Source: Devosia algicola (GTDB taxonomy: Bacteria > Pseudomonadota > Alphaproteobacteria > Rhizobiales > Devosiaceae). From it: a stretch of 64,000 nt of DNA. Positions 1-64,000 of this stretch are shown one piece after another. Position 1 is the first letter of the stretch. Each line of letters starts with the position of its first letter. The notes under the pieces were generated by a model, which ran no database searches, was not told where the DNA came from, and worked only from the letters and a program-made list of their open reading frames with translations. The DNA lies in contig NZ_CP118246.1 in the NCBI RefSeq assembly GCF_028816455.1, positions 1,364,001 through 1,428,000 of the forward strand, written 5' to 3'. Both the position numbers and the translations under genes were made by a program.

Positions 1-579
1 AGCACCTGGTCGGCCATCGCGAAAGCGTCGGCAAAAGTGGTTTTTTCGTTGGCGACACGGAAAAGGTTCTGGTTGGGAATGACAATAAGCGTGTCAACGT
101 GCCGATGCAGCTCATCAATTCCCTCGTCGGCCAGGCGCTGTCGGCGACTACCCTCGAATGAAAATGGCTTGGTAACAACACCAACAGTCAGGATGCCTTG
201 CTCACGAGCCTGCACGCGCCACCACAGGCGCCGCCCCCGTACCCGTTCCACCGCCCATACCAGCGGTGATGAAAACCATGTGCGAGCCACTGAGATGGTC
301 ATTGATCTCGTCCCAGCTTTCTTCAGCCGCCGCGCGCCCAACTTCGGGGTGCGAGCCAGCGCCCAAACCCTCGGTGACACCCACGCCAAGTTGGATGATC
401 CGGGGTGCCTTGCTCAAGGCCAATGCCTGGGCATCGGTGTTGGCAACCACGAAATCCACGCCATCGAGACCGGATTCGATCATATTGTTAACGGCATTGC
501 CGCCAGCGCCACCGGCACCGAAAACGGTGATACGGGGCTTAAGTTCCTGAATGTCAGGGATAGTAAGGTTGATGGTCAT
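1..579 (-). CDS. ftsZ: cell division protein FtsZ, N-terminal part (frameshifted, cut by window edge)
   Basis: Tubulin-like GTPase that polymerises into the division ring. The start MTINLTIPD at 579 is preferred over an in-frame ATG at 591 because GGGG lies six bases upstream of it. The nucleotide-binding glycine motif [14 protein letters not shown] comes near residue 25 and the tubulin signature [13 protein letters not shown] near residue 110. After VARA the frame is lost by one extra base in AG[G]CT (plus position 209/210). Removing it continues directly into [15 protein letters not shown] and on to AMADQVL at the window edge, a normal FtsZ sequence. About 192 codons are present; the rest lies beyond position 1. 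It is the last dcw gene visible, 174 bases after ftsA. A real frameshift here would normally be lethal unless a second ftsZ exists, so I read it as a sequence error. Confidence 0.93.
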
Positions 580-753
580 GAAAGGCCCCATATGTGGCTT
601 GGTTAGCTAACGATTTACGCGGAAATTCGTTAACCGGCCCCTAACAATTGCACCAATTTTATTAACGTGAACGCAATTTGCGACGAATGGTTGGTCAAAG
701 TTGAGGCGCAATTAACCATGCACCCGCCCGCACTCGACACGCCAAAACGGTTA
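580..753 (-). other. ftsA-ftsZ intergenic leader
   Basis: This is an unusually long gap for a cluster whose other genes mostly overlap, so ftsZ may have its own promoter here. The stretch is AT-richer than its surroundings. It carries TTAACC half-sites at 630-635 and 712-717 on the plus strand, which resemble halves of the alphaproteobacterial CtrA site, but no full TTAA-N7-TTAA box is visible. Promoter function is inference only. Confidence 0.3.
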
Positions 754-2067
754 TCAGAAGCTGGTCTTGAGCCAATTCCCCACCCGGGCGAAATAGCCGT
801 CAGTCCCGGTTAGCTTGTTGACACTACGCGGCTCGTTATATTCCTGCGCGCACACCTGCGGATAGATCAACATGCCCGCAACCGAGGCGAACGCGGCACC
901 CTTGGCCATCTCGGGCAGTCCCGCGATACCCATCGGACGCCCATTGCGTACATTGCGGGCCAGGATGCGGCGTGCCACCTCGGGCAGTCCTGTCATTTCG
1001 CTCGCGCCACCGGTTAACACAAAACGACGACCACACACATCCATCATGCCTGTGGCCTGCATTCGGTCACGCACGGCGGTCAGCACTTCTTCGATGCGGG
1101 GCCGCATGATGCGGGTCAATACGGCGCGCGCAACCTGCCCCGGCGCCTCGTCGTGGCTCGAACCAACAGGTTGGATGGCGATCATGTCTCGCTCATCTGC
1201 CTGCCCGGGCAACACGCTGCCATAAAAAGTCTTGATCCGTTCTGCATCTGCCACGCTGACCGAAAGCTGGCGTGCAATGTCCAGCGTCAGGTGATGACCG
1301 CCAATGGCGATGGCGTCGGCGTAGCACAAATGGCCATCGTTAAAGACCGACACGGTAGTCGTCGCGCCACCAAAGTCGATACAGGCGACACCCAATTGGG
1401 CCTCATCGTCCACCAGCGTTGCCAAACCGCTTGCATAGGGCGTGGCGATCAGCGCCTCAACCTGCAAATGACACCGGTGCAACACCAGTTCCAGATTGCG
1501 CATCGCAAGCGTTTCCGAAGTTACCACCGCGACGTCGATACCCAATTTGTCGCCAACCATGCCCTTGGGGTCACGGATACCCTTCTGGCCGTCGAGCGAA
1601 TAACCGATCGGCAAGGCGTGTATAATGGACCGTTCGGGCCGCACACTACGCTCATTAACCGCCCGCAATACCTTGTAAAGGTCCGATTTCTCAACTTCCT
1701 GTCCACCCAGCGATACCGCTGCAGAAAATGTCTCCGACCCCAATCGGCCCGCCGTAACATTGACAATCACCGATTCCAGCGTCAGCCCGGCGGCACGTTC
1801 GGCCATGCCAACGACAGAGCGAATCGCCTGTTCGGCTTTTTCAATATCGGTGACAACGCCGCTCTTGACCCCGGTGGATTGGCCATAGCCAAAGCCGATG
1901 ACCTCGGCCTGGTGGCTTCGTCCCTTGAGCGCCTTGCCCTCCGGACGCGGCGTCAGGCGCGCAATGACACAGCAAATCTTGGTTGATCCGATGTCGAGCA
2001 CCGCCACCAGCGTGGTGCGGCCAGACTGAACGGGACGAAGCCGGGACGTCATCGAATTGGTCATCAT
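754..2067 (-). CDS. ftsA: cell division protein FtsA
   Basis: Actin-fold ATPase that tethers FtsZ filaments to the inner membrane and recruits later divisome proteins. The 437-residue product has the phosphate-1 motif AVLDIGSTKICCVIA near residue 22, the SHS2/1C insertion in the first third, the phosphate-2 motif GVACIDFGGATTTVSVF near residue 225 and the adenosine motif FVLTGGASEMTGL near residue 350. The C-terminal tail ends in FARVGNWLKTSF, matching the amphipathic membrane-targeting helix of the family. Full length is about normal. The start region overlaps the end of ftsQ by four bases, indicating translational coupling. Confidence 0.96.
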   Translation of the reverse strand: MMTNSMTSRLRPVQSGRTTLVAVLDIGSTKICCVIARLTPRPEGKALKGRSHQAEVIGFGYGQSTGVKSGVVTDIEKAEQAIRSVVGMAERAAGLTLESVIVNVTAGRLGSETFSAAVSLGGQEVEKSDLYKVLRAVNERSVRPERSIIHALPIGYSLDGQKGIRDPKGMVGDKLGIDVAVVTSETLAMRNLELVLHRCHLQVEALIATPYASGLATLVDDEAQLGVACIDFGGATTTVSVFNDGHLCYADAIAIGGHHLTLDIARQLSVSVADAERIKTFYGSVLPGQADERDMIAIQPVGSSHDEAPGQVARAVLTRIMRPRIEEVLTAVRDRMQATGMMDVCGRRFVLTGGASEMTGLPEVARRILARNVRNGRPMGIAGLPEMAKGAAFASVAGMLIYPQVCAQEYNEPRSVNKLTGTDGYFARVGNWLKTSF

Positions 2068-2945
2068 GATTTTTTGTTTTCTTCGTCATGGGTGGCTGGA
2101 CGCACCGCCACCGAGTCCGGCACGCGCAGGTCGATTATCGTCACGTCGCGGTCGAGCAAACGATAGTCGCGCTGATAATCCTCGAGGAAGCGGAGCGTCT
2201 GTGCGACACCTTTTTCAGGCAGTTGAACACGCAGGCCCGTGTCATAAATTATGTCCCAGCGCCGATCCGCAATGCGCGAAAGCGCAATAATGCCCTCCGA
2301 CAAGGTCGGATACTGATTTAGTGCGCGGATCATCACCATCGCGTTGTCCGCCGCCCCGTCTCCCACAACCAACGGCAGGTCGCCATAGGCTCCCTTGTCT
2401 TCGCCGATTTGCTCGCCGCTCGCGTCAACAACAAAGGTGACGCCGTCAACGCGCCAGCGCGCAACCGGCGTTTTTTCCGTGATGGTGACAGCAACATTGC
2501 CAGGATAGTGTTTGCGTACATCGACACCGGCCACCGAGGGTAACTGCGCAATGCGCTGGCGTGCCGCCTCCGCATCAAAATCCAGCGTCGAGGTTCGCGG
2601 CTCGATACCGAGCGCGTCGAATACCGACTGCTCGCTGGTCAGGGCCTGCCCGGTAATCGAGATTGCCGAAATGCCAAATCCTGCGTCGGCGAATTCGCCT
2701 TGGGCAATTTCGCCCAGCACGGCCAAGCCACCAACAACATGGGCGCGTACTTGATAGAGTCCCACAACCGCCAGGCACACGACAAACGCAGCGATAGCCC
2801 GTGTCAGCACCAACCGATGCAACACCCAGATGCGTCCAAGACCGAGGATGTGGCGGCGATGTGGGGCACGCTGGAGTACCGGCAAGGCGCGTGGATCAAT
2901 TACCTGCGCCGAGGCCAGCATCACCCTGCTTCCTACCTGTTGCAA
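2064..2945 (-). CDS. ftsQ: cell division protein FtsQ
   Basis: Bitopic divisome protein linking cytoplasmic and periplasmic division proteins. A basic cytoplasmic N-terminus of about 45 residues is followed by one membrane segment (about residues 48-68), then a POTRA domain containing [19 protein letters not shown] and the FtsQ beta domain with [16 protein letters not shown] and the IIDLRVPD region near the end. The start may be the listed one, which overlaps ddlB by 13 bases, or the internal ATG at 2921 (MLASAQV); I cannot decide between them. The 3' end overlaps ftsA by four bases. Length 293 aa is ordinary for alphaproteobacteria. Confidence 0.92.
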
Positions 2946-3853
2946 CTTGCGTCCTCCACCATCCAGGCGACCAGTTCTTCAAACGAATGCCCGGCGTGGG
3001 CGGCTTGCTCGGGCACCAACGAGGTTTGGGTCATGCCCGGCTGGGTATTGATTTCCAGGCAGACCAGTTCGCCGTCTGGCCCCGCTAGGTCATTGTATCG
3101 AAAGTCACTTCGCGTCACCCCGCGACAGCCAAGCGCCGCATGTGCGGCAAGACTCATCTTCTGCACTTTGTCGTAAATTTTCGATGAAATTTGCGCAGGA
3201 ATAATATGTGCCGAACCGCCCTTGGCGTATTTCGCCTCATAGTTGTAGAAGCTGAGGTCCGTAACGATCTCTGTCACGCCCAGTGCTACATCCCCCATGA
3301 CCGAGCACGTCAACTCGCGCCCGGGAATGAACCGTTCAACCATCAACTCATCGCCAGAATTCCAGTCTTCGCGCAAGATCTCCTGGGGTGGATGGCTGGA
3401 ATCTCCCTTGACGATGAAAACGCCAAAACTGGACCCATCGGCTACCGGCTTGATGACATAGGGAGGCGCCATCACATGCGACTTTGCCGCGTCGCCTCGG
3501 GTCACAATCAAATGATCGGTGACCGGAATACCAGCGGCGCGAAACATGATTTTGGACTGGTGCTTGTCCATGGCCAGGGCGGACGCCAAAACACCCGAAT
3601 GAGTATAGGGCAATTGCAAGAGTTCCAGCAGTCCCTGCACCATGCCGCTCTCGCCGAACGGACCATGCAGCGCATTAAATGCGACGTCGGGCTTTAATTC
3701 GGTCAATGTATTGGCAATGTCGCGGTCCACATCGACCTCGGTGACCTGATAATCAGCCCGGCGCAGCGCCGCCGCGCACTCGCGACCCGACATAAGCGAC
3801 ACCGGGCGCTCGTTGGACCAACCACCCATGAGCACTGCAACATGTTTGGCCAT
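2933..3853 (-). CDS. ddlB: D-alanine--D-alanine ligase
   Basis: ATP-grasp enzyme making D-Ala-D-Ala for the peptidoglycan stem peptide in the cytoplasm. The chosen start [11 protein letters not shown] at 3853 lies two bases after the murB stop; a longer ORF upstream is just murB read in another frame. Family signatures are visible: [11 protein letters not shown] near residue 65, the ATP-grasp lid region [15 protein letters not shown] near residue 140, and the metal-binding [18 protein letters not shown] near residue 270. The 306-residue length is typical. It overlaps ftsQ at its 3' end. Confidence 0.95.
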
Positions 3854-3855
3854 GG

Positions 3856-4833
3856 TCACACCGCCCCCGTGAACACGTCGCCGTCGAGAAACTCTTGTAC
3901 TTCCGCACCGGGCGCAAAGTGACCCATTCGACGGATTTCCCATTGCAAATCGATGCCATGGGTCGCACGAACGCGATTGCGCACCGTTTCGCCCAGCGTC
4001 TCAATGTCGTGGGCGGTCGCATTGTCGATATTGAGCAAAAAGTTTGCGTGCAGCTCACTCATTTGCGCGCCACCCACTTTCAGTCCGCGACATCCAGCGG
4101 CATCAATGAGTTTCCAACTCGATTTCCCTTCGGGGTTTTTGAAAGTCGACCCACCCGTCCGAGACTTGGTCGGCTGGCTGCTTTCCCGCTTTTCGGTGAT
4201 TTCGCGCATGCGCGCGAGAATATCGGCCGAATCTCCGGCAAAGCCCTGATAGACCGCTGAAACGAATACCGCACCACGCGGGCCATTGGACTTTCGATAG
4301 CGATAGGCCATGTCAGCATTGGTCAGCGTTACGATCTCACCCTGCCGCGTTACCGCCCGCAGTTCCACCATCCGGTCACGGGTTTCGGTGCCATAGCATC
4401 CCGCATTCATATAGAGCGCACCACCGATTCCGCCGGGAATACCGCGATAAAAGCTCAACCCATCTATGCCCGCCTCCGCCGCCGCCGTCGCCACTTTTAC
4501 GTCGGGCATCGCCGTTCCAACCCGAATACGCTGCCCATCGAGCACTTCAGTCCCACCAAAGCCTTTTGCATTGAGGCGAATAACCACCCCGTCCAACCCG
4601 CCATCGCGGATCAGCAAATTGGAACCTAGGCCGATAACCGTCACGCGAATATCTTGCGGCAAGTGACGCAAAAATAACGCCAGATCGTTCTCATCGGCCG
4701 GCGTAAACAATAGCTGCGCAGGACCGCCGACACGAAACCAGGTGATTTCAGACAGCATTTGGTTGGCGATCAACCGGCCACGCACCTCGGAAATCCACGG
4801 CTCAAACGTCGGGATGAGATCGGGAAAGCTCAT
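3856..4833 (-). CDS. murB: UDP-N-acetylenolpyruvoylglucosamine reductase
   Basis: FAD- and NADPH-dependent reduction of enolpyruvyl-UDP-GlcNAc to UDP-MurNAc. The start [10 protein letters not shown] at 4833 gives an ATGA overlap with the murC stop. The FAD-binding segment contains [14 protein letters not shown] near residue 75 and [18 protein letters not shown] near residue 130. The catalytic serine lies in [13 protein letters not shown] and the C-terminal acid in [13 protein letters not shown], as in type I/II MurB. About 325 aa, full length. Confidence 0.95.
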
Positions 4834-6248
4834 GATGCCTCCTGCCCCAAAATTGCGGCTAGTTCGTCCGGCAGCGCGTTGGCCCATTGCGTGATATTGC
4901 CCGCGCCGAGGCAGACGACATAGTCGCCGTCCTCGGCGCGGCTGGCAATGAGTGGCGCCAGCGCCTCGGGGCGATCTATCACCCGCGCGTCGCGGTGGCC
5001 TCGTGCCCGAATGCGATTGACCAGTTCTTCATGGGTAACCCCCGGGATCGGGCTTTCACCCGCCGCATAGATCGGTGCTACGATGACCGTATCCGCATCG
5101 TTGAAGCAGGCAGAAAAATCGTCAAACAGATCCTGCAGGCGCGAATAGCGATGCGGTTGGACGACCGCAATTACATCGCGCCGTGCCGACTGCCGCGCCG
5201 CGTGCAAAACCGACGATATCTCGACCGGGTGGTGCCCATAATCATCTATGATCGTAATACCGTTGACCTCACCGGTCTTGGTGAAGCGGCGCTTGACACC
5301 AGAAAAGCCCTTTAGCCCTTTTCGGATCGCCTCGGCCGGCACATGCAACTGATCTGCCACCGCGATGGCTGCAACCGCGTTGAGTGCATTATGCTCGCCC
5401 GGCATCGGCAGTTCCAGACCTTCGATACGAAGCTGAGTTTGCCGGATCTGATCGCGAATTTCGACCGAAAAAGTGCTGATGCCATTGATGTTTTCGAGTT
5501 CAACCAGCCGCACATCCGCTTGCGGGTTGCGCCCATAGGTAATCACCCGGCGGTCGCGAATTTGTCCGACCAGCGCCTGCACTTCGGGATGGTCAAGGCA
5601 CATCACGGCAAAGCCGTAAAACGGCACGTTCTCAACGAAATTGACAAATGCCTTCTTGACCCCCTCAAAATCCTTGTAGTGGTCGAGATGCTCAGGGTCC
5701 ATGTTGGTGACGACCACAACGTCAGCGGGCAATTTCACAAATGTGCCATCGCTTTCATCCGCTTCCACCACCATCCATTCCCCGTCACCCAAGCGTGCAT
5801 TGGTGCCATAGGCATTGATGATGCCGCCATTAATGACTGTGGGGTCAAGGTCACCGGCATCCAGTAGCGTCGCAACCAGCGTTGTGGTTGTGGTTTTGCC
5901 ATGCGTGCCGCCTATGGCAATGGCGTTTTTGAAGCGCATGATCTCGGCCAGCATTTCGGCCCGACGCACCACCGGCAGGGCGCGCTGGCGCGCCGCGACC
6001 AGTTCGGGATTGTCCTTCTGGATCGCCGACGACACCACTACGACGGTGGCCTCGCCCAGATTGTCGGCATGTTGACCAATCTCGACGCGGATGCCCATGT
6101 TGCGCAGGCGTTGCACATTGGGATTGGCGGCAGCGTCTGACCCCTGCACCACATAACCCTGGTTGTGCAGGATTTCGGCAATGCCACTCATGCCGATGCC
6201 GCCTATGCCGACAAAGTGGACAGGTCCGATATTGCGCGGCATTTTCAT
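4830..6248 (-). CDS. murC: UDP-N-acetylmuramate--L-alanine ligase
   Basis: First amino-acid ligase of the stem peptide, adding L-Ala to UDP-MurNAc using ATP. The N-terminal domain has the Rossmann-like [18 protein letters not shown], the ATP-binding loop is [11 protein letters not shown] near residue 113, the substrate region is EADESDGTF, and the C-terminal domain has [12 protein letters not shown] near residue 335. 472 aa is normal. Both ends are translationally coupled by ATGA overlaps, to murG upstream and murB downstream. Confidence 0.96.
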
Positions 6249-7360
6249 TGTGCGTTACCCAGTTTTGCGTTCTTCAAGTTGGCCATTTCCTCGGCCACAT
6301 CTGCCAGTTTTTCAACCGCAAGCGGTTGGCCAAGCGATTTGGCCGCTACGGCAGCCGCGGCCAGAATATTCGGGTCGGCAAGCAGATTAGCCAGGCGCGT
6401 GCCCAATGAAAGCGGCGAAAGCGAGGCTTGTTCAACAATCCAGCCTCCACCGGCCGCCTCCAATACCAATGCGTTTTGTTTCTGGTCACCATCGATGGCA
6501 CTGGGCAACGGCACCATGATTGCGGGACGACCCAACACACCAAGCTCCGTAATGGTTGATGCCCCCGAGCGCGCCACCACCAGATGAGCACCGGCAATGC
6601 GCTCCGGCAGATTATCAAAAAACGCCGCCAGCTCGACATTGACCTTTGCCTGCCGATAGACCTCGGCCACCCGGTCGAGATCCTCGGCCCGGCATTGCTG
6701 TACGATATGCAGTCTATGGCATAAATCTTCCGGCATCCGCGCAACGGCTGCGGGCACGATATCGGAGAATATTCGCGCGCCCTGGCTACCCCCGAATATC
6801 ACCAGCCTGATAGGGCCATTATTGGAAATAGCCGGATATGGTGTGTCCGCAATATCGCGCACCCGATCCCGAACAGGATTGCCGGTAATCACCTTCTGAA
6901 GGCGCATTGCCTGAGCGTGGGTTGTCTTCTCAAAACTGAGTGCCAGTCGGTTCGCAAACCGGCAAAGCGCGCGATTGGCGCGCCCCAGAACCGCATTCTG
7001 TTCATGCAGGACACCGGGTATGCCAAGCAGGCTCGCGGCCACGAATGGCGGAAACGTCGGATAGCCTCCAAACCCCACCACGGCGTCGGGCTTGATCTCA
7101 CGCAGTTTTCGCAGCGCCACGCCGATCCCGCCCAATATCTTGAAGCCCCCCCCAATAAATTTGACCGGATTATTGAGCGATGGCGTTGCCGCCGGCACCA
7201 CGTGAATGCGCCGCGCCGGAAAGTCGGCACCATAGCTTTCCACCCGATGATCCGTCATCAGATCGACCACGTGTCCGCGACGACGCAGTTCCTGCGCCAG
7301 AGCCATCGCCGGGAATAAGTGGCCGCCGGTGCCCCCCGCCATTAAAACAAATGTGCTCAT
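6245..7360 (-). CDS. murG: lipid II synthase MurG (undecaprenyl-PP-MurNAc-pentapeptide GlcNAc transferase)
   Basis: GT-B glycosyltransferase at the inner face of the membrane, adding GlcNAc to lipid I to form lipid II. The N-terminal glycine loop [16 protein letters not shown] and the second loop [13 protein letters not shown] are present. The linker motif [12 protein letters not shown] lies near residue 190 and the UDP-GlcNAc site [13 protein letters not shown] with [14 protein letters not shown] near residue 270. 371 aa. ATGA overlap with ftsW upstream and with murC downstream. Confidence 0.96.
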
Positions 7361-8515
7361 TCGGCAGGCGCCACCGCGCTGCGATAGGCAGGAATGCCCG
7401 TAACCAGTCGCTCCTCGGGTTTGGAGCGTGTCAACGCCAGCATCAACCCCATCCCCAGCGCAATCGCGATCATCGACGTACCGCCATAGCTCACAAATGG
7501 TAACGTCATGCCCTTGGGAGGAATGAGATTGAGATTAACCGCCAGATTGATACCGGACTGCAGGCCAAACTGAATCGCCAATGTCGATGCCGCAAGTCGC
7601 GGAAAAAGATTGGTCTGACGCTGCGCGCCAGCCAGTCCACGCACCGCAATGAAGGCAATCAAACCCACAAGCACCAGGCAGAACAAGATGCCGAACTCCC
7701 CTGCTGCCGCAGAAAACACATAGTCGGCGTGGGCGTCGGGAATAAGCTTCTTTGCAACCGATTCACCCGGCCCCCGTCCGAACCACCCCCTCAAGCAACG
7801 ACTGCAGTGCCCGATCAATCTGGTAGGTGTTGCCACCCCCTTCGGGGTTCATGAAAGCATCAATGCGTTTGCTCACATGTGGAAACAACAAATAAGCCCC
7901 AAAGATCAATCCAACGCCGGCCCCCGCTAACCCGAAAATCAACCACCAGGAAATTCCGGCGAGAAACAGCAATGCGCCCCAGGTAGCCAGGATAAGCGCG
8001 GTTTGGCCAATATCAGGCTGCAACAGCAGGCCCCCGACAATCGCCGCGCCAACTAGGGTCGCCAGCGTTTTTCCCGGCACATTTTTTCGAACCATGCTCT
8101 CGGAGAACAACCACGCGCCCAATACGGCAAATGCCGGTTTGACAAATTCTGAAGGTTGAACGGTTTGTCCCATAATTGAAATCCAGCGTCGCGCGCCCTT
8201 GACCTCGGTGCCAAATTTGAGCGTTGCCCAAAGCATGGCCAGGGAACCAATCAGCGTAACCAGCGCCACCACCCGCGCCTGCCGCGGTGACAGGAATGAT
8301 GCACCGACCAGTACCACCAGCGCGGGAACGCAAAAGCCAGCCTGGCGAATGACAAAATGCCATGGCTCCAACCCCAATCGTTCTGCCACCGGCGGGCTGG
8401 CCGCGAAGCTGAGCACAACCCCACAAATCATCAACAGGATCAGTGCGCCCAACAGTTCGCGGTCGATAGACCACCACCATTCGGCAATAGGGGTTTTTTG
8501 TGCCCGTGAAAACAT
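7357..8515 (-). CDS. ftsW: SEDS peptidoglycan polymerase FtsW (frameshifted)
   Basis: Septal glycosyltransferase of the SEDS family, partner of FtsI. The first 245 codons give many membrane helices and the conserved KGARRWISI, QPSEFVKPA and QPDIGQTALI regions, ending at RALQSLLEG. The second part in another frame starts at GWFGRGPGESVAKKLIPDAH and runs to the normal C-terminus with GGTSMIAIALGMGLML. The break falls in a run of five C on the plus strand (7786-7790). Either one base too many or two too few restores LLEG(G)WFG; the family GGWFG favours two lost bases. Repaired length is about 386 aa. Coupled to murG by ATGA. Confidence 0.92.
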
Positions 8516-8622
8516 GTGCGCGACAGCCGACGACCGGCCTCCTGGGGGAACTCAGGAACGCACTCTAACGCCGTGATGGTTACTGATTTCACACCGGAAT
8601 CGCGTTTTGCGAAATTCCATCC
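8516..8622 (-). other. mraY-ftsW gap where murD is expected
   Basis: In the canonical dcw order murD lies exactly here. These 107 bases contain no MurD-like reading frame in any phase; short peptides from the stretch resemble no part of MurD that I recognise. An AGGAGG is present but sits about 19 bases from the ftsW start, too far to be its ribosome site. It could be a leftover from a removed gene start, but that is speculation. Confidence 0.5.
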
Positions 8623-9708
<1,086 letters not shown>

Positions 9709-9740
9709 GAGTTAGACGGTCCTCTGAGTAGGCATTGGCT

Positions 9741-11129
9741 TTACTGGAACCTCGCGCGGATCGCATCAACAATGCCCGCAAGCCTGACGCCATTGGACCC
9801 TTTGACCATAACTGCATCGCCGTGTGCAAGTTCATCAACGATCACATCGACCAGTTCTGCAGTGGTTCTTACGTGCATTTGCACCCGATCCGCGCCCAAC
9901 GCATCGGCCAGTGCCCCCATTTCGTCTCCCACCAGATAGATCCGCTCCGCGCCGCTGGCGAGCACCGCGTTTTTGAGGCCAGCGTGCAGGACTGCACTAT
10001 TGGGGCCAAGCTCAAGCATGTCGCCAAGAATGGCAACTTTTCGACCACCCGGCGCGGCGGTTTGCGCCAATACATCCAGTGCCGCAGTCATAGACGCGGT
10101 GTTGGCGTTATAACTTTCATCGATCAGCAGCAGCGGCTTCCCTGGGTCGCCAAGCAATAGCTGTTGGCCCCGACCGGTTGGCGCTCCAAATCGCGCAAGG
10201 GCGGCAATGGCGAGTTCGGGGTCAATCCCGGCGAGCGAGGCCACAGCCAACGCCGCGACACCGTTTGCCACCATGTGACGACCCGGTGCGTTGATAACCA
10301 ACTCAAACCTGTCATTGCCGTGACGCACCGATGCCCGCGACCGATTGCCCTCAGCTACACAACTCTCAATATGCCAATCGCTTGCGGCAGCAAATCCATA
10401 GCGCACGATATTACGGACCCCGGCGGCGTGTGCCGCATCAACCAACAGTCCAATCTGATCATGGTCGGCATTCAGCAGCGCGGTGCCATCCGGCTCCAAC
10501 CCCTTAAATATCTCGGCCTTGGCAGCCGCAATACCTTCGATACCGTCAAAGGCCTCGAGATGCGCTGGCGCAATCGTGGTGACAAGCGCAATATTCGGCC
10601 TGACCAACCGGCTAAGCGGCTCGATCTCACCAGCGGCGCTCATGCCGAGTTCAAAAACACCGAATTCGGTCGCGGCGGGCATGCGCGCCAGCATCAATGG
10701 CACGCCCCAATGGTTATTGAAGCTCTTGATCGATGCATGGGTTGCCCCCGCCGCTTCAAACACGATCCGGATTGCTTCCTTGGTCGTGGTCTTGCCGACG
10801 CTGCCAGTCACACCAACAATGCACCCATTGCAGCGCTCGCGCGCCAGCCTGGCAAGATCGCGTAGACCGGCCAGCGCGTCAGGCACTACAATGCAACGGT
10901 CACGAAAAGCCCTACCCTCACTGACCATGGCGGCCACCGCGCCATTTTCAAGCGCCGTCGCTACAAAGTCGTGTCCATCAAATCGGTCGCCCTTGATCGC
11001 CACAAACAGCGCTTCTGGGCCTAACTCGCGGGAATCTATTGAAATAGAGTTGACCGAGCCCACCGCGTGGTGAACGGGACGCGCGCCGGTCGCGGTATAT
11101 ATCTCATCGCTCGTGAACAATGGCGCCAT
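9741..11129 (-). CDS. murF: UDP-MurNAc-tripeptide--D-alanyl-D-alanine ligase
   Basis: Adds the D-Ala-D-Ala dipeptide made by Ddl to the UDP-MurNAc tripeptide. The order is an N-terminal MurE/F-type domain with IDSRELGPEALFVAIKGDRFDG, the ATP loop VGVTGSVGKTTTKEAI near residue 108, the central SFNNHWGVPL region, and the C-terminal domain with LIDESYNANTASM and ILGDMLELG. 462 aa. The stop of murE and the start of murF share one base (TGATG). Confidence 0.96.
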   Translation of the reverse strand: MAPLFTSDEIYTATGARPVHHAVGSVNSISIDSRELGPEALFVAIKGDRFDGHDFVATALENGAVAAMVSEGRAFRDRCIVVPDALAGLRDLARLARERCNGCIVGVTGSVGKTTTKEAIRIVFEAAGATHASIKSFNNHWGVPLMLARMPAATEFGVFELGMSAAGEIEPLSRLVRPNIALVTTIAPAHLEAFDGIEGIAAAKAEIFKGLEPDGTALLNADHDQIGLLVDAAHAAGVRNIVRYGFAAASDWHIESCVAEGNRSRASVRHGNDRFELVINAPGRHMVANGVAALAVASLAGIDPELAIAALARFGAPTGRGQQLLLGDPGKPLLLIDESYNANTASMTAALDVLAQTAAPGGRKVAILGDMLELGPNSAVLHAGLKNAVLASGAERIYLVGDEMGALADALGADRVQMHVRTTAELVDVIVDELAHGDAVMVKGSNGVRLAGIVDAIRARFQ

Positions 11130-12574
11130 CAGGTCTGCCCAAGCACGGAATGGATCACCTCATGGTCCGAAAACGGCGTCTTGGACGTACCAATGATCTG
11201 ATAGTCCTCATGGCCCTTGCCAGCGATCAACAACACATCGCCCGCACCAAGCGATCCGATCCCTTCCGCGATGGCCGCGCGACGATCCCCGTTTTCGCGC
11301 GCGCCGGGCGCTGCTTCAATTACCTCGGCCCGGATCACCGCAGCGTCTTCGGTCCGAGGATTATCGTCGGTGACAATAACCAGATCAGCACTCATGGCCG
11401 CGACCGCCCCCATTAACGGGCGCTTCCCCTTGTCGCGGTCGCCACCACAACCAAACACAACAATCAGACGGCCAGTAACATAGGGCCGCAACGCGGCAAG
11501 TGCCGTCTCCAATGCGTCAGGGGTGTGGGCATAATCGACAAAAATCGCGCTCCCACGATGCTCGGCAACCAGCTCCAACCGGCCTTTTGCACCCTTGAGT
11601 TCGGACAGGGCGGCAAACGCGGCGGCCCGTTCAACGCCGGTGGACATGGCCAATGCAGCCGCGATCAACGCATTGCTAACTTGGAATGCGCCCGTCAACG
11701 GCAAATGAAAACTGATTGTTTCGCCCACGTGCTTCACCTCAACACGCTGGCCATACCCCTCCCTTTCGATGGAGGCGATCTCGATATAGGCGCCCTCTTT
11801 GCCCACGGTGAGAAGCGTTGCGTTGTGACTAAGCGCTGCGAACATGAATGCTTCATGTTCAGGATCATCGACATTGACGATCGCTGGCCCGCCCTCAACC
11901 AGCAGATCCGTAAACAAGCGCAGCTTTGCCTGCCGATAGCCTTCCATGTCGACGTGATAATCAAGGTGATCGCGACTGAGGTTGGTAAAAGCGGCGGCTT
12001 CGAAGTGGATACCATCCAAACGACGCTGTTCAAGCCCATGGCTGGACGCCTCGATGGCGACATGGTCGATACCCTGCGCCTTCAGCGCCCGAAGATTCTG
12101 ATGCAGTGTGCGCGAGTCGGGTGTCGTCAAACTGCCGCTGCGCAGGCCCCAGGATGTTTCCACGCCCAATGTGCCCACGCTACTCGCCGCCAGTCCGGAC
12201 GCCTGCCATATCTGACGCACAAAGGATGCGACCGACGTTTTGCCATTGGTGCCAGTTACCGCCACAGCAATTTGGGGTTGCGGCGCGAATATGCGCGAGG
12301 CGGCCCGCGCATAGGCGGCCCTGACATCCTCAACGACGATCACCGGCACACCCGGATCGGCCTTGGGTTTGTGATCGGTCACAATCACCAGCGCCCCCCG
12401 GGCGATGGCTTCGGCGGCAAACTCATTGCCGTGGGCATGCGCACCCGGCAACGCGAAGAAGACGTCGCCCGGCTCTATTCTACGACTATCGGAATTGACG
12501 CCGAAAATGGCACCGACGCCAGAACTGGGTAGGGCGCCCGAACCTTCAAGGAGTTGAGTGACGCTGAAAGACAC
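11129..12574 (-). CDS. murE: UDP-MurNAc-L-Ala-D-Glu--meso-diaminopimelate ligase
   Basis: Third Mur ligase. The ATP loop VTGTNGKTSVASFVRQ lies near residue 108. The acceptor-specific motif DDNPRTED near residue 405 is the DNPR form that known MurE enzymes use to select meso-diaminopimelate rather than lysine, so the wall should be A1-gamma type. SSHGLEQRRLDG and FVDYAHTPDALE are further family segments. 481 aa. Six bases separate it from ftsI. Confidence 0.96.
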   Translation of the reverse strand: MSFSVTQLLEGSGALPSSGVGAIFGVNSDSRRIEPGDVFFALPGAHAHGNEFAAEAIARGALVIVTDHKPKADPGVPVIVVEDVRAAYARAASRIFAPQPQIAVAVTGTNGKTSVASFVRQIWQASGLAASSVGTLGVETSWGLRSGSLTTPDSRTLHQNLRALKAQGIDHVAIEASSHGLEQRRLDGIHFEAAAFTNLSRDHLDYHVDMEGYRQAKLRLFTDLLVEGGPAIVNVDDPEHEAFMFAALSHNATLLTVGKEGAYIEIASIEREGYGQRVEVKHVGETISFHLPLTGAFQVSNALIAAALAMSTGVERAAAFAALSELKGAKGRLELVAEHRGSAIFVDYAHTPDALETALAALRPYVTGRLIVVFGCGGDRDKGKRPLMGAVAAMSADLVIVTDDNPRTEDAAVIRAEVIEAAPGARENGDRRAAIAEGIGSLGAGDVLLIAGKGHEDYQIIGTSKTPFSDHEVIHSVLGQT

Positions 12575-12580
12575 GGTCGA

Positions 12581-14308
12581 CTATTCTCCCGAACCGCTCG
12601 AACGCAGGAATGATGGCGTGGTCGCCACATCCAGCGCCGGGCTGAAATCGGGCGCGATCCCCAGCATTGGCGCTACCCTCTGGACGATCCGACCGGTAAC
12701 CATGCCCGCGTTCCAGCCTGCAGTAACACCACTTTGCGCGTTTTCGGCCTCCGGCTCGTCAACAAGAATGACCATGGCATAGCGAGGATTGTCCATCGGG
12801 AAGGCCGACGCAAAGACGTTGAAGTCCTTGCTGTTCGAATAGCGTCCATTGACAACTTTTTCTGCTGTACCGGTCTTGCCGCCAACGCGATAACCATCGG
12901 CTTCCTTGTCCATTTGTCGTCCCGATCCCTCAAGAGCGTTCAACCGGAGCAAGTAGCGGATCCAGTCGCTGGTCTGGGGTTGCACCACCCGTACGTAGGA
13001 CTGTTCCGCTTCCGCCCGCGTCCGCTTGTAAAGGGTGGGCGCGATGTAGTTACCGCCATTGGTCAAGGCGGAGACAGCGACAGCCATATGCAAAGGACTG
13101 ATGCTCAAACCGTGGCCAAATGATGCTGTCGCCGCGCCAACATCTGAAAATTCCTTCGCAATTGTAGGCGTCCGCATTTCCGGCAACTCAAACGGCACCC
13201 GCTTGTCGAACCCCAGCTTGGTCAGAAACGCTCGGAAATTCTCTTTTCCCAGCGCCTGCATGACACGGATCGTGCCGATATTCGAAGAATATTTGAAGAT
13301 TTCCGGTACACTCAAAATTCGGTGCTTGCCATGGAAATCATCGATAGTATAGCGCCCGAACCTGATCCCATAGCGCGCATCAAACTGATCGGTCAGCTTG
13401 ACTTTGCCACTATCAAGCGCCGCGGCCATCGTGATGGTCTTGAAGGTCGAACCAAGCTCGTAAATACCGGCGGTGATGCGGTTAAAGCTGCCTTTGACCA
13501 ATGCCGACTTCGGATCGTTGGGATCAAAGTCAGGCAAGGAAACCAGACCAACCACCTCGCCGGTGTAAATATCCATCATCACACCCGCCGAGGCGATGGC
13601 CTTGTAGCGCACCAGGGCATCCTGGAGTTCGTCATACATGACGTGCTGAACGCGCATGTCCATCGACAAGGTGACCGGCGCCAGATCGTTGCCGCGCGCC
13701 AAGCCAATATCCTGCAACAGCGCAACGTCTTCATTGTCAATATGCTTTTCGATCCCGGATATGCCCTGATTGTCGACATTGACTGATCCCAGGACGTGGG
13801 AGGCCTCTCGAAGGCCCGGATAGAACCGCTTGCTCTCGGTAATAAAATCAATACCCGGTATCCCAAGACGCATCACGCGTTCTTCGAGGGCGGGAGACAA
13901 TTCGCGCTCAACCCAGACAAATCCTTGATCGCCGCTAAGACGTTTGCGAAGCCATTCCGGGTCGAGTTCAGGCAGCACCGTCACCAGTTTGCGTACCGCT
14001 TCATCGACATCGATAATGCGGCGCGGTTCGGCATAAAGCGACGGCACTCGTATATCGACTGCCATTTCCAGTCCGTTACGATCCAGAATTGGCGGTCTTG
14101 TCGCGGTGATCACATCGCGTGCCTGCCCCTCGATGGTTGAATCGGTGACCACCATACCCAACTGAATGAGCCGCCCACCGACCACTACAAATCCCAGCAA
14201 TATTGCCAAAATCATCCAACGGATACGTGCCTGGGTCAGATTGCCCCGAGTCTTGCGTGACCCATCGAGCGCAATTGTGGGTGCATAATTTTCACTGATC
14301 GCAGCCAT
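12581..14308 (-). CDS. ftsI: septal peptidoglycan transpeptidase FtsI (PBP3, class B)
   Basis: Monofunctional class B penicillin-binding protein cross-linking septal peptidoglycan. A short cytoplasmic tail is followed by one membrane anchor (about residues 31-53), a dimerisation/pedestal domain (about 60-230) with TRPPILDRNGLEMA, and the transpeptidase domain. All three active-site motifs are visible: S287-TF-K290 in GSTFKT, S341-x-N343 in YSSNIG and K478-TGT in GGKTGTAEK. 575 aa, complete. Its start overlaps the ftsL stop by one base. Confidence 0.95.
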   Translation of the reverse strand: MAAISENYAPTIALDGSRKTRGNLTQARIRWMILAILLGFVVVGGRLIQLGMVVTDSTIEGQARDVITATRPPILDRNGLEMAVDIRVPSLYAEPRRIIDVDEAVRKLVTVLPELDPEWLRKRLSGDQGFVWVERELSPALEERVMRLGIPGIDFITESKRFYPGLREASHVLGSVNVDNQGISGIEKHIDNEDVALLQDIGLARGNDLAPVTLSMDMRVQHVMYDELQDALVRYKAIASAGVMMDIYTGEVVGLVSLPDFDPNDPKSALVKGSFNRITAGIYELGSTFKTITMAAALDSGKVKLTDQFDARYGIRFGRYTIDDFHGKHRILSVPEIFKYSSNIGTIRVMQALGKENFRAFLTKLGFDKRVPFELPEMRTPTIAKEFSDVGAATASFGHGLSISPLHMAVAVSALTNGGNYIAPTLYKRTRAEAEQSYVRVVQPQTSDWIRYLLRLNALEGSGRQMDKEADGYRVGGKTGTAEKVVNGRYSNSKDFNVFASAFPMDNPRYAMVILVDEPEAENAQSGVTAGWNAGMVTGRIVQRVAPMLGIAPDFSPALDVATTPSFLRSSGSGE

Positions 14309-14688
14309 TATTGCAGTCCCTCAAGTATAGCGTCGATTGGATCCACACCTGCATCCAGCGATTCAAACAATGCATTGAGCGCCTTGCTGTCAGGCGCGGC
14401 GGGACGCATCGGTAGATCGGCGAAGGATCCGAACTGCTTCTGCTGGACCGGGCCAATACCTAGCGCTTCTTCGTGCCGCCGCACGATGGGTTCAATATGA
14501 CCGGGTTGGTTCAACGCCGCCCAGTCGGCCTTGAGCAGCGACAGATCGCCTTCCTGGCTCTTTATCTTGGCAACCAGCGCCGAACGCTGGTTGGCGGTAT
14601 CCTCGATTGAGAATTTCAATCCATAGACCCCAGCCAGCGCGATGGCGCTGGTCAGCATCAGGACTATGTTGAGATTGCGCATCATCAT
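14308..14688 (-). CDS. ftsL: FtsL-like cell division protein
   Basis: Small bitopic protein of 126 aa between rsmH and ftsI, the fixed position of ftsL. A single N-terminal membrane segment (about residues 7-24) is followed by a heptad-like, charge-rich stretch (about 30-60) consistent with the short periplasmic coiled coil that pairs with FtsB, then an unstructured proline- and acid-rich tail. FtsL is poorly conserved in sequence, so the name rests mainly on position, topology and size. It overlaps rsmH by four bases. Confidence 0.8.
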   Translation of the reverse strand: MMMRNLNIVLMLTSAIALAGVYGLKFSIEDTANQRSALVAKIKSQEGDLSLLKADWAALNQPGHIEPIVRRHEEALGIGPVQQKQFGSFADLPMRPAAPDSKALNALFESLDAGVDPIDAILEGLQ

Positions 14689-15683
14689 GTGCCTCGCACC
14701 ACCGGCATGCCTAGTCCCTCAGAGCTTGTCGGGCGCGCTTTCGCGCCCGTGCGCCTGGCAGTGCGCAATATCGATGAACGGGCGCGCGGATTACGTGACA
14801 GTTCCTCGCTACCCGGCTTGATGGCCTTGGCGACCTTCGCCCAGCGTCGCGTAGCCATCTCGACCTGAGGCAGATGGCGCGACTGCATCGGCCCGCCCTT
14901 CTCGGGATCAAAAAATCTTTTGACAATCCGGTCCTCGAGTGAATGAAAACTGATTACCGCCAGTGTTCCGCCCTCGTCCAACAGGCGTTCTGCGGCAAAC
15001 AATCCTTCGACCAATTGTTCAAATTCGGCGTTGACGGCAATGCGTAACGCCTGAAAGCTGCGGGTTGCTGGATGGGCGTCACCGGGTTTGCGCCCGATTG
15101 CCTTTTCGATCACGCGCGCCAGATCAAGCGTGGTCACGATGGGTGCTGTCTCGCGTGCTGCCACGATGAATTGGGCAATCCGGCGAGATTTTCGTTCCTC
15201 ACCAAATGCATAAAGCAGATTGGCCAGTGCCTCGGTTTCCAGCGTGTTCACCAGATCTGCAGCGCTTTGTCCGTCGGCGCTCATCCGCATGTCCAGCGGT
15301 CCGTCGCGCATGAACGAAAACCCACGATCGGCCTCATCCAATTGCATGGACGACACGCCGATATCGAGAACAACGCCGTCAATGACGCCGCGCCCGCCTG
15401 CCAAGTGGTCCAACCCCGAAAAGGTGCCGGGCACGAACGAAAACTGGGTCGGAAACGCCTCGTCCAGCGTCTGCGCGAAGGGCAAGACGCTAGGGTCACG
15501 GTCTATTGCGATAACATCGGCGCCGCCTGCCAGCAGCGCGCGCGAATATCCACCCGCCCCGAACGTGCCATCGACAATTCGCTTGCCCGCAAGCGGTGAA
15601 AGCGCCGCAACAACCTCATTCAACAGAACGGGAACATGGGGCCCAGAGGCCTTGGAAACTTCGGGCATTGAACGCTTGCCCAT
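14685..15683 (-). CDS. rsmH: 16S rRNA (cytosine(1402)-N(4))-methyltransferase RsmH
   Basis: SAM-dependent methyltransferase acting on C1402 of 16S rRNA, classically the mraW gene heading the dcw cluster. SAM-binding VDGTFGAGGYSRALL lies near residue 35, followed by VLDIGVSSMQLDEADRGFSF, DMRM, TRSFQALRIAVN and the conserved ISFHSLEDRIVKRFF. I take the start MGKRSMPEVS at 15683; MPEVS at 15668 and a GTG at 15722 are alternatives. mraZ, normally just upstream, is absent; the next feature upstream is the RNase P RNA. Confidence 0.95.
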   Translation of the reverse strand: MGKRSMPEVSKASGPHVPVLLNEVVAALSPLAGKRIVDGTFGAGGYSRALLAGGADVIAIDRDPSVLPFAQTLDEAFPTQFSFVPGTFSGLDHLAGGRGVIDGVVLDIGVSSMQLDEADRGFSFMRDGPLDMRMSADGQSAADLVNTLETEALANLLYAFGEERKSRRIAQFIVAARETAPIVTTLDLARVIEKAIGRKPGDAHPATRSFQALRIAVNAEFEQLVEGLFAAERLLDEGGTLAVISFHSLEDRIVKRFFDPEKGGPMQSRHLPQVEMATRRWAKVAKAIKPGSEELSRNPRARSSILRTARRTGAKARPTSSEGLGMPVVRGT

Positions 15684-15831
15684 GATCTGGCGCCACTCCA
15701 AATTCCGGTCGCCGACCGGCACTCACACAATCTCGCCCTCAGGCGGTTCTGGCTGCACTTTGCCCGATGACTTTTAAGATTCTGTTTCCCATAGACGATT
15801 TGTAAAAATCGCTGGCCTGCGCGTGGGTCAA
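15684..15831 (-). other. rsmH leader region
   Basis: This gap lies between the 3' end of rnpB and rsmH, where mraZ would normally sit. It presumably holds the dcw promoter. No convincing MraZ box repeats, which would be GTGGG-type direct repeats, are visible. An AT-rich stretch near 15776-15810 could be a promoter core, but no clear -35/-10 pair stands out. Confidence 0.3.
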
Positions 15832-16226
<395 letters not shown>

Positions 16227-16262
16227 GTGGAGCATTAGAGGGCCAGCGCGCTAACCGCAAGC

Positions 16263-17012
16263 TCAACCAATCAGTTTTGGGGTTGGTGGCTTCATAATTG
16301 CATTGTAGGCGCGATTGATCGACGCCATTCGCGCCGTTGCGACATCAATGAGATCGCCCGGCACACCACGAGCAATCAACCTGTCCGGATGGTGTTCCGC
16401 AACCAGCAGGCGATAGACGCGACGCACTTCGGCGGGATCTGCGTCTGGCGACAATCCGAGCACCATATAAGGGTCAACTCCCGCCTCCAGCATGACATGC
16501 TGGGCAGCCATCTGCTCAAACCGGGCTTCATCAAACCCGAATATCATACTCACCGACTTGAGATAATCGGGTCTCAGCCTCGTGCACCATCCCATCGGCA
16601 GTGGCAATAAAAAACAGGCTGTCTAGAACATGCTCGAGCGTTTCGGGACTATCCGAAAAAAACCGGCCAATCTTGCGCGCATAGTGCTCGTAACCTGCGA
16701 CATCCTGTTTGGCCAGATTGAATAGGCGCTCTACTTGGGGTTCCTGTCCCGCCGCAATTTCGACCGTTGCATTAAAGGCCCGGACTTCTGACGCCGTTAC
16801 AGCCCCGTCGGCCACCGCCATTTTTGCAGCCAGTGCGATAAGCGACAGCGTAAACGCCGCATCTCGCCCCCGGGCAACCACGTATCGGGATCCAGAATAT
16901 TGATCATGGAACCGAACAGCCCTGTTCGCCGCGATACCGAGCCCAGGAAGCAGGATAGCTTTTGCCAGATATCATAATTTTCTTCGGGCTTGCGCACGCA
17001 ACAAAATGTCAT
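16263..17012 (-). CDS. TerB/DnaJ-domain protein, DjlA-like (two frameshifts)
   Basis: The N-terminal part carries a TerB-like helical domain (AAFTLSLIALAAKMAVADG, then FFIATADGMVHE). The C-terminal part is a J domain with YMVLGLSPDADPAEVRRVYR and the catalytic HPD in AEHHPDRL, ending in INRAYNAIM. This is the DjlA-type co-chaperone found next to the dcw cluster in Rhizobiales. Two breaks separate three frame pieces. One is a missing G in a G run at 16866-16870, where WLPGG joins RDAAFTL. The other is one extra base in AG[N]CT at 16578/79, where MVHE joins LRPDYLKSV. The repaired protein is about 249 aa; no strong membrane helix is seen at the start. Confidence 0.82.
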
Positions 17013-17135
17013 GGCAGCCTCCCGTCCGTTTGGCGGTCCCTAACCGCAATGTCGCTAATTCAAGGCTATAGGTGTTTGGCGGACGGGTCCACCTACATCA
17101 CTGCACAGCAGCGTTACAATTTGGTCATGGAACCT

Positions 17136-17966
17136 TCAGAAGCCGCCATCATACAATCGTCGAACAACCCGCGCCCCGCCACCACGCTGCGGTCCCTGAT
17201 CAAGAAAAAACCCATCCGCGTCATAGTTGTCGGACACGCGCCCTGCCCGTTTACGCGCCAAAAAATCGGACAACGGACCCGAGGTCCACCCCGACAAATC
17301 GTCCGGACCCAGCACTTGTGGGCCCACTTCGGCTACTGGAACCGGATGGTTGGACTCGTCACGTCGTGCCTCATCGACTATCAGCGGCGCAACTGATTTT
17401 GGCCGCATTGAAAGCGGCATGGGAATTGGCGCGACCTTTTCAGGCGCGGAAATCGAGCCAACGGTGATCGTGTCTGCTGCAGCCGCCTGTTGGGGTGTCG
17501 ACGTGGCCAGGGGAGCGGCTTCTGGCTCGGATTCAGCCATCACCGGTGTGATTGTCTCGTTTGCGGCCGTGGAAGGCGCCGCGTTGCCACTGATATAGGC
17601 AGGCAAGGATCTGCCGCTGGCCAGATATTTGTCCACGACATCGACATCGCCGCTCAGCGCCAGTTGCGTACCTTCGGACGCATCGATCGACACCGGCTTG
17701 GCTGCTTCGACAATCGCCGCGTTTACCGGCACCGTCGGGCGCATCCCGGCAGGTTGCGGCGCCACCTTGACCGGCGCGACTTCGGCAATATTGCTTGTGC
17801 GCTTCACCACTGCCGGGTTCGGCTTGCTCGCCACCACGCTGGCTTCGGCAAACTGGTCCGCGCTTGGTGTTAAAGTGCCCGTGGCCAAGTCAAAAGTAAC
17901 CACACCGACGACGAAAACGACGCCAGCCCAGGCCATGCCATTGCTGATGTTACCGCTAATCTGCAT
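17136..17966 (-). CDS. hypothetical Ala/Pro-rich membrane-anchored protein
   Basis: 276 aa of unknown function. One predicted membrane segment lies at residues 11-30 (MAWAGVVFVVGVVTF). It is followed by a long low-complexity region rich in Ala, Pro, Val and Thr with few aromatic residues, and a more charged C-terminus (about 200-276) with several Arg-rich and Gly-rich stretches. The topology suggests a protein extending into the periplasm or a disordered linker. I recognise no domain. It lies alone between djlA and metF on the same strand. Confidence 0.6.
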   Translation of the reverse strand: MQISGNISNGMAWAGVVFVVGVVTFDLATGTLTPSADQFAEASVVASKPNPAVVKRTSNIAEVAPVKVAPQPAGMRPTVPVNAAIVEAAKPVSIDASEGTQLALSGDVDVVDKYLASGRSLPAYISGNAAPSTAANETITPVMAESEPEAAPLATSTPQQAAAADTITVGSISAPEKVAPIPMPLSMRPKSVAPLIVDEARRDESNHPVPVAEVGPQVLGPDDLSGWTSGPLSDFLARKRAGRVSDNYDADGFFLDQGPQRGGGARVVRRLYDGGF

Positions 17967-18096
17967 ATTTTGTCATTCCGACCATTGATTTGACCCGCCC
18001 ATGACAAGCCGAATTTAGTGGCCTTTTTGTGAACCCACACCCGTTGTCAATCTATCTGCTGCCGCCTGAACCCAAACTGAACGACCCAGCAAACCG

Positions 18097-18994
18097 CTAT
18101 TCCGGTCGTCGTCCCAACAGACGTGCCAGCGCCAGCACCAGGTTTGATCTATTCAGCGTATAGAAGTGAAATCGGGTAACACCGGCGTCAACCAACTCGA
18201 GCACTTGTTCCGAAGCGACAGCCGCCGCGACCAACATTTGCGTCTCAGGATCGTCCTCCAGCCCCTCGAATCGCTCGGCAAGCCACGCGGGCATTCCTGC
18301 CCCGCACCGTGAAGCAAAATTGGCGATTTGCTTGAAATTATGGATGGGCTGAATGCCCGGCACGATCTCCGCTGCAATCCCTGCGCCACGCACCCGGTCG
18401 ATGAAGCGGAAATAGTCCTCATTGTCGAAGAACATCTGGGTAATTGCACGATCAGCGCCCGCATCAAATTTACGTTTGAGATTGTCAATTTCGACATCCC
18501 AGTTGGCGCTTTGAGGATGGCGTTCGACATAAGCGGCGACTGAAATATCAAAATCGCCAAGCCTGCGTATGCCCGCCACCAACTCTGCCGCATTGGCATA
18601 ACCCTCGGGATGCGCGACAAAGGGCTGGCCTACCCCTTCAGGCGGATCACCACGCAGTGCCACGATACGGTCGACACCAGCGCTTTTGTAGCCGCGTACA
18701 ACATCGTCAACTTCCGTCCGCGTTGCCCCGACGCACGTCAGGTGCGCCGCTGCCGCAACGCCAGTATCACTGGTAATGCGCGATACCATCCGCAGGGTAC
18801 GCTCCCGGGTGGAACCGCCTGCACCATAGGTCACCGAAACAAACCGTGGCTTAAGCGGTGCCAGCTTGTTAATCGAGTCTCCAGAACTTTTCCTCCATCA
18901 TATCCGTTTTGGGCGGAAAGAACTCGAAGGAAATCTGCAATTCGGGGCGGTCTTGCGCCGATAGTCGGCTGGGCCGCTCTAAAATATGTGACAT
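18097..18994 (-). CDS. metF: methylenetetrahydrofolate reductase MetF (frameshifted)
   Basis: FAD enzyme reducing 5,10-methylene-THF to 5-methyl-THF for methionine synthesis. The start MSHILERPSR at 18994 leads into ISFEFFPPKTDMMEEKFW, then one extra base in GAG[A]CT (plus 18878) shifts the frame. Removing it continues into SINKLAPLKPRFVSVTYGAGG and the rest of the protein (HLTCVGATR, IVALRGDPP, QMFFDNEDYF, PGIQPI). The repaired product is about 298 aa, normal for MetF. It starts two bases after the stop of the ArsR-methyltransferase regulator, so the two form an operon probably controlled by methionine-cycle status. Confidence 0.93.
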
Positions 18995-18996
18995 TC

Positions 18997-19965
18997 TCAG
19001 TTACCTATATTGATCGTCTCGGCGGGCCGGGTCAGTCGCCATAAACACACAGTCAGTCCCCGCGCGCCGTTCTCGCTGGGAAATTCGCGCACCAGATCCG
19101 CTGTAAAACCCAATGCGCCAGCCCAATCGTCAAGTTGCTCATTTGAAAGGCCCAAACGCCGGTGCGCCTGTTCGATACGCAAAAACTCATGCTCATGGGG
19201 CGCAAAATCGACGATCAAAATCTGCCCGTCGGCGCTGAGCAATTGCGCTGTCTGTGCCAGGACACGACCGGGATCATCGAAATAGTGCAACACTTGGTGC
19301 AACACCAACACATCGGCCGGCCCGACTGAGGCATCCATCGCTGTAATATCACCGAGCCGAACCTGGGCATTGCCAATAGCACCGGTAACTAGTTTGGCGC
19401 GCGCAACCCCCAACATCTCGCGGCTGGAATCGATGCCAATGCCACGCCGATAGGTGTCAGCCAGCACTTCGAGCATGCGACCCGTGCCGGTGCCAAGATC
19501 GATCAGCAACTCGACGTCTTGTCCCGCAAGGGCGTTCACCACTGCTTCTTCAACTGCCGACTCTGGTGCGTGCAATCGCCGCAATTGGTCCCAGTGTCCC
19601 GCAACTTTGGCAAAGAATGCGGCGGCCTGCTCCTGTTGTGCCGCTCGCACAGAGTCTTGGCGCTCACGATCAAGCCGTCGCTCGGGCCCATCATCCAGCC
19701 GCTCAACCAGCCACCGACCCAATGCGGCACCTGCCCCGTGCTGGGTCAGACTGTAATAGGCCCACGCCCCCTCGGCGTGGCGCTGAACCAGACCCGCATC
19801 CGCCAACAATTTCAGGTGACGCGAGACACGCGGCTGGCTTTGGCGTAATATTTCGGTCAGGTCCTTGACCGTGTGATCACCCTCGGCCAGCAACGCCAAT
19901 AGGCGAAGACGCGTGTCTTCACCCGCCGCCTTCAAGATGTTCACCAGTGCCGTCAGCTCCGCCAT
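18997..19965 (-). CDS. ArsR-family regulator fused to SAM-dependent methyltransferase, SahR-like
   Basis: The 322-aa protein has an ArsR winged helix (about residues 5-90, with DLTEILRQSQPRVSRHLKLL as recognition region) and a class I methyltransferase domain (about 140-270) with the SAM loop LIDLGTGTGRMLEVLA and the acidic IGIDSS. The start MAELTALVNIL at 19965 is chosen because translation begins after the operator; the longer ORF reads through it. Known relatives with this fusion next to metF are SahR regulators that sense S-adenosylhomocysteine and control methionine genes. That specific role is inferred from neighbour and operator, not proven here. Confidence 0.85.
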   Translation of the reverse strand: MAELTALVNILKAAGEDTRLRLLALLAEGDHTVKDLTEILRQSQPRVSRHLKLLADAGLVQRHAEGAWAYYSLTQHGAGAALGRWLVERLDDGPERRLDRERQDSVRAAQQEQAAAFFAKVAGHWDQLRRLHAPESAVEEAVVNALAGQDVELLIDLGTGTGRMLEVLADTYRRGIGIDSSREMLGVARAKLVTGAIGNAQVRLGDITAMDASVGPADVLVLHQVLHYFDDPGRVLAQTAQLLSADGQILIVDFAPHEHEFLRIEQAHRRLGLSNEQLDDWAGALGFTADLVREFPSENGARGLTVCLWRLTRPAETINIGN

Positions 19966-19980
19966 GCGGCTAGACCTCAA

Positions 19981-20010
19981 ATCAGATATAAAGATGTCTT
20001 TATATTTGAT
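19981..20010. promoter_or_regulatory. ArsR/SahR-type operator palindrome
   Basis: ATATAAAGA (19986-19994), a 2-base spacer and TCTTTATAT (19997-20005) form a perfect inverted repeat. The outer ATCA and TGAT extend it to a near-perfect 30-bp palindrome with one mismatched pair. It lies 16 bases upstream of the regulator start, consistent with autorepression of the regulator-metF operon. The core resembles what I recall of the SahR consensus in Proteobacteria. Confidence 0.8.
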
Positions 20011-20049
20011 CCAGGAAAAGGTCCAGTGCAATGCACAACGTTGGGAAAG

Positions 20050-20097
20050 CCAAAACAAGAGCGCCCGGTCTGAACATAGTCAGTTCGGGCGCTCGTG
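20050..20097 (-). terminator. rho-independent terminator of the DUF2336 gene
   Basis: Minus-strand hairpin with a perfect 9-bp stem, GAGCGCCCG (20094-20086) pairing with CGGGCGCTC (20067-20059), followed on that strand by TTGTTTTGG. It stands 15 bases after the stop of the gene ending at 20109. Confidence 0.75.
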
Positions 20098-20108
20098 GAA
20101 ATCTACGG

Positions 20109-21239
20109 TCAAGCAACGCTGGAGGCGCGTTCCTCGGTCACCTGCCGCTTGCGGAACGCGTGGGCACGCCACAATTCGAATATGCCACTAGCCTCGTCAA
20201 CGCTAAGCGCTTCATACCGCGCATTGATCATCTGCAAATCGCTGTCATCGGGCAGATCCCGCCAAGGCAGAACAGACACCAGCCCCTCAAACATATCCGA
20301 TGGCAGGCCGAGCGCTTTTAGCGCAACAGTAATGGCAACATAATCCTGCATGGCCAGCCACTTGATCAAGACTTCCGGACCGACCTTAAGCATTGCGGTC
20401 AGCGCCGCCGCTGCGTGGTGACCGTAGCCGAAGCGCACAAACCGCGCCAACGCCTTTTGGTCAAGTTGCCGCCGATCGCTGAGTGCCTTGATCTGATTGT
20501 AGGCAACTTTCCACTCAGTGGCCGAGAACCCGGCCCTATTGCGCAGCCGGTTATAGACTACCGCATTGACCTTGCTGGCTGCCGCCGGATCAATCGTGCC
20601 GTCGGTGTTGCCAAGATCGTCGATGACTTTGTCCGCCACCACCCGGATCTTGCCGTGAAGTCCACTCCAGTCAATTTCGGGGCGGCCACGAAGGTCGGTC
20701 GCGATTTCAGCGTCCTTGCTGGCCCGAACCAAAAGCTTTTCGAGCGTTACATGGCCAAGTTCTGCTGCCGCATTTCTAACCAGACGCGCCACCGAAGCTG
20801 TGCCGCCGTGATCAACAATCGCATCGCCTACACGCGGCGGCACTGTCTCGCGTCCGGCAATAATGGTGCGATGGGCCTCGCTGCGCATGCTGATGATGTC
20901 GATCAGATCATCGTCGGAGAGGACGTTGGAAAACTCAAGAAGCGGCCGCGCCACCTCAAACGAATCGTTGGCCAGGCGCACCACAACCGTACCCGGCGCC
21001 CGTTCAAGCGGCGCCAACAGTTTGGCGACATGCACGCGCGCTTCAACTTCGACCAGCTCGGCCAGATGACACAGCACCTCGTCATACTGGGCCACCTGGT
21101 CATCGTCGCAACGATCCGAAACATAGGCAAACAATTGCGCCATGTTCCGAAATAATTGGTCCCGCTCCCCGGTTTCAGCGTCCCCATTGAGAACCCGAAA
21201 GCTTGAAAACGCTTTCTCACCTTCAATAATTTCACTCAT
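20109..21239 (-). CDS. DUF2336 domain protein
   Basis: 376-aa all-helical, HEAT-repeat-like protein matching the alphaproteobacterial DUF2336 family in size and in segments such as DDDLIDIISMRSEAHRTIIAGRE, VSDAIVDHGG-like text and VARLVRNAAAELG. No signal peptide or membrane helix, so probably cytosolic. The biochemical role of the family is not settled. It is monocistronic, with a terminator directly downstream and about 165 untranslated bases before katA's stop. Confidence 0.7.
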   Translation of the reverse strand: MSEIIEGEKAFSSFRVLNGDAETGERDQLFRNMAQLFAYVSDRCDDDQVAQYDEVLCHLAELVEVEARVHVAKLLAPLERAPGTVVVRLANDSFEVARPLLEFSNVLSDDDLIDIISMRSEAHRTIIAGRETVPPRVGDAIVDHGGTASVARLVRNAAAELGHVTLEKLLVRASKDAEIATDLRGRPEIDWSGLHGKIRVVADKVIDDLGNTDGTIDPAAASKVNAVVYNRLRNRAGFSATEWKVAYNQIKALSDRRQLDQKALARFVRFGYGHHAAAALTAMLKVGPEVLIKWLAMQDYVAITVALKALGLPSDMFEGLVSVLPWRDLPDDSDLQMINARYEALSVDEASGIFELWRAHAFRKRQVTEERASSVA

Positions 21240-21342
21240 CGTCGCCCTCCATGCTGCGGCGCTTATGTGCCGGCACCATGACAGGGCAAGAATTGCATCA
21301 ATTGAAAAATTGCGAGGATATTTGATTCAAACTTTATCTAAT

Positions 21343-21364
21343 TGATGGGGGCGGGCCCCCATCA
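21343..21364. terminator. GC-rich hairpin downstream of katA
   Basis: A perfect 22-base palindrome: TGATGGGGGC, GG, GCCCCCATCA. It begins 41 bases past the katA stop on the minus strand and lies about 100 bases before the DUF2336 start. No U-tract follows, so a terminator role is plausible but weak. Confidence 0.4.
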
Positions 21365-21404
21365 GCGGCCAACTGCGGGCACCGCTCGATGCCCGCGACT
21401 AGGC

Positions 21405-22901
21405 CTAGACCCCGGCGCTCTCATTGTCCGAAATTGCGTCGGCCTTGTGCGCATTGCCGGCAAGTTCCGCCCGTGCTGCTTTGACGCCAGCGGCATAATC
21501 GGGGTGAATTTTCTCAAAATGAGCCAGTTGTCGCGCAATGATCTCATCAGGCACACCATCCATTGCCGCGGCATAATTGGCATAGAGCCGCCGCTTGTGG
21601 TCGTCATCGAACAGGTTCCACAGCGCCCGTGGTTGGCTGTAGTCGTCATTGCCCTCACGATGATTGAAACGATCCGCATCGCCGGTCAGGCGCAACGGCG
21701 GCTCCTTTACCGAACTATCCTCTACCGCGCCACCGAACGAGTTGGGCTCATAATAGGCGTCAGAATTTGGATTATTGGGCATGAAACGCATCGCCCCATC
21801 CTTGTGGTAATGATGGACCGGCACTTTTGGCTGGTTCACTGGCAGCGCCTCATAATGTGTGCCCAGTCGATAACGGTGCGCATCCGCATACGAAAATATG
21901 CGCGCCTGCAACATCTTGTCGGGTGAATGCCCGATACCCGGCACAACGTTGGAGGGAGAAAAGGCCGCTTGTTCAATCTCGGCAAAATAATTGTCGGCGT
22001 TCCGGTTAAGCTCGAGCACGCCAACCTCGATCTGCGGATAATCGGCGTGCGGCCAGACCTTCGTCAAATCGAACGGGTTGTAAGGCGTCTTGTCCGCATC
22101 CATCTCCGGCATGATCTGGACTTCGACCCGCCATTTTGGAAATTCGCCGCGGTCGATGCCACCATAAAGCGCTTCCTGGTAGCTTTCGCGACTGGCGCCA
22201 ATAACTTTTTCCGCCTCGGCATTTGTATGAGTGCGATGACCCTGGAGTGTCTTGAAGTGAAATTTGACCCAATAGCGCTCGCCCGCATCGTTCCAGAACG
22301 AATAGGTATGGCTGCCATAGCCATTCATATACATCGGCGCCACCGGCAGACCGCGATCCGAAAACAGCGTTGTGATCTGATGCAGCGATTCCGGGCTTTG
22401 GCTCCAAAAATCCCACATTGCGGTCTTGGAGCGCAGATTGGTCTTGGGGTGACGTTTCTGTGTATGAATGAAATCGGGGAATTTTAGCGGATCACGCACA
22501 AAAAATACCGGCGTATTGTTGCCGACAAGATCCCAATTGCCCTCTTCTGTATAAAATTTGAGCGCAAAACCGCGCACGTCGCGTTCTGCGTCTGCCGCCC
22601 CCATTTCGCCCGCTACCGTCGAGAATCGCAACAGAATGTCGGTCTTCTTGCCGACCTCGGAAAACACCTTGGCGCGTGTGTATTTCGAAATGTCATGAGT
22701 TATGGTCAGCGTGCCGAACGCGCCCCAACCCTTGGCATGAACCACCCGCTCGGGAATACGCTCGCGATTTTGATGCGCCAGTTTTTCCAGCAAATGGAAG
22801 TCCTGGAGCAGCACCGGTCCGCGCGGACCCGCCGTCTGCGAGTTCTGATTGTCCGAAATCGGCGCTCCGGCGCTCGTCGTCATTGTCGGTTTGTCGACCA
22901 T
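21405..22901 (-). CDS. katA: monofunctional heme catalase
   Basis: Decomposes hydrogen peroxide to water and oxygen. The start [10 protein letters not shown] at 22901 has GGGAG at good spacing; an in-frame upstream ATG lacks it. The catalytic His is in [12 protein letters not shown] near residue 55, the distal Asn in [15 protein letters not shown] and the proximal Tyr in [14 protein letters not shown] near residue 340, matching the RxFxYxDxHxxRLG heme signature. The 498-aa size fits a small-subunit (clade 3) catalase. It is divergent from oxyR across a short intergenic region, the usual arrangement for peroxide-inducible katA. Confidence 0.96.
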
Positions 22902-22976
22902 CGTTCGTCTCCCATTGAATGATTTTGCTGACCATTGTTGTGGCCCATGCATATCCATTAGGCAAATTGATTGATC

Positions 22977-22988
22977 TACTAATTAGTA
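22977..22988. promoter_or_regulatory. palindrome in the katA-oxyR intergenic region
   Basis: TACTAATTAGTA is a perfect 12-bp inverted repeat lying 13 bases before the oxyR start and 76 bases before katA. LysR regulators usually bind a T-N11-A type site between divergent genes, so it is a candidate OxyR operator; the classical four-part ATAG repeat is not obvious. Confidence 0.45.
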
Positions 22989-23000
22989 TAAGCTGACACT

Positions 23001-23900
23001 ATGACGCTGTCGCTAAAGCAATTTCGATATGCCATTGCCATTGCTGAAACCGGCCATTTCGGGCGCGCCGCCGTGCAATGTCACATCAGCCAGCCAGCGA
23101 TGTCCCAGCAAATCCAGCTCATCGAGGCCCAGTGTGGCACGCTGCTGTTCGACCGGTCCAACCGGGCTGTTCAACTGACGCCGTTTGGGCGCGAATTTAT
23201 TGACCGGGCCCAGCAGGTCATCGAGGCCGCTGACGCTGTTGAGGCGTTTGTTGCCGGGCAAGACGGCTCCCCACATCACCCGATAAGGTTCGGGCTGATT
23301 CCAACAGTCGCACCATATTTGCTGCCCGACATATTTCCCGCGCTGGCCGACAGGCTCCCTGGCGTAAAATTCATGGTCAGCGAGAGTCGAACTGATGCCC
23401 TTCTTACCGGTCTTTACGAAGGTAATGTCGACCTCGCCCTCATTGCCACTGAACCGCCCGAAAACGGTCCGGCGTTGACAAGTGCACCCCTATTTCTTGA
23501 TCCGTTCGTGCTGGCAACTGCCGCAAATCAAACTAGCTCATCGCCGATAGCGCTCGCGGACGTCGCCCCTGAAACAATCTTGCTGTTGGATGAGGGACAT
23601 TGTTTGCGAGACCAGGCCATCGCCGCCTGTCATTTGGATGGCACTGGCGGGGGTCGGACCTTTGCGGCAACCTCACTATCAACCATCGTCGAATTTGTCG
23701 CCCACGGACAGGGTGTAACACTCCTGCCACGGATATCGCTGCGAAAGGAAACCGCCAGCGCCCGGATCGCCATTCACGAACTTGAGGCGCCGGGCGCCGG
23801 GCGCCAATTATTGCTTGTTTGGCGCCAGGCAACGCCGTTTGCCACAGTCTTTCACCAGATCGCCGAAACTATTCGGGAAACCAGACCGCCACCGACGTGA
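23001..23900 (+). CDS. oxyR: hydrogen-peroxide-sensing LysR regulator OxyR
   Basis: 299-aa LysR regulator with an N-terminal winged helix (SLKQFRYAIAIAETGHFGRAA, residues 4-24) and a periplasmic-binding-protein-like sensor. The redox pair typical of OxyR is present: C201 and C210 in GHCLRDQAIAAC, nine residues apart, equivalent to E. coli C199 and C208. It lies divergent from katA, so it should activate catalase when oxidised. The assignment as OxyR rather than another LysR protein rests on these cysteines and the neighbour. Confidence 0.93.
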   Translation: MTLSLKQFRYAIAIAETGHFGRAAVQCHISQPAMSQQIQLIEAQCGTLLFDRSNRAVQLTPFGREFIDRAQQVIEAADAVEAFVAGQDGSPHHPIRFGLIPTVAPYLLPDIFPALADRLPGVKFMVSESRTDALLTGLYEGNVDLALIATEPPENGPALTSAPLFLDPFVLATAANQTSSSPIALADVAPETILLLDEGHCLRDQAIAACHLDGTGGGRTFAATSLSTIVEFVAHGQGVTLLPRISLRKETASARIAIHELEAPGAGRQLLLVWRQATPFATVFHQIAETIRETRPPPT

Positions 23901-24048
23901 TAATCATCAAACTGATCGCTACATCCAAGTAGTGCGTCAATTCGCCTTTAATTCTGACCGAATTTGCTGCACCATCGCTATCAACTTTTTTCACTGTGCC
24001 GCGTTGCCATTCAGGGGCAATACAATTCCCCACCAAAGGAGATTTGCA

Positions 24049-24498
24049 ATGAAAAAGACCATCACTTGGATTCTGCTTGCCGACGGCGCACAGGCACGCG
24101 TGCTTGAGCATACCGGTCCAGGCAAAGGGTTAAAACAGGTTGATGGTCTGGATTTTGCCATTCCAACGCTTCAGGCTCAGGATATCATGGCGGATCGCCC
24201 TGGCCGCGGAGCCATTCCAGGCGGCGACAGCAAGAGCGGCATGCAGCCCCGCACTGATCCGGTTCAGCACCGCGAGGCAGAATTCGTCAAATCCATGGCC
24301 GCAATGCTCGACGAAAAACTCCGCGACAGCGCCTACGACCGCTTGGTCATTTCTGCGTCGCCAATCGCCTTGGGCGTCATACGCAAGGCAATGACACCGG
24401 CAGTCAAGAACGCCATCGTTGGCGAGTTGGATAAGGATTTGACCAACACTCCAACCGCCCAGCTGGCCAAGCATTTCGACGGCATTCTTGCGGTATAA
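24049..24498 (+). CDS. host attachment family protein
   Basis: 149 aa, starting MKKTITWILLADGAQARVLE with AAAGGAG eight bases upstream; a longer ORF start at 23782 is only the oxyR tail in another frame. It matches the Host_attach family, which has a conserved WILLADGA beta-strand start, a basic middle and the segment RLVISASPIALGVIRKAM. Despite its name the family is widespread in non-pathogenic Rhizobiales and its biochemical role is unknown; the fold has been compared with release-factor-like proteins. It follows oxyR by 148 bases, so probably has its own promoter. Confidence 0.75.
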   Translation: MKKTITWILLADGAQARVLEHTGPGKGLKQVDGLDFAIPTLQAQDIMADRPGRGAIPGGDSKSGMQPRTDPVQHREAEFVKSMAAMLDEKLRDSAYDRLVISASPIALGVIRKAMTPAVKNAIVGELDKDLTNTPTAQLAKHFDGILAV

Positions 24499-24578
24499 AA
24501 CCGTTTTATTTCAATATCTTGACGCCCTGTCTAGATTCAGTTGGGTAGGGCGTTGAATCAGATTGTTACCTGACGGTC

Positions 24579-25427
24579 CTAGTCGAGTTCCTCGCCGTCA
24601 TCTTCCTCGTCATCGACCCCGACCACCGCGTCAAGAAATTCGACCAGCAACGGATTGACCAGATCGGGGCGTTCGATACTCGCAATATGCGCGACATCTT
24701 CCAGTACCACGGCAAAAGCATTGGGCATTTCTTCCGACAAATATTCATGCAACTGGATCTGGCTGTTGAAATCCTGATCCCCCACAATCAACAATGTCGG
24801 TGCATTGATCGTCCCGACCAAATCATAGGCTGCAGGTCGCTGTTGCTCCTGCGTCAGTGGGGCTGCGTGAAGCGCCTTGGCGTTCATATCCAGAAACAAC
24901 TGGCGAATGTCCCCACCCACTCGACCATTGCGCGCCCGCGGCCCGTCCAGCCATTCATGGGCATGAACCAGATTGAGCATGTCGAGGTCGCCGCGCTCAA
25001 GTGCATCCGCCTCGGCCATTTCCAGTCCCTGCTCGCTTTCCAGCATATCATAGGGTGCACCTGCCACCGATGTGCCCATCAGCACGAGACCGATTACCCT
25101 GCCGGGATATTTGAGCGCGAAATCAAGCGCCAGTCCCCCGCCCAGCGAACAGCCAACCAGAATGACGGCGTGAATATCCAGCGCCCTGAGAACCGCCTCC
25201 AGATCGTCGAGATGATTGAACGACACATCGCTCGAAGTTGTTTGCCCGTATCCCCGGCGATCATAGGCGATCGCGCGAAACCCCTCGGCGGCAGCCGCTG
25301 CAATCTGGCTTTCCCACATGCGGCTGTCGCAAACCCCCGCATGCAGAAAAACAATCGGCAGCCCCTCGCCTTCACTCCGACACGCCAGCTTCGCGCCACT
25401 GTAGGTGACGCCAAACGCTTCGCTCAT
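24579..25427 (-). CDS. alpha/beta hydrolase
   Basis: 282 aa with the hydrolase fold: oxyanion region IVFLHAGVCDSRMW near residue 25, YDRRGYGQT, nucleophile elbow VGCSLGGGLALDFALKYPGRV near residue 93 (Ser in GCSLGG), acid in LLIVGDQDFNSQIQ and His in VEDVAHIASIERP near residue 250. The closest look is to 3-oxoadipate enol-lactonase-like esterases, but the substrate cannot be told. The last 12 residues are almost all Asp/Glu, an odd acidic tail. It lies 11 bases downstream of ettA on the same strand. Confidence 0.85.
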   Translation of the reverse strand: MSEAFGVTYSGAKLACRSEGEGLPIVFLHAGVCDSRMWESQIAAAAAEGFRAIAYDRRGYGQTTSSDVSFNHLDDLEAVLRALDIHAVILVGCSLGGGLALDFALKYPGRVIGLVLMGTSVAGAPYDMLESEQGLEMAEADALERGDLDMLNLVHAHEWLDGPRARNGRVGGDIRQLFLDMNAKALHAAPLTQEQQRPAAYDLVGTINAPTLLIVGDQDFNSQIQLHEYLSEEMPNAFAVVLEDVAHIASIERPDLVNPLLVEFLDAVVGVDDEEDDGEELD

Positions 25428-25437
25428 TTCCGCCTCG

Positions 25438-27093
25438 TTACCGCGTCAGCGGCTTGTAGGTCGCACGCTTGGGATTGACCGCATCGGCCCCCAGCCGACG
25501 GATCTTGTCTTCTTCATAGTCTGCAAAATTACCTTCGAACCATTCCACATGGCTGTCACCCTCAAACGCCAGCATATGGGTGGCAAGGCGGTCGAGGAAC
25601 ATGCGATCATGGCTGATGATAACGGCGCAACCGGCAAACTCTTCCAACGCCTCTTCAAGCGCCGCCAATGTCTCGGTGTCCAGATCATTGGTTGGCTCGT
25701 CAAGCAGCAACACATTGGAGCCTGACTTCAACATTTTGGCCAGATGCACGCGGTTGCGCTGTCCGCCTGACAAATTGCCGACCTTTTGCTGTTGGTCGCC
25801 ACCCTTGAAATTGAACGTCGATGTGTAAGCCCGCGAATTCATTTCGCGCTTGCCCAGCATCAATATTTCATCGCCTTGGGAAATCTCTTCCCACACGGTC
25901 TTGTTGGGGTTGAGCGTATCCCGGCTTTGGTCAACATAGCCCAGCGTGACCGTGTCGGCGATGGTGATAGTGCCAGCGTCGGGTACCTCCTGGCCGGTCA
26001 GCATCCGGAACAGTGTCGTCTTGCCCGCGCCATTGGGTCCAATGACCCCCACAATACCACCGGGCGGCAGCTTGAAGCTCAGATTGTCAATCAACAAACG
26101 GTCCCCGTAGGATTTCGACAACCCTTCAATATCAATGACATTCTGTCCCAGACGTTCGCCGGGTGGAATAATGATCTGTGCCGTCGTCGATTGCGTGCGG
26201 GCATCGTTGAGTTTGACCAGTTCATCATAGGCCTTGAGGCGGGCCTTGGATTTTGACTGGCGAGCCTGCGGGCTTTGCCCCATCCATTCGCGTTCGCGTT
26301 CCAACACCTTTGCGCGCGCCGCATCTTCGGATTTCTCCTGCGCGAAACGCTTGGCCTTGGCGGTTAGATAAGCCGAATAATTGCCTTCGTAAGGAACACC
26401 CCGGCCACGATCCAGCTCCAAAATCCAGCCGGTCACATTGTCAAGGAAGTAGCGGTCATGGGTAATGATCAGGACGGCACCATCAAATTCGCGCAAATGC
26501 CGTTCCAGCCAAGCGGTGGTTTCAGCGTCCAGATGGTTGGTTGGTTCGTCAAGCAACAGCAGGTCGGGCTTGGCCAATAGCAAGGCACACAGCGCCACGC
26601 GCCGCCGTTCACCACCCGATAGCTTTGTTACGTCAGCATCTCCGGGCGGGCACCCGAGTGCTTCCATCGCCACTTCAACTTGACTCTCCAGATCCCATAG
26701 ATTTTCTGCGTCGATCCGGTCTTGCAACTCGGTGGCTTCGTCCGCCGTCTCATCGGAATAGTTCATCATCAACTCGTTGTAGCGGTCGACGATTGCCTGC
26801 TTTTCCTTGACCCCGGTCATTACATTGCCGAGCACATTGAGCGCCGGGTCCAAATCGGGTTCCTGCGCCAGATAACCAAGCTTGGCGCCCTGCGCCAACC
26901 ACGCCTCGCCACCAAACTCGGTATCGATCCCCGCCATGATCTTGAGCAGCGTCGACTTGCCCGAGCCGTTGGGGCCCAAAACACCGATCTTGGCGTCCGG
27001 GTAGAAAGACAAGTTGATATTGTCCAGAACCTTCTTGCCACCGGCATAGGCTTTGGACATTCCGTTCATGTGATAAATAAACTGGCGAGCCAT
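25438..27093 (-). CDS. ettA: energy-dependent translational throttle protein EttA (ABC-F ATPase)
   Basis: Soluble ABC-F protein with two ATPase domains that binds the ribosomal E site and gates the first peptide bond according to ATP/ADP ratio. The start MARQFIYHMNGMSKAY at 27093 is the EttA-type N-terminus; the ORF reads further upstream without a good site. Walker A motifs GPNGSGKST and GPNGAGKTT, signatures LSGGERRRVALC and LSGGQRNRVHLAK, and Walker B regions LLLLDEPTNHLD and VLLLDEPTNDLD are all present. 551 aa, full length. Confidence 0.95.
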   Translation of the reverse strand: MARQFIYHMNGMSKAYAGGKKVLDNINLSFYPDAKIGVLGPNGSGKSTLLKIMAGIDTEFGGEAWLAQGAKLGYLAQEPDLDPALNVLGNVMTGVKEKQAIVDRYNELMMNYSDETADEATELQDRIDAENLWDLESQVEVAMEALGCPPGDADVTKLSGGERRRVALCALLLAKPDLLLLDEPTNHLDAETTAWLERHLREFDGAVLIITHDRYFLDNVTGWILELDRGRGVPYEGNYSAYLTAKAKRFAQEKSEDAARAKVLEREREWMGQSPQARQSKSKARLKAYDELVKLNDARTQSTTAQIIIPPGERLGQNVIDIEGLSKSYGDRLLIDNLSFKLPPGGIVGVIGPNGAGKTTLFRMLTGQEVPDAGTITIADTVTLGYVDQSRDTLNPNKTVWEEISQGDEILMLGKREMNSRAYTSTFNFKGGDQQQKVGNLSGGQRNRVHLAKMLKSGSNVLLLDEPTNDLDTETLAALEEALEEFAGCAVIISHDRMFLDRLATHMLAFEGDSHVEWFEGNFADYEEDKIRRLGADAVNPKRATYKPLTR

Positions 27094-27216
27094 AGGCTGC
27101 AAACCTCTTTGGAGCGGTTTCAAATTTGCCCCGTATCTAGGCCATCCCCGGTCGGGGGGCAATGCACCATTCTAACCAACCACCAAATTCCCCGCCATCG
27201 GCGGCGATGTTTGATC

Positions 27217-29388
27217 TCAGGCTACAAGGGTTACCGCGATCGACTTGAACGCCGGGGTCCGGCTACGCGGGTCAACGTCCCGTCCCGCGAGCACATTGGC
27301 CTCTGGGTAATAGGCCATGGCGCTGCCGCGCGGCAGGTCAAACATGGTGGCGGTGCCCCGCATGCGCCCGCTGCCCGAGCCTAATGGTAATCGGCTGACC
27401 GTCCGAAACGCCAAAGGCCGCCATATCGTCCCGGTTCAGGAACACGGCATCCCGCCGCGCACCGCCACGATAGCTGTCGGCATCCTCATAGATAATCGTG
27501 TTGAATTGCCCCTCGCTCCGAATGGTGGCAAGCGTCAGGCTCCCCGTGGTGCGGGCAGGCAATGGTGTAATAACAAAATTGGCGCGACCGTTCGGCGTTC
27601 CGAACGCCGGCGTATGCAACACCCTGTGACGGATATGAAATTCTTTCTTGGCAACGTCAATATCGCCAAGCTGCTCCATGCCCGGCACAATGGCGGCTAT
27701 CGCCTCACGCACCTTGCGATGCTGGCTGAACGCCGCAAAATCAATCGGGCCATTGGGCAATATCCGCGCCCCGATATCGCACAATATCTGGCTTTCGGGG
27801 CGTACGTTGCCGACCCGCTTGATACCGCCGTCGCTCAGTCGCACATAGTTGAACATTGATTCCTGACTGGTAGGTTGCCATTCCTCGTCACGTGCCGTCA
27901 CCGGCAGGATTAGTGCCTCGCCCTCGCCCAATCCATTGACATGACCAAGGTTGAGCGTGGTGGTCAGGAACAGTTTGAAACCCACTGCCGCCATCGCCTG
28001 GGTAGCAAAAGCCTGATCGGGCGTTGCACCCCAAAGATTGCCGCCCATGATAATGGCGCAATCGATGCGACCACGCGCCGCTTCCTCAAGGCACGCCATG
28101 GTATCCATGCCTTTGGCTGCTGGAAACGTGACGCCAAACGCCGCCTCCATTTTCGCCAGCACCTCCCTAGCCAGGACCGGCTTGACGCCAATCGTACCGA
28201 TCCCTTGCACATTGGAATGGCCGCGAAGCGGCAACAGGCCGGCAAACCGTTTTCCCACCATGCCGCGCAACAACGCCAGATTAGCAATGGCCTCGACATT
28301 GGCAACGCCATGCAGATGGTGCGTCATCCCCATGCCCCAGGCAAATACGGCGTTTTCTGCGGCACCATAAATACGCGCAATATGGTCGATCTCAGCCCGT
28401 GAGATGCCACTACTGGCCTCGATCTCGTCCCAGCCCAGCGCTTCGATATCCGCGCGAAAATCAGCAAAGCCGTTGCTATGGCTCGCAATAAACGGCTCTG
28501 CCTCCAAGCCCAATTTAATGACGGCCTTGGCAAGTCCCTTCATCAGCGCAATGTCCGACCCGATACGCGGCTGCAAATATTCCGAGGCAATTTCGCTGCC
28601 GCCCTGGAGCATTGAACGCGGCGATTTCGGCACCGCAAACTTGACCAGACCCGGCTCTTTTGCGGGATTGATGATGATGACCTGCCCGCCCCGCTCGCGG
28701 CAGTTCTTGAGCATATGGATGAAACGCGGATGATTGGACGAAGGATTAGCCCCGATCACAAAGATCAGGTCGGCGCCGGTTAAATCATCCAGGCTCGACG
28801 CTGGACGTTCCCCTGCCGATGGTGGTTGCCAACCCTTCGCTGGTAGCCTGATGGCAATAATAGGAGCAATTGTTGACATTGTTGGTCCCATAGGCCCGCG
28901 CCAACAGCTGAAAAATGAACCCGGCCTCGTTTGATGACCGTCCCGATGAATAAAAAAGGCTCCGCGCCGGATCGGTGGCCACTAGCTTTTCAGCGGCACG
29001 TTCCAGCGCCCAGTTCCAATCGACCGGGCGAAACCGGTTTTCACCGGCCGCTTTATAAATCGGGGTACCCAGACGTCCGAGATATTCGATTTCGCGCCCG
29101 CTTAGTTCCTGCAAATCACCAATATCGTGATCAAATATCTCGGTTGGAATTGCCCCCTGAACATCGCTCGATTGCGCCTGCACGGACTTGTTGCAAACCG
29201 ATGGAAACTCATCGAGTCTCATTGGTCATCCCACCGCGTTGGCCACCCATGCCATAGGCGCAGGCCTTGCAGGTGTTTTTCGAGGTCAGCGCCTTGGCCG
29301 CCTTGCCCAAACCCATTTTGCCCACTGTCTGGAGCGTATAGAGAACCTTCTTTGGTCCACCACCTACGATTTGCTTTTCCATAGTCAC
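27217..29388 (-). CDS. FdhF/YdeP-family molybdopterin oxidoreductase (three frameshifts)
   Basis: A bis-MGD oxidoreductase alpha subunit of the FdhF/YdeP type, spread over four frame pieces. The GTG start at 29388 has AAGGA at spacing six. The first piece has cysteines in NTCKACAYGMGGQRGG (probably FeS), the second FYSSGRSSNEAGF and NCSYYCHQATSEG, the third FVIGANPSSNHPRF, LLPLRGHSNVQG and MGGNLWGATPD, and the last DLPRGSAMAYYPEANVL. Extra bases in AG[N]CT at plus 29217, 28792/93 and 27380/81 explain all breaks. Repaired length is about 722 aa. The substrate is unknown; YdeP relatives relate to acid resistance and formate-like chemistry. No fdhD lies nearby. Confidence 0.85.
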
Positions 29389-29465
29389 CAACCGTCCTTT
29401 GAGGTCATTGTCGCCAGGCTCGTCGCGTTCGGCAAGTCAAATTGACGCCATCACCAGCGCCACAG

Positions 29466-29930
29466 TTAGAGCGGCAGGCCAGAACGCGCCTTGACCGTGC
29501 GAATACTCATGTTGGAGTGCACCCGCGCCACGCCCGGCAGCCTCGCACTCAAGCGGCGGTGCAAACGCTCAAAATCCTCGTGATCTCGACAGATCACCCG
29601 CAGGATATAATCCGACTGTCCCGCCATCAAATGACACTCGAGCACTTCGGGAATATCCAGCACCGCAGCCTCAAACGCCTCCAGTACCGCTTCGCTCTGG
29701 CTGGTCAGCCCAACCTCGATAAAGAATTGCATCGAGAGGCCGAGAGCCGACGCATTGAGAATGGCCTGATAGCCAACCACAATATCATGTTCCTCCAGCG
29801 CCTTGAGACGTCGATGACAGGCAGAGGCGGAGAGGCCCACCAGGTCTCCCAGCTGCTGGACACTTTTCCGGCTATCCTGCTGGAGTGCTCGCAACAGCTT
29901 TTGGTCTACCGCATCAAGTTGCAACGTCAT
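29466..29930 (-). CDS. Lrp/AsnC-family regulator, probable regulator of ald
   Basis: 154 aa. The start MTLQLDAVDQKLL at 29930 matches the family N-terminus; the ORF extends 20 codons upstream without support. The helix-turn-helix lies at about residues 20-45 (VQQLGDLVGLSASACHRRLKALE) and the RAM ligand domain at about 65-140 with VLECHLMAGQSDYILRV. It is divergent from alanine dehydrogenase, the standard arrangement for an alanine-responsive Lrp-type activator (AldR-like). Confidence 0.9.
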   Translation of the reverse strand: MTLQLDAVDQKLLRALQQDSRKSVQQLGDLVGLSASACHRRLKALEEHDIVVGYQAILNASALGLSMQFFIEVGLTSQSEAVLEAFEAAVLDIPEVLECHLMAGQSDYILRVICRDHEDFERLHRRLSARLPGVARVHSNMSIRTVKARSGLPL

Positions 29931-29946
29931 TGCGTAATTCCAGCAT

Positions 29947-29966
29947 TTGTTCGAACAACATTCGAA
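29947..29966. promoter_or_regulatory. candidate Lrp operator between lrp and ald
   Basis: TTGTTCGAACAA (29947-29958) is a perfect 12-bp palindrome. A second TTCGAA follows at 29961-29966, placing the two TTCGAA boxes 11 bases apart, about one helical turn. It lies 17 bases from the regulator start and about 90 bases before ald. Confidence 0.55.
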
Positions 29967-30053
29967 AAACTGCCGGTTTAGCGTAAACATTGCAAGGACT
30001 TTTCAGTAAAAACTTGTTTTGTTGGTTGCCTGTTCTTGTCGAGGGAGATGGCA

Positions 30054-31172
30054 ATGCTGGTTGGTGTACCAAGAGAAATCAAAAACCATGAATATCGGGT
30101 CGGCCTCACGCCGGAAAGCGTGACAGAACTGACCCATGCAGGCCACCGGGTAATGGTGGAAACGCAGGCCGGCGCTGGCATTGACGACAGCGACGACGAA
30201 TATCGCGCCGCTGGCGCCGAAATTGCCAATGATGCCCGAGTGGTGTTCGACGCCGCCGACATGATCGTCAAGGTCAAGGAGCCCCAGGCTGTCGAGCGTG
30301 CCATGCTCCGCCCCGATCAGCTATTGTTCACCTACCTTCATCTCGCCCCCGATCCTGAACAGACTCGCGATCTGGTAAATTCCGGCGCTATCGCCATCGC
30401 CTACGAAACCGTGACCGACGCCAATGGCGCCCTGCCCCTGCTCAAGCCGATGAGCCAGGTTGCCGGTCGCATGTCGATCCAGGCTGGCGCCACGGCGTTG
30501 GAAAAGGCGCATGGCGGCCGTGGTGTCCTGCTCGGTGGGGTGCCGGGCGTGAAACCCGCCAAAGTTGTGGTTCTGGGCGGGGGCGTTGTGGGCTTTCATG
30601 CCGCCGAAAACGCCGTGGGCCTTCAGGCCGACGTCACTATTCTCGACCGAAGCCCTGCCGCGCTCGAACGTCTCTCAGGTCATTTCGGTGCCAAGGCACG
30701 TGTCCTGTTTTCCAATAAGGCCGCAATTGCCGAACATGTTGCCGCCGCTGATCTTGTCGTCGGTGCCGTACTGGTTCCTGGCGCGTCGGCACCAAAATTG
30801 GTGACGCGTGACATGCTTGCGACCATGCAACCCGGCGCAGTGCTGGTCGACGTAGCCATCGATCAGGGCGGGTGCTTTGAGACATCGCACGCGACGACGC
30901 ACGCCGACCCCACCTATGTTGTTGATGGCATTGTGCACTATTGCGTCGCCAACATGCCCGGCGGCGTTGCCCGCACATCGACCTACGCGCTTAACAACGC
31001 CACTTTGCCCCACGTCCTGCGACTAGCCAATCTAGGTTGGAAAGACGCAATTCGAACTGATAAGCACCTGCGTGCCGGCCTCAATGTCTGGAAAGGACAC
31101 GTGACCTGCGCACCGGTAGCCGAGGTCCAGAACTATACGCTGCTAACGCCAGAAGACGTATTGGCGGCATAA
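30054..31172 (+). CDS. ald: alanine dehydrogenase
   Basis: NAD-dependent interconversion of L-alanine with pyruvate and ammonia. The start [17 protein letters not shown] at 30054 has GAGGGAG six bases upstream; earlier in-frame starts would bury that site. Visible are the substrate-binding KVKEPQ region with Lys near residue 74, the catalytic His in FTYLHLAPD near residue 95 and the NAD-binding [20 protein letters not shown] near residue 170. 372 aa, exactly the family size. Confidence 0.97.
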
Positions 31173-31180
31173 CAAAGAAA

Positions 31181-31204
31181 GCGCGGAACTCAAGAGTTCC
31201 GCGC
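31181..31204 (+). terminator. hairpin after ald
   Basis: A perfect 10-bp stem, GCGCGGAACT and AGTTCCGCGC, with loop CAAG, begins eight bases after the ald stop. No T-run follows, so it may be a weak or Rho-assisted terminator or an RNA-stabilising element. Confidence 0.6.
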
Positions 31205-31429
31205 CCTACGGCGACACCACAAAGGAGCGTCGGCCTTTGCGGCAGTCAACCGAACCATGGGCAACCTGGGTCGCCAATTCGAGTGTCTTGCAGAGGACTT
31301 AACGGGTTTGCAATGGACCGGTTCCGCGACGCGCTATGATGTGATCGAACCGGTTCTGATTGTTTACGCAACCCGGTGCCGATACCCCGACGGCCGCAAA
31401 TCGCCTAAGGTAAGCCGCGACGCCAAACT
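31205..31429. other. non-coding stretch before the urtE remnant
   Basis: An ORF can be read from 31257 into the remnant, but its first 60 residues resemble nothing I recognise and have no ribosome site. I see no promoter, RNA or repeat here. It is probably decayed transporter DNA. Confidence 0.35.
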
Positions 31430-31658
31430 TCGGCAAATAGCAAGCGCGCCGAAGTTTCTACGCGACGAAAAACGCATGACAATTCTGCTGGTCGAACATT
31501 ATCTGGATTTCTGCCGCAAGATCGCCGACGATATATATGACATGGATCGCGGTGAAATTCGGCACGCTGGCCCCGCCTGCGATCTCGATCTGCCGGAGGT
31601 ACGCCACCATTTGATGGATATGAAAACAAAAAAATGCCCAGCTTGCGCTGGGCATTGA
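31430..31658 (+). pseudogene. urtE: 3' remnant of urea ABC transporter ATPase UrtE
   Basis: The last about 60 codons read FLRDEKRMTILLVEHYLDFC, then DIYDMDRGEI and DLDLPEVRHHLMDM. That is the C-terminal end of UrtE-type ABC ATPases (MTILLVEQYLDF, VMDRGE, DLPEVRRHL). The Walker A, signature and Walker B regions are all missing. It sits upstream of ureD, where a urtABCDE operon normally lies in Rhizobiales. This looks like the scar of a deletion that removed the high-affinity urea transporter. LivF of the branched-chain amino acid transporters is a less likely origin. Confidence 0.7.
31621..31656 (-). terminator. rho-independent terminator of the small secreted protein gene
   Basis: On the minus strand AATGCCCAGC pairs with GCTGGGCATT around loop GCAA, followed directly by a T-run interrupted by one G. 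A strong intrinsic terminator, 24 bases after the stop of the gene at 31680. It overlaps the last codons of the urtE remnant on the other strand. Confidence 0.9.
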
Positions 31659-31679
31659 TTAGACGGGAATGCGAGCCAA

Positions 31680-32009
31680 TTATTCGGCGATGAGGCCCGC
31701 TTCCTGACACTGCTCAAGAGTCACAGTATCAAGGTCAATTGTGGTGGTAACCTGCTCGAGTTCGTTGACCTCTTCAGCGTCTTCCACATTCGCAGCAGAA
31801 CCGCCGGCCGTGCTATCGGTGCCCATGGCATCGCTTTCGGTGGCCGATGTGTCAGAAGCTAATGCAAGCTGATCACAACGCTGCTGAACTGCTGGAAGAT
31901 CGGCCTCCATTACAGTTGTGCTGCCAATCATTGTTTCAGCATAAGCCGAACCACCAAGAAGCATTGCAGAAGAAAGAGCGATAGCGGAAGCAATGGTTTT
32001 GATATTCAT
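31680..32009 (-). CDS. small acidic secreted protein of unknown function
   Basis: 109 aa. The start MNIKTIASAIALSS at 32009 has GAGAGGA eight bases upstream. A Sec signal peptide (about residues 1-23, cut after GGSAYA) is followed by an acidic mature part with many Asp, Glu, Ser and Thr and two cysteines, in QQRCDQLA and LEQCQEAGL, that could form a disulphide. It has its own strong terminator. No family recognised; small exported Cys-pair proteins with this layout are common in Devosia-like and other Rhizobiales genomes. Confidence 0.75.
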   Translation of the reverse strand: MNIKTIASAIALSSAMLLGGSAYAETMIGSTTVMEADLPAVQQRCDQLALASDTSATESDAMGTDSTAGGSAANVEDAEEVNELEQVTTTIDLDTVTLEQCQEAGLIAE

Positions 32010-32095
32010 TTTAGAATCCTCTCTGTATTTCAAATTTTTACTGACGCAACATTTGCGGCTCGGATATACAACGTCACCAATCGGAATTCGTTGCC

Positions 32096-32938
32096 TTGAA
32101 AAATTCGACTAAAGAAATCGTGAACAAGTCCAACCCAGTCGCGATGCAACGGGCATGGGGACAAGGTCGTGTTGCCACCCAGTTCGGCTCGCGCGGCACC
32201 CGCCTGCTTTCCCTTTATCAGGACGGGTGTGCAAAAATTCGTTTGCCCAATACCCATAGTCAGGCCTTGGAGGCGGTTCTGATCAACACCGCAGGCGGTC
32301 TGACGGGCGGTGATAATATGCAATGGAGCGCCCACGCGGCCCCCAACAGCCAGCTGGTTCTGACGACGCAGGCTTGTGAGCGGATCTATAAGTCAACCGG
32401 TGACGTCGCCCGGGTCGACACTCAACTGATCGCTGAGGAAAACGCCCATATCGATTGGCTCCCTCAGGAAACCATCCTTTTTGACGCCAGCAAGCTGAGG
32501 CGCGCCATCAACATAGATCTCGCCCAAGGTGCAACGCTAACCGCCGTCGAGGCTGTCCTGCTCGGTCGCGACGCCATGGGCGAGGACGCTCGCAACGCCC
32601 AACTGACCGATCAGTGGCGTGTCCGGCGCAATGGACGGCTGATCCATGCCGAGGCAACTCAACTCGGCGGCACCTCAACGGAGCGTGACGGAATGTCCCT
32701 GCTCGCCGGCACGCGTGCCTTCGCAACAATCCTGCGGATTGCGCCCGATGCTGTTGCCCGTCTCGACACTATCCGTAGTCTGCTGCCCGACGATGCCAAA
32801 ATTGCCGCCAGTGCCATCGGCGACCGCCTGATCATCCGGGCTCTGGCGCCCAACGGGTTGGCCTTGCGGCGCCTGATTGTTCCACTTATTGCTCAATTAT
32901 CGGGCGGCGGTACCCTGCCCCGGCTTTGGCATACCTAG
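32096..32938 (+). CDS. ureD: urease accessory protein UreD
   Basis: Scaffold that binds apo-urease and, with UreF and UreG, delivers nickel. 280 aa with the family segments AVLINTAGGLTGGD near residue 60, LTTQACERIYKS, ETILFDASKLRR and LLGRDAMGE. The start is uncertain: TTG at 32096, GTG at 32120 (KSNPVAMQRAWGQG) and ATG at 32144 are all possible and none has a strong ribosome site. First gene of the urease operon. Confidence 0.93.
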   Translation: MKNSTKEIVNKSNPVAMQRAWGQGRVATQFGSRGTRLLSLYQDGCAKIRLPNTHSQALEAVLINTAGGLTGGDNMQWSAHAAPNSQLVLTTQACERIYKSTGDVARVDTQLIAEENAHIDWLPQETILFDASKLRRAINIDLAQGATLTAVEAVLLGRDAMGEDARNAQLTDQWRVRRNGRLIHAEATQLGGTSTERDGMSLLAGTRAFATILRIAPDAVARLDTIRSLLPDDAKIAASAIGDRLIIRALAPNGLALRRLIVPLIAQLSGGGTLPRLWHT

Positions 32939-32947
32939 GAAGCAGAC

Positions 32948-33250
32948 ATGAACCTTACCCCTCGCGAAAAAGACAAGCTGCTGATTTCAATGGCCGCGAT
33001 GGTAGCGCGCAAACGTCTCGAGCGCGGCCTCAAGCTGAACCATCCTGAGGCCATCGCGCTGATCACCGATTTTGTCGTCGAAGGGGCCCGCGACGGTCGC
33101 CCGGTCGCCGAACTGATGGAAGCGGGCGCCCATGTCATTAGTCGTACCCACGTTATGGATGGCATAGCGGAGATGATCCACGATATTCAGGTGGAAGCCA
33201 CGTTCCCCGACGGCACCAAGTTGGTCACCGTCCACGAACCCATCCGCTAA
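32948..33250 (+). CDS. ureA: urease subunit gamma
   Basis: 100 aa, full length. [20 protein letters not shown] at the start and [10 protein letters not shown], then [18 protein letters not shown] at the end, are the hallmark of UreA. Separate gamma and beta genes are the normal bacterial arrangement. Ten bases after ureD. Confidence 0.98.
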
Positions 33251-33259
33251 GGAAACACC

Positions 33260-33574
33260 ATGATCCCCGGTGAAATCGTGACCAAATCCGGCAGCATCGA
33301 GCTTAATGCCGGTGCACCAACCCTTACCATAGAAGTGGCCAACGCCGGTGATCGTCCGATACAGATCGGCTCGCACTATCATTTCTTTGAAGCCAACACC
33401 GGTCTGCGCTTTGATCGTGAAGCAACGCGCGGCATGCGTCTCGATATCGCCGCCGGTACCGCCGTCCGCTTCGAGCCCGGCCAAACGCGCGAGGTAACGC
33501 TGGTGGCCATTGGCGGCAGCCGCACCCTTTATGGTTTCAGGCAACTGGTCATGGGCACGGTGGACAAGGCGTGA
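33260..33574 (+). CDS. ureB: urease subunit beta
   Basis: 104 aa. [18 protein letters not shown] at the start, the conserved [12 protein letters not shown] near residue 38 and the C-terminal GFRQLVMG region identify UreB. It starts nine bases after ureA with AAGGA upstream. Confidence 0.98.
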
Positions 33575-33680
33575 GCCAGCGTCAATCAGGCTCGATTTCG
33601 CCACGTTCAGCATTGGCAGGCATGGTCAATTCTTTTCCAGAATGCTCTAAGCGCGGCAATCGCAGTTCAGGAGAAAAACA

Positions 33681-34076
33681 TTGACCAAAGAACAGGATTT
33701 CAAACAGCGCCTTGCGACCGTGCTTCAAGATTTGCAGGAAAGTGGGGTCAAGGATCAGGCCGCAATGGAATTGCTTGGCAGTCTCGCACTCGATCTGTCG
33801 GGCAACCTTCGCGCCGTAAACTGGAGCCAGGCCAAAAAATTGATCACCACGCCAACCTATTCCACCTTGCTCGAAAAATTCGAGCAGGAAGGTAATGAGC
33901 ACCACCAGGCCGGGCGCGAAAAGCACGCCTACGCTATTCAGGCGCTGGCCATTTCGTTGATCGCAGGCACCATGCGCGCCGACCCGGTCATCCGTCAGGG
34001 CGAAATATTGCTCGATACAATAATTGACGCTGCGGTAGCCGCCTACCGGCGCCTGCATGGCGCCGCCACACACTAG
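33681..34076 (+). CDS. hypothetical protein inside the urease operon
   Basis: 131 aa between ureB and ureC. The start is TTG at 33681, supported by AGGAG seven bases upstream. No signal peptide or clear membrane helix. Predicted mostly helical, with amphipathic N-terminal half (residues 1-60) and a more hydrophobic stretch around residues 88-100 (QALAISLIAGTM). I do not recognise a family. Its position between structural subunits suggests co-expression with urease; a role in assembly is possible but unsupported. Confidence 0.65.
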   Translation: MTKEQDFKQRLATVLQDLQESGVKDQAAMELLGSLALDLSGNLRAVNWSQAKKLITTPTYSTLLEKFEQEGNEHHQAGREKHAYAIQALAISLIAGTMRADPVIRQGEILLDTIIDAAVAAYRRLHGAATH

Positions 34077-34112
34077 TCCGGACCATCTGTCCGCATAACG
34101 AGGAATTTGCTC

Positions 34113-35822
34113 ATGCCCGCACAGATTTCCCGCGCCGCCTATGCTGACATGTACGGACCGACCACTGGCGACAGGGTGAGATTGGCCGATACCGATCTAT
34201 TCATTGAGGTGGAGCAGGACTTCACCATCTATGGCGAGGAGGTCAAATTCGGTGGTGGCAAGGTAATCCGCGACGGTATGGGGCAATCACAAAGAACGCG
34301 GGCCGAAGGTGCGGTCGACACTGTCATCACCAATGCGCTGATCGTCGACGCGACCGGCATTTACAAAGCCGACATCGGCCTCAAGAATGGTCGCATCGAG
34401 GCCATAGGCAAGGCGGGCAATCCAGACACCCAACCTGGCGTTACCGTCATCATCGGCCCCTCGACCGAGGCCATAGCCGGTGAAGGCAAGATCGTCACCG
34501 CCGGAGCCATGGACGCCCATATCCACTTCATTTGTCCCCAACAGATCGAAGAAGCCCTGATGAGCGGCGTCACCACCATGCTGGGCGGCGGCAGTGGCCC
34601 TGCTCATGGCACTTTGGCGACAACCTGCACTGGCGCCTGGCACATAGGCCGCATGATCGAAAGTTTTGATGCATTCCCGATGAATTTGGCCTTGGCAGGC
34701 AAGGGCAATGCGTCCCTGCCCGCGCCGTTGGTTGAAATGGTACTGGCGGGCGCCTCTTGCCTCAAATTGCATGAGGATTGGGGTACCACCCCCGCCGCCA
34801 TCGACAACTGCCTGTCGGTGGCGGATGACTATGACGTTCAGGTGATGATCCATACCGACACCCTCAACGAAAGCGGCTTTGTTGAAGATACTATCGCCGA
34901 CTTCAAGGGTCGTACCATTCACGCCTACCACACAGAAGGCGCCGGCGGCGGTCACGCCCCCGATATCCTGCGCGTCGCAAGCCTGCCCAATGTCATTCCC
35001 TCCTCGACCAATCCTACCCGCCCCTACACTGCCAACACAATTGCCGAGCATCTCGACATGCTCATGGTTTGCCATCATCTGTCCTCGTCCATTCCCGAGG
35101 ACGTTGCTTTTGCCGAAAGCCGCATCCGGCGCGAGACCATCGCCGCCGAGGACATTCTTCACGACATGGGCACGCTCTCGATCATATCCTCGGACAGTCA
35201 GGCCATGGGCCGGGTTGGCGAAGTGCTGATCCGCACCTGGCAAACCGCCGACAAGATGAAAAAGCAGCGCGGCGCACTCGCCGAAGAGACGGGCAACAAC
35301 GACAATTTCCGCGTCAAACGCTACATCGCCAAATACACCATCAATCCCGCCATTACCCATGGCATGAGTCAGCACATCGGTTCGGTCGAGGTGGGCAAGC
35401 GTGCCGACCTTGTGCTCTGGAGCCCGGCGTTTTTCGGCGTCAAACCCGAAATGGTCCTGCTCGGTGGCTCCATTGCGGCGGCACCAATGGGTGACCCCAA
35501 CGCGTCCATTCCAACACCACAGCCCATGCACTATCGCCCGATGTTCGGCGCTTTTGGCAAGCTGCGTACCAATTCATCGGTCACCTTCATATCCCAGGCC
35601 GCCCATGATGATGGCCTGCGCGCCAGATTGGGCGTCGACAAACAATTGCTACCCGTCACCAATACGCGTGCCGACATTGGCAAGGCCGCCATGATCCACA
35701 ATGCCGCCACGCCCGACATTGATGTTGATCCCGAAACCTACGAGGTGCGTGCCGATGGCGAGCTGCTGACGTGCGAACCAGCGACCGAACTGCCAATGGC
35801 GCAACGCTACTTCCTGTTTTAG
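34113..35822 (+). CDS. ureC: urease subunit alpha (catalytic)
   Basis: Di-nickel amidohydrolase that hydrolyses urea to ammonia and carbamate. The start [20 protein letters not shown] at 34113 has AGGA eight bases upstream. Nickel ligands are in place: H136 and H138 in DAHIHF, carbamylated K218 in [10 protein letters not shown]247 in IHTDT, H273 in AYHTEG and D361 in SSDSQAMG. The flap cysteine C320 and H321-H322 are in [13 protein letters not shown]. 569 aa, full length, so the urease should be active. Confidence 0.98.
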
Positions 35823-35896
35823 TTCGGCCCCATTTCACCGGCAGTACTGGCATCGCAAGGACGACTGCGCTAACTTTGTCCAAACAGGAGACAGCC

Positions 35897-36193
35897 GTGA
35901 TTTACGTGGTCGCCACGCTGCAGATTGAGTTGGGCGCATTGGAACCCTTCGTCGACGCCGCCTGCCCCTGCATCGAGGCAACCCGTGCCGAACCCGGATG
36001 CGTTCACTACGATTTGTGCGCAAGCGTTACCGACCCCGAACGGGTGGTGTTCATTGAACGCTGGGAAAGTCGCGAAGCCTTAAACACTCACCTTGCCAGC
36101 CCGCATATGCTGGCATTCAAAGCCGCCAGCAAACCGTTTGTCAGAGCATCCAAAATCGAGATCGTCCATTCCGAGCAAGTTGAAAAGATTTAA
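35897..36193 (+). CDS. antibiotic biosynthesis monooxygenase (ABM) domain protein
   Basis: 98 aa from a GTG start at 35897 with AGGAG seven bases upstream. It has the dimeric ferredoxin-like ABM pattern: VVATLQIE strand, EATRAEPGCVHYDLC, and VVFIERWESREALNTHLASPHM. Family members act as small cofactor-free monooxygenases or quinol-metabolising proteins; the substrate is unknown. Placed between ureC and ureE, which is not a usual urease neighbour. Confidence 0.85.
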   Translation: MIYVVATLQIELGALEPFVDAACPCIEATRAEPGCVHYDLCASVTDPERVVFIERWESREALNTHLASPHMLAFKAASKPFVRASKIEIVHSEQVEKI

Positions 36194-36224
36194 CGCCCTG
36201 TCCCACCTGACCGTGAGAATTGCC

Positions 36225-36608
36225 ATGCACCTCAATGCCCTTGTCGCCGCTGCCATTTTGCTGGCCATGACCGCGCCAGCAACGCTGGCTCTGGAAGCCA
36301 AAATCACCTTGGAGCTTGACATCGACGGCACTGGCACTGCCGAGCAGCGGGTCGTTCAATATGCATGCGACAAGGGTGAACCATTCAAGGTGACCTATAT
36401 CAACGCCGCCCCCAATTATCTCGCCATGATGCCGGTAAACGGTGATCAGGTGCTGATGCGCGAAGTGCTGTCGGCGTCCGGCGCCAAATATGTCGCAGAC
36501 GTTTGGGTTTGGTGGACCAAGGGCGATGAGGCCCAGCTTTATGATTTGCGCGACGGACCCGACGCCGCCCCCATTGATGCCTGCTACACCGTCACCGACG
36601 CGCCCTGA
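36225..36608 (+). CDS. MliC-family C-type lysozyme inhibitor
   Basis: 127 aa. The start MHLNALVAAAILLAM at 36225 begins a signal peptide cleaved near ATLALEA. The mature part has the MliC pattern: YACDKGEPFKVTYINA, LAMMPVNGDQVLM, LSASGAKYV and VWVWWTKGDEAQLYD, with a C-terminal cysteine that can pair with the one in YACDKG. Members protect the periplasmic wall from host lysozyme. It lies inside the urease operon, before ureE. Confidence 0.82.
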   Translation: MHLNALVAAAILLAMTAPATLALEAKITLELDIDGTGTAEQRVVQYACDKGEPFKVTYINAAPNYLAMMPVNGDQVLMREVLSASGAKYVADVWVWWTKGDEAQLYDLRDGPDAAPIDACYTVTDAP

Positions 36609-36702
36609 TCCAATGTCGCTTTTCTAACCCGGTGCTATCGGTCGCTCCGGCTTCGGGGTAGATAGCCACAGATCCCAAAAGGGTTCATTTTCAGGAGTGT
36701 CA

Positions 36703-37164
36703 ATGCACCGCGCCACTGATTACCTGCCGCCCGGACACGGAAAGTCGGCGACCGACCAGATTTCGCTTGTCGCCGACGAGCGCCGCCTTCGCCGCAAACT
36801 GTTGCGGACGTCAGCAGGCGACGCGGTGCTCGTCGACTTTGCGCAAACCCTGACGCTCGAACATAACGGCGCTCTGCTGCTTGAAAACGCGACAATCGTT
36901 GAAATTGTCGCGGCACCTGAATTGCTCCATCAGGTCACGGCCCGCGACCCAGCACATCTCGTGCAATTGGCTTGGCACATCGGCAATCGCCATACCGCCG
37001 CGCAGCTGGAACAATCGCGAATCCTAATCAAGCGCGATCATGTACTCAAAGCCATGCTGGAAGGCCTTGGCGCCGAGATCACCGGCATCAATGAGCCGTT
37101 TTTTCCGGTGCACGGCGCCTATCATGCCCATGCTGGCGCGCGCCACGCGCTGCATGCCCAATGA
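36703..37164 (+). CDS. ureE: urease accessory protein UreE (nickel metallochaperone)
   Basis: 153 aa from ATG 36703 with AGGAG five bases upstream. N-terminal UreE domain with LRRKLLRTSAGDAVLVDFAQ, then the nickel-binding C-terminal domain with LVQLAWHIGNRHTAAQ near residue 92. The tail (PVHGAYHAHAGARHALHA) has five histidines, a modest His-rich end. Coupled to ureF by ATGA. Confidence 0.95.
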   Translation: MHRATDYLPPGHGKSATDQISLVADERRLRRKLLRTSAGDAVLVDFAQTLTLEHNGALLLENATIVEIVAAPELLHQVTARDPAHLVQLAWHIGNRHTAAQLEQSRILIKRDHVLKAMLEGLGAEITGINEPFFPVHGAYHAHAGARHALHAQ

Positions 37165-37824
37165 CCAGCACCGCCGACGTGCAAAAGCTCATGACCTGGC
37201 TTTCCCCTGCGTTTCCTGTCGGTGCATTTGCATGGTCTGCAGGCCTCGAAACCGCTATCGCCACCAATCAGGTGTATGACACAGCGTCGACACAAAACTG
37301 GATTGAGGGCATTTTGCGTCATGGCGGCATAAAAACTGACGCCATCATATTGCGCTACGCCATTGGGGCCTACGACGACCCCAGCCAGGCTCCGTCAATT
37401 GGCTGATCTATGTCTGGCGTTGGTGCCCGCGAGGGAACGCCACGAGGAGTCAGTCGCCTTGGGCGACGCCTTTGTCCTTGCGGCCAGAACATGGCCGACA
37501 GTCGCGCCACCCCGCCTGCCGAGCCCCTGCCCCTACCCGGTTGCAGTTGGCGCTTTCGCAGGTGCTCACAATATTGCCGTCGAACCAGCCATCTCAGCCT
37601 TTCTGACCGCCGCGGTGCACGGCCAGATTTCTGTGGCCGTGCGGCTCATACCCATCGGGCAGTCAGACGGCCTATCAATTCTCGTCGCGCTCGAGCCGAC
37701 AATTGCCAACCGTACCGTCAAAATATTGACCGCCGACCTTGCGGATATTGGTAGCATCGCCTACGCCGCCGATATCGCCCAGATGCGTCACGAAACCTTG
37801 TCTACGAGAATTTTCAGATCATGA
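37161..37824 (+). CDS. ureF: urease accessory protein UreF (frameshifted)
   Basis: GTPase-activating partner of UreG. The first 76 codons carry [21 protein letters not shown] and [14 protein letters not shown]. One extra base in CAG[G]CT (37388/89) then shifts the frame; removing it joins YDDPSQ to [20 protein letters not shown] and on to the usual C-terminus with [21 protein letters not shown]. The repaired length is about 220 aa, normal. ATGA overlaps at both ends. Confidence 0.92.
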
Positions 37825-38252
37825 GCATGATGATTGCCGCCCTGATGTTTGTTCCACTGCTGGCAGTAGCGCTCGCGCACTTGCTCTGGTCCATGGGGCG
37901 AACCTGGCCCATTCGGGATGAAAAACTCTTGGCTCAAACTGTCACTGGCTTTGAAAATGTTGAACGCATGCCACCCAAACTGGCATCGCTTGCCGTCGCC
38001 ATTATCACCATGGCGTCCGGAATCGCTGCATTGTCCTTGGCCGATCACGATAGTGGCGGCGTCTGGCTGACCTTGCTTGGCGTGCCGCTGGCCGCTGTGT
38101 TCATTACCCGTGGCGCCATCGGCTATACAAAACGCTGGGCCGACAAAACACCTCACCTCAGCTTTCGCTACAATGATCGGCGCGTCTATTCTCCGCTTTG
38201 CCTGCTCTTGGGCGCCGGCTTTGTCGCCTTGACCATATTGAGGTTGCTATGA
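37821..38252 (+). CDS. DUF3995 membrane protein
   Basis: 143 aa with four predicted membrane segments (about residues 3-22, 50-72, 78-98 and 122-142). It shows the DUF3995 pattern: an early His in [12 protein letters not shown], a central Pro-rich loop and a C-terminal [14 protein letters not shown]. Function unknown. It is coupled by ATGA overlaps to ureF upstream and ureG downstream, so it is translated as part of the urease operon. A link to nickel or urea handling is conceivable but not shown. Confidence 0.75.
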
Positions 38253-38881
38253 AGTCCCCGAACGGTCCCTTGCGTGTTGGCATCGGCGGCCCTGTCGGTT
38301 CGGGCAAGACCACCCTTTGCGAGATGCTGCTCAAGGGCCTGCGTGACCGTTACTCCATGGCCGTCGTCACCAACGATATTTATACCCGTGAGGATGCTCT
38401 CATCCTGGCGCGTGCCCAGGCGATTGCCGAAGACCGGATTGTCGGCGTTGAAACAGGCGGCTGCCCCCATACCGCGATCCGAGAAGACGCATCGTTGAAC
38501 TTGGCGGCCATTGCCGATTTGAACAGGAAATTTCCCGATCTCGATCTGGTGTTGATCGAATCCGGCGGTGACAATCTGGCCGCGACCTTTTCCCCCGACC
38601 TTGCCGACATTACCATCTACGTGATCTCGGTAGCACAGGGCGAAAAAATCCCCCGCAAGGGCGGACCCGCGATCACTAGGTCCGACCTGCTCATCGTCAG
38701 CCACACTGACCTCGCGCCCTATGTCCACGCCGATCTTGATGTCATGCGCAGCGATACCGAACGGGCCCGCGCGGGTCGCCCCTACGTGTTTGGCAACATG
38801 CTGCAGCGCGAAAATCTCGATCAGATCATCGCCTTCATTGAAACCACCGGTGGATTGACCACCACCCGCGCCGCCGAATAG
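38249..38881 (+). CDS. ureG: urease accessory GTPase UreG
   Basis: SIMIBI GTPase powering nickel insertion. The start [14 protein letters not shown] at 38249 overlaps the previous stop. P-loop [15 protein letters not shown] near residue 14, the metal-binding CPH in [14 protein letters not shown] near residue 66, Walker B region [15 protein letters not shown] near residue 97 and guanine specificity in SHTDLAP are visible. 210 aa. It ends only seven bases from the convergent glgX stop. Confidence 0.97.
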
Positions 38882-38888
38882 GCATGGA

Positions 38889-40906
38889 TCACTGTTCGTC
38901 GGCGTCCGACCGCCGAACCAGTGCCAGCACGGATCGTGCGGGTAACTCAATGGCGCCATCCGAAACCGCAACAGCGTCACCGACGTTAGATTGCAGGCCA
39001 ACTACCCAATCGCCGTCGGGTAGTTGCGTCGACCGGTTCTCGGCCCGTCGATTGAACCACACCAGAACCTCGTCATCCTTGGTGCGCAGTTGCATGCCGA
39101 CGGTTGACGCGTGCTCATCGCCCCAATCATGATCGCTCATTTCGCGGCCATCCGGGTGCAGCCAAACAACATCGCGCACGCCCGCTCTGATTTTTCCAGT
39201 CAGGAAATGGTCGTGCACAAGCGCCTTGTGTTGCTTGCGAAAGCGATCAAGCGCTGCAACAAAATCCACCAGGCTCACCGTCCGCGTTTTCCCAATCGAC
39301 CCAGCTTATGTCGTTGTCCTGCGCATAGGCGTTGTTATTTCCTCCCTGCGTTCGATACATCTCGTCGCCCTGCTGGATCAGCGGGATGCCGCGCGACATG
39401 AACAGCGTGGCCAGCAGCGCCCGTACGTCGCGCCGCCGATTGGCGTTGATGGTTTCGTCATCTGTTTCGCCTTCCACGCCACAATTCCAAGATGAATTAT
39501 GACTGTGCCCATCACGATTGTCTTCGCCGTTGGCCTCATTATGCTTGTCGTTGTAACTGACTAGATCCCGCAACGTGAAACCGTCATGCACGGCCAACAG
39601 GTTGACGCCATGACTCGGCTTCCGCCCGCCATGATTGAAAACGTCCGCCGATCCAGTCACCTTCCCGGCAAGTGCCCCGATCTTGTGTGCATCCCCGCGC
39701 CAGAAACTGCGCACTTCATCGCGATAGGTGTCATTCCACTCGCGAAACTCATCGCCGAAATGACCCAACTGATACCCGCCAGGACCTGGGTCCCAGGGTT
39801 CGGCAACCAGCAGTGCCTTCGATAGCACCGGGTCGGCCTTGATCTTTCGCAACAGAACCGCATCCGGATTGAACCCCGGTTCACGCCCCAACACCGGCGC
39901 CAGATCGAACCGGAACCCGGAAACGCCCATCTCCTCAATCCAATATTTGAGGCTTTCAATCACCAGCCGCTGCGTTGCCGGATGGTCGCAGCGCAGCGTA
40001 TTGCCAGTGCCGGAATCATTGACCAAATGCTGTTTTCCGTCAGCTTCGACAAACCGATAGTAGGTTTTGGCATCCAGCCCCATCATGCTGAGCAGCGGGC
40101 CGTTCGCGTCGCCCTCGCCGGTGTGGTTGTAGACCACATCCAAAATCACCGAAATGCCGTGTTTACGGTAAAGGTCGGTCATATGCCGCAGTTCCTGCGG
40201 TCCGCGTGGCATCAGGCGGGGATCGGGCGCAAAATAGACTCACCGGATTGTAGCCCCAGGCATTGGTCAGTCCCAGGCTGGGCAAATGCCCATCATCGAT
40301 CCAGGCTGCAATCGGCATTAATTCGACCGTATCGACACCCAGATAAAGCAAATGATCGATCACCCGTTGGGTGGTAAGCCCCGCCACCGTGCCACGCAAT
40401 GGACCCTGTACGCTGGGATGACGCATGGTAAACCCGCGCACATTCAATTCATACATCAGGCTTGGTGTCTTGCTGCGCGGCTTGATCGGCTTGTAGCCGC
40501 CGCCCTGCACTATTGCCTTCGGGATCAGGGGCGACGTATCCAGTGCCTCTTCCCGTGGTAACCGTAGCTTCGGCGAGCGCACAAATACTCGATCCAGCCG
40601 CTTGGCATAGGGATCAACCAGCAACTTGGCCGGATCGAAAAAATATCCCTGATCAGGCTCATAGTGACCGTCGGCGCGAAACCCGTACCGCGCGCCCGCC
40701 CCAAGCCCCGCAATTTGAACCGCGTGGATATTGTCTTGATGTACGTCGAACTCTATTCGCGCGGTCTGCCTGTCCTGCTCGTCGTAAATCGAAACCCAAA
40801 GTGCCGACGCGCTTTCCGAATAAACAGCAAAATTAACACCCTCGTCGGTAATCGTGGCGCCGAGATTTTCGGTGCTTCCCCCATTGGGGATAAGCGAATT
40901 GCTCAT
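38889..40906 (-). CDS. glgX: glycogen debranching enzyme GlgX (two frameshifts)
   Basis: GH13 isoamylase-type enzyme that removes short branches from phosphorylase-limit glycogen. The start MSNSLIPNGGSTENLGA at 40906 has AGGAG at spacing five. An N-terminal CBM48 part (NFAVYSESASALWVSIYDEQ) precedes the catalytic barrel with GFRFDLAPVLGRE (nucleophile Asp), LLVAEPWDPGPGGYQ (acid Glu) and VAVHDGFTL. Two extra bases in AG[N]CT, at plus 40238 (GYNPVS to YFAPDPRL) and 39272/73 (NADGE to LVDFVAALDRF), split it into three pieces. The repaired length is about 671 aa. It is the last gene of the glycogen operon. Confidence 0.92.
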
Positions 40907-40919
40907 TGTGCTCCTGAAT

Positions 40920-43992
<3,073 letters not shown>

Positions 43993-43996
<4 letters not shown>

Positions 43997-45265
43997 CGCC
44001 CCGCCAGATATTTGTCGATCATGGCTTGCGTAATCAGCGTCACGCCTTCGTCCGAACGCCGGAACCAGCGTGCGTCGAACTCTGGGTCTTCTCCGACCAC
44101 AAGGCCATCCGGTATATTGACGCCGCGATCAACCACCACCTTCTTGAGCCGGGCACCCTGCCCGATATCGCAATATGGCAGCACCACCGCCTCGTTCAAC
44201 TCGGAATAAGAATGCACCCGCGATCCGGTAGATAGCAGGGTTTTTTGCAAATAGCCGCCCGAGATGATGCAATCGCCCGAAACCAGCGAATTAACCGCCG
44301 TACCGCGTCGACCGTCAAAGTCATGCACGAATTTGGCCGGCGGCGTGATTTCGGCATAGGTCCAGATCGGCCAGTCCCGATCATAAAGATCCAACTGCGG
44401 ATTGATATCGGTCAGATCGATTGACGCCTTCCAATAGGCGTCGATAGTGCCAACATCGCGCCAATAGGCCACTTCTTCCTTGGACGACCGCACGCAGGAT
44501 CGCGTGAACCGATGCGCCCAGGCCGTGCCATTTTTGACGATATAGGGGATGATGTCCTTGCCAAAGTCGCGACTAGACCCCTCGGTCGCCGCATCGCGTC
44601 GCAATTGCTCCATCAGGAAGCGGGTCTCGAAAACATAGATACCCATCGATGCCAGTGCCGTGTCGGGCTTGTCCGGAATTGCCGGCGGATCCTTGGGCTT
44701 TTCGATGAAGTTAATCACCCGGTCGCGCCCATCGACATGCATGACGCCAAAGCCGGTCGCCTCCATGCGCGGCACTTCCAGGCATCCGATGGTCACATCG
44801 GCACCGGTATCCACATGCTGGCGCAGCATGATCTCATAGTCCATTTTGTAAATATGATCGCCCGCCAGAATGACGATATAGCGGGCGCCATAGTCTTCGA
44901 TGATATCCATGTTCTGATAGACGGCGTCGGCGGTGCCCGCATACCACATGTCCTCTTTGACGCGTTGACTGGCGGGCAATACGTCAAAGGCTCTCATTTC
45001 GTTCAGGGCGCAGGAAGTTCCAGCCCCGCGACAGGTGGCGGATCAGGCTATGCGCCTGATATTGCGTGGCCACCGATATTCGCCTGATCCCCGAATTGAT
45101 CGCATTGGAGAGCGCGAAGTCGATAATGCGGGACTTGCCGCCAAAATACACCGCCGGCTTCGCGCGCCGGTCAGTCAACTCCACCAGTCGCGTACCGCGA
45201 CCACCGGCGAGGACGTAGGCCATGGCCTCACGTGCGAGCGGTGATGGAACTCGATAGTCTGCCAT
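43993..45265 (-). CDS. glgC: glucose-1-phosphate adenylyltransferase GlgC (frameshifted)
   Basis: Makes ADP-glucose, the committed step of glycogen synthesis. The first 93 codons have the pyrophosphorylase signature [20 protein letters not shown] and [19 protein letters not shown] and end at RPERNES. One extra base in GAG[C]CT (plus 44989/90) follows; removing it continues [36 protein letters not shown] and the left-handed beta-helix C-terminal half. The repaired length is about 423 aa, the family size. The Arg-rich N-terminal region fits fructose-1,6-bisphosphate regulation. Confidence 0.93.
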
Positions 45266-45319
45266 AATACCCTCCTCAATTAGTCCGGATTGATCCGGAT
45301 CTTGTCCTGCAAAGCCGGG

Positions 45320-47515
45320 CTAGTCGGCCTCGAATTTCAGGTATAGCGTCGACAGCGGCGGCAGATGCAGACTGGCATAGGCCGGCCAGTGACCGCCCTT
45401 ACCCGCCAATGCCTTTACCCCACCCTGATTGCCCGAATTGGATCCGGAATACCAACCGGCGTCCGTATTGATGCGCTCCACCCATTTGCCCACCTTGGGC
45501 ATCGGGATGACATAATTGTCCCGCGGCACCGGCGTCATGTTGGCCACCACCACGACCGGCTCTTCACCCGGCGCTTTCCGCACCCAGGCAAATACCGAAT
45601 TGGCGTGATCATTGCCGATGATCCATTCAAAGCCTTCGGGCTCGCAATCGCGCGCGTGCAACGCTGGCATCTGGCGATAGGCGGTGTTGAGATCGGTGAT
45701 CAGACGGCGCACCCCCTCATGCATGCCCGCGTCGAGCAGCCACCAGTCCAGCGCCCTGGCCTCGCTCCACTCTTCCCGCTGCGCAAATTCCTGCCCCATG
45801 AACAGCAGCTTCTTACCTGGAAATCCCCACATGAAGGCGAAATAGGCACGCAAATTGGCAAACTTCTGCCAGTCGTCGCCCGGCATTTTTTCCAGTAGCG
45901 ATTTTTTGCCGTGCACCACCTCATCGTGGCTGAGCGGTAAGACGAAATTCTCGGAAAATCCGTAAACCGCGGCAAAAGTCATGTCATTGTGGTGATAGCG
46001 CCGGTGAACAGCTTCGCGGCTCATATAATTGAGCGTGTCGTTCATAAAGCCCATGTTCCATTTGAACCCGAACCCAAGACCACCGGCATGGACCGGCTGA
46101 CTGACGCCGGGCCACGCTGTCGATTCCTCGGCGATCATGAACGTGCCCGGATGCAGCCGATAGGCTTCGCTGTTCACGCGTTTCAAAAACTCGACCGCCT
46201 CGATATTTTCGTTACCACCGAACTTGTTGGGCACCCATTCCCCCGACTGCCGCGAATAGTCGAGATAGAGCATGGAAGCCACGGCATCGACCCGCAACCC
46301 GTCAAGGTGGAAGGTTTCCAGCCAATAAAGCGCATTGTTGACAAGGAACGACACGACTTCCTTGCGCCCGAAATTATAGATCGCCGTATTCCAATCCGGA
46401 TGAAATCCCTGCCTCGGATCGGAATGCTCATACAGAGACGTCCCGTCAAAATTGGCCAAGCCATGCTCATCGGTGGGGAAATGTGCCGGCACCCAATCAA
46501 GGATTACCCCAAGCCCCGCCTGATGCGCCGCGTCGACAAAACGCGCGAACCCCGCCGGATCACCATGCCGCGCGGTCGGCGAATAAAGCCCGATAGGTTG
46601 ATATCCCCAGGAGGGGTCAAACGGATGTTCGGTGATCGGCAGCAACTCGATATGCGTGTATCCCATGTCGGCGACATAGGGCACCAATTGCTCAGCCAAC
46701 TGATCATAGCTCATGAAGCTGCCGTCGGGCCGCCGACGCCACGATCCCAGATGAACTTCGTAGATCGCCATCGGCGTCCGCCGCCAGTCCCGCTTTGCCC
46801 GCTCTTCAAGATATTGCCCATCCGTCCAGGTGAATGGCGTCGGGTCAGGCACCACGGACGCGGTACGGGGCCGCATTTCCGACTGCCGTGCAAACGGATC
46901 TGCCTTGAGCGGCAATAACACACCGTCAGCCCCGACAATCTCGAATTTGTAGATCGTACCGGTGCCCAGGACCGGCACGAAAACTTCCCATATCCCCGTA
47001 TCGAAACGTTTGCGCATCGGGTTGCGCCGCCCATCCCAATCATTGAACGGACCAACAACGCTCACGCGCTGCGCATTTGGCGCCCATACCGCAAAATGCG
47101 TGCCATGGACGCCATCAAATTCCATCTCATGGCCACCGAGCTTGTCGAACAGGCGCAGATGGCTGCCTTCACCGATGTAATAATCATCCATCGGCCCCAA
47201 TACGGGCCCAAAGGTGTATGGATCAAATGCGTCCCACTCGCCGGTCGCATTCTTGGCCCGATATCGGATCGGTTGGCGCCGACTGATCTCGACCTTGCCC
47301 TCGAAAAATCCGCCGCCATGCCGTGGCACAAGCACACCCAGTTTTTCACCGTCGAGCGTAAAGGCGGTAAGCATTTCGGCGTGGGGGACAAATGCGCGCA
47401 ATACAAACTGCTCACCGACCTGCTGCAGGCCCAAAAATCCGAACGGATTGGCGTGCCGTCCATTCACAACGGCCTCGACCTCGTCCGATTTTGCCTGCCA
47501 GCTTTCCTTTTTCAA
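45320..47515 (-). CDS. glgB: 1,4-alpha-glucan branching enzyme
   Basis: GH13 branching enzyme that introduces alpha-1,6 links. An N1 domain and a CBM48 (VWAPNAQRVSVVGPFNDWDGR near residue 140) precede the catalytic barrel, with nucleophile Asp in LDGLRVDAVASMLYLDYSR and acid Glu in FMIAEESTAWPGVS, and LPLSHDEVVHGKKSLL. 731 aa, full length with no frame break. Lies 54 bases before glgC. Confidence 0.97.
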   Translation of the reverse strand: MKKESWQAKSDEVEAVVNGRHANPFGFLGLQQVGEQFVLRAFVPHAEMLTAFTLDGEKLGVLVPRHGGGFFEGKVEISRRQPIRYRAKNATGEWDAFDPYTFGPVLGPMDDYYIGEGSHLRLFDKLGGHEMEFDGVHGTHFAVWAPNAQRVSVVGPFNDWDGRRNPMRKRFDTGIWEVFVPVLGTGTIYKFEIVGADGVLLPLKADPFARQSEMRPRTASVVPDPTPFTWTDGQYLEERAKRDWRRTPMAIYEVHLGSWRRRPDGSFMSYDQLAEQLVPYVADMGYTHIELLPITEHPFDPSWGYQPIGLYSPTARHGDPAGFARFVDAAHQAGLGVILDWVPAHFPTDEHGLANFDGTSLYEHSDPRQGFHPDWNTAIYNFGRKEVVSFLVNNALYWLETFHLDGLRVDAVASMLYLDYSRQSGEWVPNKFGGNENIEAVEFLKRVNSEAYRLHPGTFMIAEESTAWPGVSQPVHAGGLGFGFKWNMGFMNDTLNYMSREAVHRRYHHNDMTFAAVYGFSENFVLPLSHDEVVHGKKSLLEKMPGDDWQKFANLRAYFAFMWGFPGKKLLFMGQEFAQREEWSEARALDWWLLDAGMHEGVRRLITDLNTAYRQMPALHARDCEPEGFEWIIGNDHANSVFAWVRKAPGEEPVVVVANMTPVPRDNYVIPMPKVGKWVERINTDAGWYSGSNSGNQGGVKALAGKGGHWPAYASLHLPPLSTLYLKFEAD

Positions 47516-47577
47516 CTACAAATCCCCCCGCTATTGCGGCTGCTTCCTGGTCGTGTCCAGGCCATCATTCAATCTGA

Positions 47578-47600
47578 CACGGGGCATAATGCGCCCCGTG
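47578..47600 (-). terminator. intercistronic hairpin between glgP and glgB
   Basis: A perfect 8-bp stem, CACGGGGC with GCCCCGTG around a 7-base loop, starts about 20 bases after the glgP stop. No T-run follows. It could be a partial terminator or a processing or stability element setting glgP against the downstream glg genes. Confidence 0.45.
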
Positions 47601-47617
47601 CCGATGATCACCCAAGA

Positions 47618-50094
47618 CTATGTCTCGGGTGCCGCAACGTCCCAGATATCCTCCGCATATTGGCGTATGGTCCGATCAGACGAGAAGTACCCCACTCGCG
47701 CCGTATTCCTGATCGCCATGGCGCCCCAGCGTCGCTGGTCACTCCACAACCGGTCCACCTCTGCTTGTGCGGCAATATAGGCGTCAAAATCGCGCGCCAC
47801 CATGAACCAGTCATGGTCGTAGAGCCCCCCGATCAGGTCGCGATAGCGGTTCGGATCATCGGGCGAAAATACACCGGAGCTGATTGTTTCCAGTGCCTCC
47901 TTCAGCCTTGGTGAGCTGTCGATTACCGAACGTGGTACTTCGCTCTTGGCGCGCTTTTCGTTTACCTCGTCGGTCGTCAGGCCAAATATGACGATATTGT
48001 CGTCGCCCACTTCCTTGTGCATTTCGACATTGGCGCCATCCATGGTGCCGATGGTAATCGCCCCGTTGGCCATGAACTTCATGTTGCCAGTGCCTGAAGC
48101 CTCCATGCCCGCCGTCGAAATCTGCTCCGACAGGTCAGCCGCTGGCACGATCACTTCAGCCAGACTGACATTGTAATTGGGCAGGAACACAACCTTGAGC
48201 AGGCCGCGCACCGACGGATCATTATTGATCGTCTTGGCTACATCATTGATCAGCTTGATGATCAGTTTGGCATTCCAATATCCTGGCGCCGCTTTGCCTG
48301 CGAAAATTTTGACGCGCGGCACCCAGTCGCGTTCGGGATGAGCACGGATGTCATCATAGGCGGCAACCGTCTGGATGATATTGAGCAACTGGCGCTTATA
48401 TTCATGGATACGCTTGATCTGCACGTCGAACAGCGCGTCCGGCGATACGACAATGCCCATACGGTCCTTTATCAGCTTGGCCAGTCGAACCTTGTTATCG
48501 CGCTTGACCGCCGCAAACTGGGTCTGGAAGTTCCGATCCTCGGCGTGGGCATTCAGCCCCTGCAACAGGTCGATATTGTCGAGGAACTCGGGCCCGATCC
48601 GCTCGGCAATCAGCTTGGTCAACGCGGGGTTGCACTGCATCAGCCAACGTCTTGGCGTTATGCCGTTGGTCTTGTTGTTGATCCGATCCGGATACAGCTT
48701 GTGCAGGTCCGAAAAAACCGTCTTTTTCATCAGTTCGGTATGAAGCGCCGACACCCCGTTGATAGAGTGCGACCCTACAAAGGCCAACTGCCCCATGCGC
48801 ACACGACGCCCACCATTCTCATCGATCAGCGAAACATTGGCGATCTGGGCATCACTGAATTGCGCCCGCTGGCGTGCCTCGGTCAGCACCTGCGCATTGA
48901 TGGCGTAGATGATCTGCATATGTCGCGGCAACAGCCGCTCCAGGAGAGCCACCGGCCAGCTTTCCAGTGCCTCGGGCAACAAGGTGTGATTGGTGTAGCC
49001 GAAAACCCCCGCGACAATTTCCACGCATGATCCCATTCCAGCCCGTGAATATCGAGTAGGATACGCATCATTTCGCAAATAGAGATTGCCGGGTGGGTGT
49101 CATTGAGTTGAATGGCCACCTTGTCCGGCAGCGAATCGAGATCGCCAAAATGCTGGATATGTCGCCGGATGATGTCCTGAAGCGATGCAGACGAGAAGAA
49201 AAATTCCTGCCGGAGGCGCAATTCCTGTCCCGCCGCCGTTGAATCGGCTGGATAAAGAACCCGTGTAATCGCTTCTGCGCGCGCGCTTTCTTCCAAAGCG
49301 CCAATGTGGTCGCCCGAGTTGAACTTGTCGAGCAGGATCGGATCGATCGGCTGTGCGCTCCACAGGCGCAGCGTATTGACCCTGGCCCCACGCCAACCAA
49401 CAATTGGCGTATCAAAGGCGACCGCCATCACATGATCGTTTGGTCGCCACTCCTGCCGTTCTGTCCCATCGGGATCAGTGACTGGTTCCACCGAGCCGCC
49501 AAACCCTATTTCATAGGCACTCTCACGCCGCTCAAACTCCCATGGATTGCCGTGCGTCAGCCATTCCTCGGGCAGTTCAACCTGCCAGCCTTCACTCATC
49601 TCCTGCCGAAACAGGCCATGCACATAGCGAATTCCATAGCCGTATGCGGGAATATTGACCGATGACATTGATTCAAGGAAACACGCCGCCAACCGACCAA
49701 GCCCACCATTGCCCAGTGCGGCGTCGGGCTCCAGATTGACCAGTTCGCCCAGATCGACATTGAGATTCTTGAGGGCATCTCGAACTGGCTCGATCAGGCC
49801 GACATTACTCATCGCATCGCGCATCAGCCGACCGATAAGAAACTCAAGACTCAAATAGTAGACGCGTTTCTGCGACAACCGCCACGTTTCGCGCGACGAT
49901 TCCATCCAGCGATCCATGACCCGGTCCCGGACAGTCAGAATCGTCGCGGCCAGCCAATCATGTGGCCGAGCAACAATGGGATCCTTGCCAATTGAGTAGA
50001 TTAGTCTTTCAAGAATTTCCGCTTGAATGGCTTCAACTGTGGTCGCCCGCGGTAGGGGTATGGGGGCGTCGTAGACGATCGGCTTTTGCGGCAT
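47618..50094 (-). CDS. glgP: glycogen phosphorylase GlgP (frameshifted)
   Basis: PLP enzyme releasing glucose 1-phosphate from glycogen. The N-terminal part has YYLSLEFLIGRLMRD, ALGNGGLGRLAACFLES and IQLNDTHPAISI. After HGLEWDHAW the frame is lost; a missing base around plus 49019-49024 (TGGAAATT, expected one more G or A) restores EIVAGVFGYTNHTLLPEALE. The C-terminal part has PLP-lysine region EASGTGNMKFMANGAITIGTMDG. The repaired length is about 825 aa. Unlike most breaks here, it is not at GAGCT. First gene of the glg operon, 94 bases after the antiporter gene. Confidence 0.93.
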
Positions 50095-50188
50095 ATCGCA
50101 ATCCAGATTTCATAACGATGTTTTCCCCTCTTAGATGAATCAGTCTTGCACTTAATTTCAGTCGGTGAAAGCCCCAATTCGTCTCCGA

Positions 50189-52105
50189 CTAGTCATGCCC
50201 TTTTTTACCGGTGTCTATACCCGCATCGGAGACTGTCTTGGCGATCTGATCGGGCGCTGCCGTGATACCCCCTTCCCGCGCCTGTTCGGCCGCATTTCGC
50301 AGCAACAGCATGTTGGCCGCATCAAGCGCGCTGACATCCTCGGTGATCTGCATTTCGAAGCGGCGACGGTCACGTTCGCGCACCCCCTCGACCACCGCCT
50401 CGATCTCGTCGGGGGTCGCGCCCAATATCTCGATGGCTTGCGCACCGAATCGGATTGCCGACTCAAATGTTTCGCGAAGCTGATATTCAACGCCGGCCTT
50501 GATCAACTCGATTGCATGCACCCGGTCAAACGCGCGTGCCATGACCTTGACCAGCGGAAATTCGTCCCGAAACAGTTCGGCAATGCGAGTGGCTGTAGCC
50601 TTGTCATCAATGCAGATCAGCACCAGGTCCGAATTGGCGGCGCCCGCCGCATGCAAAATATCAAGCCGTCCCCCATCGCCATAATAGATCTTGAAACCGA
50701 ACTGCGCGGCAACCCGGATCATTTCCGTATCATTATCAATGATGGACAGGCGGTGACCCTGCCCCAACAAGGTCTGGCTGGCCATCTGGCCAAAGCGTCC
50801 AAAGCCGATGATCAGAATGCGCTCATTAAGATTTTCGGCGATTTCGACGCCATCCATGGATTGCTGGGATTTCGGGGTCACATAGCGCAAGACGATCAAA
50901 AGGCACGGTGTAATCACCATCGAAATGATCACGGTAGCTGTAAAAATCGCATTGGTGGGGCCGTCTATCAGCCCGGCTGCACTCGCTGTCGTATAAAGCA
51001 CAAAAGCAAATTCACCGCCCTGAGACATCATTGCCGCGCGCTCCAGCGCCTCGACATGATTAGACTTCAGTAGCCGCGCCAACCCATAGATTGCCAGCGC
51101 CTTGACTGCCATATAGCCAACAACGGCAAGCGCAATGATCTGCCAGTGCCCAGCCACGACCTGAAGGTCCAGCGACATCCCGACCGCCAGAAAGAACAGG
51201 CCCAACAGGATACCGCGAAACGGCTCCACATCGGCCTCTAATTGGTGTTTGAAAGACGATGTGGAGAGCAGTACACCGGCCAGAAACGCCCCCATCGCCA
51301 TCGACAACCCGCTGACCTGCATCAACAGCGCCGATCCAAGAACCACCAGCAGCGCCGCAGCCGTCATGACTTCGCGCAATTTTGCCGAAGCGAGCAGGGA
51401 AAACAGCGGATTCATGATCCGCCGCCCCAGAACGATCAGCAATCCAACAGCACCCAGAGCGATGGCGATGCCGGTCAAACGGCTTACAAGGCTCTCGTCG
51501 CCCCCGGATGGTGCCAGGATGGCAATGAGCGCCAATAGCGGCACGATCGCCAGATCTTCCAGTAAGAGGATCGAGACAATTCGCTGCCCACCCTGGCTCG
51601 ATAATTCACCGCGCTCGCCAAGTATCTGCATGACAATTGCCGTCGAGGTCAGGACGAACCCCATGCCGAACACAAAGGCCACCGCGGGTGCGAACCCCAA
51701 CAGAACGCCAAACCCAGTCAATAGCGCGCCACAAATCGCCACCTGCAACGCACCCAGCCCGAATATCTGGCGGCGCAGCGCCCACAAACGGCTCGGCTCC
51801 ATCTCAAGGCCAATGATGAACAAGAACATGACAACGCCCAGTTCCGCCGCCGCCAGCACCGAGCCCGGATCGTCAATCAGCCCGATACCCGAGGGACCAA
51901 GCAACAAACCGGCGGCCAGATAGCCCAGAACCGACCCCAGCCCCAACCGTTTGAACAGCGGCACGGCGAAAGCGCCCGCCGCCAGCAATACCACAACCGG
52001 CACCAGATCGACCCCGTGGGCAACCGCCTCCGCGCCGCCGGCAACTGCTTCAACTGACACTCTGCGCCCCTGATCATTGACTGCTGCCCAAGCGGGCCCA
52101 GACAA
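50189..52105 (-). CDS. Kef-type monovalent cation:proton antiporter (CPA2) with RCK domain
   Basis: 638 aa. About 12-13 membrane helices (residues 35-400) with LGSVLGYLAAGLLLGPSG and MGAFLAGVLLSTS typical of CPA2 antiporters, then a RCK/TrkA-N domain (about 425-540) with the nucleotide loop ILIIGFGRFGQMASQTLL. KefB/KefC-type exporters are gated by glutathione adducts and nucleotides; whether this one exports potassium cannot be told. The start is a TTG at 52105 and may lie somewhat downstream, since the extension before HGVDLVPVVVLL is weakly supported. Confidence 0.88.
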   Translation of the reverse strand: MSGPAWAAVNDQGRRVSVEAVAGGAEAVAHGVDLVPVVVLLAAGAFAVPLFKRLGLGSVLGYLAAGLLLGPSGIGLIDDPGSVLAAAELGVVMFLFIIGLEMEPSRLWALRRQIFGLGALQVAICGALLTGFGVLLGFAPAVAFVFGMGFVLTSTAIVMQILGERGELSSQGGQRIVSILLLEDLAIVPLLALIAILAPSGGDESLVSRLTGIAIALGAVGLLIVLGRRIMNPLFSLLASAKLREVMTAAALLVVLGSALLMQVSGLSMAMGAFLAGVLLSTSSFKHQLEADVEPFRGILLGLFFLAVGMSLDLQVVAGHWQIIALAVVGYMAVKALAIYGLARLLKSNHVEALERAAMMSQGGEFAFVLYTTASAAGLIDGPTNAIFTATVIISMVITPCLLIVLRYVTPKSQQSMDGVEIAENLNERILIIGFGRFGQMASQTLLGQGHRLSIIDNDTEMIRVAAQFGFKIYYGDGGRLDILHAAGAANSDLVLICIDDKATATRIAELFRDEFPLVKVMARAFDRVHAIELIKAGVEYQLRETFESAIRFGAQAIEILGATPDEIEAVVEGVRERDRRRFEMQITEDVSALDAANMLLLRNAAEQAREGGITAAPDQIAKTVSDAGIDTGKKGHD

Positions 52106-52157
52106 TGTTTAGCCATAGCCAAGCCGCGTCAAGCAAGCCTCAACTTTTGCGGAAGGC

Positions 52158-53474
52158 TCAGGACGACGCCTGCACGCCCGATGGTGCGGTGCCCTCGGGC
52201 GGCAAATGTTTTTCGGGTTCGGTTTCAGCAACCGCCTCGGCGTTCTTGCCCTTTGCCTTGTCCGCCTCGGCCTTTGCCTTGGCCTTGGCCTCTGCGTCAC
52301 TAGTTTCGCGAATGACCTCGGCGGCATTGGCCAGCAACTCGTCTCGATCCGACATATTCCGGGTTCGTCGCACCGGGCGCTTTGGCATAACCGGTTTACG
52401 CGGTATGGCATGATCCAATATCGAGGTAACGATCAGCAGACTCGGCACCGCGATCAAGCCTCCAACCGGGCCCCATGTCCAGAGCCAGAAGCTGATGGAC
52501 AAAAAGATCATGAACGGGTTGAGCGTCATCGTCCGCCCGATGAAATGCGGGGTCACAATTTGCCCTTCGACAAAATTGATACCGATATAGCACGCCGTCG
52601 GCAGCAGGATCGGTCCCAACCCGGTCTGGGTCCCAAGGCCGACCGCGAGCAACACGATCACCATGATTCCCTGCCCGACATAGGGAATATAATTCAGGAC
52701 CCCGGCCATGGCGCCCCAAAGGATCGGCGACGGCATGCCGATCGCCCACATCGCCAATGACACCGCCACCGCCACGCAAAAATTGATAAACGTGATTGAC
52801 AGCAGAAAACGTGAAACCTTGTGTTCGACATCCTGAAAAATGTGCGCCGTCCGCCAGCGCATCCGCCGGCTTACACACAGCGAAAGCACCGAAATTCGAA
52901 TATGGTCCCGCGTCGCTACGAAGAAATAAAAGCTCGCCAGAAACACCAGGATCTGCGCCCCAACCGCCGGGGCCAGAAATGCGATACTGGTCACCGGTCC
53001 ACCGTCCTCGACGGTAACCGCCATGGAATTAGAGCCGCGCACAATACCTGACAGCTGCTCCTGGAATGCCGCCACGGTCTGGAGTGGCTCCTGCCAGTTT
53101 GCCACCTCGTTCCGCAATTTTTCCCAGATCAATGGTGCACGGTCCACCCAGTCCGATAGCGGCACCGCAAACAGCGCAACCCCGGCCAGCAGGATGAAGA
53201 TCAGCATCAAGACCACCGCCGCCGCAGACAATGCAGGCGGCACGCCCATCCCCTCCACGCGGTCCGCCACGGGCCCGAACATCAGGCCGACAAGCACGGC
53301 CAAGCTAACCGGGGCCAGAATAACCTGTCCCAGTTTCAGTGCGGTCAGCAGCACGACTAGCCCGATCAACACAATTGCGACTTTGGCCGCATTACCCAAT
53401 ATGCGCTCGAACTGACTATCCGTCACGCCTTGAGAATCGGGCAAGGCACGAGGCAATCGCGTTGGCTTGATCAT
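52158..53474 (-). CDS. AI-2E family transporter
   Basis: 438 aa from MIKPTRLPRALPDSQ at 53474 (GGAG eight bases upstream). Seven to eight membrane helices, with the family segment AMAGVLNYIPYVGQGIMVIV near residue 260 and FVEGQIVTPHFIGRTMTLNP. Members export diverse small molecules or act as sodium/proton antiporters; autoinducer-2 export is rarely demonstrated. The C-terminal 70 residues are a charged Ala/Lys/Glu-rich cytosolic tail with repeated EAKAKAKAEADKAKGK, not usual for the family. Confidence 0.87.
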   Translation of the reverse strand: MIKPTRLPRALPDSQGVTDSQFERILGNAAKVAIVLIGLVVLLTALKLGQVILAPVSLAVLVGLMFGPVADRVEGMGVPPALSAAAVVLMLIFILLAGVALFAVPLSDWVDRAPLIWEKLRNEVANWQEPLQTVAAFQEQLSGIVRGSNSMAVTVEDGGPVTSIAFLAPAVGAQILVFLASFYFFVATRDHIRISVLSLCVSRRMRWRTAHIFQDVEHKVSRFLLSITFINFCVAVAVSLAMWAIGMPSPILWGAMAGVLNYIPYVGQGIMVIVLLAVGLGTQTGLGPILLPTACYIGINFVEGQIVTPHFIGRTMTLNPFMIFLSISFWLWTWGPVGGLIAVPSLLIVTSILDHAIPRKPVMPKRPVRRTRNMSDRDELLANAAEVIRETSDAEAKAKAKAEADKAKGKNAEAVAETEPEKHLPPEGTAPSGVQASS

Positions 53475-53602
53475 TTTTGGTTTCTCCACCCACGCTAACG
53501 AAGCGTGAGGCCATATGTTCCCTTGGATAAGCGCCAAGTTGGGCGTCGACCCCAGTCACACATCACGATAGATTGCTGCCGTGTAGCCAGAGAGTTCAAA
53601 TC

Positions 53603-54541
53603 ATGAAGAAAATTATCATCGACACCGATCCGGGGCAGGACGATGCCGTGGCCATTCTTTTGGCGCTCGCATCGCCCCAAGAGTTGGATGTCGTGGGCAT
53701 CGTCGCCGTTGCCGGCAATGTCGGCCTGACTCAGAATGTCAAAAATGCGCTGAAAGTCGTTGAATTATCAGGTCGAAGCGACATTCCGGTTTACGCTGGT
53801 TGCCAACGTCCGTTGCGTCGCCCCTTGGTCACCGCCGAACATGTGCACGGGCAAACCGGGCTGGACGGACCAGACCTTCCCGATCCAGAAATTGCCATCC
53901 AACCCACGCACGGCGTCGATTACATCATAGAAACACTGATGAACGAGCCAGCCAAAACCGTAACCTTGTGCGCCCTTGGCCCGCTCACCAACATCGCCAT
54001 GGCACTGATCAAGCAACCCGCAATCGCCGAACGGATTGCCGAAATCGTCCTGATGGGCGGCGGCTATTTCGAGGCCGGCAACATCACGCCTGCTGCCGAG
54101 TTCAACATCTATGTCGATCCCGAGGCGGCCGATGTCGTCATGCGCTGCGGCGCCCCGATCACCATTCAACCCCTTGATGTGTCGCACGGCATGCAGGCGA
54201 CGCCGCCGCGTCTGGATGCCATCAAGCAGATCGGCAACAAGACCGGCGCCGCCGTCCACGCCATGCTGAGTTTTTCCGAAACTTTCGATCTCAAGAAATA
54301 TGGCTGGGCCGGTGCGCCCCTGCACGATCCCACGGTTATTGCCTATCTGCTGCGGCCAGAATTATTCGAGGGTCGCAAGTGCAATGTCACTATCGAAACG
54401 GCCAGCGAACTGACGGTCGGCATGACGGTTGTCGACTATTGGCACGTTACTGACCGCCCAAGAAACGCCACCTATTTGCGGCACGGCGATGCAGATGGCT
54501 ATTTTTCGCTGCTGACAGAGCGTCTGGCCCGCCTGCCCTGA
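53603..54541 (+). CDS. inosine/uridine-preferring nucleoside hydrolase
   Basis: N-ribohydrolase releasing bases from nucleosides. 312 aa from ATG 53603. The calcium-binding N-terminal IIIDTDPGQDDAVAILLAL carries the DTDPGxDD motif. ALGPLTNIAMAL and VLMGGGYFEAGNITPAAEFNIYVDPEAA near residue 155 shape the ribose site, and HDPTVIAYLL gives the last calcium Asp. It stands alone, divergent from the AI-2E family gene. Confidence 0.95.
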   Translation: MKKIIIDTDPGQDDAVAILLALASPQELDVVGIVAVAGNVGLTQNVKNALKVVELSGRSDIPVYAGCQRPLRRPLVTAEHVHGQTGLDGPDLPDPEIAIQPTHGVDYIIETLMNEPAKTVTLCALGPLTNIAMALIKQPAIAERIAEIVLMGGGYFEAGNITPAAEFNIYVDPEAADVVMRCGAPITIQPLDVSHGMQATPPRLDAIKQIGNKTGAAVHAMLSFSETFDLKKYGWAGAPLHDPTVIAYLLRPELFEGRKCNVTIETASELTVGMTVVDYWHVTDRPRNATYLRHGDADGYFSLLTERLARLP

Positions 54542-54612
54542 GTTCTAAAACCCATCTTGTCGCCGCATTTGCGGCGGCATAGGGTGGCGCACTTTCATCC
54601 CGGATCGACGAC

Positions 54613-55224
54613 ATGTCCCTGTTCACGCTGCTGGCTTTCACTCTCGCCTATGCGATAGCCGTTCTTGTTCCCGGCCCGGGCGTCGCCGCCGTCGTGGCGC
54701 GCGCCTTGGGCGGTGGTTTCAAAGGAGCATTTCCCATGGTCCTCGGCATTTTGGCCGGTGATCTGCTCTACTTCGTCTTTGCGGTTTTCGGGCTGGCTGC
54801 CATTGCCACCTATTTCGGCCCGATCTTCATTATTGTCCGTTGGGCCGGCGCCGCCTACTTGCTTTATGTTGCCTATCGGTTCTGGACCGCCCGTCCAGGC
54901 ACCGAACAAATGCGTCCCAAGCAGGAAAGCGCCACGAAAACATTTCTAGCCGGGTTTTCGCTCACCCTGGGAAATCCGAAAACCATCGTTTTCTATCTTG
55001 CGATCCTGCCCACGGTGATCCCGCTTGATCAGATGAACCCGTTGGCCTTTGCCGAACTGACCGCCATCGTTATCATCGTGCTGCTCGCCATCGGCTGCGG
55101 CTATGCGTTGCTCGCCTCGGTTGCCCGCGACTTCTTCCGCAGCGCCAAGGCGCTCGGTCGGCTCAACAAGACCGCCGGCGCCATGATGGCCACCGCTGCC
55201 GGCCTTGTCGTCTTGCAACATTAG
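54613..55224 (+). CDS. LysE-family translocator
   Basis: 203 aa with about six membrane helices. The N-terminal PGPGVAAVVARALGGGFKGAF and the mid TLGNPKTIVFYLAILPTVI match RhtB/LysE amino-acid exporters. The substrate is unknown; related proteins export threonine, homoserine or lysine. It is 71 bases downstream of the nucleoside hydrolase on the same strand. Confidence 0.9.
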   Translation: MSLFTLLAFTLAYAIAVLVPGPGVAAVVARALGGGFKGAFPMVLGILAGDLLYFVFAVFGLAAIATYFGPIFIIVRWAGAAYLLYVAYRFWTARPGTEQMRPKQESATKTFLAGFSLTLGNPKTIVFYLAILPTVIPLDQMNPLAFAELTAIVIIVLLAIGCGYALLASVARDFFRSAKALGRLNKTAGAMMATAAGLVVLQH

Positions 55225-55302
55225 CCCCGTATCGTCGCCCACCAACAAAAATCACGCCCAACCTATTTGACTTGCCTGCCCCGCCTGCTATTGAACCCGC
55301 GA

Positions 55303-55379
55303 GGGCCCATAGGCTCAATGGTTAGAGCCGACCGCTCATAACGGTCTGGTTCCAGGTTCGAGTCCTGGTGGGCCCACCA
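55303..55379 (+). tRNA. tRNA-Ile2 (anticodon CAT, read as lysidine-AU), with one extra base
   Basis: Acceptor GGGCCCA/TGGGCCC, anticodon arm GACCG-CTCATAA-CGGTC, T arm CCAGG-TTCGAGT-CCTGG and encoded CCA are all good. Anticodon CAT plus the GGGCCC acceptor and GGTTAGAGC D-loop match the minor isoleucine tRNA, whose C34 is modified by TilS to read AUA, rather than initiator or elongator Met. The length is 77 rather than 76: the near-universal TAGCTCA of the D-arm reads TAGGCTCA, an extra G at 55312/13. This is the same AG[N]CT insertion seen in the broken genes. Confidence 0.85.
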
Positions 55380-55465
55380 ATCTTTTCACGCACGTGGCCG
55401 CCAAACGCGGCGTTCAAACCGCGTTCGCCAGTGTCGTAACAATCAGGGCAATCGTCCTGCCGTTT

Positions 55466-56551
55466 CTAGGACGTGGTGGCCATGAATTGGTCAATTGAGG
55501 CTTGCATGGCCTCGCCCTCAATCGTTCTGGCGATGCCAACAAGTTCATCAACCAGCGAGCGTGGCATAGGGAGGCCCTCTTCCTGCCGCCTCGCCATCGT
55601 TTGGTGCTCGATCTCCCCGGGAATGTACATGCGTTGACGGTCATCCCACATCGGCGAATTTTTCACGGTCTGATAAAAGCTGTCCATCCGATCCAAAAAC
55701 TCGGATGCTCCCATCAACACCGTTGGATCGATCGCGATCACCATATGGCCAGTGTCGCTGGTTTTGTCCGGCGCCCCATACATGCTCTTGATATCGAACT
55801 GGAATGCGCCACCGCTGATGACGCCACACAGGATATCGACCATAAGTGACAGGCCAAAACCCTTGTGCCCACCCAACGGCAGCAAGAAGCCTTCAAAGCC
55901 GATGCGTGGATCGTCGGTCGGTTTGCCGGATCGATCCGTCGCCCATGTCATCGGTATTTTTTCGCCTTTTTCCTCGGCGAGAAGCAGCTTGCCCCCTGCT
56001 ACCGAGGACATTGAAATATCCAGCAGAAACGGAAATCCGAGTCGCGTCGGCGCGCCAAAAGCAATAGGGTTATTGCCTGTTATCGGTTTTGACCCACCCG
56101 GCACGACCAGATTCGGGGTTACATTGGTCATAGATAGCGCCAGCATGCCCTGGTCAGTGGCCTGACGGGCATAAAGTGCGGCGGCGCCAAAATGGTTGGA
56201 ATTGGTCACGCTGACGGCGCCGATGCCATATTCCTTGGCCAGGGCAATGGCACGCTCCATGGCCGCATGACCGACCAGAAACCCCATGCCCTCATTGCCA
56301 TCCATAACTTCAAAGCCGCCACGCGCCGCGATAGTGCTGACCTCGGGATTGGCCTTGATCACATGCCCCATCAGGCGTTTGGCATAGATGGGCATGCGCA
56401 GCAGACCGTGGGAATCTATACCCCACAAATTGGTTGTCACCATACTTTGGCTGCACAGTTGCGCATTGGCGGTGGTCATGCCCAGACCTGCAAACATCTG
56501 ATAGAGAAACAGTTGGAGGTCGCTCGCGGCGACAGTGATGTCGTTTGACAT
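55466..56551 (-). CDS. Ldh2/malate-lactate dehydrogenase family oxidoreductase
   Basis: 361-aa NAD(P)-dependent oxidoreductase of the MDH/LDH2 family, unrelated to classical lactate dehydrogenases. Family segments: LWGIDSHGLLRMP near residue 43, VTNSNHFGAAALYA near residue 115, GNNPIAFGAP near residue 158, and GGHKGFGLSLMVDILCGVISGG near residue 228. The 2-hydroxyacid substrate cannot be deduced; neighbours suggest sugar-acid catabolism. It lies directly downstream of the cupin gene, five bases apart. Confidence 0.92.
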   Translation of the reverse strand: MSNDITVAASDLQLFLYQMFAGLGMTTANAQLCSQSMVTTNLWGIDSHGLLRMPIYAKRLMGHVIKANPEVSTIAARGGFEVMDGNEGMGFLVGHAAMERAIALAKEYGIGAVSVTNSNHFGAAALYARQATDQGMLALSMTNVTPNLVVPGGSKPITGNNPIAFGAPTRLGFPFLLDISMSSVAGGKLLLAEEKGEKIPMTWATDRSGKPTDDPRIGFEGFLLPLGGHKGFGLSLMVDILCGVISGGAFQFDIKSMYGAPDKTSDTGHMVIAIDPTVLMGASEFLDRMDSFYQTVKNSPMWDDRQRMYIPGEIEHQTMARRQEEGLPMPRSLVDELVGIARTIEGEAMQASIDQFMATTS

Positions 56552-56555
56552 AGGG

Positions 56556-57099
56556 CTAACCTTTGTTGGGTGCTGGTAGCGGCTCGGCGCTCACCATGAT
56601 GGAGGCAAATACACAGGGCTTGTCGCTGCGGTTGTGCCAGGTATGGGTAGTGCCGCGCTGAATCAGCACATCGCCTGCTTTGAGCAGCACGGCGCCTGTT
56701 TCGAGCACGGCGTGAATTTCGCCTGACAGGATGATGTTGTAATCGACGGTGTCATTGCGGTGCATGCCGGGGTCGGCGGCATCCTCGATGACATGTTGGG
56801 TCGCCTGAATGATCTCAAAGTCGGCAGCAGATAGATCCGGACGCTGAACCTGATCAGGCATGAACTCCACAATTCTGAAGCGCGAACCACCAACCGGGGG
56901 ATGGTGTTTAACTGGGCCTGCACCGGCATCCTCGGTGCCGCCAAGTTGGGCCAATGGACCAGTGGTTTCCCAAAGGCTCATGAAACACCAGTCCGCGCCC
57001 GGGCTGGTCAAGAACAGCGCCCGCAGGTCCATCCAGCATAAAACAGGATTTTCCGGCCGAGTTTGTCGCCGTTACTACCCGACGAACCGCAATGGTCAT
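56556..57099 (-). CDS. cupin domain protein (frameshifted near its start)
   Basis: Small single-domain cupin. The double-stranded beta-helix holds the metal-binding motifs: GMHRNDTVDYNIILSGE near residue 110 and GDVLIQRGTTHTWHNRSDKP near residue 145. An ORF begins at 57032, but codons in another frame from ATG 57099 (GGGAG seven bases upstream) give MTIAVRRVVTATNSAGKS, the usual start of this cupin group. One extra G in a GGG run near 57021-57023 reconciles the two. The repaired length is about 180 aa. This break is not at GAGCT. The function may be isomerase or dioxygenase-like, in the same catabolic operon as the dehydrogenase. Confidence 0.8.
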
Positions 57100-57171
57100 G
57101 TCATTTCTCCCTGCCCTATCGCCCGGCATTCAGTGTTTGCACAGGCATCGATTATGTCGACTTTCCAAGTG

Positions 57172-57200
57172 TTGACAATTTTGCTGACAATTGCAATAGT
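57172..57200 (+). promoter_or_regulatory. promoter and direct repeats upstream of the sugar-binding protein gene
   Basis: TTGACA (57172-57177) and AATAGT (57195-57200) are spaced 17 bases apart, a good sigma-70 promoter 64 bases before the binding-protein start. TGACAATT is repeated at 57173-57180 and 57185-57192, 12 bases apart and overlapping the promoter. That is the expected layout for a repressor site of the nearby GntR-family regulator, though this link is inferred. Confidence 0.55.
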
Positions 57201-57263
57201 TCATTTGGAGATGACGTTTGTTCGCCCGAAATCTGGCCAGCGTCTCAATCTGAGGAGGATTGA

Positions 57264-58309
57264 ATGAATACAAAAATCACACGTCGCGGCCTTGGCCGTA
57301 TCGCAGTGGCCGGACTTGCCGGCACGGCAATGGTTGCCAGCGGCATCCTGCCGTCATGGGCCCAGGACAAGCCACGTTACGCCATGCTGGTGCGCGTCTT
57401 GGGCAACACCGCATTTGAGTTGGCCCATGTTGGAGCCCAGGAAGCCGCCGACGAGGAAGGTGTCGAGCCTTATCTTCACCGGCCCAACGGAAAATACCGC
57501 CGAGGGTCAGATCGCCTTGATCAATTCGCTCGTCGCCCAGCGCGTCGATGCGTTGATCCTGTCCGCCAATGACGCTACGGCGCTGACGCCATCGCTACAG
57601 CAGGCCGCCCGGCGCGGGGTCAAGGTTGTGACCTTTGACCAGGATACCGATCCCAACGCCCGCACGCTTTCCATCGCCTCCTCAACCAATGCCTTGATTG
57701 CGCTCGGACCCGCCAAAATTGCGCTGGATCTGACCGGTGGCACCGGCGAGGTCGGCATTGTATCAGGACCCGCCAACTCGACCACGCAGAATGATTGGGT
57801 CAATGAAATGATCCGTCTGACCAAGGAAGACGATGCCTTCAAGGGCCTCAATGTCGTTGAAGTGGCCTATGGCGACGAACGGTCTGACAAAGCCTACAAT
57901 GAGGCGCTGGCTCTCGTGAACAAATACCCTGACCTAAAGGTAATCGTTTGCTACAGGCTCCGTAGGTCTGGCCGCCGCTGCTCAAATGGTGACGGATCAG
58001 AATTTGATCGGCAAAGTCTATGTAACCGGCCTTGGCTTTGCCAACGAAATGGTGGGCTATGTCAAATCGGGCGCCGTTCCCGCCTTTGCCATCTGGAACA
58101 TGGTCGACGTCGGCTATACCACCGTCTACGCGGCAAAAGCTGTCGTTGATGGTGAGGTAACCGGTGCCACCGGCGATGTCATTCATGCCGGTCGGATGGG
58201 CGATTTGACCGTCGGCGACAATAGCACCGCCGTCATGGGCGAATTGTTTGTCTACGACAAAACCAATGTCCAAGAGGCCGCCGACCTTATTGCGTCACTC
58301 CAGAAATAG
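57264..58309 (+). CDS. sugar ABC transporter substrate-binding protein (two frameshifts)
   Basis: Periplasmic binding protein of the ribose/rhamnose type. The start MNTKITRRGLGRIAVAG at 57264 has GAGGAGG upstream and a twin-arginine (RR) signal, cleaved near SWAQDK. The LacI-like fold includes VDALILSANDATALTPSLQQAA and VTFDQDTDPNARTLSI. Extra bases in AG[N]CT at 57468/69 (GVE to LIFTGPTENTAEG) and 57956/57 (VIV..YS to SVGLAAAAQMVTDQN) split it. The repaired length is about 347 aa. The sugar is unknown; similarity is to rhamnose- or autoinducer-2-type binding proteins. Confidence 0.9.
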
Positions 58310-58418
58310 TAACTGACCAGCGGGGCCATGTCCCGCTGATCCACTCCAACAGGTATCAGCAGGGACTGGTGCATCGCGTCGCGATCCGCAACTTGGCGTT
58401 AACAAAGGCGATAGTGTC

Positions 58419-59936
58419 ATGGCACCACTGCTCACGATATCAAATCTGGCCAAGCGGTTTGCCGGCGTACACGCACTGAAAAGCGTTTCGTTGCAGGCTC
58501 AGGCAGGACGAGTTCTCGCCGTAATTGGCGAAAATGGTGCTGGCAAATCCACGCTGGTCAAAATATTGACCGGCAATTTTGCGCCCGATGCTGGCGAGAT
58601 CATTTTTGACGGTGAGCAACATCAATTCTCGGGCCCTCAACAGGCGGCCTCTATTGGTATCTCGGCCATCCAGCAGGAGCCGTCGCTGTTCGACGATCTC
58701 AGTGTGGCCGAAAACATTTTCGTTGGTGCTCAACCCGAACGGGGCGTGGCCGGAATCGACTGGCGCACGATGCGTCAGCGCTCCCGCCAACTGCTGGCAG
58801 ACATCGGAGTCAACCTCGACCCCAATATGTTGATGCGCAATTTGAGCGTTGCCGAGCGCCATCAGGTGTCGCTGGCGCGCGCCTTGTCGACAGATGCAAA
58901 GCTGATCATCTTTGACGAGCCCACGTCCGCCCTGTCGCAATCTGAAATTCGTCACCTTTACGGCATTGTCGAGCAGCTGCGTGATCAGGGCAAGGCCATC
59001 ATTTTCATCTCTCACAAATTCGATGAAATATATCGGATCTGCGATGATTATGTCGTTCTTCGCGATGGCGAAACAGTCGATGAAGGTGAACTGGCTGACA
59101 TCGGTCAGGAACATCTGATTTCCCAAATGGTGGGACGTTCGCTCACAGAAATATATCCCAAGGCGGCAGTTAAGGTCGGTGCCCCGGTGTTGGAGGTACA
59201 AAATTTCAGCCATCCCACCGAATTTGCCAACATCGGCTTCCAACTACGAGAACGAGAAATACTTGGGTTCTACGGGCTGGTCGGCTCGGGACGCACCGAG
59301 GTCATGGAAGCAATTTTCGGACTGAAGGATCACTCTGGCACATTAAGCGTTGGCGGGGTGGAGCAAGACATTCGCCGACCGAACGATGCCATGGCTGCGG
59401 GTATCGCCTATGTGCCTGAAGATCGCCAACGCCACGGTGCGCTGACGGCCTTCTCCATTCGCGACAACATTTCACTGCCAATAATCAATCGATTGGCCCG
59501 TTGGGGATTCCTCATGCCGGGGCGCGAGCAGGAACTGGTCGACCGCTATGGTCAGGACATGGAAATCAAGGCCTCCAGCTGGAGCCAACCTGTGGCAGAA
59601 CTTTCCGGTGGCAATCAACAAAAAGTGGTGCTCGGCAAATGGTTGGCTACCAACCCTTCGATCATCATTCTGGATGAACCCACCAAGGGCATTGATGTTG
59701 GCACCAAGGCTGCCGTGCATCGCCATATCGGCAAACTTGTGCAACAGGGCCTTTCAGTCATTCTCGTTTCGTCCGAGCTCGAGGAGGTTCTGGCACTGGC
59801 CGACCGCATGGTGGTCATGCGTCAGGGGCGAATTGATGCGGTGCTGGAACGTGCCGATTTTTCACCAGAACTGGTTATGGCCAAGGCCGCTGGCGTTTTG
59901 CCAGGCAGCGATAATGTGAAGCAGGCTGCTCGATGA
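58419..59936 (+). CDS. sugar ABC transporter ATP-binding protein (two ATPase domains)
   Basis: 505 aa, RbsA/XylG type with two fused ATPase halves. The first half has Walker [15 protein letters not shown] near residue 36, [15 protein letters not shown] and [15 protein letters not shown]. The second has the degenerate loop [16 protein letters not shown] near residue 287, VPEDRQRHG, signature [15 protein letters not shown] near residue 395 and [14 protein letters not shown]. Only the first site is expected to bind ATP canonically. Overlaps the next gene by ATGA. Confidence 0.96.
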
Positions 59937-60992
59937 CCGAGACAATGACCGTCAACACATCCGCCCCGGCCGCCAGACCGCGTCGCCGCAGTTTACCCCG
60001 CGAGGGCGTCCTGTTCATAACGATTTGCCTGATGCTGATCGGCATCGCACTGCGGGCGCCCGAATATCTTGCATTCAAGAACTTCGACAATTTGGTCTAC
60101 AACTTTGGCTTCCTGACCATTCTGGTTCTGGGTCAGTTGCCCGTGCTGATCTCACGCGGCATTGACCTTTCACAAGCCTCGACGCTAGCATTTGCCGGCA
60201 TGTTGCTGGCGCTGATTTCCCAGCAATATCCCGGCGTACCGGCGGTGGTTTTTCTTGTTGCCTCGATCGGCATCGGCGCTGTCATGGGCGCTATCAATGG
60301 CGGTCTGATCTCGCTGATGAAACTGCCCCCGATCATCATGACACTGGGGACGATGACCATCTATCGAGGCTTCGTCTATTTGCTAAGCGGTGGCGCATGG
60401 GTGTCGTCCAACGAGCCTATCGGACAATTTCAAATCGATCGCCTCGCTTCAATTCCTCGGCCTGCCCCTGGTATTCTGGATCACCTTGGTGGTGATAGCC
60501 CTGTTTTGGTACCTGATGGCCGCCATGCGAACTGGCCGCAATATTCTGGCGGTCGGGGGCAACCCGTCTGCCGCGCGCTATGCGGGCATTTCCATCGAGC
60601 GCACCGAATTTCTGGTCTATGTTCTTTCTGGCGCCGCGGCCGGTCTGGTCGGCTACCTCTGGACTGCCCGGTTTGCAATCGCATACACCCAAGCGGCTGA
60701 GGGGCGCGAATTTGCCATTATCGCTGCCTGCGTCATCGGTGGCGTCAGCATAGCGGGCGGGCGCGGCACGGTGATCGGCGCCGTGCTTGGCGCGGGCTTT
60801 ATCACCATCATCGACACAGCCCTGCCGTTCCTTCGGATCAGCCCCTTTGCGCAAACTGCCATTTTGGGTGCGGTTATCCTGATCGCGGTCGCCGCCAATG
60901 CATGGACTGAACGCAAGCCGGGACGGCAAATTCTGCGCCGCGACGACGCTAGCGCCAGCCAGGATAGTCACAGCCACGGGAGCGCCACATGA
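59933..60992 (+). CDS. sugar ABC transporter permease 1 (frameshifted)
   Basis: BPD_transp_2-type permease with eight to nine helices. The first piece runs to WVSSNE with LPVLISRGIDLSQAS near residue 70, the second from LSDNFKSIASLQFLGLPLVFW to the end with AVGGNPSAARYAGISIER and GRGTVIGAVLGAGFI. One extra base in GAG[C]CT at 60416/17 separates them. The repaired length is about 352 aa. ATGA overlaps at both ends. Confidence 0.92.
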
Positions 60993-61976
60993 CGTCAATT
61001 CGGGATCGTCTCAAAAGCGCCGCTACCAGTTGGGAAGCCGCATTGGTCGTATTGTTGGGAGGCGTGGTAGTTCTCAATTCATGGCTCTCACCCTATTTTC
61101 TGGACTATTATAATCTCATCGACAGCACGTTGAGCCTTTTCGGAGAAAGCGCTCATCGCCCTGCCAATGGCGCTGCTGATTATCTCTCGCGAAATCGACG
61201 TGTCAGTCGCCTCGATCGCGGCGCTGGCCGCAGTGATGATGGGCATTGCCGCCGACGCGGGCCTCGGCGCACCCGGCCTGGTGGCCGTGGGGCTCGCAAC
61301 GGGCCTGGCCGCAGGATTGCTCAACGGCGCCATCGTCAGCGTGTTGCGTGTGCATTCGATCGTGGTCACCATCGGCACATTGTCACTTTATCGCGGTATC
61401 GCCGTGGCCATCGTCGGTGATGGCGCCTACACCAATTTTCCCGCCGACTTCGCCTTCCTCGGACGGGGTTATCTCTGGGATGTTGTGCCGGTTGAATTTG
61501 TCATCTATCTGGTAGCGACCATCGGTTTTGCCGTCCTGCTCCATGCCAGCATTATCGGTCGACGCATCTTCGCCATTGGCAGTAACCCCGAAGCCGCACT
61601 CTATTCCGGTGTGGCCGTAACCCGCTATCGCGTTGGATTGTTTGCTCTAACCGGTCTGATGGCCGGTCTGGCCGCTGTACTATTGACCAGCCGACTGGGC
61701 AGCGTGCGCCTCAACATCGCTACAGGCTGGGAACTGCAGGTCATCACCATGGTCGTGCTGGGCGGGGTTGGCATCGCTGGCGGCACCGGTTCAATTCTGG
61801 GCGTCACCCTCTCGGTATTCCTGATTGGGCTTTTGACCTTTGGCCTGTCGCTGGTCAACGTGCCCGGCATCGTCATGAATATATATCTGGGCCTCCTGCT
61901 GATCAGCGCTATTGCATTGCCCAATCTGATCCGGATTGGCGCCACCATCCTCAAATCCACAAGTAAGGAAACTTGA
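60989..61976 (+). CDS. sugar ABC transporter permease 2 (frameshifted)
   Basis: Second permease; the heterodimer with permease 1 is typical of rhamnose- or AI-2-type importers. The N-terminus MTSIRDRLKSAATSWEAA leads through LSPYFLDYYNLIDSTLS. One extra base in GAG[C]CT at 61135/36 then shifts the frame; removing it gives FSEKALIALPMALLIISREIDVSVASIAAL. The rest is intact with AIGSNPEAALYSGVAVTRYR and GGTGSILGVTLSVFLI. The repaired length is about 328 aa. Confidence 0.92.
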
Positions 61977-62273
61977 ATGAAACTCTATTTTATTACCGAA
62001 AAAGTCACGCGCGAAGCCATGATGACCGTCAAGGAAGCTCCCGGTCGTGCCAAGGGTGTTGTGACCTTTGCAGCATCGTTCGATGTTCGCATCATCGAGT
62101 TTTTCTACTGCAACAACCTTTTCGATTTCGTCATGAAAGTCGAGGCGCCGGACGAAGAGTCGGTTACCGCTTTTGTCATGGCATTGAATAAGTCGGGCAA
62201 TGTGACAGCGCAGATGACACGCGCCTACACGCCTGACGAATGGGCCGGATTGGTCGAACGTCTCCCGGCTTGA
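61977..62273 (+). CDS. GYD-domain protein
   Basis: 98 aa. MKLYFITEKVTREAMMTV, AKGVVTFAASFDVRIIEFFYC, DFVMKVEAPDEESVTAFVMAL and SGNVTAQMTRAYTPDEW form the ferredoxin-like alpha-beta pattern of GYD-domain proteins. Function unknown in general. It starts on the base after the permease stop, so it is translated with the transporter; such small dimeric proteins beside catabolic operons may act as isomerases or dehydratase partners, but that is speculation. Confidence 0.78.
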   Translation: MKLYFITEKVTREAMMTVKEAPGRAKGVVTFAASFDVRIIEFFYCNNLFDFVMKVEAPDEESVTAFVMALNKSGNVTAQMTRAYTPDEWAGLVERLPA

Positions 62274-62308
62274 CCGTTCGACCCGGCCAAGGACGTACGC
62301 GACCTTGG

Positions 62309-63004
62309 CTACACAACCACCCGCAAGCGACGCGGCTGTGAAACAGCGGGTTCGGCATTGCCATATTTCATCCGGTAACGCTGGCCATATTCTTCAACAC
62401 GACGGAGATCAAAATGCCGGAGGACCGTATCGATCAGTTTGGCATTATCCGTGCCCTTCATGGCCTCTATGATTTCCCAATGATGTTCCGTGACCCGCTC
62501 CATGACGCTGCGATCACCATATTTCATCGCCGTAATCGCGTGCACGCGAATGGCAAAGTCCTCAATGGCGGCCACAAGCGTTGTGTTGGCGCAGGCCGAA
62601 AACTGGGTGCGATGAAACTCCGTATTCAGATGCAGGACGGCTCGGTAATCCCCATCTTCGATCGCTTTGGAATGCCGTTCCTGAATCGCCGCCATTCTGT
62701 CAGTAATGTCGGGGTCTACCGGCAACTTGGTCACCGACGCCGCATGACTTTCGAGCACCGCGCGCACATCGTAGATTTCGCGCACCTCGGTCGGTGTCAT
62801 TTCACGCACCAGCACGCCACGATTGGGCACACGGTCAATAAATCCCAGTTCTTCGAGATGCAGAAACGCCTCGCGGATCGTATGCCGCTTGACGCTGAAC
62901 CGCTCTGCCAGGCGCTCTTCGGCCAATTTGTTGCCGGCCGGAAAAATGCCGAGGACGATATCCTCGTACAGGGTCGTGACAATTCTGGTAATCGCGCTGG
63001 TCAA
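62309..63004 (-). CDS. GntR-family regulator (FCD subfamily)
   Basis: 231 aa with an N-terminal winged helix (about residues 5-70; KLAEERLAERFSVKRHTIREAFLHLEELG) and a C-terminal FCD ligand domain (about 80-210) holding the metal-binding His/Asp pattern in HLNTEFHRTQF and VTEHHWEIIEAM. The first start codon in the frame is a TTG at 63004 with GGAG seven bases before it. It is divergent from the aldolase gene and convergent with the transporter operon, so it probably represses this catabolic locus until a sugar acid is present. Confidence 0.9.
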   Translation of the reverse strand: MTSAITRIVTTLYEDIVLGIFPAGNKLAEERLAERFSVKRHTIREAFLHLEELGFIDRVPNRGVLVREMTPTEVREIYDVRAVLESHAASVTKLPVDPDITDRMAAIQERHSKAIEDGDYRAVLHLNTEFHRTQFSACANTTLVAAIEDFAIRVHAITAMKYGDRSVMERVTEHHWEIIEAMKGTDNAKLIDTVLRHFDLRRVEEYGQRYRMKYGNAEPAVSQPRRLRVVV

Positions 63005-63168
63005 CTCGGCACTCCAATGACGGCTCGGATCGGCGCGTGCGTTCGGTTTGGGCGAAGCACCCCTAGAGCAGTGCCAGAATACCGGACTGACAACCCCAAT
63101 TACAATATATTAGTCGCGCCAACGTGCCCGGCATTCTCTCGACCACTGACCAACAGGAGGGCCCGCTG
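63005..63168. promoter_or_regulatory. gntR-aldolase divergent intergenic region
   Basis: 164 bases between divergent genes. An AT-rich core with TATATT near 63106-63111 could be a -10 box for the aldolase. A TGACAA at 63088-63093 matches the half-repeat found twice in the binding-protein promoter, supporting one shared regulator, though one hexamer is weak evidence. Confidence 0.35.
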
Positions 63169-63972
63169 ATGCGTCCCAATACTTTGAAACAACGCATTCG
63201 GGACAATCAACCGATTGTTTCTGCCTGGCTCTCGATCCCTTCGGGCTATTCCGCCGAAATATTGGCCCGACAGGGATTTGATTGCGTCAACGTCGACCTG
63301 CAACATGGCATGATCGGCTTTGATCACGCTGTGCCCATGCTTCAAGCCATTTCGGCAACCGATGCAATACCCATCGTCCGGGTCGGCAACAGCGAACCAG
63401 CGGCAATGATGAAGCTTTTGGATGCCGGAGCCTATGGCGTAATTTGTCCGATGATCTCAAACGTTGAGGACGCACAAACCTTTGTGTCAGCCTGCCGCTA
63501 CCCGCCACATGGCAATCGTTCCTTTGGCCCGGCGCGCGGCCTGCTCTATGGCGGTGCCGACTATGCCAAACACGCCAACGACGAAATCTTGACCATCGGC
63601 ATGATCGAAACGCGCGAAGGGCTGGATAATGTAGACGCGATCGCGGCGGTCGATGGGCTTGATGGCCTGTTTATCGGTCCAAATGACCTCTCGCTGGCGC
63701 TCGGCAAAGCGCCGATGGCTGAGCCGACAGACCCCGAAGTGGTGGCGGCAATAGCCAAAATTTTGGAAGCCGCACAAAACCAGGCAAAAGTAGCTGGCAT
63801 ATTCTGCTCCTCGCCGGCAGCAGCCGCAAAACGGATTGCCCAAGGGTTTGGTTTTGTCGTTCCCGGCAACGACGCCGGTATGTTGACCCAGGCCGGACGC
63901 AACGCGGTTGCTGGCGCGCGCGCCAATCCTGCGGCAGACGCGGGCAACACCAAGGGCGGCAGCGGCTACTAG
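63169..63972 (+). CDS. HpcH/HpaI family aldolase
   Basis: Class II, metal-dependent pyruvate aldolase of the 4-hydroxy-2-oxoheptanedioate / 2-keto-3-deoxy-sugar acid type. The start MRPNTLKQRIRDNQ at 63169 has AGGAGG eight bases upstream. Barrel motifs: VNVDLQHGMIGFDHA near residue 42 (catalytic His), PIVRVG, GVICPMISNVEDAQ, YPPHGNRSFGP near residue 120, GMIETREGLDNVDAI (metal Glu) and GLFIGPNDLSLALG (metal Asp). 267 aa. It ends 28 bases before the window edge. It is the likely last step of the sugar-acid pathway encoded here. Confidence 0.93.
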   Translation: MRPNTLKQRIRDNQPIVSAWLSIPSGYSAEILARQGFDCVNVDLQHGMIGFDHAVPMLQAISATDAIPIVRVGNSEPAAMMKLLDAGAYGVICPMISNVEDAQTFVSACRYPPHGNRSFGPARGLLYGGADYAKHANDEILTIGMIETREGLDNVDAIAAVDGLDGLFIGPNDLSLALGKAPMAEPTDPEVVAAIAKILEAAQNQAKVAGIFCSSPAAAAKRIAQGFGFVVPGNDAGMLTQAGRNAVAGARANPAADAGNTKGGSGY

Positions 63973-64000
63973 CGCCGCCGACCAATCCGTTTGAACAAAA

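Follow-up and report, generated by a model that had tools for sequence, protein, structure and literature searches.

The closest described counterpart of the locus analyzed here is the bacterial urease operon, ureDABCEFG. Extra ORFs are reportedly present in the urease cluster of Rhizobium meliloti (Miksch et al. 1994), and the HupE/UreJ family is associated with nickel handling. In a comparison of 27 strains, ureA, ureB, ureC and accessory genes were present in all genomes with a conserved operon organization (PMC6981132), and the portion of that text available to us does not mention inserted genes. Two further papers, in their available portions, describe for the c-type lysozyme inhibitors MliC/PliC the motifs SxSGAxY and YxxxTKG (PMC6033465) and a cysteine pair (PMC2267010).

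The window, a stretch of 64,000 nucleotides from Devosia algicola, contains the full urease set in the same order as ureDABCEFG, with ureD, A, B, C, E and G recognized through Pfam or NCBIfam. It differs from the known operon in a frameshifted ureF and in four added non-urease genes, which occupy three gaps and give the order ureD-A-B-orf131-C-ABM-MliC-E-F-DUF3995-G:

31680..32012, minus strand: small protein, upstream flank marker of the site; signal-like N-terminus by eye; tblastn
32096..32938, plus strand: ureD (PF01774, E 1e-46); start codon uncertain
32948..33250, plus strand: ureA, urease gamma (PF00547, E 1.1e-46)
33260..33574, plus strand: ureB, urease beta (PF00699, E 7.2e-45)
33681..34076, plus strand: orf131, helical, TTG start; no Pfam or NCBIfam family
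34113..35822, plus strand: ureC, urease alpha (TIGR01792, E 1.6e-293)
35897..36193, plus strand: ABM-domain protein (PF03992, E 2e-21)
36225..36608, plus strand: MliC-domain protein (PF09864, E 1.9e-18)
36703..37164, plus strand: ureE (PF05194, E 5.3e-24)
37161..37824, plus strand: ureF, frameshifted in the assembly; assigned by position and alignment with the nearest relative
37821..38252, plus strand: DUF3995 protein (PF13160, E 7e-17)
38249..38881, plus strand: ureG (TIGR00101, E 1.8e-92)
39247..41056, minus strand: debranching-enzyme-like gene, which we take to be glgX-like, downstream flank marker; two overlapping frames in the window

An earlier note on this DNA had placed four ORFs at these positions, and Pfam backs its ABM, MliC and DUF3995 identities. 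It had also called the 131-residue protein unrecognized, and indeed neither Pfam nor NCBIfam gives orf131 a match at E <= 1. In ureF, one frame stops at 37406 and the other continues to 37824; alignment to the nearest relative shows one extra base in the window, which is either a sequencing error or a mutation. The ureG start at 38249 matches the register of relatives, and the TTG at 38198 is a mechanical ORF start only.

The suggestion that all four inserts are tightly coupled to urease holds for DUF3995 alone. This gene overlaps both neighbors by 4 bp, with ATGA at each junction. The other three inserts stand 31-106 bp from their neighbors (ureB-orf131 106 bp, orf131-ureC 36, ureC-ABM 74, ABM-MliC 31, MliC-ureE 94). 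The 4-bp overlap of DUF3995 with ureF is found in 54/54 loci measured, and outside Devosia a start codon giving the same overlap is available in 7/7.

We find that the insertions are widespread in the genus. The same operon positions are held by 30 orf131, 31 MliC and 31 DUF3995 sequences (window counted), which rules out chance ORFs; the insertions thus recur in related genomes, as the note had proposed to check, and are not unique to this strain. In our first survey, DUF3995 lay between ureF and ureG in 31/35 Devosia urease loci, the remaining four comprising three compact operons and one locus split between contigs. Across 75 Devosia genomes, DUF3995 was found in 71 and orf131 in 70; the number of first-look candidates scored in each genome was limited, such that absences may be misses. 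Coordinates read by hand show that, of the 71 genomes, 59 carry ureC on the DUF3995 contig at a distance of no more than 7 kb; in four, where the assembly is split or fragmentary, ureF and ureG adjoin DUF3995, and in eight the urease genes are missing at the site. Five compact Devosia urease operons lack orf131, MliC and DUF3995. The order ureF-DUF3995-ureG also occurs in several other families and other orders; this order and the overlap outside Devosia are odd for a mere passenger and count against the reading that we prefer below. Urease loci from 13 genomes of other families, some of these loci truncated at contig ends, gave no DUF3995 match, and the ureases of sister genera (L165, L166, L167 and L169, their ureC located by an Amidohydro_1 search) have neither DUF3995 nor orf131.

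The window DUF3995 protein scores 62.5 bits against a cut-off of 34.3, covering profile positions 1-124 of 124, and has four long hydrophobic helices (AlphaFold2 pLDDT 90.2). It has no match to HupE/UreJ (PF04955); its only matches at E <= 1 are DUF3995 itself and, below threshold, DUF6232. Structure comparison with three human VKOR entries gave Z 7.9 (rmsd 3.3-3.6, 102-106 aligned), below an unrelated tetraspanin at 9.2, and the best Foldseek match was to an IgE receptor chain at E 1.8. VKOR-type oxidoreductases carry a CXXC redox motif. The window protein lacks it, having the single cysteine C127, and we regard the VKOR likeness as within noise. Among 20 positions conserved in 15 DUF3995 proteins from the ureF-ureG slot, 14 are each shared by 75% or more of 13 non-slot proteins and the other six by 62-69%; at the level of residues, there is no urease-specific signature in DUF3995.

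The MliC assignment is firm in score (66.7 bits versus a gathering score of 22), and the domain is matched by 31/31 aligned sequences at E <= 0.001. The protein matches the solved chains 3f6z (E 4.5e-27) and YdhA 2f09 (E 7.1e-8). Like the MliC/PliC inhibitors, it has the Pfam domain, SxSGAxY and two invariant cysteines. Unlike them, it lacks the lipobox cysteine behind its signal-like N-terminus (by eye), and its second motif reads WVWWTKG, with tryptophan for the tyrosine; in many other sequences this motif is altered too, with SHQG or similar in place of TKG. The third conserved insert, orf131, has a mean column identity of 53% over 30 sequences, and a family search with this alignment reached only E 0.011. 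Its AlphaFold2 model has six helices (pLDDT 87.8). Against the PDB, the best sequence match was E 0.11 and the best Foldseek match E 0.32, and a second-look structure comparison gave at best Z 7.9, to a designed protein; the fold searches thus yielded no usable PDB match for orf131 or DUF3995. A plasmid search with orf131 as query found no match.

Other inserts vary. ABM (76.4 bits versus 23.1, PF03992) is present in a minority of the fetched Devosia operons and also lies between ureC and ureE in L075, from another family; ABM, DUF4126, SDR and a TPR-methyltransferase differ among species as optional members. UreJ, the only insert from a family linked to nickel handling, occupies the ureA-ureB gap of many Devosia operons but is missing from that of the window. 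Unlike orf131, MliC and DUF3995, it was not seen in the seven urease-less loci that extend far enough upstream.

In 8/75 Devosia genomes, the order orf131-MliC-DUF3995 is kept at the site and the urease genes are gone. The downstream debranching-enzyme gene is present at 8/8 of these loci and at most interleaved loci, and the upstream small marker, located by tblastn, at 5/8 and at many interleaved loci; the shared flank genes therefore indicate the same chromosomal site. The urease-less state changed at least five times on the tree, all changes forced by the starred branches, and only one of 500 shuffles gave a count as low. Direct traces of urease persist in two genomes. G013 (E 1e-9) and G020 (E 4e-12, along with ureB at 3e-4 and ureG at 7e-5) each retain a C-terminal ureF remnant immediately before DUF3995, in a search whose control with reversed sequences gave a single match at 0.009. 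Because these remnants adjoin DUF3995, we conclude that urease was lost there and the inserts stayed. In G013, G453 and G020, intact ureC is absent and no allophanate hydrolase was found above the cut-off. In the other 5/8 genomes urease is present elsewhere, and because of this the inserts could act in trans in those five. This presence, together with our finding no reasonably complete Devosia genome with urease but without DUF3995, counts against a resident function separate from urease.

In three pairs of urease-less genomes, dN/dS was 0.09-0.27 for DUF3995, 0.08-0.22 for MliC and 0.09-0.51 for orf131, the pair at 0.51 including one frame-broken copy; p195 gave 0.09 and 0.36 in two such pairs. 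In the G013/G453 pair, DUF3995 (0.27) and p195 (0.36) lie slightly above seven urease-bearing pairs (0.10-0.25 and 0.04-0.33), and the dN/dS of the flanking gene is also highest in this pair. In the G012/G433 pair, synonymous differences are near saturation (pS 0.66-0.73). By these ratios, purifying selection on the set persists in the three pairs.

The explanation we favor, at a probability of roughly 0.6, is that an envelope-type resident set with its own function is interleaved with urease in one operon. Two gene sets share one Devosia site: urease, ureDABCEFG, and a resident set made up of orf131, the optional ABM, DUF4126, TPR-methyltransferase and SDR, then MliC, sometimes p195, and DUF3995. 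They would probably form one transcript, and DUF3995 is translationally coupled to ureF, and in the window also to ureG, through overlapping stop and start codons; sharing the operon would serve co-expression. The resident function would be independent of urease and most likely lie at the cell envelope, its proposed parts being an exported MliC-fold protein, the membrane-type DUF3995 and p195, and the soluble, helical orf131, and the set is retained upon urease loss. Given that several lineages lost urease and kept the inserts, these probably have a job of their own. Retention in eight genomes, at least five changes of state, continued selection and three genomes without intact urease together make it unlikely that orf131, MliC and DUF3995 are dedicated urease factors. 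The earlier note had guessed at DUF3995 as a membrane partner, for instance in nickel or ammonia handling, and at the 131-residue protein as a urease assembly factor; both guesses fare poorly, since both proteins are retained without urease genes at the site in 8/75 genomes and are absent from the compact operons.

A true urease accessory role for DUF3995, and perhaps orf131, for example as a membrane anchor or channel working with the UreF-UreG maturation complex, would account for the invariant ureF overlap, its availability elsewhere and the ureF-ureG slot shared by several families and other orders. We nevertheless consider it unlikely, as DUF3995 is retained in G013, G453 and G020, has no urease-specific residues, and is missing in cis from the five compact Devosia ureases, from the sister-genus ureases (as is orf131) and from the urease loci of the 13 other-family genomes, contig-cut loci included. 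At the other extreme, the inserts could be neutral passengers, small genes trapped in the operon and slowly lost. The species-to-species variation of the optional members and the orf131 of G010, split into two frames, point that way, but the near-universal presence of orf131, MliC and DUF3995 in Devosia, the selection on them in pairs whose site lacks urease, and an order kept even though urease genes left several separate intervals make this highly improbable.

The urease-less state itself could be an un-interleaved allele passed between Devosia genomes through recombination in the flanks they share. Distant species do have the same order and flanks, and decay in place needs the separate removal of several urease intervals; the remnants in G013 and G020, however, indicate loss in place there, and the urease-less loci do not form a common group by their resident proteins, so that we think such spread improbable as the general explanation. 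Compatible with the favored resident set, as a special form of it, is the tentative idea that the set shields the envelope against ammonia or high pH of any origin. Membrane-type and exported products adjoin an alkalinizing enzyme, and LprI, a second and unrelated lysozyme-inhibitor family, lies, by raw count, between ureB and ureC in four operons of other families. Conceivably, the set forms a hitherto undescribed module that protects the envelope in Alphaproteobacteria, its genes threaded singly through the operon to be made together with urease, while working and being selected without it.

The term DUF3995 was not found in the open-licence literature searched, and by those searches alone the Devosia inserts are apparently undescribed. 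Rhizobial urease clusters likewise reportedly have non-urease ORFs among the urease genes; the Devosia set differs in including orf131 and MliC and in standing without urease in some species. Where PMC6981132, in its available portion, reports urease in all genomes, our larger and different set includes Devosia without it. Conserved operon position is routinely taken to mean a shared pathway. Devosia, in which the inserts outlast urease, is a repeated natural control and a ready test of operon membership as a predictor of function, and it offers an entry point to DUF3995, orf131 and p195, three unexplained families. The case also urges caution: position between ureF and ureG is insufficient by itself to name DUF3995 a urease accessory protein. 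Two loci of another family, L153 and L164, carry DUF3995 in the ureF-ureG gap and p195 in the ureC-ureE gap. Lastly, in a UreC tree the compact-operon groups do not follow the resident-locus tree (SH-aLRT about 80-95 by a quick method, the outgroup not forming one clade), a placement consistent, with modest support, with horizontal gain of the compact operons.

The best reading of the non-urease genes in this operon is that they form a resident Devosia set, interleaved with urease genes from which it can be separated. The genes of the window's operon are:

32096-32938, ureD
32948-33250, ureA
33260-33574, ureB
33681-34076, orf131, a 131-aa protein with a TTG start
34113-35822, ureC
35897-36193, ABM-domain gene
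36225-36608, MliC
36703-37164, ureE
37161-37824, ureF, frameshifted in this assembly (G000)
37821-38252, DUF3995
38249-38881, ureG

The insertions described in the earlier note are real, and the pattern reaches beyond what its author could see. In our first survey, 52 of 61 genomes had a urease-alpha match above the cut-off, some merely weak and amidohydrolase-like, and 53 stretches around the stronger matches were fetched. Among the 35 Devosia genomes (counting the window's own) whose ureC match is unbroken, we find DUF3995 between ureF and ureG in 31 and MliC likewise in 31; the four without them are an operon split between contigs (L036) and three compact operons (L039, L066, L068). The window's orf131 protein retrieved 30 loci, and a second query added L031. 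Members of the set absent from the window are p195 (no Pfam family), UreJ/HupE, DUF4126, a TPR-methyltransferase and an SDR. Across 75 genomes of the genus, DUF3995 is found in 71 (E <= 1e-10; in broken pieces in G447), orf131 in 70 (E <= 1e-6) and urease alpha in 69 (E <= 1e-9, counting broken pieces). DUF3995 is missing from G448 and G449 (91% and 90% complete), both also without orf131 and ureC, and from G451 and G457 (55% and 74% complete), which have both. In G018 (L036 and L096), ureD-A-B-orf131-C lies on one contig and DUF4126-MliC-p195-E-F-DUF3995-G on another, through either rearrangement or assembly error.

In eight Devosia genomes the resident set is present at the site but the urease genes are absent from it: G010, G012 (D. 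submarina), G013 (D. faecipullorum), G015 (a D. ginsengisoli MAG), G020 (D. oryzisoli), G426 (a Devosia MAG), G433 (D. naphthalenivorans) and G453. The genes run orf131-(DUF4126-ABM)-MliC-(p195)-DUF3995, with p195 in five. The debranching-enzyme gene lies downstream in all eight and the small upstream marker gene is present in five; the G426 contig starts just before orf131, placing its upstream side outside the data. Five of these genomes (G010, G012, G015, G426, G433) have a compact urease operon elsewhere, without orf131, MliC or DUF3995 and, in four, with UreJ in or near it. In G020, ureC is reduced to pieces, and a genome search found no ureC in G013 or G453. Of 11 genomes screened for allophanate hydrolase, a marker for the other urea route, G426 alone scored above the cut-off; G013, G453, G020 and the window's genome did not, and weaker amidase-type matches occurred in all 11. 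Besides its compact copy L066, G015 has a second, degraded compact operon on contig 15 (L083; ureD, ureA and ureC broken).

A tree was built by a quick method from 60 loci, using DUF3995, orf131, MliC and the debranching enzyme, with several rows half empty. On it the urease-less state requires five changes, all forced by starred branches; 1 of 500 shuffles was as low. Both outgroup loci, from other genera of the family, are interleaved, which makes loss the simpler direction. Remnants of ureF lie immediately 5' of DUF3995 in G013 and G020, the latter also retaining pieces of ureB and ureG; as judged from these fragments, in-place loss of urease is shown for the two genomes. The same queries against reversed sequences gave one match (E 0.009), and a G012 remnant match at 0.006 was taken as chance. 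In the other urease-less lineages, an un-interleaved allele may instead have been substituted through recombination.

To gauge selection on the resident genes we used Nei-Gojobori ratios. In the urease-less pairs G012/G433 (synonymous change close to saturation), G010/G015 and G013/G453, respectively, these are 0.13, 0.09 and 0.27 for DUF3995, 0.08, 0.18 and 0.22 for MliC, and 0.09, 0.51 and 0.20 for orf131, the 0.51 involving a two-frame broken G010 copy; p195 gives 0.09 in G010/G015 and 0.36 in G013/G453. Seven urease-bearing pairs give 0.10-0.25 for DUF3995, 0.12-0.26 for MliC and 0.05-0.26 for orf131, and six give 0.04-0.33 for p195. Reading the urease-less ratios as selection after loss presumes that urease was lost before each pair split. 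For G012/G433 and G010/G015, which encode urease elsewhere, a role in trans could also explain them; G013/G453 is the pair without urease.

The guess that the DUF3995 and 131-aa proteins are urease partners is disfavoured, and we infer an envelope function as the likeliest for the resident set, signal peptides and membrane topology having been assessed by eye. DUF3995 may still have a urease-linked role in some lineages, the strongest point in favor being the widespread ureF-DUF3995-ureG order. In the window's operon the only overlaps are ureE/ureF, ureF/DUF3995 and DUF3995/ureG, the remaining gaps being 9-106 bp. Among distinct Devosia-type loci (a few being MAGs with broader names; frame-broken L131 excluded), a 4-base overlap joins ureF to DUF3995 in all 54 measured and DUF3995 to ureG in 26 of 56, with DUF3995-ureG spacings of 10-20 bp in 27 and of 1, 138 and 212 bp in the other three. 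Outside Devosia, all 7 loci measured have a start that would allow the -4 overlap with ureF, in L162 as one of four possible starts.

DUF3995 is also broader than orf131. Matches to orf131 occur in 15 of 397 genomes of the order (Devosia, two further genera of the family and, weakly, one genome of another family), and DUF3995 in 36, 24 of them non-Devosia. We inspected 15 of these 24 (14 stretches plus L143). DUF3995 occupies the slot between ureF and ureG in seven: L143 and L152 (family f1), L153 and L164 (f23), L157 (f2), L161 (f30) and L162 (f21). It lies between ureE and UreJ in L158, with ureF and ureG unmatched. In L151 it is on the opposite strand, at a distance of about 8 kb from the urease genes, and there is no nearby urease match in six (L154, L155, L156, L159, L160, L163). 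L158 (G396) has the row ABM-ureE-DUF3995-UreJ at 5718-8149, with no ureA, B, C, F or G match within the 13 kb stretch. In the class, 10 of 385 genomes have DUF3995, the window's included; of the nine other loci, three (L172, L173, L174), all from other orders, have it in the slot and six have no urease gene within ~1.5 kb. Of 20 positions at least 90% conserved in 15 slot sequences, 14 are conserved at 75% or more among 13 non-slot sequences and the other six at 62-69%, so the urease-linked copies carry no distinguishing mark. The protein has 36 invariant columns among 31 sequences and is modelled with high confidence as four long helices. The orf131 model is also confident, with six helices; sequence and fold searches found no recognised family.

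The window's ureF has one extra base in alignment with its nearest listed relative by DUF3995 (D. rhodophyticola, 85% identity), whose ureF is a single frame. The flanking debranching-enzyme gene (39247-41056, minus strand) is also in two frames, and completeness is low (91.4%) for a 3.6 Mb single contig, making sequencing indels plausible in this assembly and a plausible source of the ureF frameshift. The D. rhodophyticola ureC (L065, G019) is itself in two frames, and that genome's completeness, 93%, is also low; assembly indels may be responsible.

The MliC protein carries a genuine MliC domain and matches two solved chains, 3f6z (P. aeruginosa MliC) and E. coli YdhA. The latter is named MliC in PMC2267010. 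Since many sequences depart from the second binding motif, the Devosia proteins are putative lysozyme inhibitors only. In the sister genus (L165, L166, L167, L169) MliC lies between ureC and ureE, and neither orf131 nor DUF3995 was found; the ureC-ureE interval holds p195 in f23. In L159 (G183, another family) DUF3995 follows an LprI-like gene and a small membrane-type protein in a row at 5501-6884, with no urease match nearby. Operons from four other families (L045, L071, L073, L076) have a protein of the LprI type, a different lysozyme-inhibitor family, between ureB and ureC, an assignment positive in both of the two run against Pfam. With MliC in Devosia's own family, two unrelated lysozyme-inhibitor families are found inside urease operons.
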